NCBI GenBank assembly: GCA_017461985.1
Contig: JAFTSA010000005.1
Coordinates: 1-64,000, forward strand
DNA: 64,000 bases
Direction of reading: 5' to 3'
From: Clostridia bacterium
GTDB taxonomy: Bacteria > Bacillota > Clostridia > Christensenellales > CAG-917
Shown here: in pieces, positions 1 to 64,000 of the stretch
Layout: the number at the start of each line of letters is the position of its first letter
Numbering within the stretch: position 1 is the first letter of the stretch
Translations under genes and position numbers: made by a program
Notes under the pieces: generated by a model
Told to the model about the DNA's origin: nothing
Databases searched by the model: none
The model's input: the letters and a program-made list of their open reading frames with translations, nothing else

Positions 1-1
1 C

Positions 2-643
2 GAAAAATTCGGATATGGCTATTCGGATATTTGTGATTCTCCTTGTGATATAGACACGCTTGTTTCCATACAAAGACAGGCATTGACGGCCCTCGGAGAA
101 TCGGGTCCATATATTTTAGCACCGCATTCTATGTCAGGAATTGAAGCAATTAGATGGAAACAAAAGTTTCCTGATGAGGTTTCTGCTATTGTTGGAATTG
201 ATATGGCAACGCCTTTATCATTTAGTGTTTGGACAGAACAGCAAATTGAAAAAACGGTACGTCTTATGCGGGTATTAAGAACCTTGAAATTGGCAAACAT
301 TCTGTCTTCGGTAAGCACGCTTTCTTTAACAGAGGACGAAATTAAGCAACATAAACTTTTAAAGAAAAGAAATGTATTTAATGTATGCTGTGTTAACGAA
401 GCACGCGAAGTTTTGAAGAATGCAAGAATAGTAGGTGAGGGCGGAAACATTCAATGTCCCACCTTACTGTTTTCCTCCAATGGCGAGGACCAAGAAAAGG
501 ATTGGGTTGAAAATCAGCAAAAGTTTGCTATGAGTATGGGAGCAAAGTTGATTGGCTATGATTGTGGACATTATATTCGTCATTTCAAAAGTGATGAAAT
601 GTGCGAAGAAATCATCAAATTTATAAATTCGTTAGAAAGATAA
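2..643 (+). CDS. Alpha/beta hydrolase, 5' end cut by window edge
   Basis: The reading frame is open from base 2, so the start lies outside the window; a TTG at 83 is only an internal codon. Visible motifs are an early GYGYSD segment and the nucleophile elbow PHSMSG (about residues 40-45 of the visible part), a G-less variant of GxSxG, followed by a lid-like helical insert. A late DCGHYIRH segment supplies the probable catalytic His. This fits an alpha/beta hydrolase of the prolyl-aminopeptidase/esterase type; substrate unknown. It is AT-rich compared with the rest of the window and sits 60 bp before another AT-rich gene, suggesting an accessory block. Confidence 0.75.
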   Translation, partial: EKFGYGYSDICDSPCDIDTLVSIQRQALTALGESGPYILAPHSMSGIEAIRWKQKFPDEVSAIVGIDMATPLSFSVWTEQQIEKTVRLMRVLRTLKLANILSSVSTLSLTEDEIKQHKLLKKRNVFNVCCVNEAREVLKNARIVGEGGNIQCPTLLFSSNGEDQEKDWVENQQKFAMSMGAKLIGYDCGHYIRHFKSDEMCEEIIKFINSLER

Positions 644-703
644 ATTCCAATAGGTCGAACAGTTAGGAAAATAAGAATTAATCGTGTAGATGGAGGTATA
701 TAA

Positions 704-1609
704 ATGACAAAAAAAGAATTAAAACAAATCCAAAATGAAGTATCACAACAATCACTTGGAATATATGCAGGAATTCTATTTAACAACCAAATATTTATTG
801 AAGGAAACGATGATGAAATCGTCTATAATTTTGATTGCCCTGAATTAATAACTTTAAAAGAAAAATATAATTTAGAAGAAATTGCAGGTAAAGGAACAGA
901 CTTTAAAAAAGCAAAAAGAGTATTACATTATTTAGCGCCTAGACTAACTCATTCATCTTGGTATGATAATCATGTCCCTTGTAATGCTCTTGATTTGCTT
1001 GAATATAGTTTAAATAATCCTGAACAAGGAATTAATTGTTTGAATAAAGCTAAAATTTTAGAAGAGTGTTGTTTAGCTTTAGGTATATATGCTAGAAGAG
1101 TAAGTATAATGCCTTATTCGCCATTTGACTTTGATAATCATGTGGTTACTGAAATATATGATAGAAAGCTAAGTAAATGGATTATGTTAGATCCAACTAT
1201 TGATGGTTTATTTGTAGATGAAAAGAAAACACCTTTATCTTTATTAGAAATAAGAGAAAAGTTCGCTAATGATGAATTTGTTACTTTTGTACAATCAAAT
1301 GATAGTCTAAAAGATTTAAATAAATTAAAAGATAAATATATTGGCGAAAGTGCGTATATTTGCAAAAATCTATTTTACTTTTATATTGATAAAGATTCAA
1401 CATTTGGAACAACAGGTAATACTTTAGCTTTTGTACCATCTAATTATTCAGTTAAAGCAAAAGATATTGCAAACGCAAAATATAGAATAAATCATCTTCC
1501 AGAAGAATATAGGAAATGCGATTTAGAAAAGAGACTTGAAAAATTAACTAATTGTCCAGAAATTGAAAGAACAAATATTGATTCAATGGTGAAATCACCA
1601 ATCAAATAA
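704..1609 (+). CDS. Transglutaminase-like domain protein
   Basis: 301 aa, soluble, no signal peptide. The central part shows the transglutaminase-like (papain-fold) pattern: Cys in GINCLNKAKIL (about residue 107), then LGIYARRVS, His in DNHVVTEIY (about 147) and Asp in WIMLDPT (about 166), the expected Cys-His-Asp triad order. Members of this fold act as peptidases or amide-processing enzymes; the substrate here is unknown. A GGAGGT ribosome site lies 7 bp before the ATG. Codon use is very AT-rich, unlike genes after 1.8 kb, which suggests recent acquisition. The sequence after its stop resembles that after the upstream gene. Confidence 0.7.
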   Translation: MTKKELKQIQNEVSQQSLGIYAGILFNNQIFIEGNDDEIVYNFDCPELITLKEKYNLEEIAGKGTDFKKAKRVLHYLAPRLTHSSWYDNHVPCNALDLLEYSLNNPEQGINCLNKAKILEECCLALGIYARRVSIMPYSPFDFDNHVVTEIYDRKLSKWIMLDPTIDGLFVDEKKTPLSLLEIREKFANDEFVTFVQSNDSLKDLNKLKDKYIGESAYICKNLFYFYIDKDSTFGTTGNTLAFVPSNYSVKAKDIANAKYRINHLPEEYRKCDLEKRLEKLTNCPEIERTNIDSMVKSPIK

Positions 1610-1680
1610 ATTCCAATTTATCGGTCAGTTTAACTGTACGCAAATTGTATCAAATAGGTATTTACACACAAGAAAAAGGA

Positions 1681-1707
1681 CCAAGTCAACGGACTTGGTT
1701 TTTTTTT
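1681..1707 (+). terminator. Intrinsic terminator after transglutaminase-like gene
   Basis: CCAAGTC and GACTTGG form a 7-bp stem around AACG, followed by nine T. Confidence 0.85.
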
Positions 1708-1780
1708 ATGCGACCTGTGGACTTTGTGTGTTGAAAATACACGCACCTATGCACCACAAATAATATTGTTGATTTTTGTC

Positions 1781-1809
1781 TTGTAAAAATATGGGATTTA
1801 TATTATAAT
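1781..1809 (+). promoter_or_regulatory. Sigma-A-type promoter for phosphoribosyltransferase
   Basis: TTGTAA (1781-1786), 17-bp spacer, TATAAT (1804-1809); the gene starts 17 bp downstream. Confidence 0.7.
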
Positions 1810-1826
1810 AGTCGGGCGAGGTTATT

Positions 1827-2375
1827 ATGAAAACTTATCCCCTTAATATCAATGGCTACAAAACTGAACTCCCCATTCTTCCTCTTCCCAGCGGAGTAGA
1901 GATTTGTTTCTTCAATCTTCACGGCAATCCTGCACTCACAGAGCACTGCGGAAAGGAACTTGCCAAGCACCTCAGCGATTGTGACGTCGTCCTCACCGCA
2001 GAGTCAAAAGGACTGCAACTGAGTCACGTCATCGCAAGAGAACTTGGCCACGAATTCTACGCAGTTGCAAGAAAGAGCAAGAAACTTTATATGCAAGACG
2101 GCATTGAGGTCAGCTACGGCAGTTCAATCACCACAGGCAAAGATCAATGCTTGTATCTTTCAAAGCACGACGTCGATCTCCTTGTTGGCAAAAAGGTTGC
2201 AATCGTTGACGACGTGGTGTCCACAGGGGCATCTCTTCTTGGTCTTGAAGAACTTGTGAAGAAGGCAGGTGGCATCATCCATAAGAAGGCATTTGTCCTG
2301 GCAGAGGGCAGTGCAGCAAAACGTGACGACGTCATCTATCTTGCACCAATCCCCATCATCATCCCCGAAAAATAA
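1827..2375 (+). CDS. Purine phosphoribosyltransferase family protein
   Basis: 182 aa, type I phosphoribosyltransferase fold. The PRPP-binding signature VAIVDDVVSTGAS lies at about residues 127-139, and an upstream TAESKGLQLSH segment matches the flexible-loop/PPi region. Length and motifs resemble adenine or xanthine phosphoribosyltransferases, which convert a free purine base plus PRPP to the nucleotide; the exact base cannot be told from sequence. It has its own promoter and a GAGG ribosome site, and ends at a bidirectional terminator shared with the convergent ferredoxin gene. Confidence 0.75.
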   Translation: MKTYPLNINGYKTELPILPLPSGVEICFFNLHGNPALTEHCGKELAKHLSDCDVVLTAESKGLQLSHVIARELGHEFYAVARKSKKLYMQDGIEVSYGSSITTGKDQCLYLSKHDVDLLVGKKVAIVDDVVSTGASLLGLEELVKKAGGIIHKKAFVLAEGSAAKRDDVIYLAPIPIIIPEK

Positions 2376-2470
2376 CAGATAAACCCCTTGTTCTGTCATC
2401 ATATAGATTTTTTTGACTACGGTGATAGAGTGGTTTTTTACACTGAAAACTTAATTTTAGCAACAAAAAA

Positions 2471-2491
2471 AAGCACGCAGTTTGCGTGCTT
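2471..2491. terminator. Bidirectional terminator between convergent genes
   Basis: AAGCACGCA and TGCGTGCTT form a 9-bp stem with a three-base GTT loop, with an A tract on the left and T-rich sequence on the right, so it can serve both strands. Confidence 0.8.
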
Positions 2492-2509
2492 TTCTTATAT
2501 GTGTTTTGC

Positions 2510-2893
2510 TTATTTCACTTTCACCTTTTTCACGATGATGCTTTCTTTACGGCACTTTGTTGCACACACGCCACACTTGATGCACTTGTCATCATTGATG
2601 GTGAAGGGGCTCTTGACCACGCCGGTGATTGCGCCAACGGGGCAGGCTCTAGCACAAAGTGAACAACCGATGCAGGTGTCTTGATCAATATGTATTGATT
2701 CAACTCTTTCTTGGTTGTCATCGCAGTCGATTGCCACGGCTACACAAGCGGAGTAGCATTGCCCGCACTCTTTGCACTTTGTTTCATCGATTTCGTAGTA
2801 TTGCTCATCAAGGTGATGGATGATGCTGTCAAAGGGACACACAAAGGCACAATAGCCACAATCTGCACATTTTTCACGGTCTATTCTATACAT
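2510..2893 (-). CDS. Polyferredoxin with four [4Fe-4S] motifs
   Basis: 127 aa, almost wholly iron-sulfur binding. Four CxxCxxCxxxC motifs are seen in order: CADCGYCAFVC, CKECGQCYSAC, CIGCSLCARAC and CIKCGVCATKC. The second and fourth lack the usual Pro after the last Cys. It probably carries electrons in the cytoplasm. It is transcribed divergently from the aldehyde:ferredoxin oxidoreductase gene 280 bp away, so it is a natural candidate electron partner (inference). The start is set by a GGAGGT site 7 bp before the ATG. The C-terminal tail is Lys/Val rich (IVKKVKVK). Confidence 0.85.
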   Translation of the reverse strand: MYRIDREKCADCGYCAFVCPFDSIIHHLDEQYYEIDETKCKECGQCYSACVAVAIDCDDNQERVESIHIDQDTCIGCSLCARACPVGAITGVVKSPFTINDDKCIKCGVCATKCRKESIIVKKVKVK

Positions 2894-2988
2894 AGGACAC
2901 CTCCACTAAATATTTTAGCACAGCAAACCAAAAAGTCAATACGGATTTGAATTATAGACAATTTTGTCAAAAAAAGATTTCTATCATA

Positions 2989-3016
2989 TTGAAATATATT
3001 TTATATATGTTATAAT
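2989..3016 (+). promoter_or_regulatory. Promoter of the aldehyde oxidoreductase operon
   Basis: TTGAAA (2989-2994), 16-bp spacer, TATAAT (3011-3016). Transcription would start just before the structured leader. Confidence 0.75.
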
Positions 3017-3035
3017 AAAGACACAATAAAAGGCT

Positions 3036-3156
3036 ATTATCCGATTCCGCCGTCCTAAGGCAATGCTATGGACCTCGGAACGATAGGGTGCAGGGCGAAA
3101 GGACTGCGCCTCCCACTTGGAAAGGATATGATCGGCAATACAGATATTGCCGTTTT
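3036..3156 (+). ncRNA. Structured leader, candidate Moco/Tuco riboswitch
   Basis: The leader between promoter and aor is GC-rich and foldable. CCGAT (3041-3045) pairs with ATCGG (3131-3135) as an outer stem. Inside, GGTGCAG and CTGCGCC form a 7-bp hairpin capped by a C-GAAA-G tetraloop, followed by a GCCTCCCA stretch that I recall from molybdenum-cofactor RNAs. A second hairpin, CGGCAATA-CAGA-TATTGCCG (3133-3152) followed by TTTT, overlaps the 3' strand of the outer stem, so the two are mutually exclusive. Position ahead of a tungsten-enzyme gene fits a Moco/Tuco (molybdenum/tungsten cofactor) sensor; family assignment is by context and partial motif recall, not by model search. Confidence 0.6.
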
Positions 3157-3174
3157 GGCGTATAAGGAGAAAAT

Positions 3175-5076
3175 ATGAGCACAAAATTCGGAGCATACTG
3201 CGGCAAAGTCCTGAAAGTTGACCTGACAGATAGGACAGTCACTGAATATCCTTTCACCGATGAGGAGAGAGAACTTTTCCTTGGCGGAAAAATTATGGCG
3301 GCAAAAATCGTCTATGACAATATCACTGAAAAGATTGACCCCTTGTCACCCGAAAATATGCTTGTCATCACCACCGGCCCTATGAATGCAGTTGGTGCAC
3401 CCTGTTCATCGCGTTTCAACTGCTCAACCATATCCCCCCTCACCGGCTATTACACCTCATCAAACTGCGGTGGCGATTTTGGCTTGCATTTGAAGAGAGC
3501 AGGCCTTGACGGACTTATCGTCACGGGCAAAAGTGAAGAGAGGATTTATCTCTACGTCACCCCCGACGGAGTTGAGTTCAAAAATGCAGACGCACTTTGG
3601 GGAATGAAGACTGGTGAAACCCAACAAGCAATCCCTGAAAAGGGTGGCAAATTTGTCATTGGACCTGCAGGTGAAAACCTTGTCAAATATGCTTGTGTCA
3701 TCAGTGGTGAAAGAGCAGCAGGCCGAGGCGGTGTTGGTGCAGTTTTCGGCTCAAAGAATTTGAAAGGTATTGTTGCCTATGGCATCAAGTCACCTGAAGT
3801 GTATGACAAAGCAAAACTCCGCAAGGTCAACAAGGAGTGGACTGCACGTCTTAAGATGCACCCCACCACAGGCACACAACTGCCCGAACTTGGCACGGCA
3901 GGCCTTGTCACCACAATGCACTCAAAGAATCTTCTTGCCACCAACAACTATCGCAGTGGCAAATACGAGCACTTTGAAGACGTGTCTGGTGAAACCCTCC
4001 GTGAAGAACACCTTGTGAGAAACAACGGTTGCACAACTTGCCCCATTAGATGTGCAAGAGTGGTCAAAGTTGACGGCAAAGAGGTCAAAGGCCCCGAAGT
4101 TGAAACTCTCGGCTTGTTTGGTCCCAACATTCTTAACCGCGACATACAAAGCATTTTTGACTGGAACTATGAGATGGACGAGTTGGGCATGGACACCATC
4201 TCTTGCGGAAACACACTTTCCTTTGCAATGGAACTGAACGAGAAGGGTATGTGGGACAACGGCCTTGAATTTGGCAAGATTGACAACATCCGCAGTCTTC
4301 TTGACGACATAGCACACCGCAGAGGCATCGGCGACGACCTTGCAGAAGGCTCAAAACGCCTCAGTGAAAAGTTTGGCGGAAAGGAATTTGCAATGAACGC
4401 AAAGGGTATGGAACTTGCCGCCTATGAACCCCGTGGAGCAGTGGGACAAGGCCTCGGCTATGCAGTGGCAAACCGTGGCGGATGTCACCTCAACGGCGGA
4501 TATTTGGTTGTTATGGAAGGCCTTGGCCTTTCAATCAACCCCTACACAACCGGTGCAAAAGCAGGTCTTTGCGCAATGTTCCAAGATTTGATGGAAACTT
4601 GCAGTGCAGGAGGCAACTGCCTGTTCACAACCTACGCATTTTTCCCCACCTTCCTCATCAGCAAACCCAATGGTATGATTGCAAGAGTGGTCAACAAAGT
4701 GGCAACAAAGATTGGTTTTGCCATCAGTTTGATTCTCCGTGTGCCTACGGCACTGGCACTGCATCTGCCTTTCAATATGCTTCCTCACACCAAAGCAATC
4801 GCAGCCGCAACAGGCATGAAGATGAACTTTGGCAGATTCATCCGTATAGGTGAAAGAGGATACAACCTGGAGCGTCTCATTGACGTCCGTCTTGGTGTCA
4901 GCGCAAAGGATGACACTCTCCCTGAGCGTCTTACAACTGAACTGCAAATTGCCACCAATCCCAAGTCAAAAGTGCCTCTTGACAAGTTGAAGAAGAAGTA
5001 CTACAAAGTCCGCTACTGGGATGAAAACGGCATCCCCACCAAGAAACTTTTGAAACGTTTGAAGTTGGTGAAGTAG
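3175..5076 (+). CDS. aor: Aldehyde:ferredoxin oxidoreductase (tungsten-type)
   Basis: 633 aa, full length for the family. It oxidises aldehydes to acids and passes electrons to ferredoxin, using a tungsten (or molybdenum) bis-pyranopterin and one [4Fe-4S] cluster. The N-terminal domain begins YCGKVLKVDLTDR and continues with GGKIMAAKIVYDN and the pterin-binding SGERAAGRGGVGAVFGSKNLKG. The cluster ligands are CTTCPIRC (about residues 286-293) and a distal Cys in METCSAGGNC (about 474-483). The start has a strong AAGGAG site. The gene leads an operon with moaD-like and thiF-like genes 1 bp and 1 bp apart, which probably make or load the pterin cofactor. Natural substrate cannot be read from sequence. 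Confidence 0.92.
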   Translation: MSTKFGAYCGKVLKVDLTDRTVTEYPFTDEERELFLGGKIMAAKIVYDNITEKIDPLSPENMLVITTGPMNAVGAPCSSRFNCSTISPLTGYYTSSNCGGDFGLHLKRAGLDGLIVTGKSEERIYLYVTPDGVEFKNADALWGMKTGETQQAIPEKGGKFVIGPAGENLVKYACVISGERAAGRGGVGAVFGSKNLKGIVAYGIKSPEVYDKAKLRKVNKEWTARLKMHPTTGTQLPELGTAGLVTTMHSKNLLATNNYRSGKYEHFEDVSGETLREEHLVRNNGCTTCPIRCARVVKVDGKEVKGPEVETLGLFGPNILNRDIQSIFDWNYEMDELGMDTISCGNTLSFAMELNEKGMWDNGLEFGKIDNIRSLLDDIAHRRGIGDDLAEGSKRLSEKFGGKEFAMNAKGMELAAYEPRGAVGQGLGYAVANRGGCHLNGGYLVVMEGLGLSINPYTTGAKAGLCAMFQDLMETCSAGGNCLFTTYAFFPTFLISKPNGMIARVVNKVATKIGFAISLILRVPTALALHLPFNMLPHTKAIAAATGMKMNFGRFIRIGERGYNLERLIDVRLGVSAKDDTLPERLTTELQIATNPKSKVPLDKLKKKYYKVRYWDENGIPTKKLLKRLKLVK

Positions 5077-5077
5077 T

Positions 5078-5323
5078 ATGATAGTTGTCAAGTTTTTTGG
5101 CATAGCACGTATAAAGTTCAAGGAGAAGGAGCTGCACCTTGAAGCAAGCACCATAAAGGAACTTGCGGAGATTTTGGCAGAGCACTTTTCTGTGAAACCC
5201 AAGGAATTTAAGCAGTTTGTGATTTTGGTCAACGAGGTCAACATAAACAAACTGAAGATGTTCCGCACAAAACTTGTTGACGGGGACGTGGTCATGTTTT
5301 TGTCCCCCGCGTCAGGTGGTTGA
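5078..5323 (+). CDS. MoaD/ThiS-like sulfur-carrier protein
   Basis: 81 aa ubiquitin-fold protein ending in the required Gly-Gly (PASGG). MoaD carries sulfur as a C-terminal thiocarboxylate for molybdopterin synthase. The hydrophobic beta pattern (IVVKFFGIAR, VILVNEVNI, DGDVVMFLSP) is typical. It starts 1 bp after the aor stop and its end abuts the thiF-like gene, whose product would adenylate it. I infer a dedicated role in the tungsten/molybdenum pterin of the upstream enzyme; a ThiS role in thiamine synthesis is less likely given the context. Confidence 0.85.
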   Translation: MIVVKFFGIARIKFKEKELHLEASTIKELAEILAEHFSVKPKEFKQFVILVNEVNINKLKMFRTKLVDGDVVMFLSPASGG

Positions 5324-5324
5324 T

Positions 5325-5942
5325 ATGGAAAGATTGACAGAAAAAACTGCACTCATAATAGGCTGTGGCGGACTTGGTGGCTACGTCATCGAGGAGCTGG
5401 CAAGAGTGGGCGTCGGCAAACTTATACTTGTTGACGGCGACGTTTTTTCTCGCTCAAATATGAATAGACAACTTATGGCAAAAGAGGAAACGCTTGGCAA
5501 AAACAAGGCGGAAGTTTATATGAAACGCCTTGGTGAAATGTCCACTTGCAGTGTTGAGTGCCACACCCATTTCCTCACCGAAGATGACGCAGATTTGTTT
5601 GAAAGGGCAGACGTCATCATCGACTGCGTTGACAACGTTGACACCAGAAAACTTATTGCAAAACTTGCAAAGGCAAAGGACAAGTGTTTTGTCCACGGTG
5701 CAATAGAAGGGGAGGAAGGCCAAGTTATGCTTGTCACCCCTGACAGCAAAGTCTTTGACAAATACTACAAGTCGGTTGACGACACAATCCGTCACAGCAC
5801 TTATAGTTATGCCGTGGCAACAGTAGGCTCAGTGCAAGCAAATCTTGCAGTGAAAGCATTGACTGGCAAGGGCGGAAAGTTTGAAAACAAACTTGTCATC
5901 ATCGACCTTGAAAGCGTCTTTGTCAAAACAATAGAGTTGTAG
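5325..5942 (+). CDS. ThiF/MoeB-like adenylyltransferase (E1 fold)
   Basis: 205 aa from the ATG at 5325, which has an AGGTGG site and starts 1 bp after the moaD stop; an upstream in-frame start at 5274 would overlap moaD and is not preferred. Rossmann ATP loop GCGGLGGYVIEEL lies near residues 12-24, followed by DGDVFSRSNMNRQ with the Arg and Asn-Arg-Gln typical of E1-like enzymes, and VDNVDTR. It would activate the C-terminal Gly of the MoaD-like protein with ATP. No paired CxxC zinc motifs are visible, so it is a short, ThiF-like form lacking the zinc site and rhodanese domain of larger MoeB proteins. Confidence 0.85.
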   Translation: MERLTEKTALIIGCGGLGGYVIEELARVGVGKLILVDGDVFSRSNMNRQLMAKEETLGKNKAEVYMKRLGEMSTCSVECHTHFLTEDDADLFERADVIIDCVDNVDTRKLIAKLAKAKDKCFVHGAIEGEEGQVMLVTPDSKVFDKYYKSVDDTIRHSTYSYAVATVGSVQANLAVKALTGKGGKFENKLVIIDLESVFVKTIEL

Positions 5943-5992
5943 TGAGGGAATCAATCAACCCAAACACTCAAGAATCAAAATCAACAAAAAAG

Positions 5993-6020
5993 CGAGGTGA
6001 AATCACCTCGTTTTCTTTTT
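5993..6020 (+). terminator. Terminator of the aor operon
   Basis: CGAGGTGA and TCACCTCG stem followed by TTTTCTTTTT. Confidence 0.85.
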
Positions 6021-6173
6021 CGCAAAACTTTTGCTAAATTGCAAAACAAAGGTTTTATCTGTTTATTTTGCAGAAATAAACTATTTGTTCAAGCAAAACA
6101 GCAAAATCAAAGCATAAGTGAAAGCACTTACAAAAGACAATTGCAACAGGAAATAAACAGGTGAAAATGGCAA

Positions 6174-6203
6174 CAAAAAAGGCACTCAAACGAGTGCCTT
6201 TTT
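6174..6203. terminator. Bidirectional terminator after the kinase gene
   Basis: GGCACTC-AAAC-GAGTGCC with A7 on the left and T5 on the right; on the minus strand it ends the gldA-dhaKL transcript. The 150 bp to its left (6021-6173) is AT-rich and I see no gene in it. Confidence 0.8.
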
Positions 6204-6220
6204 GATTTAGTTTTTGCTCA

Positions 6221-8044
6221 TTACAGAGTCTTGATGTATGCTGCAAGTTCATTGAAGATGACGTCAAGTCCGTGTGCGCCTGCATCAGGGAAACCAATGC
6301 TACGTTCACCAACTGTGCCAGCTCTGCCAAGAGTTGCAACGTGTGTCTTTGTGGCTTCTGCGCCTTCGTGTGCTGCCTTTGCGCCAAGGTCAATACCTTC
6401 ACGGAGTGCTTTGCCTTCTTCTGCTGCCTTTGTCAGAGCAAGAGCACAGGGCTTCAATGCGTCAACAAGAGTCTTGTCACCGATGTCTGCGCCTTTGCCA
6501 AAGGACTTCTTGCCGGTTTCATAAACACCGCGGTTTGCTTCCATAAAGAGGAATGCAAGGTCAGTGAGGTTGATTTCCTTCTTGCCAAGCATTGCCTTGC
6601 CTGCGTACTTAAATGCAGAGCCCCAGATAGGACCACTTGCGCCACCGCAGTATTCCTTGATGATTTCACTGCAACTGACGAGGAATTCACCAACGTCGCC
6701 TTTCTTTCTGGTTGCCCAGTCTGCCTTCAGTTGCTTGAAGCCTTTTGCGATGCTCATGCCAAAGTCACCGTCACCCATTTGGTCTGCTTCACAGAAGGGC
6801 ACTTCGTTTTCAATGATGACGTCTGCCATCTTGTCAACGAGTTGGACAAATGCTGCTGTGTTGATTGTTTCGGTCACAACGGGAGTGCCTTCAACCTCGT
6901 AGGTTGCGTTGTCGTCTTCGGTTTCTGCCACTGCCTTCTTTGATGCCTTCTTTGCAGGCTCTGCGGGAGTGTATCCAAGTGCCTTGCCGATTGCCTTGAT
7001 TGCTTCAAGAGCGGCTTCTGCTTGTTCACTCATTGCTGCGCCCCAAGTGAGAGCAGGAGTGCTGACGGGGTAGTCAACGAGGGCTTTCAGTTCGCTGTCA
7101 ACACGGAGGACACTGATTGATGCGCCTGCCATATCGATTGAAGTCATAAAGTTGCCAACGATTGTACGATGGACGTTGATGCCGTCGGCAGTGATTGCCT
7201 TTGTGACAGAGTTGTTGAGGAGGTAGAGTTCTTGAAGGGGAGTGCCACCAAATCCGTTGATGAGGAGGACGACGTCTTCACCTGCTTTCAGGCCGAGGTC
7301 TTCTTCAAGGTCTGTGAGGATACGTCTTGCAAGATCGTCTGCAAAAGTACCTGTTGAATAGTCAATCTTTTCACGATATCTGCCGGGTTCGCCGTGGATA
7401 CCAACGCCAAATTCCATTTCATCGTCACCGATTTCAAAGGTGGGGTGACCTGCTGCGGGAACGGTACAGCTTGTGAAAGCAAAGCCAAATGAACGGACGT
7501 TGTCAATGACCTTGTTTGCAACGCGCTTGACTTCGTCAAGTTCCTTGCCTTGTTCTGCTGCTGCGCCTGCGCACTTATGGACGAGGACTGTGCCTGCAAC
7601 ACCACGTCTACCAACGGTGTAGAGGCTGTCCTTCACTGCGATGTCGTCGTTGACGTACACTGCGTCAACCTTGATGCCGTCATCTTGAGCGTCTGCCATT
7701 GCGTTGTTGAAGTTCATGCAGTCGCCTGAGTAGTTTTTGATGACGAGGAGCACGCCCTTGTCGGTTGCGCACTTCTTGATCGCGTTGTACACTTGCACTT
7801 GGCTGGGTGAAGCAAAGACGTCACCACAGACTGCGCAGTCAATCATACCTTTGCCAACAAAGCCTGCGTGTGCAGGTTCGTGACCTGAGCCACCGCCAGA
7901 GATGAGGCTGACCTTGTTATCGTCAATATCCTTTTTTTTGACAATCTTAAACTTTTCTACGAATTCCAGTTCAGGATGTGCAAGGGCCAAGCCGTGACAC
8001 ATATCATAGACGAAAGTTTCGGGAGTGTTCATTATTTTTTTCAT
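6221..8044 (-). CDS. Dihydroxyacetone kinase, fused DhaK-DhaL
   Basis: 607 aa single-chain kinase. DhaK occupies about residues 1-345: GGGSGHEPAHAGF (about 50-62) and GIHGEPG, whose His forms the covalent hemiaminal with dihydroxyacetone in studied enzymes. A Lys/Ala/Glu-rich linker (about 350-385) joins the DhaL nucleotide domain (about 395-607), which has the Mg-ATP motif EADQMGDGDFGMS. The fused form and absence of DhaM point to ATP rather than phosphoenolpyruvate as donor. It follows glycerol dehydrogenase by 59 bp, so the pair converts glycerol to dihydroxyacetone and then to its phosphate for glycolysis. AGGAGA precedes the chosen ATG. Confidence 0.88.
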   Translation of the reverse strand: MKKIMNTPETFVYDMCHGLALAHPELEFVEKFKIVKKKDIDDNKVSLISGGGSGHEPAHAGFVGKGMIDCAVCGDVFASPSQVQVYNAIKKCATDKGVLLVIKNYSGDCMNFNNAMADAQDDGIKVDAVYVNDDIAVKDSLYTVGRRGVAGTVLVHKCAGAAAEQGKELDEVKRVANKVIDNVRSFGFAFTSCTVPAAGHPTFEIGDDEMEFGVGIHGEPGRYREKIDYSTGTFADDLARRILTDLEEDLGLKAGEDVVLLINGFGGTPLQELYLLNNSVTKAITADGINVHRTIVGNFMTSIDMAGASISVLRVDSELKALVDYPVSTPALTWGAAMSEQAEAALEAIKAIGKALGYTPAEPAKKASKKAVAETEDDNATYEVEGTPVVTETINTAAFVQLVDKMADVIIENEVPFCEADQMGDGDFGMSIAKGFKQLKADWATRKKGDVGEFLVSCSEIIKEYCGGASGPIWGSAFKYAGKAMLGKKEINLTDLAFLFMEANRGVYETGKKSFGKGADIGDKTLVDALKPCALALTKAAEEGKALREGIDLGAKAAHEGAEATKTHVATLGRAGTVGERSIGFPDAGAHGLDVIFNELAAYIKTL

Positions 8045-8070
8045 AACATAAATCTCCTATATGTGAAAAT

Positions 8071-8091
8071 GGGACGGCAAAATGCCGTCCC
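8071..8091 (-). other. Intergenic hairpin between gldA and dhaKL
   Basis: A perfect 9-bp inverted repeat, GGGACGGCA and TGCCGTCCC, with a three-base loop. On the minus strand it is followed by ATTTTC, a poor T tract, so it could be a weak attenuator or a message-stability element. Its three-base loop matches the mini-hairpins elsewhere in this window. Confidence 0.6.
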
Positions 8092-8103
8092 GACCTTTAC
8101 TGG

Positions 8104-9294
8104 TTAATGGCAACCGCAGTCGCAGTCACAGCCATACTTATATTCACGGCCGATTGCGTCTGCTGTCTTCACTGCTGCGATGATCATATCTTCTGTGACA
8201 GGGAAGGGCATATTGTGCACTGATTCTTCGGGGATGCAGGTCTTTGCTGCAACTTCACGGAGTTCGTCATCGGTGAGGGTATCTCTTGAATATTCGCCGG
8301 TCTTCTTGTTGGTCATAAGGTCGCGGATGCAGACGGGGAGGCCAACTGTGACGCAGAAGTCGAGGACTTCATAGAGTTCTTCTTCGGGGCTGTTTTCAAG
8401 GACGAGTTGGCAGATTGTGCCAAATGCAACCACTTCGCCGTGGAAGTTGTTGTCGTGGATTTCGTGGACAACGGTGAGACCATCGTGGAGAGCGTGTGCT
8501 GCTGCAAGACCACCACTTTCAAAGCCAAGGCCTGAGAGGAGGATGTTGGTTTCAACGATCTTTTCAAATGCTTCGGTCACTGCATGGTTTTCGCAAGCGG
8601 TCTTTGCCTTTGCGCCGTCAGTGATAAGGTTGCGATAGCAGAGTTCAGCAAGTGCTTGTGCGGTGTGAGTGCCATATCCAAGGAGAGTGCCCTTGTTGCG
8701 GTTTGCACCACAGGGGAGACCTGCGTTGACGTTTGAGCAGGATTGTGCATTTGCTCTTGCTTCAAAATATGTTGAGAGTGCGTCACCCATACCGCTGACC
8801 AAGAAACGTGCAGGAGCGTTTGCGATGACGTTGAGGTCGATGAGGACAACGCTGGGGTTTTGACGGAAATATGCATAGTCGTCAAATTCGTGGCTATCGG
8901 TGTAGAGCACTGCGCTGTGTGAAGTAGGTGCGTCAGTTGCTGCGATAGTGGGGCAGATGATCAGGTTTGAACCTGCTGCAACGCACTTTGAAGTGTCGAT
9001 TGCCTTGCCACCGCCAAGACCGATGGTGCAAGCACACTTGTTTGCTTTTGCGATTTTTTGGAGTTCAGCAACAACAGTGCGTGAACATTCACCCTTGAAG
9101 ACGTCACCGCATGAAACGAATTCCACGCCGTATTTCTTTGCGCTTGCATCAAGCTTGTCTTTGACAAGGTTCAGTGCAAAGGGGTCTGCAATAAGGAGTG
9201 CCTTCTTGCCGAAGGTTTTGACAAAATAACCAAGGTTCAACAGTTCGTTTTCGCCTTGAACGTACTTTGTGGGACAAATAAATGCTTTTCTCAT
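8104..9294 (-). CDS. gldA: Glycerol dehydrogenase, NAD-dependent
   Basis: 396 aa iron-containing-alcohol-dehydrogenase family enzyme that oxidises glycerol to dihydroxyacetone with NAD+. The Rossmann/NAD motif GLGGGKAIDTSKC lies near residues 93-105, followed by PTIAATDAPTSHSAV. Metal ligands are supplied by the Asp of the central helix region and the His residues in HALHDGLTVVHEIH and NNFHGEVVAFG. The C terminus has an odd Cys-rich tail, YGCDCDCGCH, not part of the normal fold. It is first in an operon with the dihydroxyacetone kinase and has its own sigma-A promoter. AAGGAG precedes the start codon. Confidence 0.9.
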   Translation of the reverse strand: MRKAFICPTKYVQGENELLNLGYFVKTFGKKALLIADPFALNLVKDKLDASAKKYGVEFVSCGDVFKGECSRTVVAELQKIAKANKCACTIGLGGGKAIDTSKCVAAGSNLIICPTIAATDAPTSHSAVLYTDSHEFDDYAYFRQNPSVVLIDLNVIANAPARFLVSGMGDALSTYFEARANAQSCSNVNAGLPCGANRNKGTLLGYGTHTAQALAELCYRNLITDGAKAKTACENHAVTEAFEKIVETNILLSGLGFESGGLAAAHALHDGLTVVHEIHDNNFHGEVVAFGTICQLVLENSPEEELYEVLDFCVTVGLPVCIRDLMTNKKTGEYSRDTLTDDELREVAAKTCIPEESVHNMPFPVTEDMIIAAVKTADAIGREYKYGCDCDCGCH

Positions 9295-9332
9295 AAAATT
9301 TCTCCTTTTTAGGTTTAAGATTTAATGTAAAC

Positions 9333-9361
9333 ATTATACTCCCTATTGAATTTGATTTCAA
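9333..9361 (-). promoter_or_regulatory. Promoter of gldA-dhaKL
   Basis: On the minus strand TTGAAA (9361-9356), 17-bp spacer, TATAAT (9338-9333), 39 bp before the gldA start. Confidence 0.75.
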
Positions 9362-9473
9362 TACCCAATTTTAAAAAAATGAGATTTTCATCCAAAAAAT
9401 TGTAAAAAAACGAGGTTTTGACAAGCCGACCTCTCCAAAAATCGCATTTTTGAAGGGAAAAATCAAAAAAAGC

Positions 9474-9501
9474 TTGAAAATTGCAGGTTTTATGGTAAAA
9501 T
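9474..9501 (+). promoter_or_regulatory. Promoter of nadE
   Basis: TTGAAA (9474-9479), 16-bp spacer ending in TGG (extended -10), TAAAAT (9496-9501). Confidence 0.65.
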
Positions 9502-9528
9502 AAAAATTGCAAAAAAACGAGGTGCATT

Positions 9529-10275
9529 ATGGACACAAAAAAGACAATAGCAGAAAGAGTAGAGTGGATAAAGAATTTGCTCAAAGAAACAGGCGCAAAA
9601 GGTGTCATCTATGGCAACAGCGGTGGCAAGGATTGCACCCTCGTGGGGGCACTTTGCAAGATGGCAACCGACAACGTGCTTGGGGTGATTATGCCTTGCT
9701 CATCCTCACGCAACTACGGCTCAGACCGTGACGATGCTCTCGCCGCAGGAGAGAAGTTTGCAATAGAGCAAATCGAGGTGGATTTGACCGCCACAAAAGA
9801 GGCGATGATGACCGCTCTTGGCACAAATCTTGAACAAAATCACGTCAGTGAATATGCCCTCAAAATGTCTTCTGCAAACATAAATCCCCGCCTTAGAATG
9901 TCGGTTTTGTACGCAATCGGTCAAGCAAGAGGCTATCTTGTCGCAGGCACGGGCAATCTTTGTGAGATGACCATGGGCTACTTCACAAAATGGGGTGACG
10001 GCGCTTGCGATTTCAACCCTATTTCAGACCTTACCGTTCCCGAAATTTACGCCCTTCTTGAGGAGCTTGACGCCCCCGAAAACATCATTTCAAAAGCCCC
10101 TTCCGCAGGTCTTTACGAAGGTCAAACCGACGAGCAAGATATGGGTGTCAGTTATGCCTCAATCACCGCCTATTGTCGTGGTGGAGAAGTTGCTGAAGAA
10201 GACAGACAAAAGATTGACAGAGCATATAGGTCAACCGCCCACAAACGTCGTATGCCCAGATATTTCCCCGACTGA
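9529..10275 (+). CDS. nadE: NAD+ synthetase, ammonia-dependent type
   Basis: 248 aa, without the N-terminal glutaminase domain of the long form, so ammonia is the expected nitrogen donor. It amidates nicotinic acid adenine dinucleotide to NAD+ through an adenylated intermediate. The pyrophosphatase loop is GNSGGKDCT (about residues 28-36), with Cys where Ser or Thr is usual. GTGNLCEMTMGYFTKWGDGACDFNPISDL is split over the ATP/deamido-NAD site, and the C-terminal HKRRMPRYFPD is typical. It stands alone with its own promoter and terminator, upstream of the NAD-linked hydrogenase operon. Confidence 0.88.
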   Translation: MDTKKTIAERVEWIKNLLKETGAKGVIYGNSGGKDCTLVGALCKMATDNVLGVIMPCSSSRNYGSDRDDALAAGEKFAIEQIEVDLTATKEAMMTALGTNLEQNHVSEYALKMSSANINPRLRMSVLYAIGQARGYLVAGTGNLCEMTMGYFTKWGDGACDFNPISDLTVPEIYALLEELDAPENIISKAPSAGLYEGQTDEQDMGVSYASITAYCRGGEVAEEDRQKIDRAYRSTAHKRRMPRYFPD

Positions 10276-10328
10276 CCGATTTTGAAAATTTTGTAAGAAA
10301 AAAATAAAAATATTTTTTTGAGAGAAAG

Positions 10329-10357
10329 TCCGCCGAAAATTTTTCGGTGGATTTTTA
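10329..10357 (+). terminator. Terminator of nadE
   Basis: TCCGCCGAAAA paired with TTTTCGGTGGA (one G-T pair) then TTTTTATTTTT. The remaining AT-rich stretch to 10480 shows no gene. Confidence 0.7.
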
Positions 10358-10481
10358 TTTTTGATGAAAAAAGCGGTTTAGATTATCAAATTTTTTTGGT
10401 GAATTTTGTTCGGTTTTTGGGTGGAGATGAAAAGGGGGTGTTTTTCACCCTCTATTTTTACAAAATAGTAAAATTAGGGTA

Positions 10482-10536
10482 TTGCTTTTTTCGGGGGGTT
10501 GTGGTAAACTCTCTTTTGAACGTGCATTATGCACGT
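10482..10536 (+). promoter_or_regulatory. Hydrogenase operon promoter with palindromic operator
   Basis: TTGCTT (10482-10487), 17-bp spacer with an extended-10 TG, TAAACT (10505-10510). Starting about 10 bp after the -10 box is a perfect palindrome, ACGTGCAT-T-ATGCACGT (10520-10536), covering the expected start of transcription. It does not resemble the Rex consensus. It could bind a dimeric repressor or fold as a 5' hairpin in the message. Confidence 0.6.
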
Positions 10537-10576
10537 GCGAGATGAAAAATACAAAAAGCAATTTTTGGAGGAACAT

Positions 10577-11074
10577 ATGTCAAAAATTAATCTGACCACA
10601 GTTGCATTCAAGGGCACAGCAGAACAAGAAGCACAACTCCGTGCAGAACTCAAAGAAATCGCAAAATTGCCCGGCAGCCTTATGCCCGCACTTCAAACCG
10701 CACAAAACATCTACGGCTATCTTCCCATTGAAGTTCAAACAATGGTGGCAGAAGAACTTGGTGTTTCACTTGAAGAAGTGTTTGGTGTTGCAACTTTCTA
10801 CAGCCAATTCGTCCTCAACCCCAAAGGAGAATATCCCTTTGCAGTTTGCCTTGGCACAGCTTGCTACGTCAAGGGCAGTGGTGACGTCTTCGCAAAACTT
10901 GAAACAGTCCTCGGCCTCAAAGATGGTCAAACCTCACCTGACGGCAAATTCTCACTTACAGCAACACGTTGCATCGGTTGCTGCGGTCTTGCACCCGTAA
11001 TGACAGTTGGTGACGAAGTTTACGGCAAGGTCACCACAGACCAAATTCCCGGCATCGTCGCAAAATATCGCTAA
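10577..11074 (+). CDS. hydC: Hydrogenase subunit, NuoE-like [2Fe-2S] protein
   Basis: 165 aa from the ATG at 10577, which has a GGAGG site; the in-frame upstream ATG at 10529 lies inside the operator palindrome. Thioredoxin-fold [2Fe-2S] protein with four Cys ligands in CLGTACYVKGS and TRCIGCCGLAPVM, preceded by the helical YGYLPIEVQTMVAEELG. It is the small electron-transfer subunit of trimeric NAD(H)-linked [FeFe] hydrogenases and the first gene of a ten-gene operon. It would move electrons between the NuoF-like flavin subunit and other clusters in the cytoplasmic complex. Confidence 0.9.
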   Translation: MSKINLTTVAFKGTAEQEAQLRAELKEIAKLPGSLMPALQTAQNIYGYLPIEVQTMVAEELGVSLEEVFGVATFYSQFVLNPKGEYPFAVCLGTACYVKGSGDVFAKLETVLGLKDGQTSPDGKFSLTATRCIGCCGLAPVMTVGDEVYGKVTTDQIPGIVAKYR

Positions 11075-11107
11075 AACCCCAAGAGAGCAATCTCTTAAGG
11101 AGCAAAT

Positions 11108-11446
11108 ATGAAAATAAGCGAACTTTCCGCATACATTGACGGCACAATCGTCTGCAATGCGGACAAAGCAGACAAGGAAGTCTATTCAGCCTTCTCATCA
11201 GATATGATGAGTGACGTGCTTGCTTTTGTTCTGGATCAAGGCGTGCTTATCACTGGGCTCATCAATCCCCAGATTGTACGCACGGCATTGATGATGGACA
11301 TTGAGTGCATAGTGGTCGTAAGAGGCAAAACTCCTGATGCAGCAATCATATCTTTGGCGGAGGCAAACGGCATCGTCATCGTCACCACCAAGAAGAATAT
11401 GTTTGAGACGTCAGGCAGACTTTATTCGGCAGGGCTCAAAGCGTAA
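11108..11446 (+). CDS. DRTGG-domain protein, first of two
   Basis: 112 aa. It resembles DRTGG-domain proteins, small alpha/beta modules of unknown ligand that occur in clostridial hydrogenase clusters: LDQGVLITGLINPQIVRTALMMD, split by strand IECIVVVRG, then a DAAIISLAEANGIVIVTT end. No catalytic motif is visible. Its stop overlaps the start of the next gene (TAATG), so translation is probably coupled. A regulatory or assembly role for the hydrogenase is inferred from the conserved neighbourhood only. Confidence 0.65.
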   Translation: MKISELSAYIDGTIVCNADKADKEVYSAFSSDMMSDVLAFVLDQGVLITGLINPQIVRTALMMDIECIVVVRGKTPDAAIISLAEANGIVIVTTKKNMFETSGRLYSAGLKA

Positions 11447-11874
11447 TGGCAAACCAATTCATACATCAGGAATATCTGGTTGCAGGCAACAACTTCAACT
11501 CCGCCGGCTCGGCATCTGAGGCGGTGAAGAGCACTTTGAAGAAGATGGGTGTGGCGTCAAGCGACATCCGCAGGGTTGCCATTGCAATGTATGAAGGCGA
11601 AATCAATATGGTCATACACGCCGGTGGCGGAATTGCACTGGTCGACATCTATTACGACAAGATCAACATCTTGCTCAACGACAAGGGCAAGGGCATAGCG
11701 GATCTTGAAAAGGCAATGCAACCGGGCTATTCCACCGCACCCGAAGAAGTGCAACGTCTGGGCTTCGGCGCAGGCATGGGCTTGCCAAATATGAAAAAAT
11801 ACGCAGACGTGTTCGACATCCAAAGTGAAGTGGGTGTGGGCACAACTGTGAAGATGACTATCTATTTTGGATAG
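11446..11874 (+). CDS. RsbW-like HATPase domain protein
   Basis: 142 aa standalone GHKL/HATPase domain like anti-sigma-factor kinases. The helix IRRVAIAMYEGEINMVIHAGGG corresponds to the N-box, and LNDKGKGIAD plus GFGAGMGLPNMKKYAD are the nucleotide-lid motifs; the strand ending TVKMTIYFG closes the fold. No sensor, dimerisation or receiver domain is present. Such ATPases recur in hydrogenase operons next to DRTGG proteins and may act in signal transduction with the hydrogenase-like sensor downstream (inference). Start codon overlaps the preceding stop. Confidence 0.75.
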   Translation: MANQFIHQEYLVAGNNFNSAGSASEAVKSTLKKMGVASSDIRRVAIAMYEGEINMVIHAGGGIALVDIYYDKINILLNDKGKGIADLEKAMQPGYSTAPEEVQRLGFGAGMGLPNMKKYADVFDIQSEVGVGTTVKMTIYFG

Positions 11875-11887
11875 TGATAATGGGGAA

Positions 11888-13168
11888 ATGAACAAAGAAA
11901 GATCGTTGACACGAATTCTCACGGACAAAGCGCTCCACACCGTCAACCTTGACCCTGAAAAGTGCAGAGGTTGCGTCACTTGTATGCGCCGTTGTCCCAC
12001 AGAGGCCATCCGTGTGAGAAACGGAAAGGCAAGCGTAGACTACGACCGTTGTATCGGTTGTGGCGAATGCGTGCGCCTTTGCACGCACAACGCAAAGTTG
12101 CCATCCCACGACAGTTGGGACACTCTTGAGGACTTCAAGTACAAGATTGTGCTGCCTCCTCCCTCGTTGTACGGACAATTCAACAATCTTGACAACATTG
12201 ACATAGTGCTCAGCGCCCTTCTAGAACTTGGCTTTGACGAAGTGTACGAAGTGGGGCTTGCAGCTGAGTATGTCAGTTCAGTGACAAAGATTATGCTTGA
12301 CAGAAAAGAGGTCAAGAGTCCTGTCATTTCAACGGCTTGCCCTGCCATACTTGAACTGATAATGATGAAATATCACAACCTTCAAGACAACCTTCTCCCC
12401 GTCCTTGCTCCCGTTGACGTGGCGGCAAAACTGGCAAGGGAGAGAGCAATTGCAAAGGGTATCCCTGCCGAGGACATAGGTGTCTATTTCATATCACCCT
12501 GTCCTGCAAAGGTGTTTGCCTTGAAGATGGGCATCGGCGTCAACAAGCCTTACGTTGACAGAGTGTTGTCAGTGGCAGACGCATATATGCGTCTTGTTCC
12601 TGTGATGAACAACCTGAAAAACACCAAATCCCTGACAAAGATGTGTGCAACAGGTCTTAGATGGGGTGTCAGCCGTGGGGAAGCCAACGCCATATTCCAC
12701 GAGAAAACAATCGCTGCCGACGGCGTTGAAAACTGCGTCAAGATTTTGGAAGCAGTGGAAGACGGCTCTCTTGACGACATTGAGTTTATTGAACTTAATG
12801 CTTGCACGGCAGGCTGTGTCGGCGGTGTTATGAACGTAGAAAATCCTTTCGTTGCAAGAGGAAGACTCTATCAACTTGCACGTAAAATGTCCACAGGTGT
12901 CAATCACCTCACGGACGTGGGCAAATCAAAGGAATATTTCACTTGGGAAGCAAGCCCGATGGTTAAGGACGTCTTTGTCCTTGACGAGGACCGCTTCACC
13001 GCTATGAACAAACTTATGGAGATGGAAAACGTGTTTTCCAAACTCCCCCAAGTAGACTGCGGACTTTGTGGCGCACCCAGTTGCAGAGCCTTTGCAGAGG
13101 ACCTTGCCAGCGGAGTTATCCCTGCCGACACAAAGTGTCCTAGACTTGAAGAGGAGAAAAACCAATGA
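11888..13168 (+). CDS. Hydrogenase-like iron-sulfur sensor protein
   Basis: 426 aa. The N terminus has two ferredoxin motifs, CRGCVTCMRRCP and CIGCGECVRLCT. The middle is an [FeFe]-hydrogenase H-domain with divergent loops: STACPAILEL (about 148), ISPCPAKVFALK (about 203) and NACTAGCVGG (about 303). All four potential cluster Cys remain, but the proton-relay Cys of TSCCP is Ala, as in sensory hydrogenases. The C terminus has CGLCGAPSCRAFAEDLASG with a later Cys, a fourth iron-sulfur site. It is probably a redox or H2 sensor rather than the working hydrogenase. Start uncertain: ATG 11888 or TTG 11867. Confidence 0.8.
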   Translation: MNKERSLTRILTDKALHTVNLDPEKCRGCVTCMRRCPTEAIRVRNGKASVDYDRCIGCGECVRLCTHNAKLPSHDSWDTLEDFKYKIVLPPPSLYGQFNNLDNIDIVLSALLELGFDEVYEVGLAAEYVSSVTKIMLDRKEVKSPVISTACPAILELIMMKYHNLQDNLLPVLAPVDVAAKLARERAIAKGIPAEDIGVYFISPCPAKVFALKMGIGVNKPYVDRVLSVADAYMRLVPVMNNLKNTKSLTKMCATGLRWGVSRGEANAIFHEKTIAADGVENCVKILEAVEDGSLDDIEFIELNACTAGCVGGVMNVENPFVARGRLYQLARKMSTGVNHLTDVGKSKEYFTWEASPMVKDVFVLDEDRFTAMNKLMEMENVFSKLPQVDCGLCGAPSCRAFAEDLASGVIPADTKCPRLEEEKNQ

Positions 13169-13491
13169 CCGTAAAGGAATTAGTGCAAGTCTTAGACGCA
13201 AAGGTGTACAACCTTGACGACGAGATGAGAGAAGTCACCTCCGGCTATGCAGGAGATTTTCTCAGCGCGGTCATGGGCAAAGCCCCCACGGATAGTGCTT
13301 GGTTCACCATTATGAACAACGTCAACGTCTGCGCCGTTGCAACCCTTGCAGAAGTGGCGGTTGTGGTGCTCTGCGAAGGAGTAGAGCCTGACGAGCCCCT
13401 TTTGAACAAGGTGAAGATGCAAGGTGTCAACCTGATTGCAGTGAAGGAAGACATTTTTGGAGCAGTGAAAAAGGTCTGCCACCTGATTTAA
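13165..13491 (+). CDS. DRTGG-domain protein, second of two
   Basis: 108 aa, start overlapping the previous stop (ATGA). Same general fold as the first DRTGG protein of the operon: SGYAGDFLSAVMGKAPTDS, then VCAVATLAEVAVVVLCEG and VNLIAVKEDIFGAVKKV, the last helix matching that of the first copy (IVIVTTKKNMFETSG). No catalytic residues are evident. The ligand of DRTGG domains is not known to me; by context it is an accessory or signalling subunit of the hydrogenase system. Confidence 0.65.
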   Translation: MTVKELVQVLDAKVYNLDDEMREVTSGYAGDFLSAVMGKAPTDSAWFTIMNNVNVCAVATLAEVAVVVLCEGVEPDEPLLNKVKMQGVNLIAVKEDIFGAVKKVCHLI

Positions 13492-13492
13492 G

Positions 13493-14182
13493 ATGGACAC
13501 CTACCGCTACGATATCCACATACATTCAGCGGTGTCCCCCTGTGCCGACAACGATATGACTCCCGTCACCATCGTAGGCACGGCAATGCTCAGCGGACTT
13601 GACTTTGTGGCCATAGCGGACCACAACTCCATTGAGCACGTCCCCGTAGCCCTCGCAGCAGGCAAAGCCTACGGCATAAAGGTTGTTCCTGCAATAGAAT
13701 TGCAGACCAGAGAAGACATCCACATAGTGTGCTTGTTTGAAAAGTACGAAGACCTCGTTGCTTTCACGGAGAAGATACCTTTCTCCACCCGTCCCAACGA
13801 GGAAGAGTTCTTCGGTGAGCAACTGATATTTGACGAAGACGATGAAGTCATAGGCAAAGTGGAAAGGATGCTCCTTGACAGTGCGGACATATCAAGCGAT
13901 GACGTGCCTCAACTCATAAAGGAGTTCAATGGGGTTGCAATCCCCGCCCACATAGACCGAGAAGGCAAAAGTATGCTTTCAATTCTGGGCACGATAACAG
14001 AAGGCTATCCCGTGGTGGAGTTCAGCACAAGAGCAAAGCCCGAGATGATAGAAGAGTGGTCAAAAACCCATGGGGTTATAATAGATAGCGATGCGCACAC
14101 GCTCGCGAGCATATCCACTCGTGGACAAATAGAACTTGAAGAATACACGGTCAAATGTTTCCTTGACCATCTGCGTGGATGA
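13493..14182 (+). CDS. PHP-domain metal-dependent phosphoesterase
   Basis: 229 aa. Metal-binding PHP motifs are complete: YDIHIHSAVSPCADN at the N terminus, IADHNSIEH (about residue 44), the Glu in AIELQTREDIHIVCLF, His in AIPAHIDREG and DSDAHT near the C terminus. The family hydrolyses phosphoesters of nucleotides or small metabolites with a trinuclear metal site. It follows the second DRTGG gene by 1 bp, in the regulatory half of the operon. A role in turning over a signal nucleotide is possible but unproven. Confidence 0.8.
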   Translation: MDTYRYDIHIHSAVSPCADNDMTPVTIVGTAMLSGLDFVAIADHNSIEHVPVALAAGKAYGIKVVPAIELQTREDIHIVCLFEKYEDLVAFTEKIPFSTRPNEEEFFGEQLIFDEDDEVIGKVERMLLDSADISSDDVPQLIKEFNGVAIPAHIDREGKSMLSILGTITEGYPVVEFSTRAKPEMIEEWSKTHGVIIDSDAHTLASISTRGQIELEEYTVKCFLDHLRG

Positions 14183-14183
14183 T

Positions 14184-14729
14184 ATGAGAGAACTTGCACT
14201 GAACATACTTGACATAGTAGAAAACTCCGTCAAGGCGGAAGCCAAGAACGTGCTCATAAGCGTAGTGGCAGAGGACAACCTGTTGACCATAGTCATCAAG
14301 GATGACGGAAAGGGTATGGATGAGGAGTTTTTGAAGAACGTCACCGACCCTTTCACCACCACCCGCACCACAAGAAAGGTTGGCATGGGCATACCTCTCT
14401 TTAAGATGGCGGCGGAGATGGCAGGAGGTGAGTTTAGTATCACCTCAACAAAGGGCGTAGGCACAACAGTGACAGCCACCTTCGTCCTTGACCACATTGA
14501 CAGAGTCCCCCTAGGAGACCTTGCAGAAACTATGGTGACTCTTCTCAATGACGATTTCCCCACAGACTACCTTCTCAAGGTGTCCGTTGACGGAAATGAA
14601 TACGAATTTGACACGAAAGAGTTGAGAGAGCAACTTGACGGCGTGCCCGTCAACGAGCCAGAAATCCTGCTTTTCGTCAAAGATATGATAAATGAAAATA
14701 TAACACACATTGGAGGAGCAAAAATATGA
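14184..14729 (+). CDS. Standalone histidine-kinase-type ATPase domain
   Basis: 181 aa from ATG 14184, 1 bp after the previous stop; the longer in-frame start at 14136 overlaps the PHP gene. HATPase motifs are clear: N-box LNILDIVENSVKAEA, G1 IKDDGKGMDEE, F/G2 TTRKVGMGIPLFK and a closing GVGTTVTATF. No membrane, sensor or phospho-acceptor domain precedes it. With the RsbW-like protein it is the second free ATPase in the operon. A C-terminal extension of about 60 residues has no motif I recognise. Confidence 0.78.
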   Translation: MRELALNILDIVENSVKAEAKNVLISVVAEDNLLTIVIKDDGKGMDEEFLKNVTDPFTTTRTTRKVGMGIPLFKMAAEMAGGEFSITSTKGVGTTVTATFVLDHIDRVPLGDLAETMVTLLNDDFPTDYLLKVSVDGNEYEFDTKELREQLDGVPVNEPEILLFVKDMINENITHIGGAKI

Positions 14730-15094
14730 AGAGTATTGCCGACATCAAAGCCATTAGAGACAAGATGCAATCGGAAATCATTTTGCGTGACAACAGCGAC
14801 AGCGAAGCAGAAACCAGAGTTGTAGTTGGCATGGCAACCTGCGGTATTTCAGCAGGCGCACGCCCCGTCTATAACACACTTCTCGACGAAGTCGCAACAC
14901 GCGGTCTTAAGAACGTCAAAGTGACCAGAAGTGGATGCCTTGGCATGTGCAAACTTGAACCTATCGTTGAAGTTTTCGTGCCCGGTCAAGAAAAGGTGAC
15001 CTACGTTGAAGTCAACCCTGAAAAGGCAAAGCAAATCATTGCAAGCCACGTGGTCAACGGCAACGTTTGCCAAGACTATCTCATCAAGGAATAA
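14726..15094 (+). CDS. [2Fe-2S] thioredoxin-like ferredoxin subunit
   Basis: 122 aa, start overlapping the previous stop. Thioredoxin-like [2Fe-2S] domain similar to the C-terminal half of NuoE and the N-terminal part of NuoF-like hydrogenase subunits. Ligand Cys lie in GMATCGISAGA and RSGCLGMCKLEPI, with a strand VTYVEVNPEKAKQII following. It probably shuttles electrons within the hydrogenase complex. Separate copies of this domain next to hydB are usual in clostridial trimeric or tetrameric hydrogenases. Confidence 0.82.
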   Translation: MKSIADIKAIRDKMQSEIILRDNSDSEAETRVVVGMATCGISAGARPVYNTLLDEVATRGLKNVKVTRSGCLGMCKLEPIVEVFVPGQEKVTYVEVNPEKAKQIIASHVVNGNVCQDYLIKE

Positions 15095-15111
15095 TTAGGA
15101 GGACTAGATAA

Positions 15112-16896
15112 ATGTACAGAAGTCACGTATTGGTATGTGGCGGCACAGGTTGTACATCCAACCACAGTGGCGACATACTCAACGAATTTCAAAGACTGCT
15201 TGCTGAACACAACCTTGAAAACGACGTCAATATCGTAAGAACCGGTTGTTTCGGTCTTTGCGCAGTTGGTCCCGTTGTCATCATCTACCCCGAAGGCGCA
15301 TTCTATGCAAGCGTCACAGTGGATGACGTCAAGGAACTTGTGGAAGAACACCTCATCAAAGGTCGTATCGTCAACCGTCTTCTCCACAAAGAAGACAGCA
15401 ATGACTCCGTCAAGGCATTGTCAGACACCAACTTCTACAAGAAGCAAACCCGTGTTGCACTCCGCAACTGCGGTGTCATCAACCCCGAAGTCATCGATGA
15501 ATACATCGCATACGACGGCTATCAAGCACTGATCAAAGTCTTGACAGAAATGACTCCTCAACAAGTCATCGACACCATTAAAGCAAGTGGACTCCGTGGC
15601 AGAGGCGGTGCAGGCTTCCCCACAGGTCTCAAGTGGCAATTTGCAGCCGCATCACCCGGCCCCATCAAGTACGTCTGCTGCAACGCTGACGAAGGCGACC
15701 CCGGTGCATTTATGGACAGAAGCATCCTTGAAGGCGATCCTCACGCCCTCATCGAAGCAATGACCATTGCAGGCTACGCAATCGGCGCACACCAAGGCTA
15801 CGTTTACGTCCGTGCAGAATACCCCATCGCAGTTGAACGCTTGAAGATAGCCCTCAAGCAAGCAAAGGAATACGGCCTCCTCGGCAAGAACATCCTTGAC
15901 ACCGGCTTTGACTTCGACCTTGACATCCGTCTTGGCGCAGGCGCATTTGTTTGCGGTGAAGAAACAGCACTTATGGTTTCAATCGAAGGCAACCGTGGTG
16001 AACCTCGTCCTCGTCCTCCTTTCCCCGCAGTGAAAGGTTTGTTTGGCAAGCCCACAATCCTCAACAACGTGGAAACTTATGCAAATATTGCACAAATTAT
16101 CTTGAAAGGACCCGAATGGTTCACTTCAATGGGAACAGAGAAGTCAAAGGGCACAAAGGTCTTCGCACTTGGTGGCAAGATCGTCAACACAGGTCTTGTT
16201 GAAATCCCCATGGGCACAACTCTCCGCACAGTCATCGAAGACATCGGCGGTGGCGTCCCCAACGGCAAGAAGTTCAAGGCAGCACAAACCGGCGGTCCTT
16301 CAGGCGGTTGCATCCCCGTGGAACACTTTGACATCCCCATCGACTATGACAACCTTCTCGCAATCGGCTCAATGATGGGCTCAGGCGGTATGATCGTCAT
16401 GGACGAAGACAACTGTATGGTTGACATCGCAAAATTCTTCCTTGAATTCACAGTTGATGAAAGCTGTGGCAAGTGCACTCCCTGCCGTATCGGCACACGC
16501 AGACTTCTTGAATACCTTGACAAGATCACCAACGGTCTTGCAACTCTCGAAGATCTTGACGAAATGGAAAAACTCTGCCATTACATAAAAGCAAACTCAC
16601 TGTGCGGTCTTGGACAAACAGCACCCAACCCCGTGCTCTCAACCCTCCGCTATTTCCGTGACGAATACATCGCACACATCGTGGACAAGAAATGTCCTTG
16701 CCACGTTTGTAAGGGTCTTGTCCAATTCAAGATCGTTGAAGACAAGTGTAAGGGTTGCTCAGCCTGCGCAAGAAAGTGTCCTGTTGGCGCAATCACTGGC
16801 GTGATCAAACAACCTTACAGCATTGACGTCAACAAGTGCATCAAGTGCGGACAATGTATCGACACTTGCCGCTTCGGCGCAATCATCAAGGAATAA
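15112..16896 (+). CDS. hydB: Hydrogenase subunit, NuoF-like NADH/FMN protein
   Basis: 594 aa. Domains in order: N-terminal [2Fe-2S] (CGGTGCTSNHS, RTGCFGLCAVG); NuoF core with FMN/NADH motifs GLRGRGGAGFPTGLKW and NADEGDPGAFMDR; [4Fe-4S] site ESCGKCTPCRIGTRR; and two C-terminal ferredoxin motifs CKGCSACARKC and CIKCGQCIDTC. It is the flavin subunit that exchanges electrons with NAD(H), and in characterised trimeric enzymes takes part in electron bifurcation with ferredoxin. A GGAGG site precedes the ATG. The gene is followed 11 bp later by the catalytic subunit. Confidence 0.93.
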   Translation: MYRSHVLVCGGTGCTSNHSGDILNEFQRLLAEHNLENDVNIVRTGCFGLCAVGPVVIIYPEGAFYASVTVDDVKELVEEHLIKGRIVNRLLHKEDSNDSVKALSDTNFYKKQTRVALRNCGVINPEVIDEYIAYDGYQALIKVLTEMTPQQVIDTIKASGLRGRGGAGFPTGLKWQFAAASPGPIKYVCCNADEGDPGAFMDRSILEGDPHALIEAMTIAGYAIGAHQGYVYVRAEYPIAVERLKIALKQAKEYGLLGKNILDTGFDFDLDIRLGAGAFVCGEETALMVSIEGNRGEPRPRPPFPAVKGLFGKPTILNNVETYANIAQIILKGPEWFTSMGTEKSKGTKVFALGGKIVNTGLVEIPMGTTLRTVIEDIGGGVPNGKKFKAAQTGGPSGGCIPVEHFDIPIDYDNLLAIGSMMGSGGMIVMDEDNCMVDIAKFFLEFTVDESCGKCTPCRIGTRRLLEYLDKITNGLATLEDLDEMEKLCHYIKANSLCGLGQTAPNPVLSTLRYFRDEYIAHIVDKKCPCHVCKGLVQFKIVEDKCKGCSACARKCPVGAITGVIKQPYSIDVNKCIKCGQCIDTCRFGAIIKE

Positions 16897-16907
16897 TGAG
16901 GTGACCT

Positions 16908-18662
16908 ATGGAAAAGAAAATGGTAAACGTAAAAATCAATGATATAGCCGTGCAAGTGCCCGAGGGTTCAACAATCCTCGAAGCCGCAAAAGTAGCCGGC
17001 GTCAAAATTCCTACTCTCTGCTACCTCAAGGGCATCAACGCAATCGGCGCTTGCCGTGTTTGTCTTGTTGAAGTCAAGGGCGCAAGAGGACTTTGTGCAG
17101 CATGTGTCTATCCTGTCAACGAAGGCATGGAAGTGTACACAAACACCCCCAAAGTCATGGAAAGCAGAAAGACAACAGTGGAACTCATCCTTTCAGACCA
17201 CAAGAAAGACTGTCTCAACTGCGTGAGAAACAACAAGTGCGAACTCCAAGACCTTGCAATGGAATTTGGTTGTGATGCACACCGCTTCAAGGGTGTCACA
17301 AACGACTATCCTATGGACACAACCACTCCTTACATCGTCCGTGACAACAGCAAGTGCGTCCTCTGCCGTCGCTGTGTTGCAGTCTGCAAGAACGTTCAAT
17401 CAGTGTCCGCAATCGGCGCAAACGCCCGTGGCTTTGACACCCACATCGGTTGCGCATTTGAAAAGAATCTTAATGAAGTGTCCTGCGTTGGCTGTGGTCA
17501 ATGTATCGCAGTTTGCCCCGTTGGCGCACTCCACGAAAGAGAAGAAGTCGACGACGTCCTCGATGCACTTGCAGATCCTACAAAGCGCGTCATCGTCGGC
17601 ACAGCACCTTCAGTCCGCGTAGGCCTCGGCGAAGAATTTGGTATGCCTATGGGCACCAACGTTGAAGGCAAGATGGTGGCAGCACTCCGCAGATGCGGTT
17701 TCAACGACGTGTTTGACGTCAACTTCACCGCAGACCTCACCATCATGGAAGAAGGCACTGAATTCATCAACAGAGTTACAGGCAAAGCACACAACAACAC
17801 CCTTCCTATGATCACCAGCTGTTCACCTGCATGGATCAAATTCTGCGAACACAATTTCCCCGAAGAACTTGATCACCTTTCATCATGCAAGAGCCCTCAA
17901 CAAATGTTCGGCGCAGTCTGCAAGACCTACTATGCAGAAAAACTCGGTATGGATCCCAAGGATATCATAGTTGTTTCAATCATGCCTTGCACCGCAAAGA
18001 AATTTGAAAAGGGCAGAGCAGATCAATCAGCAGCAGGCGTCCCCGACATCGACTTTGCACTGACCACAAGAGAACTTGCAAAACTCATCAAGCGCAAGGG
18101 CATCATCTTCAATGAACTTCCTGATGAACAATTTGACACACCTCTCGGCATCGCATCAGGCGCAGGCCTCCTCTTCGGTGCAACCGGTGGCGTTATGGAA
18201 GCAGCACTCCGCACAGTGTACGAAGTCCTTGAAGGCAAAGCAGCACCTTCACTTGATTGGCTTGAAGTCAGAGGCACAGAGGGCAGAAAGGAAGCAACCT
18301 ACAAGGTTGCAGGCATGGACGTCAAGGTCTGTGTTGTCAGCGGTCTTGCAAACGCACGTAAGGTCATGGAAGAAGTCGCAGCAGGCACCAGCCCCTACCA
18401 CTTTATCGAAGTCATGTCATGCCCCGGCGGTTGCGTAAACGGTGGCGGTCAACCCATCGTTGATGCATACACCCGCAACAACAACGACGTGAGAGCAATC
18501 CGCGCAAAGGCAATCTACGACACAGATGCAGCAATGACTCTCAGAAAGTCACACGAAAACCCTGCAGTCCAAGACCTCTACAAAGACTACTTTGGAGCAC
18601 CCGGCAGCCACAAGGCACACGACGTCCTCCACACAAGCTACGTCAAGAGAGAAAAATATTAA
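16908..18662 (+). CDS. hydA: [FeFe] hydrogenase catalytic subunit
   Basis: 584 aa. N-terminal [2Fe-2S] domain (CYLKGINAIGACRVC and later Cys), His-Cys cluster HKKDCLNCVRNNKC, two [4Fe-4S] motifs CVLCRRCVAVC and CVGCGQCIAVC, then the H-cluster domain with L1 TSCSPAW (about 302), L2 MPCTAKKFE (about 359) and L3 MSCPGGCVNGGGQP (about 503), and the small-subunit-like C terminus with DAAMTLRKSHENP. It reduces protons with electrons from ferredoxin and NADH through HydB/HydC. L1 has Ser after the proton-relay Cys, a variant I recall in NAD(P)-linked enzymes. RBS GAGGTG. Last gene of the operon. Confidence 0.95.
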   Translation: MEKKMVNVKINDIAVQVPEGSTILEAAKVAGVKIPTLCYLKGINAIGACRVCLVEVKGARGLCAACVYPVNEGMEVYTNTPKVMESRKTTVELILSDHKKDCLNCVRNNKCELQDLAMEFGCDAHRFKGVTNDYPMDTTTPYIVRDNSKCVLCRRCVAVCKNVQSVSAIGANARGFDTHIGCAFEKNLNEVSCVGCGQCIAVCPVGALHEREEVDDVLDALADPTKRVIVGTAPSVRVGLGEEFGMPMGTNVEGKMVAALRRCGFNDVFDVNFTADLTIMEEGTEFINRVTGKAHNNTLPMITSCSPAWIKFCEHNFPEELDHLSSCKSPQQMFGAVCKTYYAEKLGMDPKDIIVVSIMPCTAKKFEKGRADQSAAGVPDIDFALTTRELAKLIKRKGIIFNELPDEQFDTPLGIASGAGLLFGATGGVMEAALRTVYEVLEGKAAPSLDWLEVRGTEGRKEATYKVAGMDVKVCVVSGLANARKVMEEVAAGTSPYHFIEVMSCPGGCVNGGGQPIVDAYTRNNNDVRAIRAKAIYDTDAAMTLRKSHENPAVQDLYKDYFGAPGSHKAHDVLHTSYVKREKY

Positions 18663-18690
18663 TCAATCATATCTTCCAATGTTAAAAAAA

Positions 18691-18719
18691 GGCACTCCAT
18701 TTGGAGTGCCTTTTCATTT
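18691..18719 (+). terminator. Terminator of the hydrogenase operon
   Basis: GGCACTCC-ATTT-GGAGTGCC followed by TTTTCATTT, preceded by seven A. Confidence 0.88.
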
Positions 18720-18757
18720 ACCCACCCAGCATTGAGAATAAGACCAAAATGAACAAC

Positions 18758-18824
18758 CCTGCACCGCAGGATTTTATCGCATAGCGATTTCATCACGCAG
18801 TGATTTCATCCGTCCTCGACGGAT
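18758..18824. repeat. Array of four mini-hairpins with three-base loops
   Basis: Four adjacent perfect inverted repeats: CCTGC-ACC-GCAGG (18758-18770), ATCGC-ATA-GCGAT (18776-18788), ATCAC-GCA-GTGAT (18792-18804) and ATCCGTC-CTC-GACGGAT (18808-18824). The joining bases are ATTTT, TTC and TTC. No reading frame crosses the array. It lies between the hydrogenase terminator and the XRE promoter; the rest of 18720-18860 holds nothing I recognise. Confidence 0.8.
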
Positions 18825-18860
18825 TTAATTAGTGTAAAAACAAAAATAGCAACATATCCC

Positions 18861-18888
18861 TTGATGATTTCAAAAATCGTATTATAAT
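18861..18888 (+). promoter_or_regulatory. Promoter of XRE regulator gene
   Basis: TTGATG (18861-18866), 16-bp spacer, TATAAT (18883-18888). The spacer contains GATTT-CAA-AAATC, a possible autoregulatory operator. Confidence 0.6.
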
Positions 18889-18927
18889 GATATATATAAA
18901 TATCTTGGAATTCCACGAAGGTGACTT

Positions 18928-19161
18928 ATGGATTTGAATCATGCAATCATAAAGAGAATTGAAGAAATCTGCAAAGAGAAGAACATAAACGTTTGCAAGT
19001 CCACTCTTGGTGGCGGCAAATCTCCCTCTGCGATTTATGACCTCATCAACGGCAGAACAAAGTGTTCAAAGGTGTCAACAATCAAGGCGTTTTGCCAAGG
19101 TGCAGGCATTACTCTTGCGGAATTTTTTGACAGAGATTACTTCAACGATTTCGAGGAATAG
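18928..19161 (+). CDS. Small XRE/Cro-type DNA-binding protein
   Basis: 77 aa helix-turn-helix protein. The HTH is in KSTLGGGKSPSAIYDLINGR followed by KVSTIKAFCQGAGITLAEFF, the usual pattern of clostridial single-domain XRE regulators. An AAGGTG site precedes the ATG, and it has its own promoter with an inverted repeat in the spacer. No metabolic partner is adjacent on the same strand, so its targets cannot be inferred. Confidence 0.8.
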   Translation: MDLNHAIIKRIEEICKEKNINVCKSTLGGGKSPSAIYDLINGRTKCSKVSTIKAFCQGAGITLAEFFDRDYFNDFEE

Positions 19162-19210
19162 CCTTAAGTCACGGTCAATCCGTGGTTTTATTTTTCTTTG
19201 GATTTTGCAA

Positions 19211-19242
19211 CAAAAAAGAGCGACGATTGTCGCTCTTTTTTA
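19211..19242. terminator. Bidirectional terminator, XRE gene and MMPL gene
   Basis: GAGCGAC-GATT-GTCGCTC with A6 to the left and T6 to the right, between convergent genes. Confidence 0.85.
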
Positions 19243-19282
19243 TTGCTGAAAATCGTTGATTGAGTGAGTTAGAATGCTGATA

Positions 19283-21652
19283 TCATTTGTTTTCAGTGCC
19301 GTCCGCGTTTTCCTCAAAGACGATTGTTTCAACCTCTCTTTTTTCCATTGCTTTGGGGAAGAGTTTGCGGAGTATGGTTGAAAAGTCGCACTTGTCAACC
19401 GCCTTTTCAGTGACAAGGAGGAGGGAGGGGAGCACGAAGAGCACGACAAGCAGTGACACCAACGTGCCTATGCCAAGTAGGCTACCCATTGCAGCAACCG
19501 TACCTGAGGCAAGCAGTGACAATGCAAAGCCTGTTCCCGTCAAAATAAGGCCTGAGGTCAAGACGGTGGGGAAGGTTGCATTTTGGGCGTCTGCCATTGC
19601 GTCAAAGCGGTTGAGGAATTTGTGTCTTGTTGTGCGGTATCTGTTGGTGAGGACGATTGCATAGTCAATGGTTGCGCCCATCTGCACTGCGGTGATGATG
19701 AGGTAGCCGATGAACATAACAGGGTTTCCAAGGAGGAAGGGGAATACGAAGTTGATCCAAATTCCACCTTGAATTGCAAGGATAAGCACAAGGGGCAGGA
19801 GTATGTTTTTGAAGGTGAAGAAGAGGATGATGAGGACGAAGAACAGTGAGCATACGCACACCAGCATATTGTCCTCGTCAAAGTTGGATGCCATGTCGTA
19901 GCAAGCAATGCTTTCACCTGTTATATAAAATTCCTCATAGTAGTCGGGGATATGTGCAAGGATTTCGTCAATAAACTTGAAGGTTGCTTCACCCTCAATA
20001 CCACTTGTCACGTTGAAAGTGAGGCGGGAGTAGTTTTCGCTTTCAAGGTTTGCCTTGGCGAAGATAAGTGAATCAAGCATGGTTGCATAGTCTCCAAGGA
20101 GGGCGGAATATGTGCCGTTTGAGGCAAGATATTCAAGGAGGTCAACCACACGGACCTTTGCGTTGGGGTCTGTGATGCCATGTTCCGTCATATATCCGTC
20201 AAACAAGCCCTGTGCCATTGAGGTTATGACGTCAGGAGGCAAGGGCAAACCCGCATCGCCCACAAATGAGTTGATGAGTCCGCTTACGTCATCACGGCTG
20301 AACTCGTCTGTGAGATAAAGTCCTTCTGCAATTTCAATGGTGGAGAGGGCATTGACGGAGTCAACGTTGTCTGTGAAAGAAGTAATATATTGTGCAAGTT
20401 CACGTTCCTTTTGAGCATCGCCCTTAGGTACGACCACCACGAGGGAGTTGAGCGTGCCAAACTCAGGCTCAATTTGCTCCTTGGCGTCCAGAATCATTGA
20501 TCCGCCGTTGTAGTTGAAGCCATACACGTTTTGCAGTTGACCAACGCAGGAAAGCACCACAATCACCACAAAGAGGGGCACGATGACCCATCTTGCTTTC
20601 AATATGGCTTTTGCGGGGCGTTTTATGCTGGGCACAAAAGGTCTGTGCTTTGATTTCATAAGGGGATTGTCCAAAAGGACAAGAAGGGCAGGCATAAAGA
20701 AGACAACTGACAAAAGGCTTGCCACAATGCTCTTGCCGAGAGAAAGACCGATTTCAACGCCTATGGGCATTGTCATAAGAAGCAACGAGCCAAGGCCTGC
20801 AATGGTGGTGAGAGCACTTGAGCAGATTTCAACTATACCCTTTGAAAGGGCGCGTGCCGTTGCCTCCTTTGCGTCATAGGACTGTCTTTCTTCCATATAT
20901 CTATGGAGAAGCACCACCATATAGTCAAGGGAGAGTGCCAGTTGCAGGACGAGAGAAACCAGGTTTGCGATATAACTTATGCCGTCAAACAGCACGTTTG
21001 TGCCCATATTGATTGCCACAGCCACTGCAAAGACAATGAGCATAAGCAGGATTTCAAAATAGGTCTTTGAGGTGAAGATGAGCATCACAAGGATAAGTAT
21101 GACAATGACCACGCCAATCTTGAAGATACTTTGCTCAGTTTCCGCCTTGGTGAAGTAGGAGTAGGCAGATTGTCCTGTCAGATAGCCCTCACGGTGGATT
21201 TCATCCAAACGGTCAATTATTCGTTCAATGGTGTCAAAGCATTCCGCGGTGCTGTCGTAGTCCTTCAGGTTGACGGTGTAAAGGGCCTTGTTGTTTTTGA
21301 AGTTCATTTCTTCAACGTAAGTGACGTTGGCAACTCCTTCAATTTGGGCGAGATCATTGGCAAGAGTTTGGGCATCTTCCTTGCCGATTCCCACCACGCA
21401 CACGTAGGCCATACCCTTGTCGTCAAACTCACGTTTCAGCACTTCAAGAGCCTCTGAGGTATAACTATCTTGAGGCATTTGAGTGGTCAAGTCATATTCC
21501 ACCTTGATTTGGGGGATAAGACACACGCAAGCAATTGTGAGAGCAATGAAAACTCCAAAACAAATCCATCTGCCCTTGACTATGCCGGCAGAGAATTTGT
21601 TGAGAGAGCCAGATGCTTTCAACATAAATTTTTCCATGATCTTGTTTTTCAT
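19283..21652 (-). CDS. MMPL/RND-family exporter
   Basis: 789 aa from the ATG at 21652 (GGTGAAG site); a TTG at 21703 would add 17 residues without a better site. Two-fold repeat architecture of RND permeases: one N-terminal membrane helix, an extracytoplasmic domain (about 50-185), a block of five or so helices, a second external domain, and a second helix block ending near residue 755. An Asp-containing helix (GATIDYAIVLTNRYR) and its partner (LALSLDYMVVLLHRYME) are the proton-relay positions. It likely exports lipids or hydrophobic compounds by proton antiport; substrate unknown. C-terminal tail is acidic. Confidence 0.82.
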   Translation of the reverse strand: MKNKIMEKFMLKASGSLNKFSAGIVKGRWICFGVFIALTIACVCLIPQIKVEYDLTTQMPQDSYTSEALEVLKREFDDKGMAYVCVVGIGKEDAQTLANDLAQIEGVANVTYVEEMNFKNNKALYTVNLKDYDSTAECFDTIERIIDRLDEIHREGYLTGQSAYSYFTKAETEQSIFKIGVVIVILILVMLIFTSKTYFEILLMLIVFAVAVAINMGTNVLFDGISYIANLVSLVLQLALSLDYMVVLLHRYMEERQSYDAKEATARALSKGIVEICSSALTTIAGLGSLLLMTMPIGVEIGLSLGKSIVASLLSVVFFMPALLVLLDNPLMKSKHRPFVPSIKRPAKAILKARWVIVPLFVVIVVLSCVGQLQNVYGFNYNGGSMILDAKEQIEPEFGTLNSLVVVVPKGDAQKERELAQYITSFTDNVDSVNALSTIEIAEGLYLTDEFSRDDVSGLINSFVGDAGLPLPPDVITSMAQGLFDGYMTEHGITDPNAKVRVVDLLEYLASNGTYSALLGDYATMLDSLIFAKANLESENYSRLTFNVTSGIEGEATFKFIDEILAHIPDYYEEFYITGESIACYDMASNFDEDNMLVCVCSLFFVLIILFFTFKNILLPLVLILAIQGGIWINFVFPFLLGNPVMFIGYLIITAVQMGATIDYAIVLTNRYRTTRHKFLNRFDAMADAQNATFPTVLTSGLILTGTGFALSLLASGTVAAMGSLLGIGTLVSLLVVLFVLPSLLLVTEKAVDKCDFSTILRKLFPKAMEKREVETIVFEENADGTENK

Positions 21653-21884
21653 TTCTTCACCAAAATCTACGTTAATATATTGCTTTTGTTGGAAAAAGGT
21701 CAATTCGTGTGGTCAAGTAGTCAAAAGGGCAGTGCCATTTCCCCAACATAATTTCCAAAATTGTTTTGATATTCCCCAAAGGTTTATCACGAAAAAAAGA
21801 ATAGAAATACGCCAAGTTATACGCATAGGCGCATAACACGTGAGAGAGTGTTTTCGTGATGAGGGTTTAGGGAGTCAAGTCAAG

Positions 21885-21913
21885 AAAAAAGCGGGCAAAA
21901 CAACTTTGCCCGC
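21885..21913 (-). terminator. Terminator of metallophosphoesterase gene
   Basis: On the minus strand GCGGGCAAA and TTTGCCCGC stem (loop of five) then six T. The intergenic stretch 21704-21884 to its left holds an imperfect hairpin near 21814-21836 but no gene. Confidence 0.82.
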
Positions 21914-21924
21914 TTTCCGCTGGT

Positions 21925-24900
21925 TTATTCTTGAGTGTTGTCAGCACCATCTGCCACTGTTTCTGGGGCAGGGGTTGATGCCTTCTTCTTTCTCTTTGTC
22001 ACGACGATAGATCCGACGCTTGCGCCGCCACCGAGGAGAGCAAATCCCACAGCGATGCCGATGATTGCACCAGTGCTAAGTCCGCCTGCGATTGCCACAT
22101 CGCCAAGATAGAAGCTGTGACCATGAGCATCGATGACATAGAGGCTGACTACGTTGTCATCACCCTTGACATTGAGTTTTGTCAAGTCATAGTATGTTTC
22201 GCCATCATAGACAGCAGACATAGTGTAGCCTTCAGGCAGTTCAAGTGCCTTCACTTGTGCGATTGTCACTTCTGCACCCTTGTTGAGGTCGCTTTCAGCA
22301 AATGCGTTCATTGCCTTCAATGCGCCGATGGTGTAGCCGTTGTAGTAGAGCACGCCGTCCACAACCTTGACGTAGCCCACTGTTTGTTCAGTGAGGGTAT
22401 GTTCAAAGGTCTTGTCGTAGTCAAGCTCATAGCTGACGTCTTCGTTGTCGTTGGTGTATTCATAGAACTTTGTGCCGATAGTGCCGAGGGTGACGTACAC
22501 TGTGCCGTATTCACCAACAGGGTAGGTTTCTGCATAGACGTGATCGTGTCCGCCGAAGACCATATCAACGCCGTATTCATCAAAGAGGGGCACAAGTTGA
22601 TCTCTCATCTTCACAACTTCTGCATCGTTTGCGTGTGCGCCTGTTGAGAAGAGTGATTTGTGCATGATGACAAAGACGAAGTCTTTATCTGTTGATGCAA
22701 GGTCGTCTTCAAGCCATTGAAGTTGCTTCTTGCCAAGACCCTTTGCGGTTGCGTCGTTGGTGTCAAGGAAGATGAAGTGACCGTCGCCGTAGTCAAATGA
22801 GTAGTAGTCTTGCAGTGCTTCGCCGTAGGTGTTGTATTCAACGGTTGAAGGTTGAGTGTAGTTGAAGAACTTGTCAAGAGCAAATGAGCCTGCTTCGTGA
22901 TTGCCTGCTGCAAAGAACATTGAAGTGTTTGCATAGGTGTCAATCATTGTGTTGAGGGCATATTGCCATTGATAGAAGTTTTTGCCGTTGTCAACCATGT
23001 CGCCTGCGTTGACGATGAAGTCGTATCCGCCCACTGCAGAGTTGTTGTTGATAGTGTCAAACACCTCTGCGGTATTGTCGTACATTGATTGAATCATACC
23101 TTGAGGGTCAGATCCAGCAAGGAATTCAAAGTCACCTTCAGTCTTTGCAGTCTTGAAAGAGAAGGTGGTTGCAGTGCCGTCTTCGTTTGTGTAGAAATAT
23201 TCGTTGACCTTTTCGCCGTCAGTGTTGTAGTAGACGCCGTAGATGCGATATTCATATTCAGTGTCTGCATCAAGGCCAGAGATTGTCACGGTGTGCTTGT
23301 TCCAAAGGAGAACGCTGTTTTCAGGTGCGTTGAATCTGTCCACTGCGGTGTAGTAGACTTCTTCACCCTCTTCGTTTTCGTAGTAGGTTGCGCCGTGTGA
23401 GATGCACAGGAGACCAAGGTCGATGAGAGGGATATATTGAGGTGCAGTGAGGGTTTCAACAGTTGCATCACCAGAGGTGACCTTTGCATACAGATTGTTG
23501 TGTGCGTTGAGGTGTGCACATCTGTCTGTTTCGTCAAAGATATTCCAGTGTTCACCGGTGAGGGTAGTCCAGTTGCTGTCCCCCACTTTGCGATATTCAA
23601 CCTTTGCAAAGACTTCTTCTGCGGTGTAGTAGGAGAAGACAAAGGTGTCGTCACCGTTTACGGTGTCAAAGTTTGCAGTAAGTGAGCCGGGCAGTCTGCC
23701 GTTGACTGTTGTTGCGGGGTTAAGGTCATTTGCCTTTCCGCTGATGTATGAAACGTTTGTTTCATTGCCACCAACTGAAAGCTTTGCAAATCCGCTGTAA
23801 GGTGCAAGAGTCAAGGGCTTTGTGGGGTCGGAGATGTCTGCAAGGTCAGGGGTGTCGTCTGAGCCGTAGCTGACAACGATATATTTTGCAATACCGCCAA
23901 GGCCCACGAAGAAGCTTTCCACAAGATAGTCGTCAAGGAATCCGTCAAGGAAACCGAGGATATCGTCTGTGTTCAGTTCAAAGCCGAGGAGACCGCCAAT
24001 CATAGGACCGAGAGCAGGAAGTGCGCCGTTGACTATGTCAACAAGGACAAAGTTGTCTGCAGTTGCCTTGATACCAAAGAGTTTCAGTGCATTCACGAGG
24101 TCGTTGAAGTTGGCGATATCATCTTCGGTGAGAGCATATTCACCGGTTGCCTTTGTGAAGTCAAACTTGTAGGTGAGGAGTGTTCTAAGAAGAGAATCTT
24201 CTTCAAGGTAGAGAGGATTGAGGAGAGCGTAGAGCAGTCTTTCAATCAATTCACCGCTGTCCCCTTGTGCAGCAAGGTCTTTGATTGCTGCTTGGAAACG
24301 GAGTCTGTATGCGTTGTCGTAAGGTGTGTTTGCAGTGAAGTAAGGACCGTTTTCGTCGTAGACGCCTTCGGGCAGTTCAAGATTTGAGAAAACTTCATTA
24401 CCGCTACATGCAGAAGTGAAGATATAAACAGCCATTTCTGCCAAGGTCATAGTGCCAAGGTCTTCATCACCGAATTCAAGGCCAGTCACTGAGTCAACCA
24501 CTGCCTTAACCCACTCGAGAAGGTTGTCGTAAACCTCGCCGTCAAATTCATAGTCGCCGTAGCCGTTGCCGTCCTTGTCTTCGTAAAGACCTGACCACAC
24601 TGTGTCAACAAGTTGATTGACCATCTTGTAGAGCACGGGCTTGTAGGGGTCAAGGTTGACGATGCCTGCAAGTTGGAGGCTAGGTGAGTCGGGGCCAAGG
24701 AGACCTTCAAAGAGTCCGTCCAGTGTGCCGAGGAGGAAGCCTTCATCAAGGAAGTGGCTGAGCACTCTTTCAATGAGTTGGCTGTACACTTCTTGCACGA
24801 TATATCCGTTGTATGAAAGGGTGTCAAAGTCGTCGTGCTTGATGGTGTAGGTGAGATAGTTGGGGTTTGCTGCAATGACGTCTGCCCAAGCTGCCTCCTT

Positions 24901-26532
24901 GTCGGTTGCGTTGTTATAGGCGGTCATTGCTTGTTGATATGCGTCTTCATCCCAAGGTGCGGTTGTATACACGTGGTTTGAAGGAGTTGCTTTCAAGGGT
25001 GTAGGACCTGCGCTGTCAAGGAGATACAGTGAACTGTCTGCCTTTTCAGCAAGGACGCCGTCACAGTTGTATCTTTCAACTGAGAAGATTCTGACAGGTG
25101 AGTCAAGAGACACGAATGAGCCTGTTTGCATATCGTAGATTGTTCTGCCTTCGGCGTCAGTGTATGACATCACGTCAGAGGAGTGTTGGTGACCTGACAT
25201 TGTATAGCGAATGCCTGCTTCTGCAAGGCGTTTTGCAGAATATTCCCAGTTGTAGAAGGTGAAGTCCTTGAGGATATCGTCTTCAACTTCAAAGTGGGGG
25301 AGAAGGTTCTGGTGATAGCAGGTTATGACGGTAGGCTCTTCAACGCCGTCAACGCCAACTCTACTTTCAGCAAATGCTTCCATGAACTCAAAGAGTTCAG
25401 CAGAAATCATACCACCGCAAAGGTGTGAATATCCAGATTGACGATAGACGGGTCTGCCGTTTGCGTATGCCTCTTCAACTTCTGCCTTTGTTGCCTTGTT
25501 TGCTTGGAATTTCAAAGCGTCAAGACCGGTGTCGCCGAGGGTGAGATAGAAGTCGTAGTCACCAAAGTTTGCACCGTTGTTTGTGAGGATATTATATTCA
25601 GTTTCATTGACCTTGACAGGGACAAACTCCTCAGTTGCTTCACGGAGGGTTGTGTCTGCCACGATGATGCTGTATGATGAGTTTTCAATGGCAACGGTGA
25701 ATGAAAGTTGGTTGTGGTTGTCACCGATTGCAAGATATTTTGAAATCAAATCATCAATTGAAAGGGGAGTGCCTGCCTTATTTGCAGCGTACACTGCGTC
25801 AAAGTTGCCGTTGAGATAGTCAAAGGTGAGGTTTGATGCAAGGCTTGTTTCATAATATCCGCTTGTGAAATCAGACCACCAGTAGTCTTCGGGGTAGATT
25901 TGTGCGAGTGTGGCAAGGTCAAATGCAGGATAGCCGAGGCCGTTGTACATAAGTGCCCATTGTGCGGTTGTGACACCTTCTGCATCCCAGCCTTCACCGG
26001 TTGTCTTGTCGTAGAGTGCGCCACTGCCGTTGTAGAGGTCGTGGTTGCCGACGGTTGCAAAGATTTGGAAAGAAGCATACTTTCCGCCGAGAGCACGGAC
26101 GCTGTTTTGGAGATAGCGCAGTGAGTTTGCCACGTCACGGTGTGCAATACGCTCGCCGTTTTTGGTCAAGTCGCCAGTTGCAAACATATAGGTGGGCAGT
26201 GTGCCTGCCTCAGCCATTTTCAAAAGGCGGTTGATGTTGGCGTAGAGTATGTTGCCACTTTCCATAACCAGTTTTGTGTCAACAGTTGTTGATTGATAGA
26301 AATCACTGGTTTTGAAGTCTTTCGCCGTAATATCTTGATAGCAATATTCAAGGGGGAAGTAGTGAATGTCACTGGCGTGAATGACGCTGAATTCACCGAT
26401 TTTTGTGCCTACGGGAGTGTTGTCTGCCCTTGCCACGTCACCGCTGACAGCAAATGCTGTGGTGAGGATGAGTGTCAGTGCCAACACTGCGATGAGCACC
26501 GTTGATGCGGATTTAAGATTGAGTTTTCTCAT
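21925..26532 (-). CDS. Giant surface protein with two metallophosphoesterase domains
   Basis: 1535 aa, secreted and membrane-anchored. Signal peptide about 1-36. First calcineurin-like phosphoesterase at about 45-480: HASDIHYFP, TGDLTKNGE, VGNHDLYN, CYHQNL, SGHQHSSD. A long helical, Leu-rich segment (about 550-960) has no motif I know. A fibronectin/purple-acid-phosphatase-like beta domain (about 980-1130) precedes the second phosphoesterase (about 1138-1345): GSDPQGM, NAGDMVDNG, AAGNHEAG, IMHKSLF, GGHDHVYAE. A single C-terminal helix (about 1490-1512) is followed by KRKKK, anchoring it outside the cell. It probably hydrolyses external phosphoesters or nucleotides. Both active sites look complete. 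Confidence 0.85.
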   Translation of the reverse strand: MRKLNLKSASTVLIAVLALTLILTTAFAVSGDVARADNTPVGTKIGEFSVIHASDIHYFPLEYCYQDITAKDFKTSDFYQSTTVDTKLVMESGNILYANINRLLKMAEAGTLPTYMFATGDLTKNGERIAHRDVANSLRYLQNSVRALGGKYASFQIFATVGNHDLYNGSGALYDKTTGEGWDAEGVTTAQWALMYNGLGYPAFDLATLAQIYPEDYWWSDFTSGYYETSLASNLTFDYLNGNFDAVYAANKAGTPLSIDDLISKYLAIGDNHNQLSFTVAIENSSYSIIVADTTLREATEEFVPVKVNETEYNILTNNGANFGDYDFYLTLGDTGLDALKFQANKATKAEVEEAYANGRPVYRQSGYSHLCGGMISAELFEFMEAFAESRVGVDGVEEPTVITCYHQNLLPHFEVEDDILKDFTFYNWEYSAKRLAEAGIRYTMSGHQHSSDVMSYTDAEGRTIYDMQTGSFVSLDSPVRIFSVERYNCDGVLAEKADSSLYLLDSAGPTPLKATPSNHVYTTAPWDEDAYQQAMTAYNNATDKEAAWADVIAANPNYLTYTIKHDDFDTLSYNGYIVQEVYSQLIERVLSHFLDEGFLLGTLDGLFEGLLGPDSPSLQLAGIVNLDPYKPVLYKMVNQLVDTVWSGLYEDKDGNGYGDYEFDGEVYDNLLEWVKAVVDSVTGLEFGDEDLGTMTLAEMAVYIFTSACSGNEVFSNLELPEGVYDENGPYFTANTPYDNAYRLRFQAAIKDLAAQGDSGELIERLLYALLNPLYLEEDSLLRTLLTYKFDFTKATGEYALTEDDIANFNDLVNALKLFGIKATADNFVLVDIVNGALPALGPMIGGLLGFELNTDDILGFLDGFLDDYLVESFFVGLGGIAKYIVVSYGSDDTPDLADISDPTKPLTLAPYSGFAKLSVGGNETNVSYISGKANDLNPATTVNGRLPGSLTANFDTVNGDDTFVFSYYTAEEVFAKVEYRKVGDSNWTTLTGEHWNIFDETDRCAHLNAHNNLYAKVTSGDATVETLTAPQYIPLIDLGLLCISHGATYYENEEGEEVYYTAVDRFNAPENSVLLWNKHTVTISGLDADTEYEYRIYGVYYNTDGEKVNEYFYTNEDGTATTFSFKTAKTEGDFEFLAGSDPQGMIQSMYDNTAEVFDTINNNSAVGGYDFIVNAGDMVDNGKNFYQWQYALNTMIDTYANTSMFFAAGNHEAGSFALDKFFNYTQPSTVEYNTYGEALQDYYSFDYGDGHFIFLDTNDATAKGLGKKQLQWLEDDLASTDKDFVFVIMHKSLFSTGAHANDAEVVKMRDQLVPLFDEYGVDMVFGGHDHVYAETYPVGEYGTVYVTLGTIGTKFYEYTNDNEDVSYELDYDKTFEHTLTEQTVGYVKVVDGVLYYNGYTIGALKAMNAFAESDLNKGAEVTIAQVKALELPEGYTMSAVYDGETYYDLTKLNVKGDDNVVSLYVIDAHGHSFYLGDVAIAGGLSTGAIIGIAVGFALLGGGASVGSIVVTKRKKKASTPAPETVADGADNTQE

Positions 26533-26563
26533 AATATCCTACCTAAAAAAATATTATAGAAAA

Positions 26564-26592
26564 ATTATAGTATATAATTTAACCATTTTCAA
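26564..26592 (-). promoter_or_regulatory. Promoter of the double metallophosphoesterase gene
   Basis: On the minus strand TTGAAA (26592-26587), 17-bp spacer, TATAAT (26569-26564), 31 bp before the start codon. Confidence 0.75.
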
Positions 26593-26719
26593 GAGGGAAA
26601 AGGAGAAAAATCATCATTTAATAAAACTTTTTTTCAGCAATTTTTTCTTCATAATCAGTTGAAAAATCATTTTTTCAACAAAAACAGCCAAATTTGTTGA
26701 TTATTTCAAGGCTGACTCT

Positions 26720-26748
26720 TGCAAAAGAACTGAAAAAGAAGTATAATA
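26720..26748 (+). promoter_or_regulatory. Promoter of lipoprotein gene at 26810
   Basis: TTGCAA (26720-26725), 17-bp spacer, TATAAT (26743-26748). Confidence 0.7.
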
Positions 26749-26809
26749 AACGATAGTTGTAAAGGGATTCCCTTGCTCCAATAAAACAGCCTTTTGGCAA
26801 AAGGAAATT

Positions 26810-28084
26810 ATGAGACATTCAAGAAAAGCAGTTTCAACAGTTTTGGTCGCAGCACTCCTCATCTGCGTGTTTGTGACAATGTTCATCTTCACTGCATGCA
26901 ACAAGAAAGGCGCAATCGACATGACCAACCCTATGGCTTTTGCGGAACTGAAACCCGGCTCCTACGAAGTGTCCTATGACAAGGACGGCAACGTTGACGG
27001 CTACTTCCTCAAAGCAGAGAAGGATATGCCTGCCCGCACAGTCAATTATGAGATCCCCACCGATCCCGAAGCACTGAAAGAGCTTGCATACGCCCTCTAT
27101 CAAATCGGCAACAAGACCATGGTCACAGTGCCTTACGCCAGTTATTTTGAAACCGGTTCAAACAGCAGTGCACTGATTATGGGTGACTCCGTCACAGAAT
27201 TGCCCCTTATCTTCAACACTGTTGACGTCCGCAACAATTTGACAGGTGAGCACTTCCGTCAAACCCTCCAAGTCACAAAAGAAAACGTTGAGTTTGAAGG
27301 TTTCCTCGGCATCATTCTCGGTCCTATCATGAGCGCGCTCTCTGAGTCAGGACAAAGATGGTACGTCAACGCCCCTTCAAACATCTGCAATTTCCACAAG
27401 ACCACAAAGGTCAAGTCAGACGGCACCACCAAGGAATTTGACTGGTCAAAAGACGAAGGCACCAAGGATTTTGAATCCAAGAGATACAACATTTCAGTCA
27501 ATGCAATCCCTTACACCGCATCCGGCTATCAAGGCAAAATCAACGGACAAGATGCAACTGAAGCCAACGTCAATGGTATGCAATGGGTTTACGATGAAGA
27601 AACTGGCTACTCAATCCCCACCTATATTGACGGAGCAGGCAAGCGCATCAGCTATGAAAAGACCGACCAACACATCTTCTTCTCAACTGGTGATGATGCC
27701 AACAAATATGATGCAGAAGGCAACCTCGTCGAAGAAGACTATTACAACACAATCACCTCCGCAACAGTAGAATACAATGCAGAAGGCGGCTACTACGTGG
27801 TCCATATGGTCATGGACAGCACCAAGGAATACACACACCTTGACACCAACTGGGCACTCCAAGACAACAAGGGCGCCAGCGACGAAAATGCAAGATTCAC
27901 CAAACTTGAAGTCACCTTTGAACTTTGGGACAACGGCTACTTCAAACAATGGGAAATGTGGGAAGACTGGGATGCACCCGAGGCACACGGCATTGCACAT
28001 ATGACCGCAAACCAATACTACCTCACCGTCTTCAGCTATGATGAACACGATGCAGGCATCAACAAGTATTATTCAGTAGGTTAA
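26810..28084 (+). CDS. Putative lipoprotein of unknown function
   Basis: 424 aa. N-terminal signal with lipobox FTAC (Cys about residue 27) after a hydrophobic segment, so probably anchored in the outer leaflet of the cytoplasmic membrane. The mature part is rich in Tyr, Thr and Asp and predicted beta-rich (TSATVEYNAEGGYYVVHMVM, KLEVTFELWDNGYFKQWEMW, with a run of aromatic residues). I do not recognise a family. An AAAGGA site precedes the ATG. It is monocistronic and divergent from the giant metallophosphoesterase. Confidence 0.7.
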   Translation: MRHSRKAVSTVLVAALLICVFVTMFIFTACNKKGAIDMTNPMAFAELKPGSYEVSYDKDGNVDGYFLKAEKDMPARTVNYEIPTDPEALKELAYALYQIGNKTMVTVPYASYFETGSNSSALIMGDSVTELPLIFNTVDVRNNLTGEHFRQTLQVTKENVEFEGFLGIILGPIMSALSESGQRWYVNAPSNICNFHKTTKVKSDGTTKEFDWSKDEGTKDFESKRYNISVNAIPYTASGYQGKINGQDATEANVNGMQWVYDEETGYSIPTYIDGAGKRISYEKTDQHIFFSTGDDANKYDAEGNLVEEDYYNTITSATVEYNAEGGYYVVHMVMDSTKEYTHLDTNWALQDNKGASDENARFTKLEVTFELWDNGYFKQWEMWEDWDAPEAHGIAHMTANQYYLTVFSYDEHDAGINKYYSVG

Positions 28085-28134
28085 TGGGTTAGAACACTGA
28101 AAACTTAAAAAACTTTCAACACAAATCAAAAAAG

Positions 28135-28159
28135 GGCAGGCTTAACAGTCTGCCTTTTT
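28135..28159 (+). terminator. Terminator of lipoprotein gene
   Basis: GGCAGGCT and AGTCTGCC pair (one G-T) around TAAC, followed by TTTTTG. Confidence 0.75.
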
Positions 28160-28203
28160 GTTTCCACTGAAATCTGCAATCTAAACCTGTCAAAAATTGG
28201 GTG

Positions 28204-28232
28204 TTGATTTTTTGCTAAGGATATGCTACTAT
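28204..28232 (+). promoter_or_regulatory. Promoter of putative small RNA
   Basis: TTGATT (28204-28209), 17-bp spacer, TACTAT (28227-28232), with no coding frame downstream. Confidence 0.55.
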
Positions 28233-28239
28233 ATGCTTG

Positions 28240-28455
28240 CAAGGACATCTTGCACCATAGTGGTGTCGTAATGAACCTCACTATCTGAAAAGGAACGACG
28301 GGTCCATATAGGCAATGTCAGGCCTCGTAATCGCGTATGCGCACTGGAAGACAAACGCCGTAGGCAGTCGGTATCCACCCTGCACCTGCAGGTTTTCAAA
28401 TGGCACCACTCTTTGTCAACACAGCGGAGCAGTCCATCTGTTCCGCTTATTTTTT
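28240..28455 (+). ncRNA. Putative structured small RNA of about 216 nt
   Basis: A noncoding, GC-rich stretch lies between a sigma-A-like promoter and a strong terminator. AGTGGTGTC (28259-28267) can pair with GGCACCACT (28402-28410), closing a long-range stem; inside it AACCT (about 28276) can pair with AGGTT (about 28390). The terminator is AGCGGAGCAG-TCCAT-CTGTTCCGCT with TATTTTTT (28423-28455). Size and a closed rod-like outline recall 6S RNA, but I cannot confirm any family. No credible ORF with a ribosome site is present on either strand. Confidence 0.55.
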
Positions 28456-28475
28456 GCTTTATTTTCAGGGTTCGG

Positions 28476-28580
28476 GCAACAAAGTTGCGCACACGGGGTG
28501 TGCAATAAGCCATGGGGGAAACATACCTATTGCAATTACATACAACGCAAGCGTTGATTACATGCCGTTGTGAACAACGG
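28476..28580. repeat. Second mini-hairpin array
   Basis: Adjacent inverted repeats: GCAAC-AAA-GTTGC (28476-28488), GCACAC-GGG-GTGTGC (28489-28503), TGCAATA paired with TATTGCA (28501-28507 and 28529-28535), CAACGC-AA-GCGTTG (28543-28556) and CCGTTG-TGAA-CAACGG (28565-28580). It lies between the small RNA terminator and the tRNA-Glu terminator. The segment ATGGGGGAAACA inside it recurs at about 52147. Confidence 0.7.
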
Positions 28581-28587
28581 ATAAAAA

Positions 28588-28612
28588 AACAAGCCCCAAA
28601 GGACTTGTTTTT
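28588..28612 (-). terminator. Terminator of tRNA-Glu
   Basis: On the minus strand CAAGTCC and GGGCTTG (one G-T pair) followed by seven T. Confidence 0.75.
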
Positions 28613-28614
28613 TT

Positions 28615-28689
28615 TGGTACCCCCATGGGGAATCGAACCCCAGATTCCGCCGTGAGAGGGCGACGTCTTAACCGCTTGACCATGAGGGC
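28615..28689 (-). tRNA. tRNA-Glu (anticodon CTC)
   Basis: 75 nt including the encoded CCA. Acceptor stem GCCCTCA with TGGGGGT (first pair G-T), anticodon stem CGCC/GGCG with loop CTCTCAC, T stem TGGGG/CCCCA with loop TTCGATT. Reads GAG codons. Partial copies of its 5' end lie just upstream. Confidence 0.93.
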
Positions 28690-28719
28690 GTTTAGATTTG
28701 AGGCACTTTTGTGCCGAGA

Positions 28720-28932
28720 ATATCAACGACAGAGTGGAAGGCGACAGCCTACCAAACTCTGCTTTTAGATGTGAAATGCATTTATGCATTGAACATATCA
28801 AAGACCGAAATGGAAGGAAATAGGCTTTGCATCTTTCCTACCATGAGGGCAAGAATTGATATGTTCGCAGTTTTCGGTGTATTGCCGTCGAGTGGAAGGA
28901 AATAGGCTTTGCATCTTTCCTACCATGAGGGC
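28720..28932. repeat. Degenerate repeats carrying tRNA-Glu 5'-end fragments
   Basis: A perfect 40-bp direct repeat occurs at 28811-28850 and 28893-28932 (period 82). Each copy ends in CCATGAGGGC, the complement of the first ten bases of the tRNA-Glu gene. A third, degenerate unit starts near 28720: it shares ATATCAACGACAGAGTGGAAGG with the flank of the first copy but lacks the tRNA fragment. The units lie between the tRNA and its probable promoter. Confidence 0.8.
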
Positions 28933-28952
28933 GTTTGCTTTTTGCAATGGTG

Positions 28953-28981
28953 ATATTAGCACAAAGTAGGCGATTTCGCAA
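28953..28981 (-). promoter_or_regulatory. Probable tRNA-Glu promoter, displaced from the gene
   Basis: On the minus strand TTGCGA (28981-28976), 17-bp spacer, TAATAT (28958-28953). The first tRNA 5' fragment begins 20 bp downstream, but the intact tRNA only 263 bp downstream. Confidence 0.5.
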
Positions 28982-29087
28982 CTGATTTGTGAGAAAAACT
29001 TCAATTTGCCGTGACAAAATAACTTTGCTATTGAAATCTATCTTCAAAAATGTTAGAATCTATGTATCTATTGAAAGGAGAAGTGTT

Positions 29088-30233
29088 ATGAAACTTTCAC
29101 TCAAACACAAAACTTTGATTTCTGTGGCGCTTTTTGTGGTGATTTTTGCAGGTCTTTTGGTGGCTGCAACCTTCACCGACCTTGAAGTCAGTCATATCCT
29201 CACCGACAAAGCCCTTCCTGACGGAGCATACCTTGCAGACGATTTCTTTGGAGTTTTCTTTGAAATCATCGGCAGTGCCGCCATCTACGTGGTGATTGCC
29301 ATCTGTGCCTGCATACTTTTCTGGTTTGCACTTAAGGTTGTCCCCAAAAAACCTTGGAATTATATCCTTGCAGTGGCATTTTTCGCAGCAGGTGTTGTGG
29401 CATTTTGGTTTGTATTCAGCGACATCTACAAGTATAGCATAGAGCACATCTTGAGAGACGCCTACGTCACAGGTGGCAACGAGATGCTCCGCTATGACCT
29501 TATTCATGAACTTGAAGACAAAGGCGCATTCATCGCAGTTGAAGTCCTTTGCGCACTCGCCCTCAACGCATTGTGCGTCCTCACAATGAAAAACGTCAAG
29601 GTTGAAACCTTGAAGAAACTGATCAAGTTTGTCCTTGCATTTGTGGTTATGGCAGTGGTGTCCAACGTACTTGTCATGATAATCAAAGTGCCTGCAGGCA
29701 GAATGAGATACCGCGCAATGAACAGCACCGTTGGCCAAGCAATGGGCGGATTTGACAACTTTACCAGATGGTACGTCATGACAGGCAACAACGACGTCTT
29801 TGACTCAAAGGCTCTCTTCGGTTATAGTGACGGTTTCAAATCATTCCCCAGTGGACACACCTGCGCCGCAGGTATGGTGTATGCCTTCATCATGCTGATT
29901 GACGTCCTTGACATCAAAAAGACTTGGCAAAAGGCATGCATTTGGGGCGGAACAGTGGTGGCAACAATGCTTGTGGCTGTGAGCCGTATAGTTGTTGGCG
30001 CACACTTCTTCAGTGACGTCCTTATGGGTGGTACACTTGCATTTGTGTCAATGATCATTGCAAGAGAAATCTTCATCTTCAAAGGCGCACATTTGAAGGC
30101 AGTCTTTGGCAAAGGATATCTTGGCGGAGACGACACCGATGACACCCCTTGTGAGCCCGCAGAAGAGCCCACAGAAGACGAAACTGTGGAGGTCGAAGAG
30201 GAAACCACCGACACCCCCGCCGTGGCAGAATAA
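29088..30233 (+). CDS. PAP2-family membrane phosphatase
   Basis: 381 aa from ATG 29088, which has an AAAGGAG site; the longer in-frame start at 28989 lacks one. About six membrane helices. PAP2 active-site motifs: KVPAGRMRYR (C1, about 200), FPSGHTCAAG (C2, His about 256) and SRIVVGAHFFSDV (C3, about 300). Such enzymes remove phosphate from lipid phosphates such as undecaprenyl pyrophosphate or phosphatidate at the outer face. The first helices are separated by a larger external loop than usual, and the C-terminal 40 residues form a very acidic tail rich in Asp, Glu, Thr and Pro. Confidence 0.85.
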   Translation: MKLSLKHKTLISVALFVVIFAGLLVAATFTDLEVSHILTDKALPDGAYLADDFFGVFFEIIGSAAIYVVIAICACILFWFALKVVPKKPWNYILAVAFFAAGVVAFWFVFSDIYKYSIEHILRDAYVTGGNEMLRYDLIHELEDKGAFIAVEVLCALALNALCVLTMKNVKVETLKKLIKFVLAFVVMAVVSNVLVMIIKVPAGRMRYRAMNSTVGQAMGGFDNFTRWYVMTGNNDVFDSKALFGYSDGFKSFPSGHTCAAGMVYAFIMLIDVLDIKKTWQKACIWGGTVVATMLVAVSRIVVGAHFFSDVLMGGTLAFVSMIIAREIFIFKGAHLKAVFGKGYLGGDDTDDTPCEPAEEPTEDETVEVEEETTDTPAVAE

Positions 30234-30257
30234 TCCATTTAGTTAAACAAACAAAAG

Positions 30258-30286
30258 CCCACTCATAGAGTGGGTTTTTCTTTTTG
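30258..30286 (+). terminator. Terminator of PAP2 gene
   Basis: CCCACTC-ATA-GAGTGGG then TTTTTCTTTTT. Confidence 0.85.
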
Positions 30287-30336
30287 CAATATGAAATAGG
30301 GCAGAGCAAATAGAAAAGGCAATAGGTTCAAAACGA

Positions 30337-30365
30337 TTGCAAATATATCGTTTCTTTGCTATAAT
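30337..30365 (+). promoter_or_regulatory. Promoter of tRNA-Thr
   Basis: TTGCAA (30337-30342), 17-bp spacer, TATAAT (30360-30365), 10 bp before the mature 5' end. Confidence 0.8.
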
Positions 30366-30375
30366 TCAAGAAGTT

Positions 30376-30451
30376 GCTGGTGTGGCTCAGTCGGTAGAGC
30401 AGCTGATTCGTAATCAGCAGGCCGCGAGTTCAAATCTCGCCACCAGCTCCA
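30376..30451 (+). tRNA. tRNA-Thr (anticodon CGT)
   Basis: 76 nt with encoded CCA. Acceptor GCTGGTG/CACCAGC, anticodon stem CTGAT/ATCAG with loop TCGTA inside TTCGTAA, T arm CGAG-TTCAAAT-CTCG. Reads ACG codons. Its 3' third is repeated downstream three times. Confidence 0.95.
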
Positions 30452-31030
30452 AAGACAAGCGAAGGCTTGTCTTTTTCATTTGTGGCGGATTTTGGGCTAC
30501 GCCCTGTGCCCGCGGCACGAACTCGCTTTCCGCGAGTGGCGCTCGCCTACGTGAGTAAACTCACAGGTTTCACTATTACGCTCATTTCTTTCGCTACAAA
30601 TCTCGCCACCAGCTCCAAAGACAAGCGAAGGCTTGTCTTTTTCATTTGTGGCAGATTTTGGGCTACGCCCTGTGCCTATGGCACGAACTCGCTCTCCGCG
30701 AGTGACGCTCGCCTATGTGAGTAAACTCACAGGCTTCACTATTACGCTCATTTCTTACGCTACAAATCTCGCCACCAGCTCCAAAGACAAGCAGTTGCTT
30801 GTCTTTTTCATTTGTGGCGGATTTTGGGCTACGCCCTGTGCCAGTGGCACGAACTCGCTCTCCGCGAGTGGCGCTCGTCTATGTGAGTAAACTCACACGT
30901 CTTACTATTACGCTCATTTCTTTCGCTACAAATCTCGCCACCAGCTCCAAAGACAAGCGAAGGCTTGTCTTTTTCATTTTTGGCGGATTTTGGGCTACGC
31001 CCTGTGCCTACGGCACGAACTCGCTCTCCG
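30435..31030 (+). repeat. 166-bp tandem array containing tRNA-Thr 3' ends
   Basis: Units start at 30435, 30601, 30767 and 30933: exactly 166 bp apart, three full and one of 98 bp. Each begins with the tRNA 3' segment TCTCGCCACCAGCTCCA, then a terminator hairpin AAGACAAGC/GCTTGTCTT with T5, then GGGC-TAC-GCCC, GTGCC-nnn-GGCAC and GTGAGT-AA-ACTCAC hairpins. The nnn loop is CGC, TAT, AGT and TAC in the four copies while the stem is unchanged. The terminator loop is GAAG in three copies and AGTT in one. Short ORFs across it are products of the repeat, not genes. Confidence 0.92.
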
Positions 31031-31040
31031 AATTAAAATT

Positions 31041-31067
31041 AAAACCTCGTCATTGCGACGAGGTTTT
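31041..31067. terminator. Terminator of alkaline phosphatase gene
   Basis: AAAACCTCGTC-ATTGC-GACGAGGTTTT, usable on both strands; on the minus strand it ends the alkaline phosphatase transcript. Confidence 0.8.
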
Positions 31068-31089
31068 TGATTAATGTCTTGAGTTGTGA

Positions 31090-32241
31090 TTATTTTGCTT
31101 TTCTGGGGTTTGCGATATAGTCGCGCATAATGTGGTTGAGTTCGGTGTTATCCAGGACGATGCCTTGTGTTATATCTTCATCGGTGATGCCGAGTGCGAA
31201 GAAATACACGTTTTTGCCTGTGTGGTCACCGGTGGTGATGAGGCTTCCGTCAAAGGGGTCCCCGGGGTTGTAAACAAGGTTGCCTGATTCGTGGTCGGCG
31301 GTGATGATGACAAGGGTTTCACCGTCTTGTGCTGCCCACTCAAGGACTGCTTTCACGGCCTCGTCAAAACCACGAAGTTCACTTGCCATACCTGCAAAAT
31401 CCTTCTTGTGACAGAACTTGTCAATATAACTGCCTTCAATCATCATAAAGAAACCGTTGTCACTCTTTTGGTCGAGGTAGTTGATGGCGTACATACTTGC
31501 TTGAGCAAGGCTAGGGCAGTTGGGCTTGTCTTCACCGTATCCGTCAAATTCGGGCATTGTTGCGAAGATTTTGGCAGAGGAATACTGGTTTTCGGTCAAT
31601 TCTGCAAGAGAAGTGATGTGGGTGAAGCCATTTTGAGGAATTGCACTCAAACGGCTTTCGATATAGAAATCATCGTCAAATTGACTGATGAAAATGTCCA
31701 CGTCACTTGCCATATGTCCGTTGAAAATGTTTGTGCCATTTGAGCGGTTGTAGGCGTGTGATGAAAATGCGGCAGGGGTTGCACCACCGATATGCTCGGT
31801 TGCGATGATGCCCACGTCCATACCAAATGATGAGGCATATTCCGCCATATTTTCCACGTTGGTGTTGTCCACTCTTGCCACGTATCCGTTGTCAGTTTTC
31901 ACACCGCAGGAAAGAGCGGTTGCAGAGGCGGCGCTGTCTGTGACTTCATTGTCACGAGAACGAGTTGTCGCTTCACCTTGCAGAGTTGTGAGTGACTCCA
32001 TATATAGGCTTTCAAGTCCGTAGTACGCCTTCACTGCCTCAATATGCTCCATACCCATGCCGTCACCGATGAGCATAATGACGTTTTTTGCACTGCCTGT
32101 ATAGTAGTGTCTAGCGGGGGTATCGTTGCCGTCATCGGGGGTTTCGTCTGTGGGATTGCAAGCCACAAAAGCAAAGGTGAGGGCAAAAATGCTGACAAGA
32201 GTGAGGCTCACAACCAAGATTTTCCAAAGTGATTTTTTCAT
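31090..32241 (-). CDS. Alkaline phosphatase, lipoprotein
   Basis: 383 aa. Signal peptide with lipobox FVAC (Cys about 28), then an acidic spacer. Alkaline phosphatase motifs follow in order: VIMLIGDGMGMEH (metal Asp), VTDSAASATAL (nucleophile Ser), a Thr/His pair in TEHIGGATPAAFSSH, EGSYIDKFCH (Glu, Asp, His ligands), ITADHESGNL and TTGDHTG. It releases phosphate from organic esters outside the cell. Length is short for the family but all metal positions appear present. Monocistronic, with a near-consensus promoter and AGGAGA ribosome site. Confidence 0.9.
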   Translation of the reverse strand: MKKSLWKILVVSLTLVSIFALTFAFVACNPTDETPDDGNDTPARHYYTGSAKNVIMLIGDGMGMEHIEAVKAYYGLESLYMESLTTLQGEATTRSRDNEVTDSAASATALSCGVKTDNGYVARVDNTNVENMAEYASSFGMDVGIIATEHIGGATPAAFSSHAYNRSNGTNIFNGHMASDVDIFISQFDDDFYIESRLSAIPQNGFTHITSLAELTENQYSSAKIFATMPEFDGYGEDKPNCPSLAQASMYAINYLDQKSDNGFFMMIEGSYIDKFCHKKDFAGMASELRGFDEAVKAVLEWAAQDGETLVIITADHESGNLVYNPGDPFDGSLITTGDHTGKNVYFFALGITDEDITQGIVLDNTELNHIMRDYIANPRKAK

Positions 32242-32290
32242 ATTTTCTCCTGCGCACGCATGTGCAAGCGTGGCGTGTGTTTATGTATTT

Positions 32291-32319
32291 ATTCTACAAA
32301 GTTTTATCTTCTATGTCAA
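32291..32319 (-). promoter_or_regulatory. Promoter of alkaline phosphatase gene
   Basis: On the minus strand TTGACA (32319-32314), 17-bp spacer, TAGAAT (32296-32291). The leader between it and the gene contains CACGC and GCGTG arms (about 32256-32273), a possible operator; no clear Pho box is seen. Confidence 0.78.
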
Positions 32320-32388
32320 CATATCATTTACGCGTAGGCGAGAAGGGATTTTAAGGAAAAATTAATAAAAAAAATTTTGCATAAAATA

Positions 32389-32417
32389 TTGACAATTGGC
32401 AAAACTAGATTTAGAAT
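32389..32417 (+). promoter_or_regulatory. Promoter of the heat-shock operon
   Basis: TTGACA (32389-32394), 17-bp spacer, TAGAAT (32412-32417), immediately followed by the CIRCE element. Confidence 0.85.
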
Positions 32418-32418
32418 G

Positions 32419-32445
32419 TTAGCAGACAGCAGTTGAGAGTGCTAA
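32419..32445 (+). promoter_or_regulatory. CIRCE element (HrcA operator)
   Basis: TTAGCAGAC-N9-GAGTGCTAA. The right half is the exact CIRCE consensus; the left half departs in its last three bases (consensus TTAGCACTC). Placement over the start of transcription and ahead of hrcA is as expected for HrcA autorepression. Confidence 0.88.
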
Positions 32446-32486
32446 CAAAGTGCTTATCACCACTGCCAAACCAAAGGAGAATAGCT

Positions 32487-33518
32487 GTGAAGGAACTTTC
32501 CGAAAGAAAACGAAAAATACTCCACGCGGTGGTTGACCTGTACATCTCAACAGGTGAGCCCGTTTCAAGTGCGGACGTCCAAGCAAAGTATTTGCCCGAC
32601 GTATCCTCAGCCACGATTCGTGCAGAGCTCAGCGCCCTTGAAGCACTAGGATACTTGGACCAACCTCACACCTCAGCAGGACGCGTGCCCAGAAAGGAAG
32701 CATACAAACTGTACGTTGGTGACCTTGGAGACGGCAACGCCTTGACTGATGCTGAAACAGCGTTTATAAGAAGGCGTTTTGAAGAGAAGCTGGGTGAAGT
32801 CGGTGACATAACCCGTCAAGCGGCAAAGATAATCAGTGACGTCACCAACTACACCTCCTTCCTTGTGACAAAGAGCAATCCTCACGTGGTCATTGAGGAA
32901 ATCAAACTCATCTCCCTCAAGGGCAACAGAGCCCTCCTTCTTATAGTCACAGACAGCGGAGTGCTGGCAGACAAGACCATAGACGTCAGTGAAGATATGA
33001 GAGGTGAATATCTTGAAACCGCAACCCACATGTTAAACAAGGTGTTTGCTGGCAAAGAGATAGGCGAGTTCGAGTCACTGAACTTTATGGAAGACATCGA
33101 AATGGAGATGGAGTCCTACAAGGACATCTTCGACGAAGTGATTGCCATCATCAAAAACTATATGAACAATCACAGTGACAACGTAGTTGTGGAAGGCGCT
33201 CTCAAAATGCTTGACTATCCTGAATACAACAACGTGGAAGACGCCAAAAACTTCCTCTCTGTGATTTCAGACGAGCAAAGTGTCAGCGAAATCTTCGGCT
33301 CACAAGAGGACAGCATAGAGTTTTCAGTGCGCATAGGCAAAGAGGACAGCGGTGTTGATAAATGTGCCATCATCACGGCAGCCTACAAAGTGGGTGACGA
33401 AGTGGTTGGACAAGCCGGCGTCATCGGCCCCGAAAGAATGGACTACAAACGTGTCATCGGCGTGCTGGATTACATCAAAAACACTCTCAATTCAATACTT
33501 GACAACAAAAAGGATTAG
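32487..33518 (+). CDS. hrcA: Heat-inducible transcription repressor HrcA
   Basis: 343 aa from the GTG at 32487, which has an AAAGGAG site; the in-frame start at 32433 lies inside the CIRCE operator. N-terminal winged helix (LSERKRKILHAVVDLYI, SSATIRAELSALEALGYL, HTSAGRVPR) and C-terminal HrcA domain ending with GPERMDYKRVIGVLDYI. It represses the heat-shock operon by binding CIRCE and is normally stabilised by GroEL. First gene of hrcA-grpE-dnaK-dnaJ-prmA. Confidence 0.95.
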   Translation: MKELSERKRKILHAVVDLYISTGEPVSSADVQAKYLPDVSSATIRAELSALEALGYLDQPHTSAGRVPRKEAYKLYVGDLGDGNALTDAETAFIRRRFEEKLGEVGDITRQAAKIISDVTNYTSFLVTKSNPHVVIEEIKLISLKGNRALLLIVTDSGVLADKTIDVSEDMRGEYLETATHMLNKVFAGKEIGEFESLNFMEDIEMEMESYKDIFDEVIAIIKNYMNNHSDNVVVEGALKMLDYPEYNNVEDAKNFLSVISDEQSVSEIFGSQEDSIEFSVRIGKEDSGVDKCAIITAAYKVGDEVVGQAGVIGPERMDYKRVIGVLDYIKNTLNSILDNKKD

Positions 33519-33520
33519 AC

Positions 33521-34081
33521 ATGAAAGACAAAAAACAAAAAGCAGAATTGGACAAAGAGTTCAAAGTGGCAGAAGAAGTGGCTGAAACCGACGACCTCGG
33601 TCTTGACAGAGAAACCCTCGGCGACGACAAATACATCGAAGCCCTTGAAGAGAAACTTGGTCAAGCCATTGCAGAAAGCGTGATGTGCCGCAACCTCACC
33701 CAACGTCTTCAAGCAGACTTTGACAACTATCGCAAGCGCAACTCATCAATCGCAGAGGAGATGAAGCAACTGGGCATTTCAATGGTTTGTGAGAAACTCC
33801 TCGGCGTCCTTGACAACTGCGACCTTGCAAGAAAATACATTTCAGACCAAAGCGCACTGCAAGGCTTCAATATGATGGAAGGACAAATCCTCTCCGCCCT
33901 TGAAACCTTTGGTCTTAAAACAGTTGAAGCAGAAGGACTTGAATTTGATGCCAAAGTTATGAACGCTCTTGAAAGAGAAAAGGCAGAAGGCAAAGAAGGA
34001 CAAGTTGTAGAAGTTATATCCAAAGGATATACGTTGAACGGAAAATTGATTAGACCCGCTGGCGTAAAAGTGGGCTACTAA
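33521..34081 (+). CDS. grpE: Nucleotide exchange factor GrpE
   Basis: 186 aa, starting 2 bp after hrcA. N-terminal charged region, long coiled-coil helix (about 45-90, LTQRLQADFDNYRKRNSSIAEEM split around the conserved DFDNYRKR), then a C-terminal beta wing ending IRPAGVKVGY, matching the family ending (LRPAMVKVS). It exchanges ADP for ATP on DnaK. Normal length; no defect seen. Confidence 0.94.
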   Translation: MKDKKQKAELDKEFKVAEEVAETDDLGLDRETLGDDKYIEALEEKLGQAIAESVMCRNLTQRLQADFDNYRKRNSSIAEEMKQLGISMVCEKLLGVLDNCDLARKYISDQSALQGFNMMEGQILSALETFGLKTVEAEGLEFDAKVMNALEREKAEGKEGQVVEVISKGYTLNGKLIRPAGVKVGY

Positions 34082-34120
34082 GAGAAATATATATCAGGAC
34101 ATCCTGAAAGGAGAATAAAA

Positions 34121-35890
<1,770 letters not shown>

Positions 35891-35998
35891 GCAGGCTTTG
35901 ATCCTAACAAGATGGGTGGAGCAAACGGCGGAGCAAACTACACTGTTGACGACGACAATATGACTCCTCCCGAAGGCGGTTGGAACTAAGATTTACCC

Positions 35999-36044
35999 TT
36001 GACGGCTACATCGTAGCCGTCAAGCACCATATACGAAGTATATG
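35999..36044. repeat. Two mini-hairpins between dnaK and dnaJ
   Basis: TTGACGGCTAC-ATC-GTAGCCGTCAA (35999-36023) is an 11-bp perfect stem with a three-base loop; CATATAC-GAA-GTATATG (36028-36044) is a 7-bp stem with a three-base loop. There is no T tract. The dnaJ start follows 9 bp later with no recognisable ribosome site. Confidence 0.8.
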
Positions 36045-36053
36045 AACTAGACT

Positions 36054-37214
36054 ATGGCAGACAAATCATATTACGACACTCTAGGAGTTTCAAAGACAGC
36101 AAGCGCCGACGAATTGAAGTCGGCGTATCGTCGTTTAGCCAAGCAATATCACCCCGACCTTTTTGCAGGCAAACCCGATGCTGAAAAGAAACAAGCAGAG
36201 GAAAAATTCAAGGAAATCAATCACGCCTATGACGTGCTTTCCGACCCTCAAAAGCGTGCCGCCTATGACCAATACGGTTCAGAAAACGGCCCTCAAGGCT
36301 TTGGTGGCGGAGCAGGCGGTTTTGGTGGATTCGGTGGCGGAGCAGGTGGCTTCGGTCTTGATATGGACGACATCATCAACAGCTTCTTTGGAGGCTTTGG
36401 TGGTGGAGGCAGAAGTCAATCCTCCCGTGCAAATGCACCTCAAAACGGCAAAGATATAGGCATTCGTATGACCATCTCTTTTGAAGAGGCGGTCTTTGGC
36501 GTTGAAAAGGTTGTCAATATCAAGCGTGTTGAAAACTGCCCTGACTGTAAGGGTAGCGGTGCAAAGGACGGCGCATTCAAAACTTGTCCCACCTGTGGCG
36601 GAAGCGGAACAGTCACCCAAACACAACGCACACCTTTTGGTCAATTCCAAACCTCGGCGGTTTGCCCCAACTGTAAGGGCAAAGGCAAGATTGTCACCGA
36701 CCCATGTCCCACTTGCAAAGGTCAAGGCAGAATGGAAAAGACAAGAGAGGTCAAAATCAATATTCCTGCAGGCATTGACAATGGTCAACGCATCACCTAC
36801 AACAATGAAGGTCACGCTGGCAAAAACGGCGGTATGAACGGTAGCCTCGTTGTTGAAATCTCGGTGACACCTCACAAGATTTTCAAGCGCAACGGCGCAG
36901 ACGTTATGGTGGAATATCCTCTCACTGTGGCAGAGGCAGCCCTTGGCATAACAATCTCAGTGCCCACCCTTTCAGGAAAGCCCGAAGAGTTGAAAATCCC
37001 CGAAGGCACTCAAAGTGGTACAATGTTCAAAATTAAGGGCAAAGGCATCAAGAAACTCCGCACCAAAAACGACTATGGTGACCTCTACGTCAAGGTGGTT
37101 GTGGAAGTGCCAAAGAGCCTGACACGTGAACAAAAAGACCTTTTGAAACGCCTCGAAGAAAGCTTTGAGATGAAGCAATTCCCCAAGAAAAAGGAATTCA
37201 AAGAAAAACAGTAA
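36054..37214 (+). CDS. dnaJ: Chaperone DnaJ
   Basis: 386 aa. J domain with the HPD motif in AKQYHPDLFAG (about residues 28-38), a Gly/Phe-rich linker (about 75-125), a zinc domain with four CxxCxGxG repeats (CPDCKGSG, CPTCGGSG, CPNCKGKG, CPTCKGQG) and the C-terminal substrate-binding sheets. It stimulates DnaK ATPase and delivers substrates. No Shine-Dalgarno sequence is visible before the ATG; a mini-hairpin sits in that place. The protein itself shows no defect. Confidence 0.95.
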   Translation: MADKSYYDTLGVSKTASADELKSAYRRLAKQYHPDLFAGKPDAEKKQAEEKFKEINHAYDVLSDPQKRAAYDQYGSENGPQGFGGGAGGFGGFGGGAGGFGLDMDDIINSFFGGFGGGGRSQSSRANAPQNGKDIGIRMTISFEEAVFGVEKVVNIKRVENCPDCKGSGAKDGAFKTCPTCGGSGTVTQTQRTPFGQFQTSAVCPNCKGKGKIVTDPCPTCKGQGRMEKTREVKINIPAGIDNGQRITYNNEGHAGKNGGMNGSLVVEISVTPHKIFKRNGADVMVEYPLTVAEAALGITISVPTLSGKPEELKIPEGTQSGTMFKIKGKGIKKLRTKNDYGDLYVKVVVEVPKSLTREQKDLLKRLEESFEMKQFPKKKEFKEKQ

Positions 37215-37267
37215 AATCCCACAACAAAGGTTTTACATACCATAACTGACAAGATAAACTTTCGATT

Positions 37268-38170
37268 ATGAAATACAAAACAATTTCAGTCACCACCAAT
37301 CACGACAGCGCAGAGCTTGTGTCAAGCGCGATGTTTGACGTAGGCGCAGAGGGTGTTTCAATCCTTGACAAACAGGACTTTTTGGACCTTGTCAAGAGTG
37401 ACATCATTTGGGATTACGTTGATGAAACAATCCTTCTTCAAAGTGACGCCGTGAAGGTGTCAACCGTGGTCACACCCGATGACACTGACTATGAAATCCG
37501 CCTTGAAAATCGTCTTGGAGAGATGAAGGAATACGGCGTAGTTTGTGGTGAAATCGTGGTTGGCGAAGTTGACGAGCAGGACTGGGCAAACGAGTGGAAA
37601 AAGTACTACAAGCCCATCGTCACCTCACAAATCACAGTTGTTCCCACTTGGATAAACTACACTCCTGCCGATGGTGAAAAGATTATGCGTCTTGACCCCG
37701 GTATGGCTTTTGGCACAGGGGAGCACGCAACCACACGTATGTGCCTTGAACTTATGGACGTCAAAGGCAAGTCGGTCATTGACGTAGGTTGTGGCAGTGG
37801 CATTTTGGGTATTGCTGCAGAGTTGGTCGGAGCAGACAGCGTCTATATGTGCGACATCGACCCTCAAGCCGTAGAGTTTGCCAAGAAAAATGCTTTGCTC
37901 AACGGAGTTAAAGCAGTTGTTGAAGAAGCAGACCTTATTGAGGGCGACCACAAAGCAGATTTCATCTTTGCAAATATCACTGCAGACATTTTGATGCGCC
38001 TTTCTCGCTCAATCGGCAAGCACCTGAAAGATGACGGAATCATTGTCCTTTCAGGCATCATCAACACCCGTCTTGACGAAGTGATTGAGTGCTATGAAGG
38101 TGCAGGCTACGTCATCATCGACAAAGCGGAAAGAGAAGACTGGCGCGCCCTGAAACTGAAAAAGGCATAA
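37268..38170 (+). CDS. prmA: Ribosomal protein L11 methyltransferase
   Basis: 300 aa. The SAM-binding core shows RLDPGMAFGTGEHATTRMCL (about 139-158) and DVGCGSGILGIAAELVGA (about 173-190), then FANITADILMRL with the NxxA-type substrate motif. It methylates L11 of the large ribosomal subunit. Position after dnaJ is the usual Bacillota arrangement. A small membrane-protein gene separates it from rsmE, which normally follows directly. Confidence 0.93.
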   Translation: MKYKTISVTTNHDSAELVSSAMFDVGAEGVSILDKQDFLDLVKSDIIWDYVDETILLQSDAVKVSTVVTPDDTDYEIRLENRLGEMKEYGVVCGEIVVGEVDEQDWANEWKKYYKPIVTSQITVVPTWINYTPADGEKIMRLDPGMAFGTGEHATTRMCLELMDVKGKSVIDVGCGSGILGIAAELVGADSVYMCDIDPQAVEFAKKNALLNGVKAVVEEADLIEGDHKADFIFANITADILMRLSRSIGKHLKDDGIIVLSGIINTRLDEVIECYEGAGYVIIDKAEREDWRALKLKKA

Positions 38171-38257
38171 AAAAATAAGTAATTGAAGCCCGAAAAATTA
38201 TGGTGTTTCTTTGTAGTATTGATAATTCGACAAAAGAAATAATTTGAGGTGGCTGAT

Positions 38258-38665
38258 ATGAAAAAGAAGCTTATACTTTTATGCACAGCACTTATTGCTC
38301 TCGTTTTAGAGATATTGCCTTATGGTGCTGTGTGTATATTTGCTCCAAGTCCAGAGGAAAGAATAAGAAAAACGTTTTCATATTTTGACCCTATTCCTTT
38401 TGGATATGCAAACTTTGCACCTTTCATTGTTGGGCTTCTTACTTGTGTGCTAATTATTTTGATAATTTTGGCACTTATATTGAAAAAAGAACTGAAAATT
38501 CCTATCATAGTAGTGTCTGCAGTGGCAACTATATTGTCAATCGCACCTCTATTTTATGGAATAAGTTATTTTTCTGTGGTAGGCATATTCATTACGTTGT
38601 CATTATTGACTACGACTATTGTGTCTTGTATCAAAACAAAAGCAATCGACAAAGACAAAACATAA
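38258..38665 (+). CDS. Small membrane protein of unknown function
   Basis: 135 aa from ATG 38258, with GAGGTGG six bases upstream. Four predicted membrane helices: LILLCTALIALVLEILPYGA, a pair around APFIVGLLTCVLIILIILAL and IPIIVVSAVATILSIAPL, and VVGIFITLSLLTTTIVSC. A short charged external loop (SPEERIRKTFSYFD) lies between the first two. I do not recognise a family. The gene is AT-richer than its neighbours and interrupts the common prmA-rsmE order, so it may be a later insertion. RsmE begins 5 bp after its stop. Confidence 0.65.
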   Translation: MKKKLILLCTALIALVLEILPYGAVCIFAPSPEERIRKTFSYFDPIPFGYANFAPFIVGLLTCVLIILIILALILKKELKIPIIVVSAVATILSIAPLFYGISYFSVVGIFITLSLLTTTIVSCIKTKAIDKDKT

Positions 38666-38670
38666 TACTT

Positions 38671-39396
38671 ATGGAAATACGCAGATTTTTTGTAAACCCC
38701 AGTGACATAAACGGCAACACCGTCACGTTGAGTGGTGATGAGTTTTATCATATGACCAAAGTCCTCCGCTACAAAGAGGGCTACAAGGCGGTGATTCTAG
38801 CAAACGACGGCATCGAGTTACACTCAACAGTCACCTCAATCGGCAAGGATACAGCAACCCTCACCATTGATGAAAGAAAGGTCGTTGACGTGAAAAATGC
38901 CAAGGTCACGCTGTATGCCGGACTTCTCAAAAACAACAAACTTGATTTTGTTGTGCAAAAAGGGGTTGAATTAGGCGTTGACGTCATCGTGCCTTTCATC
39001 TCACAAAACACTGCGGAAACAAAATTCAATTTGGACAGAGCAAAGAAGATAGCTCTTGAAAGCGCAAAGCAATGTGGCTCAGTGTATCTTTCAAAGGTTG
39101 AAGACCTCACCGACTACGACACAATGCTCGGTGATTTCACTTCATTTGACAAGGTTATCTTTGCGTACGAAGATGAAAAGCAAACCCGAATTGCTGATGC
39201 TGTTGAGGGTGGCAAAAACGTTGCAATCATCGTAGGCCCTGAAGGCGGATTCACCCCGTTAGAAGTCCAAAAAGCAAAGGAAAACGGCGCAGAAATCGTC
39301 ACTCTTGGCAGACGAATTTTGCGTGCAGAAACCGCTTCAATCGTGTCCCTCACTCTGGCACTTGACGCCCTCCATGAACTTGACTATGAACACTAA
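38671..39396 (+). CDS. rsmE: 16S rRNA m3U1498 methyltransferase RsmE
   Basis: 241 aa from ATG 38671, the start that gives the family N terminus MEIRRFFVNP. SPOUT-fold methyltransferase with VGPEGGFTPLEV (about 182-193) and the C-terminal knot LGRRILRAETASIVSL. It methylates U1498 of 16S rRNA using SAM. No ribosome site is evident, so translation may be coupled to the membrane-protein gene ending 5 bp earlier. The longer frame reaching back to 38443 overlaps that gene and is rejected. Confidence 0.92.
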   Translation: MEIRRFFVNPSDINGNTVTLSGDEFYHMTKVLRYKEGYKAVILANDGIELHSTVTSIGKDTATLTIDERKVVDVKNAKVTLYAGLLKNNKLDFVVQKGVELGVDVIVPFISQNTAETKFNLDRAKKIALESAKQCGSVYLSKVEDLTDYDTMLGDFTSFDKVIFAYEDEKQTRIADAVEGGKNVAIIVGPEGGFTPLEVQKAKENGAEIVTLGRRILRAETASIVSLTLALDALHELDYEH

Positions 39397-40648
39397 AAAA
39401 ATCGTTGTTTTCACCCTTGGTTGCAAGGTCAATCAATACGACTCAGACGCCATGCTCAACATCTTGTCAGCAGGTGGTTTTGACGTAAGTGACGAAATGG
39501 AAGTGGCGGATATATACATAATCAACACCTGTGCAGTCACGGCGGAAGCAGAGCGCAAATCTCGTCAAACCGTCACCAAAATCTTGAAGCTCAACCCTGA
39601 TGCAGAAATCTACGTCTGCGGTTGCGCCTCACAACGTGACAAAATTCAATTTGACCGTGACGGAGTAAGATACGTTTCGGGCACTGACGGCAAGATCGCC
39701 CTTGCCAAAGAGTTGGTGGAAAAGGTGCAAAATGACGTTGACATGCCCGAATGCTCCTTTGAAATCGGCAAGGAATTTGAGGAGAATGACGGAGTGCTAT
39801 CCCTTCGCACCCGCCACTATATAAAGGTGCAAGACGGTTGCAACAATTTCTGCAGTTATTGCATCATCCCTTATCTTCGCGGAAGAAGTCGCTCCCGTGA
39901 CCTTGGGGGTATAAGAGCAGAACTTGACAAGGCAGTGATCGTTGCAAAGGAAATTGTCCTCACCGGCATCAATCTTTCCGCCTACGGCAAAGATAAAGAT
40001 AGCAGTTTAGCAGACTTGCTCAGGGCAGTCAAGGACTATCCCGTACGTATGCGCCTAGGCTCACTTGAAGTTGGTGTCATAGACCGCGACCTTCTTGACG
40101 CCACAAAGGAAATGTACGACTTCTGTCCTCATTTCCACTTGTCTCTCCAAAGCGGTGACGACACAACCCTCAAAAAGATGAATCGTCACTACACCACGGC
40201 AGAATACGAAAGTGCGGTAGACTTGATAAGAGAATATTATCCAAACGCCGCTATCACCACAGACATAATCGTAGGCGTCCCCACCGAAACAGAGGAGCAG
40301 TTTGTTGCAAGCATGAACTTTGCAAAACGCATAGGTTTCAGCGACATACACTGTTTCCCTTATTCATCACGAAAGGGCACAGTTGCAGGCAAGTGGCAAG
40401 TGCTGTCAAAGGCAGTGCTCACCGACCGTGCAAAGCGTATGGGTGAGGTGAAAAACCAACTGATAAAGGACTATCTCACAGCCCAAATCGGCAAGCCCTT
40501 GAAGGTGCTTTTTGAAACGTGTGACGAAAACGGAGTATGGTGCGGACACACCGAAAACTACGTAAAAGTCTATTCAAAAAACGGCGAGAAAAACACATTG
40601 AAAACCATCGTCCCCACAAGGCTTTACCTTGACGGACTTGGTGAATAG
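39386..40648 (+). CDS. mtaB: tRNA t6A37 methylthiotransferase MtaB
   Basis: 420 aa, start overlapping the end of rsmE by 11 bp. N-terminal methylthiotransferase domain with LGCKVNQYDSDAM, NTCAVTAEAERKSRQ and CGCASQRD (three Cys for the auxiliary cluster), then the radical-SAM motif CNNFCSYCIIPYLRG (about residues 150-164), and a short C-terminal TRAM-like part. It adds a methylthio group to t6A37 of tRNAs reading ANN codons. The alternative ATG at 39374 would add four residues. Confidence 0.92.
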   Translation: MNTKKIVVFTLGCKVNQYDSDAMLNILSAGGFDVSDEMEVADIYIINTCAVTAEAERKSRQTVTKILKLNPDAEIYVCGCASQRDKIQFDRDGVRYVSGTDGKIALAKELVEKVQNDVDMPECSFEIGKEFEENDGVLSLRTRHYIKVQDGCNNFCSYCIIPYLRGRSRSRDLGGIRAELDKAVIVAKEIVLTGINLSAYGKDKDSSLADLLRAVKDYPVRMRLGSLEVGVIDRDLLDATKEMYDFCPHFHLSLQSGDDTTLKKMNRHYTTAEYESAVDLIREYYPNAAITTDIIVGVPTETEEQFVASMNFAKRIGFSDIHCFPYSSRKGTVAGKWQVLSKAVLTDRAKRMGEVKNQLIKDYLTAQIGKPLKVLFETCDENGVWCGHTENYVKVYSKNGEKNTLKTIVPTRLYLDGLGE

Positions 40649-40655
40649 GAGATAT

Positions 40656-40997
40656 ATGGAAAACTGTCTTTTTTGTAAAATTGTAAGAGGAGAAATCCCC
40701 AGCCCCCGTCTTTATGAAGACGATGATATGATCATCATCAAGGACATCGCACCCCAAGCCCCCGTCCACCTTTTGCTCATCCCCAAGAAGCACTACGCTG
40801 ACGTCACAGAGATGAGTGAAGAAGACGCCGTCACCCTTGGCAAGTGCTTGAAAAAGGTTGGCGAAATTGCCACAGAACTTGGTCTTGAAAACGGTTTTAG
40901 ACTTGTGTCCAACAAGGGCGATGACGGAAGACAAAGCGTCCATCACCTCCACGTCCACATCTTGGGCGGACACCCTCTTGACGAAATGATGGGTTGA
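40656..40997 (+). CDS. HIT-family nucleotide-binding hydrolase
   Basis: 113 aa from ATG 40656 (TAGGAGAT site). Starts CLFCKIVRGEIPS with the paired Cys of the HinT branch and ends with the histidine triad HHLHVHILGG. HinT-type enzymes hydrolyse purine nucleoside phosphoramidates. Last gene of the hrcA-dnaK-mtaB transcription unit, 7 bp after mtaB, with a terminator after it. Confidence 0.92.
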   Translation: MENCLFCKIVRGEIPSPRLYEDDDMIIIKDIAPQAPVHLLLIPKKHYADVTEMSEEDAVTLGKCLKKVGEIATELGLENGFRLVSNKGDDGRQSVHHLHVHILGGHPLDEMMG

Positions 40998-41018
40998 TGA
41001 ATTGAAAAATTCAACGCG

Positions 41019-41050
41019 AAAGCACCTCAAACGAGGTGCTTTGTTTTTTT
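41019..41050 (+). terminator. Terminator after HIT gene
   Basis: AAAGCACCTC-AAAC-GAGGTGCTTT then G and eight T. Confidence 0.88.
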
Positions 41051-41169
41051 TCTTCAAATCGCACAAGAATATGTTAATATTGTCAAAAACAGCATATAAA
41101 CCACCGATTATGCAATTATAAACAAATTATATTGACAGTTTTTCACGTCTCAAAATTCACAAAAAATGT

Positions 41170-41208
41170 GTTGATAAATCCTACAAGTGTTGGTATAATG
41201 GTATCAAC
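41170..41208 (+). promoter_or_regulatory. TetR gene promoter with flanking inverted repeat
   Basis: TTGATA (41171-41176), 17-bp spacer, TATAAT (41194-41199). GTTGATA (41170-41176) and TATCAAC (41202-41208) form a 7-bp inverted repeat bracketing the promoter, a possible autoregulatory site. Confidence 0.6.
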
Positions 41209-41225
41209 CAAAGACGAGGTGAAAT

Positions 41226-41801
41226 ATGAACACACCCAACAACGCACGCAGTGCACAGTCAAAAATCAAAATCAAAAAAGCATTCACCGTCCTCCTTGAA
41301 GCCCACAATGTAAGTGACATAACCGTGGGTGACATTTGCAAGGAAGCAGGGGTGAACCGCACCACCTTTTACTCACACTATTCCTGCATCGCAGACCTCT
41401 ACAAGGCCATTGAAGAGGATATGTACGTGTCAATCAAGGAGATGCTTTTGCCCACTGATGACATATCTGACGAGCGTGTTGCATTCAATATGATTGTCAC
41501 CGCCCTTGAAGCCATAAAGGCACACAGACACCTTCACCGCAACCATCTTGAGCACACCCTAGAATTTGACTATCTTGACGAACTTACTGAGAGCATTCGC
41601 GCAAGATATATGCCCCTCATTTTGCAAGGTCAAAACTTGTCGCCAGAGCAAGAAGAGCACTTCTTCATTTTCTGCAAAAGCGGAATCATCGGCATCATCC
41701 GCGACTGGGTGATGAAAGACTGCGTCGCCGACGTACAATCCATAGCCCACTCCATTTTGTTCATAATGCACCAAATCCGTTTCAAGCTCATTTACAATTG
41801 A
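41226..41801 (+). CDS. TetR-family transcriptional regulator
   Basis: 191 aa. N-terminal TetR HTH: KIKKAFTVLLEAHNVSDITV then GDICKEAGVNRTTFYSHYSC (recognition helix about 45-55). The C-terminal helical ligand domain (about 70-191) has FIFCKSGIIGIIRDWVMKDC, like clostridial TetR regulators with a DhaS-like C-terminal domain. Ligand unknown. It is followed by the 917-aa lipoprotein gene and may control it. Own promoter and terminator. Confidence 0.85.
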   Translation: MNTPNNARSAQSKIKIKKAFTVLLEAHNVSDITVGDICKEAGVNRTTFYSHYSCIADLYKAIEEDMYVSIKEMLLPTDDISDERVAFNMIVTALEAIKAHRHLHRNHLEHTLEFDYLDELTESIRARYMPLILQGQNLSPEQEEHFFIFCKSGIIGIIRDWVMKDCVADVQSIAHSILFIMHQIRFKLIYN

Positions 41802-41887
41802 GCGGAGTTTGTTTCAACGCTCAAACGTATCAATATAGTCAAAACGATTTAAATCCCGAAATCAAATTTACACCCCGTAAAATTTAC

Positions 41888-41917
41888 AAAATTGCCTATT
41901 GAACGATAGGCAATTTT
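41888..41917 (+). terminator. Hairpin terminator after TetR gene
   Basis: AAAATTGCCTAT-TGAACG-ATAGGCAATTTT, a perfect 12-bp stem whose 3' arm ends in four T. Confidence 0.7.
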
Positions 41918-41958
41918 ATGTTAGCATAGATTTAAGGTAAACACCTTGGGGGAAAATT

Positions 41959-44712
41959 ATGAAAAATTTTAGAAAGATTTTGCAATCCGCGCTTATATTG
42001 ACGTTGGTTTTCACACTTCTTTGCACCTTTATTGCTTGCAATCACTCAGAGGGTGACCCAGAGGACGAAGAGCCATCACTTATCCGCCTTGTAGTGCCCA
42101 AGGATTGGGAACTTGAGGTTGGTGACAGTCGAACAGTTGATTGTGTTTTTGACGAGTCCATTTACGACCAAACTTTGACTTGGACTGTGTCCAATGACAA
42201 CGCAGTTGTTGACAAATGGGGCAGAGTGACCGCAATGAAGGTAGGCACGGTGAAAGTGACTGCAGTCACTCCTGACGGACACAAGGACAGTGCAATCCTC
42301 AACGTTGTAGGCAATTCAACAAGCGGTCAAATTTCCACCTTGAAACACAACTATGGCGGAAGCGCAGTAGTACTCGGTGACAACTGGCAAAAGATTGTCA
42401 CAAGATATTCAACTGCTCAAGCCCTTGAAAGTGACAGTGTACCCAGTGCAGTGAAAGACGCAATTTCAAGTGGAGTTTACGTGGACATGGACACCGTTGT
42501 TTACGACCAAGTTGTGTGGGAAATCACCTCATACGGCGTCCTTCGCACCGACCCCAACGCCACCTATGAAAGAGACAAAGAACAACGCTTTATGGGTGAC
42601 AGATATTTCTATTCTGCCGACACCAAAGACGGCAAGATTTTGGGCATCTATCCCGATGAAAATGATGGAATATGGGCAATTATGAGTGGCGGTGTCACCC
42701 ACATTGAAATGGTGAAAATGACAGGCACTGACAAGGCTGCCGATATGGTAGAAACCACCCAAGACATAGTTATGCGCCACGGCTTTGTGGCAGAGGCTTT
42801 CTACAACACCTCAACCGGCACTTGGAAACCTGCCGAAACCGACAATGACGGACTTTGGACAGCAATGTATGCCGCAGGTGAACTTATGCGCTACGCTTCA
42901 TTGAAAAACGATCCTAGCGCCACCCCCGAAGAGATTGCCTCTGCAAGAGAAAGCGCCTATATTTCAACTGAAGCGGTTTTGCTCCTTTCCAACATTTCAA
43001 TGCGCACAGGCACTGTTGAAGCCTACGTCCGCTATCAACCCAACGGCTACACCGACCCTTATTTCTACGGCACAAACCCTGCCAACGGCAGATTCCACTC
43101 CGCGGATGCACTGGTGAAAGGCGGTGACTATTCAATCTACGACACCGACCTCAGCCCCGCAGAGGTTTTTGAAATAACCTACGACGCTTATTCAACTGAC
43201 AAAACCGAGTTGTATTTCCTTGACGACTATTATCTCAGCCCTATGGCCCCCGAAGACTGGTCTGACCCTAGAGAAAATGCAGACGGCTCCGTCACCTACG
43301 AAACATGCACCCGCAATCTTGAAGGATATATCGCGCGTACAATATCCTTTGATGATGAAGGCAACGATTTGGGTGGCTATATCTACTGGCACTTTGAAGA
43401 GGACGAGGACGGCAACCTTATTGCCCGTGGCGTATCCACAAAGACAGAGGACGAAGCAGGCTACTATCTCAACGGCGAAAACCTCCGTGGTGTTGTAGTT
43501 GATGCTAGCGGTGAATTCCCCACAAGACTTTGGAACGACTTGGTTGAAGCAGGGGAGATAAAGAGTGAAGCAAAAATCACTGACGTCGTCTACAAGGGCG
43601 ACACAAGCTCAGACGAGGTCATCGGCCACTTGTTCCTCTACAAACTTGCCTACGACATTTTGGGTGCAGAGGATGAGGAACTTAGACAAATCATAGCATC
43701 CACCGTTGATAGATTTGCTCAACATATCACCGACAACGGCTATATGATGGTGGACGGCACCGGTCAACCGGGCACTTGGAGCAAGTATAACAGAGAGTTC
43801 TTCACCAACAGCTCACAACTGGGCGGAGCACCTTTGACAGCACTTGTATGCTTGTCAACCTTCAAACTTGCCCACTACGTGACAGGAGACGTGAAGTGGC
43901 ACAATGAATATATGATGGCAGCCCTTGACCCTGCCTACGAATATGCCCGCATCACCACTCAATACAAGGAGCAATGCCACCTCTATATGCTCAATCTTCT
44001 CAACAACGAGTTGGGCGGATACACCGGCGGACTTATCACGGCGGATGTTCTCATCAACTCCTTCAATCTTGATATGAGCATAGACAGCCCCCTCACCGAG
44101 ATGTTGATGAGATTGTTCCTCAACTATTCAGACGAAGAGATGGCAATGTTGGCGTTTTACATCCTTTTCCAAATGGAAACTGACGAAACCTTGCTTGCAT
44201 ACTATCGTGAGGCTATTGACGACTGGTGGACATCAATAAAATACAGCGAAAACCCTTTGTGGTATTACATCTATCAACTGGCATACCCCAACAAGGAAAT
44301 CAAAGACGCCTACGGCAACAATATCCTTGAAACCGCAGCGTGGTCACTGAGCCGTCACCCCATTGACACCACAAGATATCTTGCATCCAACTCAAACCGT
44401 GACGATCTATATGAGTTCGACTTGAACGATGCAGGTCTTGGCCTTGGCGAGGTCATATCATACAGCATAGCAGGGGACAACGAAGTCTTTGAAATGAACA
44501 GTATTCTCAGCATCATAGACGCACTGCTATACGCTCCCGACCTTGAATGGGCAGTGGCAGCACCCGATGAAAGGTCAATGCACAAGTACAACGGCTCAAC
44601 CTACGGCCTTGACAATGACTATAACCCTTGGCAAATGGAAGGCTCAACCACCTACACACTGCCTTACTGGATGGGCATCTACCACAATATGCTTGTAGAC
44701 AGGGCAGAATAA
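41959..44712 (+). CDS. Large lipoprotein with Big2-like domain, unknown function
   Basis: 917 aa. Signal peptide with lipobox FIAC (Cys about 28) and an acidic spacer. Residues about 38-115 form a bacterial Ig-like (Big2) domain: VGDSRTVDCVFDES, LTWTVSNDNAVVDKWGRVTA, KVGTVKVTAVTPDG. The middle is beta-rich with DxD/NxD pairs. From about residue 500 it is helical, with Tyr- and Trp-rich repeats like an alpha/alpha toroid (LFLYKLAYDILGAEDEELRQ, LTALVCLSTFKLAHYVTGD). That fold occurs in polysaccharide-active enzymes, but no catalytic motif is recognised. A GGGGGAAA site precedes the ATG. Confidence 0.72.
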   Translation: MKNFRKILQSALILTLVFTLLCTFIACNHSEGDPEDEEPSLIRLVVPKDWELEVGDSRTVDCVFDESIYDQTLTWTVSNDNAVVDKWGRVTAMKVGTVKVTAVTPDGHKDSAILNVVGNSTSGQISTLKHNYGGSAVVLGDNWQKIVTRYSTAQALESDSVPSAVKDAISSGVYVDMDTVVYDQVVWEITSYGVLRTDPNATYERDKEQRFMGDRYFYSADTKDGKILGIYPDENDGIWAIMSGGVTHIEMVKMTGTDKAADMVETTQDIVMRHGFVAEAFYNTSTGTWKPAETDNDGLWTAMYAAGELMRYASLKNDPSATPEEIASARESAYISTEAVLLLSNISMRTGTVEAYVRYQPNGYTDPYFYGTNPANGRFHSADALVKGGDYSIYDTDLSPAEVFEITYDAYSTDKTELYFLDDYYLSPMAPEDWSDPRENADGSVTYETCTRNLEGYIARTISFDDEGNDLGGYIYWHFEEDEDGNLIARGVSTKTEDEAGYYLNGENLRGVVVDASGEFPTRLWNDLVEAGEIKSEAKITDVVYKGDTSSDEVIGHLFLYKLAYDILGAEDEELRQIIASTVDRFAQHITDNGYMMVDGTGQPGTWSKYNREFFTNSSQLGGAPLTALVCLSTFKLAHYVTGDVKWHNEYMMAALDPAYEYARITTQYKEQCHLYMLNLLNNELGGYTGGLITADVLINSFNLDMSIDSPLTEMLMRLFLNYSDEEMAMLAFYILFQMETDETLLAYYREAIDDWWTSIKYSENPLWYYIYQLAYPNKEIKDAYGNNILETAAWSLSRHPIDTTRYLASNSNRDDLYEFDLNDAGLGLGEVISYSIAGDNEVFEMNSILSIIDALLYAPDLEWAVAAPDERSMHKYNGSTYGLDNDYNPWQMEGSTTYTLPYWMGIYHNMLVDRAE

Positions 44713-44775
44713 GACAAAAATCCCCAAAACAAAAGAAAATTGAGGCAGAAATTTCGCCCATAGTGGCAAAATAAG

Positions 44776-44803
44776 TTGACTTTAATTTTCAAGTGAGTAT
44801 AAT
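44776..44803 (+). promoter_or_regulatory. Promoter of rpsU
   Basis: TTGACT (44776-44781), 16-bp spacer, TATAAT (44798-44803). Confidence 0.78.
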
Positions 44804-44837
44804 ATACAAAGTAGTATGTTCCAAGGAGGTGAATTCA

Positions 44838-45017
44838 ATGTCAACAGTCAGAGTCGGCGAAAACGAAAGCGTAGATAACGCAATCCGTAGATTCAAACGT
44901 AAGTGCGCCCGTGACGGTATCATCGGTGACCTCCGCAAACGTGAGGCTTACGAAAAACCCAGCGTAAAACGTAAGAAGAAGGCAGAAGCAGCACGTAAGA
45001 GAGCATACAAAAACTAA
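44838..45017 (+). CDS. rpsU: Ribosomal protein S21
   Basis: 59 aa from ATG 44838, set by a perfect AAGGAGGTG site. Typical S21: [20 protein letters not shown] then a Lys/Arg-rich C terminus. Bacillota S21 is about 57-60 aa. It stands alone upstream of tRNA-Val rather than in the usual rpsU-yqeY pair. Confidence 0.95.
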
Positions 45018-45029
45018 TCTTACAACCAG

Positions 45030-45049
45030 ATGGATGCCACGGCATCCAT
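45030..45049 (+). other. Hairpin between rpsU and tRNA-Val
   Basis: ATGGATGCC-AC-GGCATCCAT, no T tract. No separate tRNA promoter is evident in the 35-bp gap, so rpsU and the tRNA may be co-transcribed and this hairpin may mark a processing site. Confidence 0.5.
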
Positions 45050-45052
45050 AAT

Positions 45053-45129
45053 GGGGGCATAGCTCAGTTGGTTAGAGCGCATGTTTCACATACATGAGGT
45101 CACAGGTTCGAGTCCTGTTGTCCCCACCA
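45053..45129 (+). tRNA. tRNA-Val (anticodon CAC)
   Basis: 77 nt with encoded CCA. Acceptor GGGGGCA/TGTCCCC, anticodon stem CATGT/ACATG with loop TTCACAT, T arm CAGG-TTCGAGT-CCTG. Reads GTG codons. Parts of its T arm are repeated downstream, one direct and one inverted. Confidence 0.94.
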
Positions 45130-45136
45130 AAAAACA

Positions 45137-45163
45137 AGAAGTCCAAACGGACTTCTTTTTTTT
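45137..45163 (+). terminator. Terminator of tRNA-Val
   Basis: AGAAGTCC-AAAC-GGACTTCT followed by T tract. A partial second copy of its 3' arm occurs at 45312-45329. Confidence 0.85.
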
Positions 45164-45182
45164 GTGGGTGACACAGGACTTT

Positions 45183-45329
45183 CATTGACGAAGTCAATGA
45201 GGGGTGCTTCACACCCCCGAACCTGTGCCTGTCACAGCTGACGCTCGGCTGAATGAACAGGTCTACCGCCTCATTACTACGGGGCAAAAGCCCCTACGAG
45301 TCCTGTTGTACAAACGGACTTCTTTTTTT
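45183..45329. repeat. Mini-hairpin cluster with duplicated tRNA-Val fragments
   Basis: Contains CATTGAC-GAA-GTCAATG (45183-45199), a GGGGTG/CACCCC hairpin, GGGGC-AAAA-GCCCC (about 45281-45294), an inverted copy of the tRNA T arm (CGAACCTGTG, 45218-45227) and a direct copy of tRNA bases CGAGTCCTGTTGT (45297-45309, 188 bp from the original) followed by the terminator's 3' half. No gene is visible in 45164-45395 apart from these elements. Confidence 0.75.
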
Positions 45330-45395
45330 GTTGGATATGGGATTTATTGACAAAAGGGGTAAATTTGGCTATTATATATGTGTTTAGGAGAAAGT

Positions 45396-46241
45396 ATGCA
45401 AATCATTGACGGAAAAGCAGTTGCAACAAGCGTTAGAAGCGCATTGAAGGCGGAGATTGAGACCCTCAGTGTGTCAAGCGGAAAACACCCCGGTCTTGCG
45501 GTAGTCCTCGTAGGAGACGACCACGCAAGCCGTATTTATGTGCGCAACAAAATCAATGCCTGTGCTGAACTTGGCATCAAGTCAACCCTTGTAGAGTTGC
45601 CTGCAACTTGCACCGAAGAAGACGTCCTCAGGGAAGTCTGCACCCTCAATGATGACGACACCGTCCACGGCATCATCGTGCAACTTCCTCTCCCTAGACA
45701 TATTGACACCGACAAAGTGCTTGCATCAGTGAAACCCGAAAAGGACGTTGATGGTTGCCACTATGTGCAAAAGGGCAAACTTTGGACAGGCAATCCCGAA
45801 ACACTCCCTTGCACCCCCTATGGTTGCATCGAACTCCTCAAACACTACGGCATTGAAATCGCAGGCAAAGAGGCAGTTGTTGTTGGCAGATCAAACCTTG
45901 TAGGCAGACCTCTTGCGGAACTTTTGCTCCGCGAAAACGCTACCGTCACAATCTGTCACTCAAAGACGAAAGACCTTGGCGAGGTGACAAGAAGAGCAGA
46001 TATACTTTGCGTTGCAATAGGCAGTGGCAAGTTTATCAAAGCAGATATGGTCAAAGACGGAGCAGTGGTCATTGACGTGGGTATGAACAGAGATGAAGAG
46101 GGCAAACTTTGCGGTGACGTAGATTTCAAGAACGTTGCAGACAAGTGCTCCTATATCACTCCCGTACCCGGCGGAGTTGGTCCTATGACAGTGACAATGC
46201 TTATGAAAAACACCGTTGAAGCATTCAAAAGGCGGATATAA
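45396..46241 (+). CDS. folD: Methylenetetrahydrofolate dehydrogenase/cyclohydrolase
   Basis: 281 aa from ATG 45396 (AGGAGAAAG site). Typical FolD: IYVRNKINACAELGI with the catalytic Tyr/Lys region, VHGIIVQLPLPRHID, PEKDVDGCH, PCTPYGCIELLKHYGI, the dinucleotide motif VVGRSNLVGRPLAELLL and C-terminal PVPGGVGPMTVTMLM. It interconverts methylene-, methenyl- and formyl-tetrahydrofolate with NADP(H). Monocistronic with a convergent terminator. Confidence 0.95.
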   Translation: MQIIDGKAVATSVRSALKAEIETLSVSSGKHPGLAVVLVGDDHASRIYVRNKINACAELGIKSTLVELPATCTEEDVLREVCTLNDDDTVHGIIVQLPLPRHIDTDKVLASVKPEKDVDGCHYVQKGKLWTGNPETLPCTPYGCIELLKHYGIEIAGKEAVVVGRSNLVGRPLAELLLRENATVTICHSKTKDLGEVTRRADILCVAIGSGKFIKADMVKDGAVVIDVGMNRDEEGKLCGDVDFKNVADKCSYITPVPGGVGPMTVTMLMKNTVEAFKRRI

Positions 46242-46267
46242 ACCCCATTCTTTGCAAAAACAACAAT

Positions 46268-46297
46268 AAAAAAAGAACTCGATGGAGTTCTTTTTTT
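46268..46297. terminator. Bidirectional terminator, folD and trk operon
   Basis: AAAAAAAGAACTC-GATG-GAGTTCTTTTTTT. Confidence 0.88.
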
Positions 46298-46313
46298 ATT
46301 GGTACGATTCAAG

Positions 46314-46964
46314 TTATTTCAACTTATTTATATTTGTTTTGTTGATGATAACCACCAGCTGCATTTCGCTTGAAAGTTGTACGTTGGGATCGACGTTGAT
46401 AAGGATATCTTCGCCATTGCGAATTGCGATAATATTTATTGCGTATTTTTTGCGAAGGTCCAGTTCGATAAGAGTTTTGCCAACCCATTTTTCTCGGACG
46501 GGGATTTCTATGACAGAAATATCATCAGACAAGTCAATGAGGTCCACCATACCAGCACTCAAAAGATTTTTTGCAAGGCGAACGCCGGACTCGTTTTCAG
46601 GATACACAACCTTATCTGCACCGACTTTGCATAGGATTTTGCCTTGCATTTCATCGGCGCACTTTGCAATAACCATCTTGACGCCAGCCTCCTTGCAAAG
46701 GATAACGGACATGACGCTTGCTTCAAGATTATTTGCCATTGCTACGACAACGACGTCAACGTTTGATATTCCAAGTTGTTTGATAACCTCTGGGTCGGTT
46801 ATATCAGCGCAACGACAAAAGGGGATGTCAGCAACCGCCGAATTGACGATATCTTCATCAATATCCACTGCAAGAACGTCAGCGCCATTGTTGACGAGTT
46901 CTTTTGCCACGGCAATACCATATCTGCCAAGGCCGAAAACAGCATAGGATTTATTAATACTCAT
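46314..46964 (-). CDS. KtrA-like potassium channel regulatory subunit
   Basis: 216 aa from the ATG at 46964 (AAAGGAG site). One RCK module: nucleotide-binding fold FGLGRYGIAVAKEL then VLAVDIDEDIVN (about residues 10-45), and a C-terminal RCK-C domain (about 135-216) with IPVREKWVGKTLIELDLRKK. It gates the membrane subunit in response to ATP/ADP or cyclic-di-AMP in studied systems. Last gene of a four-gene operon, 15 bp after the KtrB-like gene. Confidence 0.88.
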   Translation of the reverse strand: MSINKSYAVFGLGRYGIAVAKELVNNGADVLAVDIDEDIVNSAVADIPFCRCADITDPEVIKQLGISNVDVVVVAMANNLEASVMSVILCKEAGVKMVIAKCADEMQGKILCKVGADKVVYPENESGVRLAKNLLSAGMVDLIDLSDDISVIEIPVREKWVGKTLIELDLRKKYAINIIAIRNGEDILINVDPNVQLSSEMQLVVIINKTNINKLK

Positions 46965-46979
46965 AAGCACTCCTTTAGA

Positions 46980-48368
46980 TCAACCCAAACGAACATCTTC
47001 GGTGGGATTTTTGATGATATTTATATTCTCCTTCTTCAAATTGAAGGATGTTGCCAAGGAAATAGGGCCGACACGTCCAAAATACATAGTGGCTGAAATG
47101 ATAAGTTTGCCCCAAACGTTTAGTGAAGAGGTCAAATTTCGCGACAGTCCAACCGTGGCTGTTGCACTGACCGTTTCAAAAACCACGTCAAGAGCAGGGG
47201 CGTCGGTGGATAGCGAAAGCAATATCGTAGAAAGAGCAACGATGATGAAGGATGAAAACGCAACTGCAACTGCTTTTCTCGTGACTTGCTTTGAGAGATT
47301 TCTTTGGAACAAAGTCACCTCGTTTTTGCCACGGACGGTGGCAATAGTCGTCGCAAACAAAACCACGATGGTGACGGTTTTGATTCCACCTGCTGTGCCA
47401 ACAGGAGAGCCACCTATAAACATCAAAATAAGACAAATGATAGATGACGCATTTGTGAGATTTTCTTGTGGAAGAGTTGCAAAACCGGCTGTTCTTGTCG
47501 TTATTGACTGGAAGAATGCAATTTGCATTTTGTCAAAGAAATTATAATTTTTCAGCGTCAAAGGATTATTGTATTCGCAAGCAAGGATAGATATGCCCCC
47601 GATCAAAATCAAAGCAAAAGTGGAGACAAGCACTATTTTGCTGTGCAAAGTAAGCTTGAAGACACATCTGAATTTGGTTCGTTTGACGTCTTTCAAAACG
47701 CGGATTATATCCCACCACACGACGTATCCCAAACCACCAAGAATAATAAGCAGACATGTGACGATGTTGACAAGAGGGTTGGTTGCATAGTTGCACAAAC
47801 TGTTTTCTGCCACGATATCTATGCCGGCATTGCAAAAGGCGGAAACAGAATTAAAAATTGAAATCCAAATGCCTTTAGCGCCGAAATCAGGAATGAAAAC
47901 AATCATATACATAAGTGCGCCAACGCCCTCAATGATGAAAGTGCCCAAAAGCATTTTTTTCACGAATTCTGCAAGGCCAGAGAGGGTGCTAACGTTCAAT
48001 GCATCGCTGAGAAGTTGACTATCTTTCAATCCCATTTTGCGGTGTATTGCAACCATAAATCCAGCAGTAATAGTGATGACACCAAGCCCGCCGATTTGAA
48101 TAAGGATCAAAATGACGATTTGTCCAAAAACACTCCACGTAGCAACGGTGGGAAGGGTGACAAGACCTGTGACGCAAGTTGCAGAAACAGCAGTAAATAG
48201 AGCATCGATATAGTCAACCGACTCTCCCGATTTAGAGCTGAAAGGCAAGACTAGCAGAGCGCTTCCTAGGAGTATTGCTCCCAAAAAGCTCAACATAATA
48301 ATCTGCGTGGTCGAAGGAGCAAACTTTGCAGCTTTTTTTGGTTTTGTGGGTCTTTGGGCAAGTTTCAT
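46980..48368 (-). CDS. KtrB-like potassium uptake membrane subunit
   Basis: 462 aa, TrkH/KtrB superfamily with four M1-P-M2 repeats and about eight to ten helices. Selectivity-filter loops include TAVSATCVTGLVT, NSVSAFCNAGIDI, QSITTRTAGFATL and ETVSATATVGLSRN, each with the conserved Gly. A basic N terminus (KLAQRPTKPKKAAKF) precedes the first helix. It forms the K+-conducting dimer that binds the KtrA ring. Starts 2 bp after the TrkH-like gene. Confidence 0.88.
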   Translation of the reverse strand: MKLAQRPTKPKKAAKFAPSTTQIIMLSFLGAILLGSALLVLPFSSKSGESVDYIDALFTAVSATCVTGLVTLPTVATWSVFGQIVILILIQIGGLGVITITAGFMVAIHRKMGLKDSQLLSDALNVSTLSGLAEFVKKMLLGTFIIEGVGALMYMIVFIPDFGAKGIWISIFNSVSAFCNAGIDIVAENSLCNYATNPLVNIVTCLLIILGGLGYVVWWDIIRVLKDVKRTKFRCVFKLTLHSKIVLVSTFALILIGGISILACEYNNPLTLKNYNFFDKMQIAFFQSITTRTAGFATLPQENLTNASSIICLILMFIGGSPVGTAGGIKTVTIVVLFATTIATVRGKNEVTLFQRNLSKQVTRKAVAVAFSSFIIVALSTILLSLSTDAPALDVVFETVSATATVGLSRNLTSSLNVWGKLIISATMYFGRVGPISLATSFNLKKENINIIKNPTEDVRLG

Positions 48369-48370
48369 TT

Positions 48371-49843
48371 TTAGATGCTACGCCATGCTTTGGGGTAGAA
48401 GATGAGGAGAATGTGCAGGATTTCAAGTCTGCCGATAAGCATATCAAAACAGAGCACAATCTTTGAGAATATTGTTAGGTCAGCAAAGTTGGACACAGGA
48501 CCAACGCCTGCAAGTCCGGGGCCTACGTTGTTGAGACAGGTGGCAACTGAACTTATGCTGGTCACAATGCCACCATTTCCTAAAACGGTTTTGTCCAAGG
48601 CAACAAACAAGGTTGACACGACAAAAATGAACATATACCACACGAAATATCTGCTGGTGTTGTGTATGATGTCGTCGCCGACTGGCTTTCCATCAAGGCG
48701 AACTGAGGACACAGAACGAGGAGAAAGCATCTTTTTTGCAGACAACATAGATGATTTGCCCAAAATGATGACTCTTGACACCTTAAGTCCACCTGCAGTG
48801 CTTCCTGCCGATCCGCCGATAAACATAATTGCCAACAACAAAATATGAGCAAACACGGGCCACGTTTCATAGTTGGCAGTGACGTATCCAGTGGTGCTTA
48901 TGATTGATGCCACTGTGAAAGAGGCGTGACGGAGGCTTTCACCCACCGTTGCGTATGTGGAGGACACAACCAAACAAGTAGTGATTCCTGCCACAACCAC
49001 TCCGTAAATGCTGAACATCCAAAGAGTTTCTTCGTTTTTCAGGGCTTTCAAGAACTGTCCTGCGATGTACATAAAGTACACGTTGAAGTTGACGGAGAAG
49101 AGCAACATAAACACGGTGATTGTCACCTCAATTCCTACGGAATTGTATGCGGCAATCGAAGCGTTTTTGACTGAGAAGCCACCGGTTGACGCCGTTGTCA
49201 TTGCGTGGCAGAAACTGTCAAATACGGGCATTTTTAGTCCGCAGAGGATTGCCACTTCAATCAAAGTCATCACCACGTACATAGCGTAGAGTATGCGAGC
49301 GCTGAAACGCATTTTGCTCACCAATTTTCCAAATTGAGGGCCGGGTATTTCTGCCTTTGCAAGAGCGGTTGCACTGCCGTCTTTTTTAGGAATAATTGCA
49401 ATGACAAACACCAGCACGCCCATACCGCCGATCCATTGACTGAGCGAACGCCAGAACAAAATGCTTTTGGGCAAGATTTCAATATCATTCAAAATAGACG
49501 AGCCGGTGGTTGTTATGCCCGACACCGTTTCAAACACTGCGTCAATATATGAGGGGATTGAGTTTGAAAGGACGTAGGGCATTGCGCCGATAAGACCGAT
49601 AATAATCCAAGCAAAACCGCAAATCATCATACCGCAAGAAGGACGCATACTTCTTTGATCCTTTTTAGGGCGCAGGAAAAGACCCGCCCCACCGAGGACT
49701 ATGCAACAAGCGATGGTGACACCAAATCCAAACATAGAAGAGGTTTCACCAAAGCCCACTGCCATGAAGAAGGGGATGAGAAGTATTGCGCCCAAAATCA
49801 AAATGATTTCGGCCAAGATGTAGAAGGTCAGTCTATAATTCAT
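48371..49843 (-). CDS. trkH: TrkH-like potassium uptake membrane subunit
   Basis: 490 aa with about ten to twelve helices, two more at the N terminus than KtrB (MNYRLTFYILAEIILILGAI), as in TrkH. Filter loops: ETVSGITTTGSSIL, HAMTTASTGGFSV, STTGYVTANYETW and SVATCLNNVGPGL. It is a K+ translocating subunit paired with TrkA, whose gene lies 3 bp upstream. Lies between trkA and the Ktr pair. Confidence 0.9.
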   Translation of the reverse strand: MNYRLTFYILAEIILILGAILLIPFFMAVGFGETSSMFGFGVTIACCIVLGGAGLFLRPKKDQRSMRPSCGMMICGFAWIIIGLIGAMPYVLSNSIPSYIDAVFETVSGITTTGSSILNDIEILPKSILFWRSLSQWIGGMGVLVFVIAIIPKKDGSATALAKAEIPGPQFGKLVSKMRFSARILYAMYVVMTLIEVAILCGLKMPVFDSFCHAMTTASTGGFSVKNASIAAYNSVGIEVTITVFMLLFSVNFNVYFMYIAGQFLKALKNEETLWMFSIYGVVVAGITTCLVVSSTYATVGESLRHASFTVASIISTTGYVTANYETWPVFAHILLLAIMFIGGSAGSTAGGLKVSRVIILGKSSMLSAKKMLSPRSVSSVRLDGKPVGDDIIHNTSRYFVWYMFIFVVSTLFVALDKTVLGNGGIVTSISSVATCLNNVGPGLAGVGPVSNFADLTIFSKIVLCFDMLIGRLEILHILLIFYPKAWRSI

Positions 49844-49846
49844 ATC

Positions 49847-51199
49847 TTAATAGGCGTCAAGGATATCGTTGAGATATTGCAAGCCTTCGCACATTGTGAC
49901 GATGATGACGTTGTCACCTTCAAGGATGCAATCCTTGCCAGAAGGTGTGATAAGTTTGCCTTTTCTTATGATACCTGCAACGAGGAGGTTTTTCTTCAAG
50001 TGCAATTCCATGAGAGGAACGCCCAGTTTTCTAAACTTATTTGACGCCACAAACTCAATTGCCTCTGCCTTTTCATCTATGATAGAGAAGAGTCTGACCA
50101 TATTTCCTTTTTTGCCGAAGTTGCGGACAAAACGCATAATTTGGTCAGCGGTTGAGGTCTTTGTGGACACAACGGAGTCGATTCCGCTGGTTTGAAGCAT
50201 CTTATAGTAGTCGATTTGGTCGATTTTTGTAATGATTTTGGGCACGGACACTGACTTTGCAAACATACTCATAATGATATTTTGCTCGTCACTGTCACCG
50301 AGGGCAACAAATGCATCCGCCCACTCAATGCCTTCTTCACGGAGGAGCTTTTGATTTGTGCCGTCGCCGTGGATAATGGTGGCATAAGGCAGGAGTTCTG
50401 CCAGTTTTTCGCACTTTTTCAGGTCTTTTTCAATGAGGGTGGCGTGGATGCTCTTTCTATGGAGTTCCTCAACAAGGTAAGTCGCCGTCTTTGAACCACC
50501 GATGATAAGGACGTTTTTGGATTGTTTGTTAAGCCCCAAATCTTTGAAGAAAGCGGTGACTTCTTGTCTTGTTGCGGTGACGAAGAGGTGGTCTCCGGAC
50601 TCTATGACAAATTCACCTGAGGGGATAACCGCATCGTCGCCACGAGTTGCGGCGCAGATAAGCACCTTGTTTTTGAATTTATGGGGAAGTTCCTTGAGGA
50701 TAACACCTGCAAGAGGTGATTTTTCAGGCACTTTGAACTCAATGAGTTCAACCTTGCCTTCAGAGAATCTATCCACCTTGATTGCGGAGGGGAAGCGAAT
50801 GATACGACTGATTTCCATAGCCGCCTCGTGTTGAGGATTGACCATAAGGCTGACGTCAAGTCCGTTTTCACCGCCGATAAGTTTGAAGTATTCACTTTCG
50901 GAAATTCTTGCAATAGTGGTTTTTGCGCCAAATTTTTTGCCCATAATGCAACACAGGATGTTCAGTTCGTCCTGTGAAGTTGTTGCGATAAGGATTTCGG
51001 TTTTGTCAATGCCGGCTTCTTTGAGAGCCTCATAGGTGACACCATTTCCCACCACGCCGAGGACGTCGAATTTGTCCACAGCCTCCTCGACTTTTTGAGG
51101 ATTCGTGTCCACGACAGCCACGTTAATTCCGTTTTTAGCGGACAATGATTCTGCAAGTTCAAGACCGACAGCGCCAAGTCCCATGATGATAATATCCAT
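49847..51199 (-). CDS. trkA: TrkA potassium uptake regulator, two RCK modules
   Basis: 450 aa. Two tandem RCK modules: the first starts MDIIIMGLGAVGLELAESL with acidic VDTNP, the second near residue 228 with VLIIGGSKTATYLVEEL and LIEKDLKKCEKL. Each is followed by an RCK-C domain (VPEKSPLAGVILKELPHKF; LGVPLMELHLKKNLLVAGI). NAD(H)/ATP-binding cytoplasmic subunit of the Trk system. First gene of the operon, with promoter TTGCAT-17-TAAAAT and an AAGGAG site. Confidence 0.92.
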   Translation of the reverse strand: MDIIIMGLGAVGLELAESLSAKNGINVAVVDTNPQKVEEAVDKFDVLGVVGNGVTYEALKEAGIDKTEILIATTSQDELNILCCIMGKKFGAKTTIARISESEYFKLIGGENGLDVSLMVNPQHEAAMEISRIIRFPSAIKVDRFSEGKVELIEFKVPEKSPLAGVILKELPHKFKNKVLICAATRGDDAVIPSGEFVIESGDHLFVTATRQEVTAFFKDLGLNKQSKNVLIIGGSKTATYLVEELHRKSIHATLIEKDLKKCEKLAELLPYATIIHGDGTNQKLLREEGIEWADAFVALGDSDEQNIIMSMFAKSVSVPKIITKIDQIDYYKMLQTSGIDSVVSTKTSTADQIMRFVRNFGKKGNMVRLFSIIDEKAEAIEFVASNKFRKLGVPLMELHLKKNLLVAGIIRKGKLITPSGKDCILEGDNVIIVTMCEGLQYLNDILDAY

Positions 51200-51234
51200 A
51201 TTTCTCCTTTTTCGGAAAGACCGAATACAAAGTT

Positions 51235-51263
51235 ATTTTATCACCAATACTCCCTCAATGCAA
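51235..51263 (-). promoter_or_regulatory. Promoter of trk-ktr operon
   Basis: On the minus strand TTGCAT (51263-51258), 17-bp spacer, TAAAAT (51240-51235). Confidence 0.7.
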
Positions 51264-51342
51264 GCAATTTTATATTTTCATATAAAGGTGCGGGATTTTA
51301 GTGTCAAAACCCGCCAATATTCTTTGAAAACAAAAGTGCCTA

Positions 51343-51371
51343 TTGACTATGAGGATTTTAGATGTTAAAAT
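51343..51371 (+). promoter_or_regulatory. Promoter of VOC-family gene
   Basis: TTGACT (51343-51348), 17-bp spacer, TAAAAT (51366-51371). Confidence 0.7.
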
Positions 51372-51419
51372 TTAACAAGTAAATTATATTTACTTACACC
51401 AAAAATTGAGGTAGGCGCT

Positions 51420-51941
51420 ATGAAACTTGGCAAAATAGCACACGCATGCATCGTTGTAGAGGATATATCCGCATCTGCGGACCATTATAGCCGTCTTTTT
51501 GGCATAAAACACTGGTATGAACTTGTGCGCACCAGTGACCTTGACCTTTACTATAAGGGTGAAAAGCGCAACTCAGACGTGAAGATTTGGCTTGGTGGAA
51601 AAGGTCACACCGCCATCGAGCTGATTCAGTCAAGAGGTGACGAAAATCTCTACACAACATATCTTAAGGACTTTGGTGAAGGCATACACCACCTTCAATA
51701 TTACGTGAAGTATTTGAAAAAGGCCATAGCCGAGTTTGAAAAGGAAGGGCTACAAGTCCTTCAATCCGCCTGTTTCTACTCAAAGGGTATGAAAGTGGAC
51801 TACGTTTATATGGGCAAGGACGAGCACTCTGCCGCCTTTGAACTTATTGAGGCAACCCTCCCCGGCGGAATCAAAAAAGGTGATCTGCCCTTTGAAATCC
51901 TCCTCGGCAGACTCACCGGCAATATGAAGAGGGTTAAATAA
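51420..51941 (+). CDS. VOC/glyoxalase-superfamily protein
   Basis: 173 aa, two beta-alpha-beta-beta-beta modules. Starts LGKIAHACIVVEDISASADH with the His metal position, then GHTAIELIQS with a Glu, GIHHLQYYV with the second His and HSAAFELIEA with the last Glu, so a 2-His/2-Glu metal site is plausible. Methylmalonyl-CoA epimerase and glyoxalase I share this pattern; exact activity is not readable. The next gene on the strand is an enoate-reductase-like flavoenzyme, 320 bp away. Confidence 0.75.
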   Translation: MKLGKIAHACIVVEDISASADHYSRLFGIKHWYELVRTSDLDLYYKGEKRNSDVKIWLGGKGHTAIELIQSRGDENLYTTYLKDFGEGIHHLQYYVKYLKKAIAEFEKEGLQVLQSACFYSKGMKVDYVYMGKDEHSAAFELIEATLPGGIKKGDLPFEILLGRLTGNMKRVK

Positions 51942-51954
51942 CCAATAAGCACTT

Positions 51955-52244
51955 ACTCCTTCGAAGACGGAGTTTGGAGGAGCAGCGGCGACGACCGAAG
52001 CGAGTGCCAAGCACCAGAATTTGTACGAAGTTGCGGGTGCGCTGTGATCTTTTTGCACCAACGCAACGAGTGGCATAATGAGGCGACGTCGCTTAATGTG
52101 CGCGCGCCGAGTGTGTCCCTGCCCGTAGGGCTTTGCCGAATGGCAAATGGGGGAAACACGTGAGGAAGGGGGACATATGCTTGATATGTTCGCACTCGCT
52201 CAGCATAATTTTTTATGGCAAATAAAACCTCCCACCCCCGTGGG
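51955..52244. repeat. Degenerate mini-hairpin region
   Basis: The gap 51942-52264 holds no gene. It contains ACTCC-TTCGAAGAC-GGAGT (51955-51973), the palindrome GCGACGTCGC, TTTGCC-GAAT-GGCAAA, CATAT-GCTTG-ATATG and CCCAC-CCCC-GTGGG (52231-52244). The 12-mer ATGGGGGAAACA also occurs in the array at 28476-28580, suggesting a common origin. Confidence 0.6.
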
Positions 52245-52264
52245 AAACAAATAGAGAGGCAATT

Positions 52265-54418
52265 ATGGAATACAAAACCTTGTTTTCACCTATGAAAATA
52301 GGTGGTTGCGAAATCAAAAACCGCATTGTTATGTCACCTATGCTTATGGGCTTCGGTCAGTTTGACGGCTGCACCACCGAAATGCTTATGGACTACTATG
52401 AAGAGCGCGCAAAAGGTGGCACAGGTCTTATCATCACCGAAATCACCCGCATAAACGACGTGCACGGCTCCGCCGCATTTGCTCAACTTGGTATGTCCCA
52501 CGACTATCAAATTGAGGGCATGAGAGAACTGGCAAATCGCATACACCGTCATGGCGCAAAGTTGTTTGTGCAACTTCATCACCCCGGCAGACAAAACGTA
52601 GGTCTTGCAATAGGCACAGTGCCTTTCTGTATTGCAGCCACAAGAGTTTGGAAAGGTTTTCCTAAGGCACTTTTCAGCCTTGCACCCAAACTTGCACCCA
52701 CCCTTGCCAAGCACAACATCTGTCTTTCAAGCGTATCCGCATCCAAGTGCGAGCCTGCCTACTTTGCAGGGGGCAGAGTGAGAGCACTCCGTCACAGCGA
52801 GGTCAAGAAAATCATTAGACAATACGTTGACGGCGCAGTGCGATGCAAAAAGGCAGGAGTTGACGGCGTTGAACTTCACGGCACTCACGGCTATCTTATC
52901 CAACAATTCCTTTCACCCAACACCAACCAACGTACAGACGAATACGGTGGCAGTTTTGAAAATAGACTCCGCTTTGTCAAGGAAATCATTGAGGGCATAA
53001 GAAAGGAATGCGGCGATTATCCCATCATCGTCCGCCTCACCATTGACGAGTATTACGACAAAATCGGTCAAGAGGGCAAAGGCTACGGCTTTGAAACCGG
53101 TGTTGAATATGCAAAAGCCATTGCAAAGATGGGTGTGGACGCCATTGACGTATCATCAGCAGGCTACGACACTTTCAACTACTGGCTTGAACCTACAAGT
53201 TTTGAACTTGGCTGGAGAAAATATCTTGCAGAAGCAGTTAAGAAAGAAGTGGATATCCCCGTCATCGCTGCAAACCTTATCCGCTCACCCGAACAAGCCG
53301 AGCAACAACTTAATGACGGCATCCAAGACTTTGTGTCACTTGGCAGGCCTCACATTGCAGACCCTCACTGGGCAGAGAAGGCGCAAGCAGGCAAAGCAGA
53401 CGAAATCAAACGTTGCATTTGTTGTCTATATTGTATCCAATCAATGCAAGACAATGCTTATGTTGGTGACCACGGCTATTGTTCAGTCAACCCCGCCGTT
53501 GGCAAGGAAAGAGAATACAACAATCTCCCCAAAGACGGCGATGGCAGAGTTGTTGTTGTCGTAGGCGCAGGCATGGGCGGACTTATGGCAGCAGAAATCC
53601 TCGGCAAGCGTGGATTCAAACCTATCGTCCTTGAAAAGGAAACTGAGGTTGGCGGACAAATCAATCTTGCAAGCAAACCTCCCAAAAAGGAAAAGATTGG
53701 TTGGTGCACAGTTGATGCATTGAAAGGTGCGGAACTCAATGGCGCAGAAGTACACCTCGGTGTCACCGCAACTCCCGAAATCATTGACTCCTACAATCCT
53801 TACGCAGTTATCATCGCAACTGGCGCAGAAGCTTTCAAACCTAAATGGCTCAAAGGCGCAGACCGTGACAACGTCTACACAACCACCGATATCCTCAGTG
53901 GAAAGGTTGTCCTTGAAGGCAAGAAGGTTGCAGTTGTAGGCAGTGGTATGACAGGCCTTGAAACCGCCGAAGTCCTTGTTGAAACAGACAACAAAGTGAC
54001 CATTGTTGAAATGATGGGTGACATCGCCCCCGGCGTATGGTTCCAACACAAAGATGACGTTATGCCCAAGCTCAACAAAAAAGGCACAGAGTATTACACC
54101 GCAAAACGTCTTTGCAGTGTTGATGACACAGGCCTTTGCCTTGTGCCTGTTGAACACAAAAAGAACAAGAATTACAAAAAGGATTTGAAGGCAGGAAAGC
54201 GCGCCACACCCACAGTCGCAGTGGACTGCGGTGAATGTATGCACCTTGACTGTGATGCAGTTGTTTTGTCCCTCGGTGTCCGCTCAGTCAACGGTCTATT
54301 TAAAGATCTTGAAGGCAAATACGAAGGCAGAGTGTTCACCATCGGTGACGCCACAAAGTCAGGCAGAATTGCAGACGCAACAGCCTCCGCATATCAAGTG
54401 GCAAGCACGTTGAAATAA
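52265..54418 (+). CDS. NADH:flavin oxidoreductase / enoate reductase family protein
   Basis: 717 aa, like 2,4-dienoyl-CoA reductase and clostridial 2-enoate reductases. Old-yellow-enzyme barrel (about 1-385): VMSPMLMG, HHPGRQ, GVDGVELHGTHGYLIQQFLS and TDEYGGSFENRLRF. A cluster-binding segment CICCLYC with later Cys (YCSVNP) links to an FAD domain VVVVGAGMGGLMAAEIL (about 425) and an NAD(P) domain VAVVGSGMTGLETAEVL (about 552), ending in VFTIGDATKSGRIADAT. It likely reduces activated carbon-carbon double bonds using FMN, FAD and [4Fe-4S]. Substrate unknown. A GAGAGG site precedes the ATG. Confidence 0.88.
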   Translation: MEYKTLFSPMKIGGCEIKNRIVMSPMLMGFGQFDGCTTEMLMDYYEERAKGGTGLIITEITRINDVHGSAAFAQLGMSHDYQIEGMRELANRIHRHGAKLFVQLHHPGRQNVGLAIGTVPFCIAATRVWKGFPKALFSLAPKLAPTLAKHNICLSSVSASKCEPAYFAGGRVRALRHSEVKKIIRQYVDGAVRCKKAGVDGVELHGTHGYLIQQFLSPNTNQRTDEYGGSFENRLRFVKEIIEGIRKECGDYPIIVRLTIDEYYDKIGQEGKGYGFETGVEYAKAIAKMGVDAIDVSSAGYDTFNYWLEPTSFELGWRKYLAEAVKKEVDIPVIAANLIRSPEQAEQQLNDGIQDFVSLGRPHIADPHWAEKAQAGKADEIKRCICCLYCIQSMQDNAYVGDHGYCSVNPAVGKEREYNNLPKDGDGRVVVVVGAGMGGLMAAEILGKRGFKPIVLEKETEVGGQINLASKPPKKEKIGWCTVDALKGAELNGAEVHLGVTATPEIIDSYNPYAVIIATGAEAFKPKWLKGADRDNVYTTTDILSGKVVLEGKKVAVVGSGMTGLETAEVLVETDNKVTIVEMMGDIAPGVWFQHKDDVMPKLNKKGTEYYTAKRLCSVDDTGLCLVPVEHKKNKNYKKDLKAGKRATPTVAVDCGECMHLDCDAVVLSLGVRSVNGLFKDLEGKYEGRVFTIGDATKSGRIADATASAYQVASTLK

Positions 54419-54437
54419 CCACCAAAACTTAACAAAA

Positions 54438-54467
54438 AGAACGGACGTTGTGTCCGTTCTTTTTTTT
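54438..54467 (+). terminator. Terminator of enoate reductase gene
   Basis: AGAACGGAC-GTTGT-GTCCGTTCT and T7. Confidence 0.88.
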
Positions 54468-54520
54468 GTTATTTTCTCAAATTGATAGGTTTATAACTTA
54501 ATTTTTAGATGTTAAACATC

Positions 54521-55438
54521 TTATTTTGCATATTGACTGATGAAATCCACTGTGTCATCAAGGCAGGCTTTGCCACGTTTTTCAATGGTTGCAAGAGGGA
54601 ATGCGTGCATTGAAAGTATGCCTTCTGCGCAGTGCATACGATAGGGTGTGCCAATCTCCTCAAACCTCTTTTGAAGGGCAAAACTCTCTGTTTTGAGGAA
54701 GTCGTTTTTGGCGTAAATAAGCATTGTTGGAGGGAATCCTTCTTTCACCTCAGGTGACAAAATCTTGATTTCATCTTTGTCAAGATTTGCTCTGATTTCC
54801 TTATGACTGAAACCAGTGAAAGCATTTATCATATATTTGATTCCAAGGAATTTGTTGTCAATGAGCCTGCCAAAATCCACCGCACCGCAGTTGGACACAA
54901 GGGCGCTGACCTTGAACTCATCTCTATGTTTGAAGTCTATTCCCAGTTTGTCGTATAGGGTGTGGTCAAGGCTCATTGCCGCCATATAGGTGATGAAATA
55001 TCCCCCTGCGCTTTCTCCTGCAAGGGTGACTTTTGTCATATCGATATGATATTCCTCACTGTGGTCGTAGAGCCAGTCTATTGCCTTGTATATTTGCTTG
55101 AATTGATGAGGGAAGGTCATCTTCGGTGCATACTCATATCCTATGTTTGCGCTGACCCAACCCCGCTCGGCATATTCCATGCAGTAGGTGTTTCTCATCT
55201 TAGGCAAACCACTACACCAACCACCGCCGTGGACGTAGATGAAAGCAGGTTGCTTGTCTGTCACGGTATGGTCAAAAATCATATTGATGGTCTCTCTTTT
55301 GCCCTCACCATACTTTAAGTCATTTTGCACGGTGATATTGTCTTTAGGTTTGCGGTGGAGGAGCCAGCTGAGAGGATACTCCCCTAGATTCATAAACCAT
55401 CCACCAACCTTACCTTTGAAGTACGCAGTCTTTTTCAT
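54521..55438 (-). CDS. Alpha/beta hydrolase, esterase/lipase (HSL-like)
   Basis: 305 aa, cytoplasmic. Oxyanion motif YVHGGGWCSGL (about 75), nucleophile elbow LAGESAGGYF (Ser about 142), acid in IYAKNDFLKT and His in LSMHAFPLA (about 280), the full catalytic triad of the hormone-sensitive-lipase branch. It hydrolyses short-chain esters; substrate unknown. Monocistronic and convergent with the enoate reductase gene. AGTTGGGGGAAAT region provides a GGGGG-type ribosome site. Confidence 0.85.
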   Translation of the reverse strand: MKKTAYFKGKVGGWFMNLGEYPLSWLLHRKPKDNITVQNDLKYGEGKRETINMIFDHTVTDKQPAFIYVHGGGWCSGLPKMRNTYCMEYAERGWVSANIGYEYAPKMTFPHQFKQIYKAIDWLYDHSEEYHIDMTKVTLAGESAGGYFITYMAAMSLDHTLYDKLGIDFKHRDEFKVSALVSNCGAVDFGRLIDNKFLGIKYMINAFTGFSHKEIRANLDKDEIKILSPEVKEGFPPTMLIYAKNDFLKTESFALQKRFEEIGTPYRMHCAEGILSMHAFPLATIEKRGKACLDDTVDFISQYAK

Positions 55439-55613
55439 ATTTCCCCCAAGTAGAGTTATTCCTCAATCATTTTACCACAACCCCACACCTCATTTCAATA
55501 GGGAAAGAAAATTATAATTAGCATAATTTTTTTGGCGAAAGCCTGTTGCAATAATGTTGGATTTTTGTCTATTCTTAGCCAATAAATTATTTTATTTATT
55601 TATGTCCAAACGC

Positions 55614-55642
55614 TTGCATTTTGTTTTCTGTTGATTTATAAT
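55614..55642 (+). promoter_or_regulatory. Promoter of tRNA-Pro
   Basis: TTGCAT (55614-55619), 17-bp spacer, TATAAT (55637-55642). Confidence 0.8.
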
Positions 55643-55653
55643 AGCAACGCTAC

Positions 55654-55730
55654 ATGGGTGTGGCGCAGTTTGGTAGCGCGCTTGAATGGGGTTCAAGAGG
55701 TCGGGGGTTCAAGTCCCTTCACCCATACCA
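55654..55730 (+). tRNA. tRNA-Pro (anticodon GGG)
   Basis: 77 nt with encoded CCA. Acceptor ATGGGTG/CACCCAT, anticodon stem CTTGA/TCAAG with loop ATGGGGT, T arm GGGGG-TTCAAGT-CCCTT. Reads CCC/CCT. Unlike the other three tRNA genes here, no fragment of it is repeated nearby. Confidence 0.93.
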
Positions 55731-55737
55731 GAAGAAA

Positions 55738-55764
55738 ATCCTACACAATGGTGTAGGATTTTTT
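55738..55764 (+). terminator. Terminator of tRNA-Pro
   Basis: ATCCTACAC-AATG-GTGTAGGAT and T tract. Confidence 0.85.
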
Positions 55765-55767
55765 ATT

Positions 55768-55796
55768 TAAAAAGGCACTTCATCGAAGTGCCTTTT
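55768..55796 (-). terminator. Terminator of beta-propeller gene
   Basis: GGCACTTC-ATC-GAAGTGCC with A tract on the left, so a T tract on the minus strand. Confidence 0.8.
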
Positions 55797-55811
55797 ATTT
55801 ATCAAATTGTT

Positions 55812-58133
55812 TTACTTATTATCTTCTTTTTTCTTTGTTATGTTTGTCACCATAAACACAAGGCAACCGGCAAGAACAACAACTATTGACAGGACGATTG
55901 CAATGATTTGCACGGTGGTGAGACCGTCAAGTTTGAAGTCGTCTTGATGGATGAGGAGTTCCATTCCCTCATACTTGACTTTGTAGTAGTCGCCCACCTT
56001 TTCAATGATTTCAAGTTTTGTGCCGTCTTTGACTGCCACAACCATTTCACCTGTTTCAGCAGAGAAGAGGGGCACAAGTTCGCCGGCCCTAGATGCTTTG
56101 GCTCTGCCGTAGTCCACTTTCACCTCTTCGGGCTCAACAGGGTCGTTGACAGGGGGAGGAGGGGTAGGAGTGACAGACACAACTTTCTTCACACGTGCGC
56201 TTTCAACAAAGTATGTCTTGCCGTTGTAGTTCACTCTCATCCACTTGCCGTCACCATATCCGGACGCATCGTCAACCCCATCAAAACGTGTGCCTGCGTT
56301 CACCACCACGTTGCTGTCAAAGTCAGGGTTGACGTAAAGGACAAGTGCATCTTTTGCCTCGTACTCACCACTGATTGTGGTCGCAGAGGTGCTGGGAGTC
56401 GTGTTGTAAATCCAACCCTCAACGCCGTCAACTTTGCCGTAGAGCAGTCCGTCAACTTCGTATGCAACGATGTCAACGTTTGCCTCAATTTCAAGGGCAG
56501 TTTTGCCGTCAAGATTGTTGGTCAAAATATAGGTGTTGCCACTTGACGTATAGACGTCCACGGTCTTGCTGTCAAGGTCAATTTTAGGGCGAGCAGGTGC
56601 GGTTGTAGTGAGGATATTATCAATTGAAATGAGGGCATTTTCCTCGGTGACAAAAACAAGCTTATCACCAATTAAATTCATGTTGATTGCGGTGTATGTG
56701 AAACCTGCAAAGTCAAGGTTTTCTGTGTCAAATGCGACAGTATTTTCAGTGGTGTTTTTCTCAATGACTTTTGCCCAGTCGTACTTGTGGACAGTGTTGT
56801 TATCGTCAAGGACAAATACATTTCCCACCTTGTCAACGAGTATATCTTGAGGTGTGCAATCGAGGTCAAATGAAAGGAGATTGTTCACCTTTCCGCCCAT
56901 TGAAATTACGTCGACTGAGCCCTCTTTAAGCACGTAGAAATGAGTGTCTACGTCAAAGGCAATTCCGCCAGTCACGTCAAAAACCTTGATTAATGCACCG
57001 CTTATGAGTGTATAAACTCCGTTTTCTGTGAGAACATAGAGTCTGTCACGATACACCATATCCACAATTTTTTGTGTCAAGATGATTTCGTTTTTCACTG
57101 CCATATCTTCAATGACGAGGAGTTTGCCTTCTGACACGACATACAGTCTATTGTCACTTGCAGTTAGGATTTCAGGGCTATTTACACCAAGTGAAACGAC
57201 TGTGTCACTAACAAACAAAATGCGGTTGTTGCCCTTGTCTGCAATGACCATATCGTCACCCAGTTCAGTCACGTCTGTGGGGGTGTTCAGTTTGGTCAAT
57301 CCGTCACCACCAAAGGAGTGATTTCTTGTGAAGGTGAGAGTGCCATTTTCAAGGGTGTAAACGTCATATCCGTCCGCGCCTTTTGCAACGTAGAGTGTGT
57401 TTCCGCAGACAGCAAAATTCTTGTCCTCAAGGTCTGTTTCAGTGACAGCAAAAGTGGTCTTGTCAATGAGGATAATTCTTTCACCATCGTGGGCAAAAAT
57501 TACCTCGCCCATCAATGCGTTTTCAACAAAGATTGAGTCGGTTGTGTCTGCAAAATCGGTGTCGATATGATAGGTGTAAAGTTTGTTCACGCCGTAGTCA
57601 ACTGCAAAGTTAAAGATGGTTTCACCGTCTGTCACCATAACGGGCTTATTCTTGAAAGTGTCGTCGTCGTAGGTTGCAGTGATTGAGAGATTATTATCAT
57701 AGACGTCAACCTTGCCCCAAGTGTGAGCATAGAGGCTTACGCCGTCAGTTGCCAGATAGCACTCTGCAAAAAGTGCTGTATCGGTTGCGGTGAAAGTGGT
57801 GAGGTCAAGGACAGCGTGTCCGCTGGCTGTCTTCACAACTGCCTTATCACCAAAGACAAAAATCTTCAATACGTCCTTGTCAAAGGGGATAGTGCCGTAC
57901 GATGCGCCAGTCACAGCAAAGACGTGATTTTCACCGTCGTAGGACACAACGTAGTCCTCGTTTGCGCCGATGACGTCCACTCTTTCCGCTTGGATATATC
58001 CGTCAACAGGGAAAACTCTGTCCGCCTCCGCCGCCATAGCAATATCAGTGCAAGAAAAAACCGTCGCAAAAAGAAGTGCGACTGCAAGGATAGTGATGAT
58101 TGCGGTGACAGGTTTTCTCATAAGGAAATTCAT
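55812..58133 (-). CDS. Surface protein: beta-propeller-like repeats and SH3 domains
   Basis: 773 aa. N-terminal membrane/signal segment (about 5-34), then about 550 residues of repeating four-strand units (GDDMVIADKGNNRILFVSD, LYVVSEGKLLVIED, YRDRLYVLTENGVYTLISG) typical of a beta-propeller. Two SH3b-like domains follow (about 586-650 and 672-735; DGKWMRVNYNGKTYFVESAR and VGDYYKVKYEGMELLIHQDD), separated by a Pro-rich linker (TPTPPPPVNDP). A final helix (about 738-760) and KKKEDNK tail anchor it in the membrane. Possibly a cell-wall-binding scaffold; no catalytic motif. No ribosome site is seen and the promoter abuts the ATG. Confidence 0.78.
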   Translation of the reverse strand: MNFLMRKPVTAIITILAVALLFATVFSCTDIAMAAEADRVFPVDGYIQAERVDVIGANEDYVVSYDGENHVFAVTGASYGTIPFDKDVLKIFVFGDKAVVKTASGHAVLDLTTFTATDTALFAECYLATDGVSLYAHTWGKVDVYDNNLSITATYDDDTFKNKPVMVTDGETIFNFAVDYGVNKLYTYHIDTDFADTTDSIFVENALMGEVIFAHDGERIILIDKTTFAVTETDLEDKNFAVCGNTLYVAKGADGYDVYTLENGTLTFTRNHSFGGDGLTKLNTPTDVTELGDDMVIADKGNNRILFVSDTVVSLGVNSPEILTASDNRLYVVSEGKLLVIEDMAVKNEIILTQKIVDMVYRDRLYVLTENGVYTLISGALIKVFDVTGGIAFDVDTHFYVLKEGSVDVISMGGKVNNLLSFDLDCTPQDILVDKVGNVFVLDDNNTVHKYDWAKVIEKNTTENTVAFDTENLDFAGFTYTAINMNLIGDKLVFVTEENALISIDNILTTTAPARPKIDLDSKTVDVYTSSGNTYILTNNLDGKTALEIEANVDIVAYEVDGLLYGKVDGVEGWIYNTTPSTSATTISGEYEAKDALVLYVNPDFDSNVVVNAGTRFDGVDDASGYGDGKWMRVNYNGKTYFVESARVKKVVSVTPTPPPPVNDPVEPEEVKVDYGRAKASRAGELVPLFSAETGEMVVAVKDGTKLEIIEKVGDYYKVKYEGMELLIHQDDFKLDGLTTVQIIAIVLSIVVVLAGCLVFMVTNITKKKEDNK

Positions 58134-58140
58134 ATACTAA

Positions 58141-58169
58141 ATTATAAACAAATAATTATTAATAGTCAA
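58141..58169 (-). promoter_or_regulatory. Promoter giving a near-leaderless message
   Basis: On the minus strand TTGACT (58169-58164), 17-bp spacer, TATAAT (58146-58141). The ATG begins only 8 bp after the -10 box. Confidence 0.7.
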
Positions 58170-58237
58170 GATAAATAGTTGGTTGATACCGCTTGAAAAT
58201 CTCATCTTGTTGTGTTAAAATAGACAAAAGGTATTTT

Positions 58238-59101
58238 ATGGCAAAGAAATTCTATTATCAAGGAAAAAACAAGCAGAGCGGAAACAAGCCTCCTCAAAAC
58301 AAGCAAAACAATGCTCAACAAGTGAAGGCTATCCTTGCTGTTGAAAACAATATATATCCCAAAGAGAAGATGTCCCTCGCCCTAGAAAACATAGGAGTCG
58401 GCCCTCGCACAGCGGAACTTCTTGCAAAAAACAAGATAAACACCGCCGGCGACGTGGTTATGCGCACCGAGAGGGATATGTTCAAAGTGCAAGGATTCAA
58501 CAAGAAGATGCTTTTTGAGCTGAAAGACGCCTTGAAGGCACAGGCTATGGAGTTTAGACCCGACACCCCCAAGCCTCAAAAGAAGGACGTCCAAAAGCCT
58601 GCCCAAAAGGAGGAAAAGCAAAAAGAGCAAAAGGCACAAAAGCCTCAAAAAGACAAGGCAAAGCAAGAGAAGAAGGCGGACAAGCCTGAAAAAGCCCCCA
58701 AACTTAAAGAGCCTCTTGGGGTCGAAGACTGGCGCAAAGTTCAAAAGGGTGGCAAGTGGGGCTTCTACGACGGCTTCAAAACAGTTATCCCTGCCATTTA
58801 TGATGAGGTCTATTGCTTCCACGACGGACTTGCTTCAGTTGAACTTGATGAAAAGTGTGGATACATTGACAGTGAAAACAACGTTGTCATCCCCTTTGAC
58901 TACGAAACTGCAATGAGTTTTTCAGAAGGCTACGCAGCAGTGTCAAAGAAGGACAAGTTTGGCTATATCAACAAGGAAAACACCGTGGTCATCCCCTTTG
59001 AGTACGATGCGGCAACCGTATTTGAAAACGGTGAAGCAAAGGTGAAGAAGGATGGCAAGTGGGGCACAATATTCCCCGACGGCTCGGTGAAGTGGATTTG
59101 A
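58238..59101 (+). CDS. RNAP alpha-CTD-like domain fused to WG repeats
   Basis: 287 aa from ATG 58238. After a Gln/Asn/Lys-rich start, residues about 50-115 look like the C-terminal domain of RNA polymerase alpha (IGVGPRTAELLAKNKINTAGD, then a second helix-hairpin VQGFNKKMLFELKDAL). A highly charged Lys/Gln/Pro linker (about 120-165) leads to three WG repeats (GGKWGFYDGFKTVIPAIYDE, KCGYIDSENNVVIPFDYE, KFGYINKENTVVIPFEYD) plus a partial fourth. There is no membrane or signal segment. The function of WG repeats is unclear. The stop overlaps the start of the subtilisin gene (TGATG), so both are probably made together. Confidence 0.72.
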   Translation: MAKKFYYQGKNKQSGNKPPQNKQNNAQQVKAILAVENNIYPKEKMSLALENIGVGPRTAELLAKNKINTAGDVVMRTERDMFKVQGFNKKMLFELKDALKAQAMEFRPDTPKPQKKDVQKPAQKEEKQKEQKAQKPQKDKAKQEKKADKPEKAPKLKEPLGVEDWRKVQKGGKWGFYDGFKTVIPAIYDEVYCFHDGLASVELDEKCGYIDSENNVVIPFDYETAMSFSEGYAAVSKKDKFGYINKENTVVIPFEYDAATVFENGEAKVKKDGKWGTIFPDGSVKWI

Positions 59102-61107
59102 TGAAAACTAAAAGGACACTGACAAAGATTTGGACAGCGGCACTTGTGTGCATGGCTGTCCTTTTGCTTTTTATCGGTGTTTTTAGGCCTACAGGTGTAG
59201 CGATAGCCGACTGGAAGGATGATTATGACACTTATCTTAGTGCCCTTGCAGGGGGTGACGCCAAGGACTGGTATCTTGGTGAAAACTACCTCAACGTAGC
59301 AGGTGCAAAGAGCGTAATCGACGGCTTTTTAGCGGACGAAAACTTTGACAAGGAAAGCCTGAAAAAAGACCCTATCGTCATAGCAGTCATTGACAGTGGT
59401 ATAGGCTTTGCCTATAAGGTGGAAGGCTCCTCGGGCATACCCCTCGACCCTTTGAGCGTCTATCAAGAGGGTGCAATCTACAAACTCCACTCAGTTTTTG
59501 ACAACGTGCTTTTGACAGATGAAGAGGGCAACTACATCTACAAAAACGTAGCGGACACCGTCACCGTCAGAAAGAAAAATCTTCTTGGCAACTATGTTGC
59601 AACAGGACAAGTGATAAAAGGTGTCACGGACAGCGGAAATATTGCGCTCGACCTTGTTGACAACACCTCAAACGACCACGGCACCCATTGCACGGGTATT
59701 GTCGCAATGCTCATACACTTATTGGGCCTTGAAGACTACGTGAAGATTTTGCCCATAAAGGCAAACACCGTCCTCAACAACAATGATGGTGAATATTTGG
59801 CAGGCTATTCAAACTCAACCGCCGAGCCTTACATCACCGATGCAGTGAAATTTGCCTACGAAAACGGAGCGGATATCGTCAGTATGTCTATGTCCGCAAC
59901 AGAAAGTTCCAAGGAAGCATTCAACTTCGTTGAATATTCTGACAAAATGGTGTTTGTAGCCGCCGCCGGCAACACAGGAAAAATGGAAATGACTTATCCC
60001 GCCGCCTACGAAGACGTAATCGGGGTGATGAACTATGACAAGGGCACAGCAGAAGGGCTACCCCAACTGCACACAAAATCCACTTATGGCAGTTGGTTTG
60101 ACGTGGCAGCCCCCGGTGTGTCCATTATATCCAGCATAAACGCAGGTGGCTATGGCAAACTGACAGGCACAAGTATGTCCACACCCATGGTGGCATTTGC
60201 CTCCGCCCTCGCTCAGTTTAGATATCGTGGCTACAACAACTACGGCGCCAACATAGAATTGACAACAAAGGTTGTCCGCACAATGCTTTCTCACGGCAAC
60301 AGCAAGTCAGCCTCCGGCGTCCTCACAACAAAAGTCCCCGCCCTTTGTCTTACGGATATTCTCACCTACAACTATTACGGTGACATAACCTTTATAGACA
60401 AGATTATGGGCGTGACTGAGGGTGTTGAAATCAGTGCTGAAAGCAAGGCTGAGTACAAACTGGGTCAAAATGAAAAGATAACCTTAAAGGGCAATCCCAC
60501 CCCCACAAACAGTCGCACCGATGATGAACTTGTGTGGTGGTATGAAATCGGCGGAGAAAGAGTGGACATCGGCAAGGGTTGGACAATAGACTTTGACGTG
60601 CCAAATGCCGTTGGTATGTATCAAGTGAAATGCGCAATAGTAGACAAGGACGGCGTAGAGTATGCAGTCTGCGACAAGCCTTTGACTTTCTCTGTGATAT
60701 ATTCAACCCCAAGTGACACTGAAATCAAGTATGTTGAAGAGGATGTTGAAAACAAAGTTTTCAAAGTGGGCGAAACTTATCAATTTACGTTGCCCACCGA
60801 AAACCTCAATCCCAACCTATCATACACGGTTGTTTGGTACGTCAACGGCGTGAAAGCAGGAGAGGGCAAAACCTTTGACTTCACCCCCGAAAAGGGCGGA
60901 GAATACGTCGTGACCGTGTCCGTCAACGGCGAGATGCTAGAAAGTGGCGCAGTGGTCAACGTGGCGGAATCCTTGCCCGCGTCAAGCTTGACACCCGGAA
61001 TGATAGCCCTCATCGTCTGCACAGCCACAGGAGGCTCGGCGGTGATATTCATCATCATCTACGTCCTCATCAAACACTTCTCGTCAGGGAAGTCCACCGT
61101 CGCATAA
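59101..61107 (+). CDS. Membrane-anchored subtilisin-like serine protease
   Basis: 668 aa from ATG 59101. Signal segment about 8-35. S8 catalytic triad: Asp in VIAVIDSGIGF (about 97), His in NDHGTHCTGIVAM (about 193) and Ser in LTGTSMSTPMVAFA (about 357); the oxyanion Asn is in FVAAAGNTGK. An insertion rich in Val, Tyr and Lys lies between Asp and His. After the protease domain two Ig-like/PKD-type domains (about 455-625) precede a membrane helix (LTPGMIALIVCTATGGSAVI, continuing) and short tail, so it is anchored outside the cell. Translationally coupled to the alpha-CTD/WG protein. Confidence 0.88.
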   Translation: MKTKRTLTKIWTAALVCMAVLLLFIGVFRPTGVAIADWKDDYDTYLSALAGGDAKDWYLGENYLNVAGAKSVIDGFLADENFDKESLKKDPIVIAVIDSGIGFAYKVEGSSGIPLDPLSVYQEGAIYKLHSVFDNVLLTDEEGNYIYKNVADTVTVRKKNLLGNYVATGQVIKGVTDSGNIALDLVDNTSNDHGTHCTGIVAMLIHLLGLEDYVKILPIKANTVLNNNDGEYLAGYSNSTAEPYITDAVKFAYENGADIVSMSMSATESSKEAFNFVEYSDKMVFVAAAGNTGKMEMTYPAAYEDVIGVMNYDKGTAEGLPQLHTKSTYGSWFDVAAPGVSIISSINAGGYGKLTGTSMSTPMVAFASALAQFRYRGYNNYGANIELTTKVVRTMLSHGNSKSASGVLTTKVPALCLTDILTYNYYGDITFIDKIMGVTEGVEISAESKAEYKLGQNEKITLKGNPTPTNSRTDDELVWWYEIGGERVDIGKGWTIDFDVPNAVGMYQVKCAIVDKDGVEYAVCDKPLTFSVIYSTPSDTEIKYVEEDVENKVFKVGETYQFTLPTENLNPNLSYTVVWYVNGVKAGEGKTFDFTPEKGGEYVVTVSVNGEMLESGAVVNVAESLPASSLTPGMIALIVCTATGGSAVIFIIIYVLIKHFSSGKSTVA

Positions 61108-61140
61108 TTGAGGAGCATAAATCAAAATAGCAAAAAAAAG

Positions 61141-61168
61141 AGCCGTCAGTTTGACGGCTTTAATTTTG
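61141..61168 (+). terminator. Terminator of subtilisin gene
   Basis: AGCCGTCA-GTT-TGACGGCT then TTAATTTTG. Confidence 0.75.
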
Positions 61169-61242
61169 TTCAAAGAATATTCAAATATGATTTTATTTTT
61201 CTGTGTTTTAGACCAAAACCTGTAGGCCGATAATCTTCTACG

Positions 61243-61267
61243 AAAAAAAGGCTGTCATTTGACAGCC
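61243..61267 (-). terminator. Terminator of rpsT
   Basis: On the minus strand GGCTGTC-AAAT-GACAGCC then seven T. Confidence 0.85.
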
Positions 61268-61286
61268 CTTCTTGAGAAATGACTGA

Positions 61287-61556
61287 TTAGTTGTTTTTGA
61301 TTTTGTCCAGTGAACGGCAGAGAGTTGCTTTCTTTCTTGCTGCGGTGTTCTTGTGATAGACGCCGTCAGAAGTTGCTGCATCGATGACTGCCATGGTTTC
61401 GGGAAGAAGTGCGCTTGCAAGAGCAACGTCGTTTGCTGCGATAGCATCGTTGAACTTCTTGATTGCGGTCTTAACACGTGATTTCTTCATTGTGTTTTCT
61501 TTGTTTTGTCTTGCTGAAACCTTGACTCTCTTTTTTGCTGACTTAATATTAGGCAT
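61287..61556 (-). CDS. rpsT: Ribosomal protein S20
   Basis: 89 aa from ATG 61556 (AGGAGAT site), giving the typical start MPNIKSAKKRVKVSARQNKE. Helical, Lys/Arg rich, with KSRVKTAIKKFNDAI and C-terminal HKNTAARKKATLCRSLDKI. Binds 16S rRNA. Divergent from gpr, the usual Bacillota neighbour. The longer frame to 61670 lacks a start signal. Confidence 0.95.
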   Translation of the reverse strand: MPNIKSAKKRVKVSARQNKENTMKKSRVKTAIKKFNDAIAANDVALASALLPETMAVIDAATSDGVYHKNTAARKKATLCRSLDKIKNN

Positions 61557-61599
61557 ATTTATCTCCTCATATTTGAATACTTCATTTGAAATCTTTGAA

Positions 61600-61628
61600 A
61601 TATTAGCACATATTGAAAAATCTTGCAA
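61600..61628 (-). promoter_or_regulatory. Promoter of rpsT
   Basis: On the minus strand TTGCAA (61628-61623), 17-bp spacer, TAATAT (61605-61600). Confidence 0.7.
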
Positions 61629-61668
61629 CTGTTTTGAGTTAAATTTTGTTATTGCACAAAATAATTTC

Positions 61669-62517
61669 ATGGAAAAGGACTTTTTTTACAGTGATATGGC
61701 TCTTGACAACCTTGAAAGAGGGGGTTTTGAGAGCCTAGCCATCCACAAGAAACTATCATACGGCATAGAGCAGATTGTTGTCAACCTAAAGGACAAAGTC
61801 CTTAGTGACAAAGTGGGCAAGCCACAAGGGGTGTACGTCACCTACGACGTAAGCGGAGTGACGGATGACAGATATGCGGACTATCTTGTGAGGATATTGT
61901 CCTCAACAATCACCCAACTTGTAGGGGGTTTGGCAAGGGGGAGCATTGTCCTGTCAGTAGGGCTTGGCAACGGTGAAGTTTTGGCGGACTCACTAGGTGA
62001 AATGACAATGCGGAAATTGAGGCCCACAAGGGTGGAATACTTGACGGACACCAAGTTCAAACTCTGCTCCCACTCACTAGGAGTGCAAGGCGCAACAGGG
62101 CTCAAATCCCACGAAGTGCTCAGTGCTCTAAACGACAAGGTGAAACCCTCTGCAATCATCATAGTTGACACCCTTGCCACCTCAAACGTAGGGCGCATAG
62201 GCACGTCCTTTCAACTGTCCACCGCAGGCATAATTCCGGGGAGTGGAGTAGGGGGCGACAAACCCCGTATGGACAAGTCAGTTTTTGGTGTGCCAACCCT
62301 GTCAATAGGCGTGCCACTTGTCATGAATATGCAAGGGGTTTTGAAGGATTTTGTAAGTGATTTTTTTGAAGACAAAATCGACCAGTTCAAGTTCAGTTCA
62401 ACCCTAGCGGAAAAGGGATTATCTCGCCTTGTGGTAGCCCCAAAAGAGGTGAAGATTTTTCTTGAAAACGCCTCGAATATCATTGCGGGTGCCCTCAACC
62501 TTGCCTATTCAAAATAG
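61669..62517 (+). CDS. gpr: Spore germination protease GPR
   Basis: 282 aa from ATG 61669. GPR (family A25) degrades the small acid-soluble DNA-binding proteins of spores at germination. Family features: N-terminal SDMALDNLE resembling the RTDLAIE processing region, VTYDVSGVTDD, LSVGLGNGEVLADSLGE, and the block IIIVDTLATSNVGRIGTSFQL followed by GIIPGSGVG. It is shorter than the roughly 370 aa of Bacillus GPR and has almost no propeptide, so autoprocessing may differ. I cannot see a convincing forespore (sigma-G) promoter in the 112 bp upstream. Presence implies an endospore-forming lineage. Confidence 0.88.
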   Translation: MEKDFFYSDMALDNLERGGFESLAIHKKLSYGIEQIVVNLKDKVLSDKVGKPQGVYVTYDVSGVTDDRYADYLVRILSSTITQLVGGLARGSIVLSVGLGNGEVLADSLGEMTMRKLRPTRVEYLTDTKFKLCSHSLGVQGATGLKSHEVLSALNDKVKPSAIIIVDTLATSNVGRIGTSFQLSTAGIIPGSGVGGDKPRMDKSVFGVPTLSIGVPLVMNMQGVLKDFVSDFFEDKIDQFKFSSTLAEKGLSRLVVAPKEVKIFLENASNIIAGALNLAYSK

Positions 62518-62521
62518 TTGG

Positions 62522-63253
62522 TTAGATGCCGTAAAATCTTGCATTTTTATCAAGTTGACCGAGTATCCAAGCATATTTATCGCTTTCGTTCAAACCGCTG
62601 AAAAGAAAGGTCGTTTTGCCCTCGCCACTTAAGTGTTTTGCGTGGGGCAAAATCTCATAAATGAGCCTAGTGTTTCCGTCAATTATTTCAGCATTTTTAA
62701 GATATTTTTTCACCAGTCTTTTTACGTAAACGTAGTGTGAGCAACCAAGAGAAACCCACTTGATTTTGTCGCCTTTTTCAGTTGCGGTTTCAAGCATATT
62801 TTTCACGTATTCGTCTATGAAGTCAAGGCGAATTTCTGCCCTAGATTTATAGGATAATGAGCCCATAATTTCCACCATAGTTGCAAGGTCTTTCGTGCCT
62901 GCGGTCAAATATCCTGTTTCTTTCAATTCAAGGACTTTTTCTGTTGCCGGAGTGGACAAAACAAGGGTGTTTTCAGGGGGAGTGTCAAGGACGGGTGTCA
63001 GCAAAAAAGCCCCCTCAGGACGGACAACGGTTGACGCTGTGTTGCAGGCTATGACTTGCAGGTCGCTTATTTGTCTGAGCCTATCAACACCCTCTCTCAC
63101 CGCACGGAAAATCTCCTCTTTTGGCTTCGTGCCAAAGGGGGAGTTGGAGTTGTCTGCAAAATAGCAAAAGTCAAGATGTGGAAGGGCACGTCTTAATGCC
63201 GAAAGAGTGGTCAGCCCTCCTATACCGCTGTCGTAAACACCGATGACGCTCAT
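62522..63253 (-). CDS. murI: Glutamate racemase
   Basis: 243 aa. Converts L- to D-glutamate for peptidoglycan. N-terminal VYDSGIGGLTTL with the Asp-Ser pair, FADNSNSPFG for substrate binding, first catalytic Cys in ACNTAST (about 70) and second in LGCSHYV (about 175; GCTHYP is more usual). It is about 20 residues shorter than typical. Convergent with gpr, with a 4-bp gap. Adjacent proteins do not suggest an alternative, though hydantoin/aspartate racemases share the fold. Confidence 0.88.
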   Translation of the reverse strand: MSVIGVYDSGIGGLTTLSALRRALPHLDFCYFADNSNSPFGTKPKEEIFRAVREGVDRLRQISDLQVIACNTASTVVRPEGAFLLTPVLDTPPENTLVLSTPATEKVLELKETGYLTAGTKDLATMVEIMGSLSYKSRAEIRLDFIDEYVKNMLETATEKGDKIKWVSLGCSHYVYVKRLVKKYLKNAEIIDGNTRLIYEILPHAKHLSGEGKTTFLFSGLNESDKYAWILGQLDKNARFYGI

Positions 63254-63385
63254 ATTTCAAAATATGAAGGGAGAGAGAAAAATATCAAATTTTTTGAAAA
63301 AAGTGGTTGCGAGCCTATTTTTTTGCTTGTCAATTTTTGATATTTAGTATATCATATTTGAGAATTAACTTATTGAGGTAAAGTA

Positions 63386-64000
63386 ATGAAAACTTTCGCA
63401 ACAGATTTTATCCGCAACATTGCTCTCATCGGTCACTCCGGTGAAGGCAAAACTTCTCTTGCTGAAGCACTCTTGTTCGCAACAAAAACAGTAGATCGTC
63501 TTGGCAAAGTTGATGATGGCAACTCCACAATGGACTTTGATGACGAAGAAATCAAGCGCAAGATATCAATCAGCATGGGCCTTGCATACGCAATCCATCG
63601 TGATCACAAGATCAACGTTCTCGACGTCCCCGGCTTCTTCGACTTTGAAGGCGAAATGGTTGCAGCACTCCACGCAGCAGACAGCGCAGTGGTTGTGACA
63701 TCAGCCAGTGGCTCACTTACAGTCGGCACAGAAAAAGCACTTGAAATGTGCTTTGAAAAGGAAGTCCCCGCACTTATCTTTGTCAACGCAGTCAACAAAG
63801 AAAACAGTGATTTCTTCGGCACAGTCGATGCAATCACCGCAAAGTTCAACAAGGTTATCCCCATCGAACTTCCCATCATCGAAGGTGGCAAGATGGTCGG
63901 CTCAGTTGACGTTTTCTCAGGCGCAGGCAAGGATCTTGGCGGCAAAGCAAAAGACGTCCCCGCAGATTTGGCATCAAAGGCAAGCGCATATAGAGATCAA
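63386..64000 (+). CDS. EF-G-like GTPase, 3' end cut by window edge
   Basis: First 205 codons visible, open to the window end. Starts MKTFATDFIRNIALIGHSGE; the P-loop is GHSGEGKTSL (about 16-25), as in EF-G paralogues (FusA2-like) rather than the GHIDHGKTT of EF-G. G3 is DVPGFFDFEGE. Where NKMD is expected (G4), the text reads FVNAVNKENSDF, so both Lys and Asp of the guanine-specificity motif are replaced. It may be a ribosome-associated or regulatory EF-G relative with altered nucleotide use. A TTGAGGTAA ribosome site precedes the ATG. Confidence 0.85.
   Translation, partial: MKTFATDFIRNIALIGHSGEGKTSLAEALLFATKTVDRLGKVDDGNSTMDFDDEEIKRKISISMGLAYAIHRDHKINVLDVPGFFDFEGEMVAALHAADSAVVVTSASGSLTVGTEKALEMCFEKEVPALIFVNAVNKENSDFFGTVDAITAKFNKVIPIELPIIEGGKMVGSVDVFSGAGKDLGGKAKDVPADLASKASAYRDQ

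Follow-up and report, generated by a model that had tools for sequence, protein, structure and literature searches.

Small hairpin-rich units behind tRNA genes of Clostridia: a possible family of integrative cassettes

Introduction

The window analysed here is a 64,000-nt stretch of a Clostridia bacterium genome (GCA_017461985.1, contig JAFTSA010000005.1, positions 1 to 64,000). Behind one of its tRNA genes stands a row of short units, each of which begins with the 3' end of that same tRNA. What are these units, and how did they come to be stacked there? Repeats behind the tRNA-Tyr genes of Escherichia coli, named RtT or tpr, are a long-known oddity. A literature search with limited coverage of subscription papers found no account of such units in Clostridia.

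Structure of the array

The tRNA-Thr(cgt) gene lies at 30376-30451 on the forward strand (ARAGORN and the Rfam tRNA model), as do all parts of the array behind it. The array, the only tandem one in the window, spans 30431-31030 with a period of 166 bp, 3.6 copies and 92% matches (TRF). Its four units start at 30431, 30597, 30763 and 30929, and each opens with CAAATCTCGCCACCAGCTCCA, the final 21 nt of the tRNA gene, which run from T-loop base C56 through CCA. In unit 1 this opening stretch (30431-30451) is the end of the gene itself. Units 1–3 (30431-30596, 30597-30762 and 30763-30928) are 166 bp long. Their 3' halves match R1, a covariance model of this part of the unit, at 30521-30602, 30687-30768 and 30853-30934. 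Unit 4 (30929-31030; TRF and folding) has only 102 bp; it ends within the B'B hairpin described below and has neither the core nor a final tRNA copy.

In unit 1, the tRNA end is followed by a terminator hairpin and T-run, GACAAGC-GAAG-GCTTGTC-TTTTT (30452-30476; sequence and folding). Next comes segment A', GTGGCGGATTT (30482-30492), antisense to the 3' strand of the tRNA T-stem and the loop; it is assigned from the sequence, the fold and a family-wide test. In the fold, A' pairs with the tRNA copy at the right end of the unit. Two hairpins follow, h1 (GGGC-TAC-GCCC, 30494-30504, from the fold) and h2 (GTGCC-nnn-GGCAC, 30506-30518, loop at 30511-30513). The B'-turn-B hairpin, ACTCGC-TTTCC-GCGAGT (30521-30537), holds the 5' strand of the T-stem first in antisense and then in sense. 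It leads into the conserved core motif STGRCGCTC (30536-30544, invariant columns of alignment A2), hairpin h3 (GTGAG-TAAA-CTCAC, 30551-30564, covarying over 73 distinct matches) and the right part of the core (TTCACTATTACG ... CTA, 30569-30596), which extends to the point where the next tRNA 3' copy begins. Small ORFs recur through the array; we judged them spurious, since 166 is not divisible by three.

Stems and loops

The h2 loop reads CGC, TAT, AGT and TAC in the four units while the arms GTGCC and GGCAC are constant, and the terminator loop changed once, from the GAAG of the other units to AGTT in unit 3. Both observations agree with a preliminary description of this DNA. Over the whole unit, 18 columns vary, 13 among the 59 unpaired and 5 among the 87 in stems, with stems assigned from the fold of unit 1 alone (Fisher p=0.0045). 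Change events are fewer than variable columns, because two loops changed as blocks (7 of the 13 loop changes). The stems are not fully constant, given their five variable columns; none of the 21 tRNA-copy columns varies. Across the 73 distinct matches, h3 is paired in 97% and has 77 double-change cells, against 18 in shuffles. The hairpins are under selection, as had been proposed for the stems and as both the column counts and the helix covariation support. A process that rewrites loops, offered earlier as the other option, is not borne out, though whole hairpins do differ between neighbouring units with the same core. The case is tRNA-Ser(cga) of a related genome, G008 (locus L121), where two neighbours have a common core, unrelated first hairpins and different terminators. 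Here whole hairpins are exchangeable modules.

An assembly artefact is unlikely, since the units behind tRNA-Thr differ pairwise by 3-14 bases, a congener has a decayed remnant at its tRNA-Thr locus (L010), and other assemblies contain exact or near-exact arrays of the same kind.

Distribution

In the window's genome, the 3' end of the tRNA recurs downstream of 11 of the 45 tRNA genes and upstream of none, where a copy means at least 16 of 21 nt matching at no more than 450 nt from the tRNA. Such copies follow Ala-cgc, Tyr, Leu-tag, Trp, Ala-ggc, Arg-cct, Leu-cag and Leu-gag, and Ser-gga has three. Within the window, a decayed single unit at 45130-45309 (forward strand; R1 match 45221-45302, E 1.5e-4) follows tRNA-Val(cac) at 45053-45129. 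It retains A', B', the core and a partial 3' copy, CGAGTCCTGTTGT (45297-45309). A probable remnant, read by eye, follows tRNA-Glu(ctc) (28615-28689) at 28466-28518 on the reverse strand, with an A'-like CCCCCATGG, two hairpins and a B'-like CGAACCC and without a core. Unit types II and III, recognized by eye, occur at similar tRNA sites. The start of contig C6 and the ends of C8, C9 and C10 of the same assembly (G000) lie just after a tRNA gene or no more than about 1 kb from one; repeats at tRNA genes may break this assembly.

Among 396 genomes of the order, 28 have R1 matches, and most of these 28 belong to two genera of the window's family. When 391 genomes were drawn from the class and searched, a test that could miss weak or divergent relatives, only the window's own genome matched at E<=1e-4. 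The fetched loci hold 81 R1 matches, most beside a tRNA gene; several of the 81 lie at contig ends with the tRNA beyond view, and a few of the weakest may be chance. Units with the shared core stand beside tRNAs of many types and are found in several of the order's families, and the boundary of the tRNA copy is nearly always C56 to CCA, across many tRNA types. Named records that carry the core are Clostridia MAGs from gut. The earlier suggestion of a non-autonomous element at a tRNA is well supported by these similar units at many tRNA genes and by one empty site.

At one locus (L085) a unit has the 3' end of tRNA-Leu, and the tRNA gene is absent from the contig; just upstream of the unit lies a transposase-like ORF, IS66-like by eye (856-2415, reverse strand).

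A known structured RNA was rejected as the identity of the units: when the window, 15 loci and 8 array loci were scanned against Rfam, tRNAs and one Moco riboswitch away from the array were all that passed the gathering score. The riboswitch, a molybdenum/tungsten cofactor aptamer, is at 3027-3145 of the window on the forward strand. As to a virus origin, the core pattern had no match in viral contigs.

Matching of units to their tRNA

Across the family, the left part of a unit consists of the tRNA 3' end with CCA, usually an intrinsic terminator, A' and up to two hairpins. The right part consists of B', a short turn, B, the core STGRCGCT, an optional h3, TCRCTATTA, an optional h4 and the next C56 copy. 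A' is the antisense of the T-stem 3' strand and loop, B' is the antisense of the T-stem 5' strand and loop, and B is the T-stem 5' strand in sense. In two loci (L155 and L156) the two 5' hairpins are missing and A'B' is a single unbroken antisense T-arm, followed by a T-arm with the core inside its loop.

These segments fit the T-arm of the local tRNA. The longest exact match of A' is 7.3 nt to the local tRNA against 4.9 nt to other tRNAs (p 7e-10), and that of B' is 8.2 nt against 5.2 nt (p 2e-10), over 52 units; these are not all independent, as tandem copies are among them.

Further body types at the T-loop site were seen by eye at six loci (L057, L078, L069, L193, L062 and L076). Their sequence marks are AAAAGCGTCA...TTTTTAGCGRTGACCGAAG and also GTGATAGCGAAGCGGAG ahead of C56.

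Insertion or duplication

Three arrays in related genomes are exact or near-exact: 3x174 bp at tRNA-Lys (G008, L122), 3x182 bp at tRNA-Trp (G011, L127) and 2x148 bp at tRNA-Ile (G014, L138). Such units speak for recent local duplication. They raise the question of whether local events suffice, with the tRNA 3' region and terminator duplicated in tandem and inverted by slippage or template switching, then drifting under hairpin selection, and no mobile element involved. The unit body, in part the T-arm copied first in inverted and then in direct orientation, would also suit such events. We nevertheless consider local events alone very unlikely, given the common core at many tRNA types in several families and the different unit types found within single arrays. 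Mixed arrays occur at Ser-gga and Ala-ggc in the window's genome and at Arg-cct of another (G019), and they suggest repeated insertion beside the tRNA. For 35 of 38 units the nearest core is in a different genome and at a different tRNA type, by identity over aligned columns only, a measure that favours short cores. Spread by tandem duplication, as first proposed, agrees with the near-identical arrays; as the sole route it does not hold, since the mixed-type arrays and the kinship of cores indicate insertion too.

The tRNA-Lys array of G008 can be compared with its site in relatives. In G011 and G023 (L191 and L192), tRNA-Lys is directly followed by the sequence that in G008 follows the last array copy. 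Because these relatives show the empty site, the G008 array is an insertion with an exact 21-bp duplication. The empty site is that of tRNA-Lys in related genomes; at the window's Thr locus the comparison is with the congener's remnant only. Orthologous empty sites also count against purely local events, though a local event could begin at such a site as well.

G008 also provides a positive control. At its tRNA-Glu lies a 2.7-kb element (L210) with a tyrosine integrase, a repressor and a replication protein, and the duplication at this element runs from C56 to CCA, the same as in the hairpin units. A regenerated tRNA plus a displaced fragment is the hallmark of integrase islands, as in the Islander set (PMC4383910), and phage Ms6 has a T-loop attB at tRNA-Ala (PMC1762012).

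We hold with moderate confidence that small non-autonomous integrative cassettes have stacked up in the T-loop of tRNA-Thr to form the array. Each cassette would be non-coding DNA, made of hairpins almost throughout, that inserts at T55|C56. Insertion would leave an intact tRNA 3' end with CCA and terminator at the left and the displaced 21-nt tRNA end at the right, and would probably be performed by a tyrosine integrase acting in trans. The structure under selection may be the folded single strand or a cruciform of the cassette DNA. Arrays would grow by repeated insertion at the regenerated tRNA and by unequal recombination between units.

The tRNA copies themselves raise a difficulty. A cassette that brought its own tRNA end to a new tRNA type would give the tRNA the wrong acceptor strand; therefore either a cassette remains with its tRNA type for long, or the target supplies the copy. 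The latter could be the work of a target-duplicating enzyme, a transposase-like or Cas1-like integrase acting just after CCA on a unit with no tRNA end, whose staggered cuts would duplicate the 21 bp from C56 to A76. The copy indeed fits the local tRNA, acceptor strand included, at 21 of 21 positions at many loci despite similar cores elsewhere, and the Thr unit is related to a Pro unit of G001 while their acceptor strands differ. We nonetheless think such an enzyme improbable, since the boundary is identical to that of the tyrosine-integrase element at tRNA-Glu of G008. The tRNA-Lys of G008 also bears on the point. Its changes in the acceptor form two G.U pairs and are alike in all four copies, which fits a replaced end, among other possible readings, and so counts against target duplication as well. 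The acceptor 3' strand of this tRNA-Lys(ctt) (L122) reads AGGGTGT, and that of sister genomes reads AGGATGC.

Search for a mobilizing enzyme

The units have no genes, are shorter than 200 bp and carry no integrase. The window's genome has one tyrosine recombinase, which is probably the housekeeping Xer. We sought an autonomous parent by neighbourhood in related genomes, and the core was absent from all 20 integrase regions examined. Both results weigh against integrative cassettes, as do the size of the units, far below that of known integrase elements, and the fact that neither excision nor a circle was observed. For the recent identical arrays, homologous recombination suffices.

One unit (L088) is separated from tRNA-Thr(ggt) by about 2.9 kb of cargo (~1898-4855) with a repressor, an IrrE-like protein and a DUF4417 protein. 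No recombinase is present in this cargo, which looks like a separate passenger element. It is bounded by inverted repeats of about 24 bp (TCTTTSATTCACCAAATGACTG).

Comparison with known repeats and mobile DNA

Behind tyrTV of E. coli K-12 stand 178-bp repeats (rttR/RtT, tpr; Rfam RF00391). Their likeness to the Clostridial array is in plan: tandem units of 166-178 bp directly after a tRNA, strings of hairpins and varying unit number (1-14 RtT matches per E. coli genome). Each RtT unit ends with 18-19 nt of the tRNA 3' end and has antisense A'/B' and sense B segments fitted to the local Tyr or Pro tRNA. The tyrTV unit has A' (GGGGAAGGAT), B (AAGGTTCGA), hairpins and a 19-nt tRNA-Tyr end in the same order as the Clostridial parts. 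In Salmonella, the RtT units at tRNA-Pro have A', B' and B fitted to that tRNA and a terminator in each unit. The last unit of one such array (L219, 1780-2300) runs into a tyrosine-integrase fragment (Phage_int_M, E 3e-17), which we count in favour of the integrase model. A search for E. coli RtT in phage records gave a single match, a Salmonella genome contig.

The two sets also differ. The Tyr units of E. coli lack a terminator, and their folding is on a par with that of shuffled sequences (z -0.6). The Clostridial core (TGRCGCT, h3, CTATTACG and h4) is another sequence; the E. coli GAGCGYCAG, reverse-complemented, reads CTGRCGCTC, a likeness that may be accidental. Clostridial units occur at a dozen or more tRNA types. 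The RF00391 model had no match in the window's genome up to E=10 and none at the array loci. On sequence, then, we describe the Clostridial units as similar to RtT in plan and do not claim membership of RF00391.

The units could instead be RtT-like RNA genes, read through from the tRNA promoter, cut out during tRNA processing and employed in regulation, with recombination changing their number. Besides the equal plan of the E. coli Tyr and Salmonella tRNA-Pro repeats, helix covariation is what such genes would show, and so is strong folding, as seen in the Thr unit (z -4.3) and the Lys unit (z -5.3). We regard this as possible but rather doubtful. In most Clostridial units an intrinsic terminator comes straight after each CCA, so that read-through would be weak and release of an RNA from the tRNA transcript is doubtful. 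Neighbouring units exchange hairpin content (L121), and Rfam has no match. Single stem mismatches on the tRNA strand of 72 R1-matched units are more often A.C (22) than G.T (10). This lack of a G.T excess is weakly contrary to selection on a sense RNA, which we rejected on the wobble count; the A.C excess hints weakly that it is DNA, or the opposite strand, that folds.

As integrative cassettes, the units can be set beside better known mobile DNA. With integrase elements at tRNA genes they share the T-loop boundary, the regenerated 3' end, the displaced direct repeat and tandem accretion (PMC4383910, PMC1762012). Unlike those elements, they are geneless and below 200 bp, and they have antisense T-arm segments and hairpins throughout. 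MITEs and integron cassettes are likewise short, non-coding or nearly so, folded, and dependent on an enzyme in trans. The Clostridial units differ from both in their fixed insertion point in the T-loop and their target-matched stems. As for the terminal inverted repeats that a MITE shares with an autonomous transposon, the A'/A pair of the units is inverted but is tRNA sequence, and an autonomous parent was not seen in the regions examined. The nested A'/A and B'/B pairing resembles integron attC in topology only.

Discussion

The units belong in kind with the RtT-type tRNA repeats. What is new is the taxon, the number of tRNA types, the terminators and the evidence for insertion. A broader and unlikely proposal is that RtT and the Clostridial units together make up a single, widespread class of minimal mobile DNA whose targets are found by base-pairing. 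The split antisense T-arm would pair with the unit itself or with the target and could form a four-way junction at the T-loop; recombination would involve single-stranded or cruciform DNA, and the T-arm segments would choose the tRNA.

The Clostridial family, with its empty site and integrase control, offers a testable account of how RtT-type repeats originate. Very small mobile units that pile up behind tRNA genes, and may break assemblies there, would thereby be defined. The family also poses the problem of how an element keeps its stems matched to its tRNA target.
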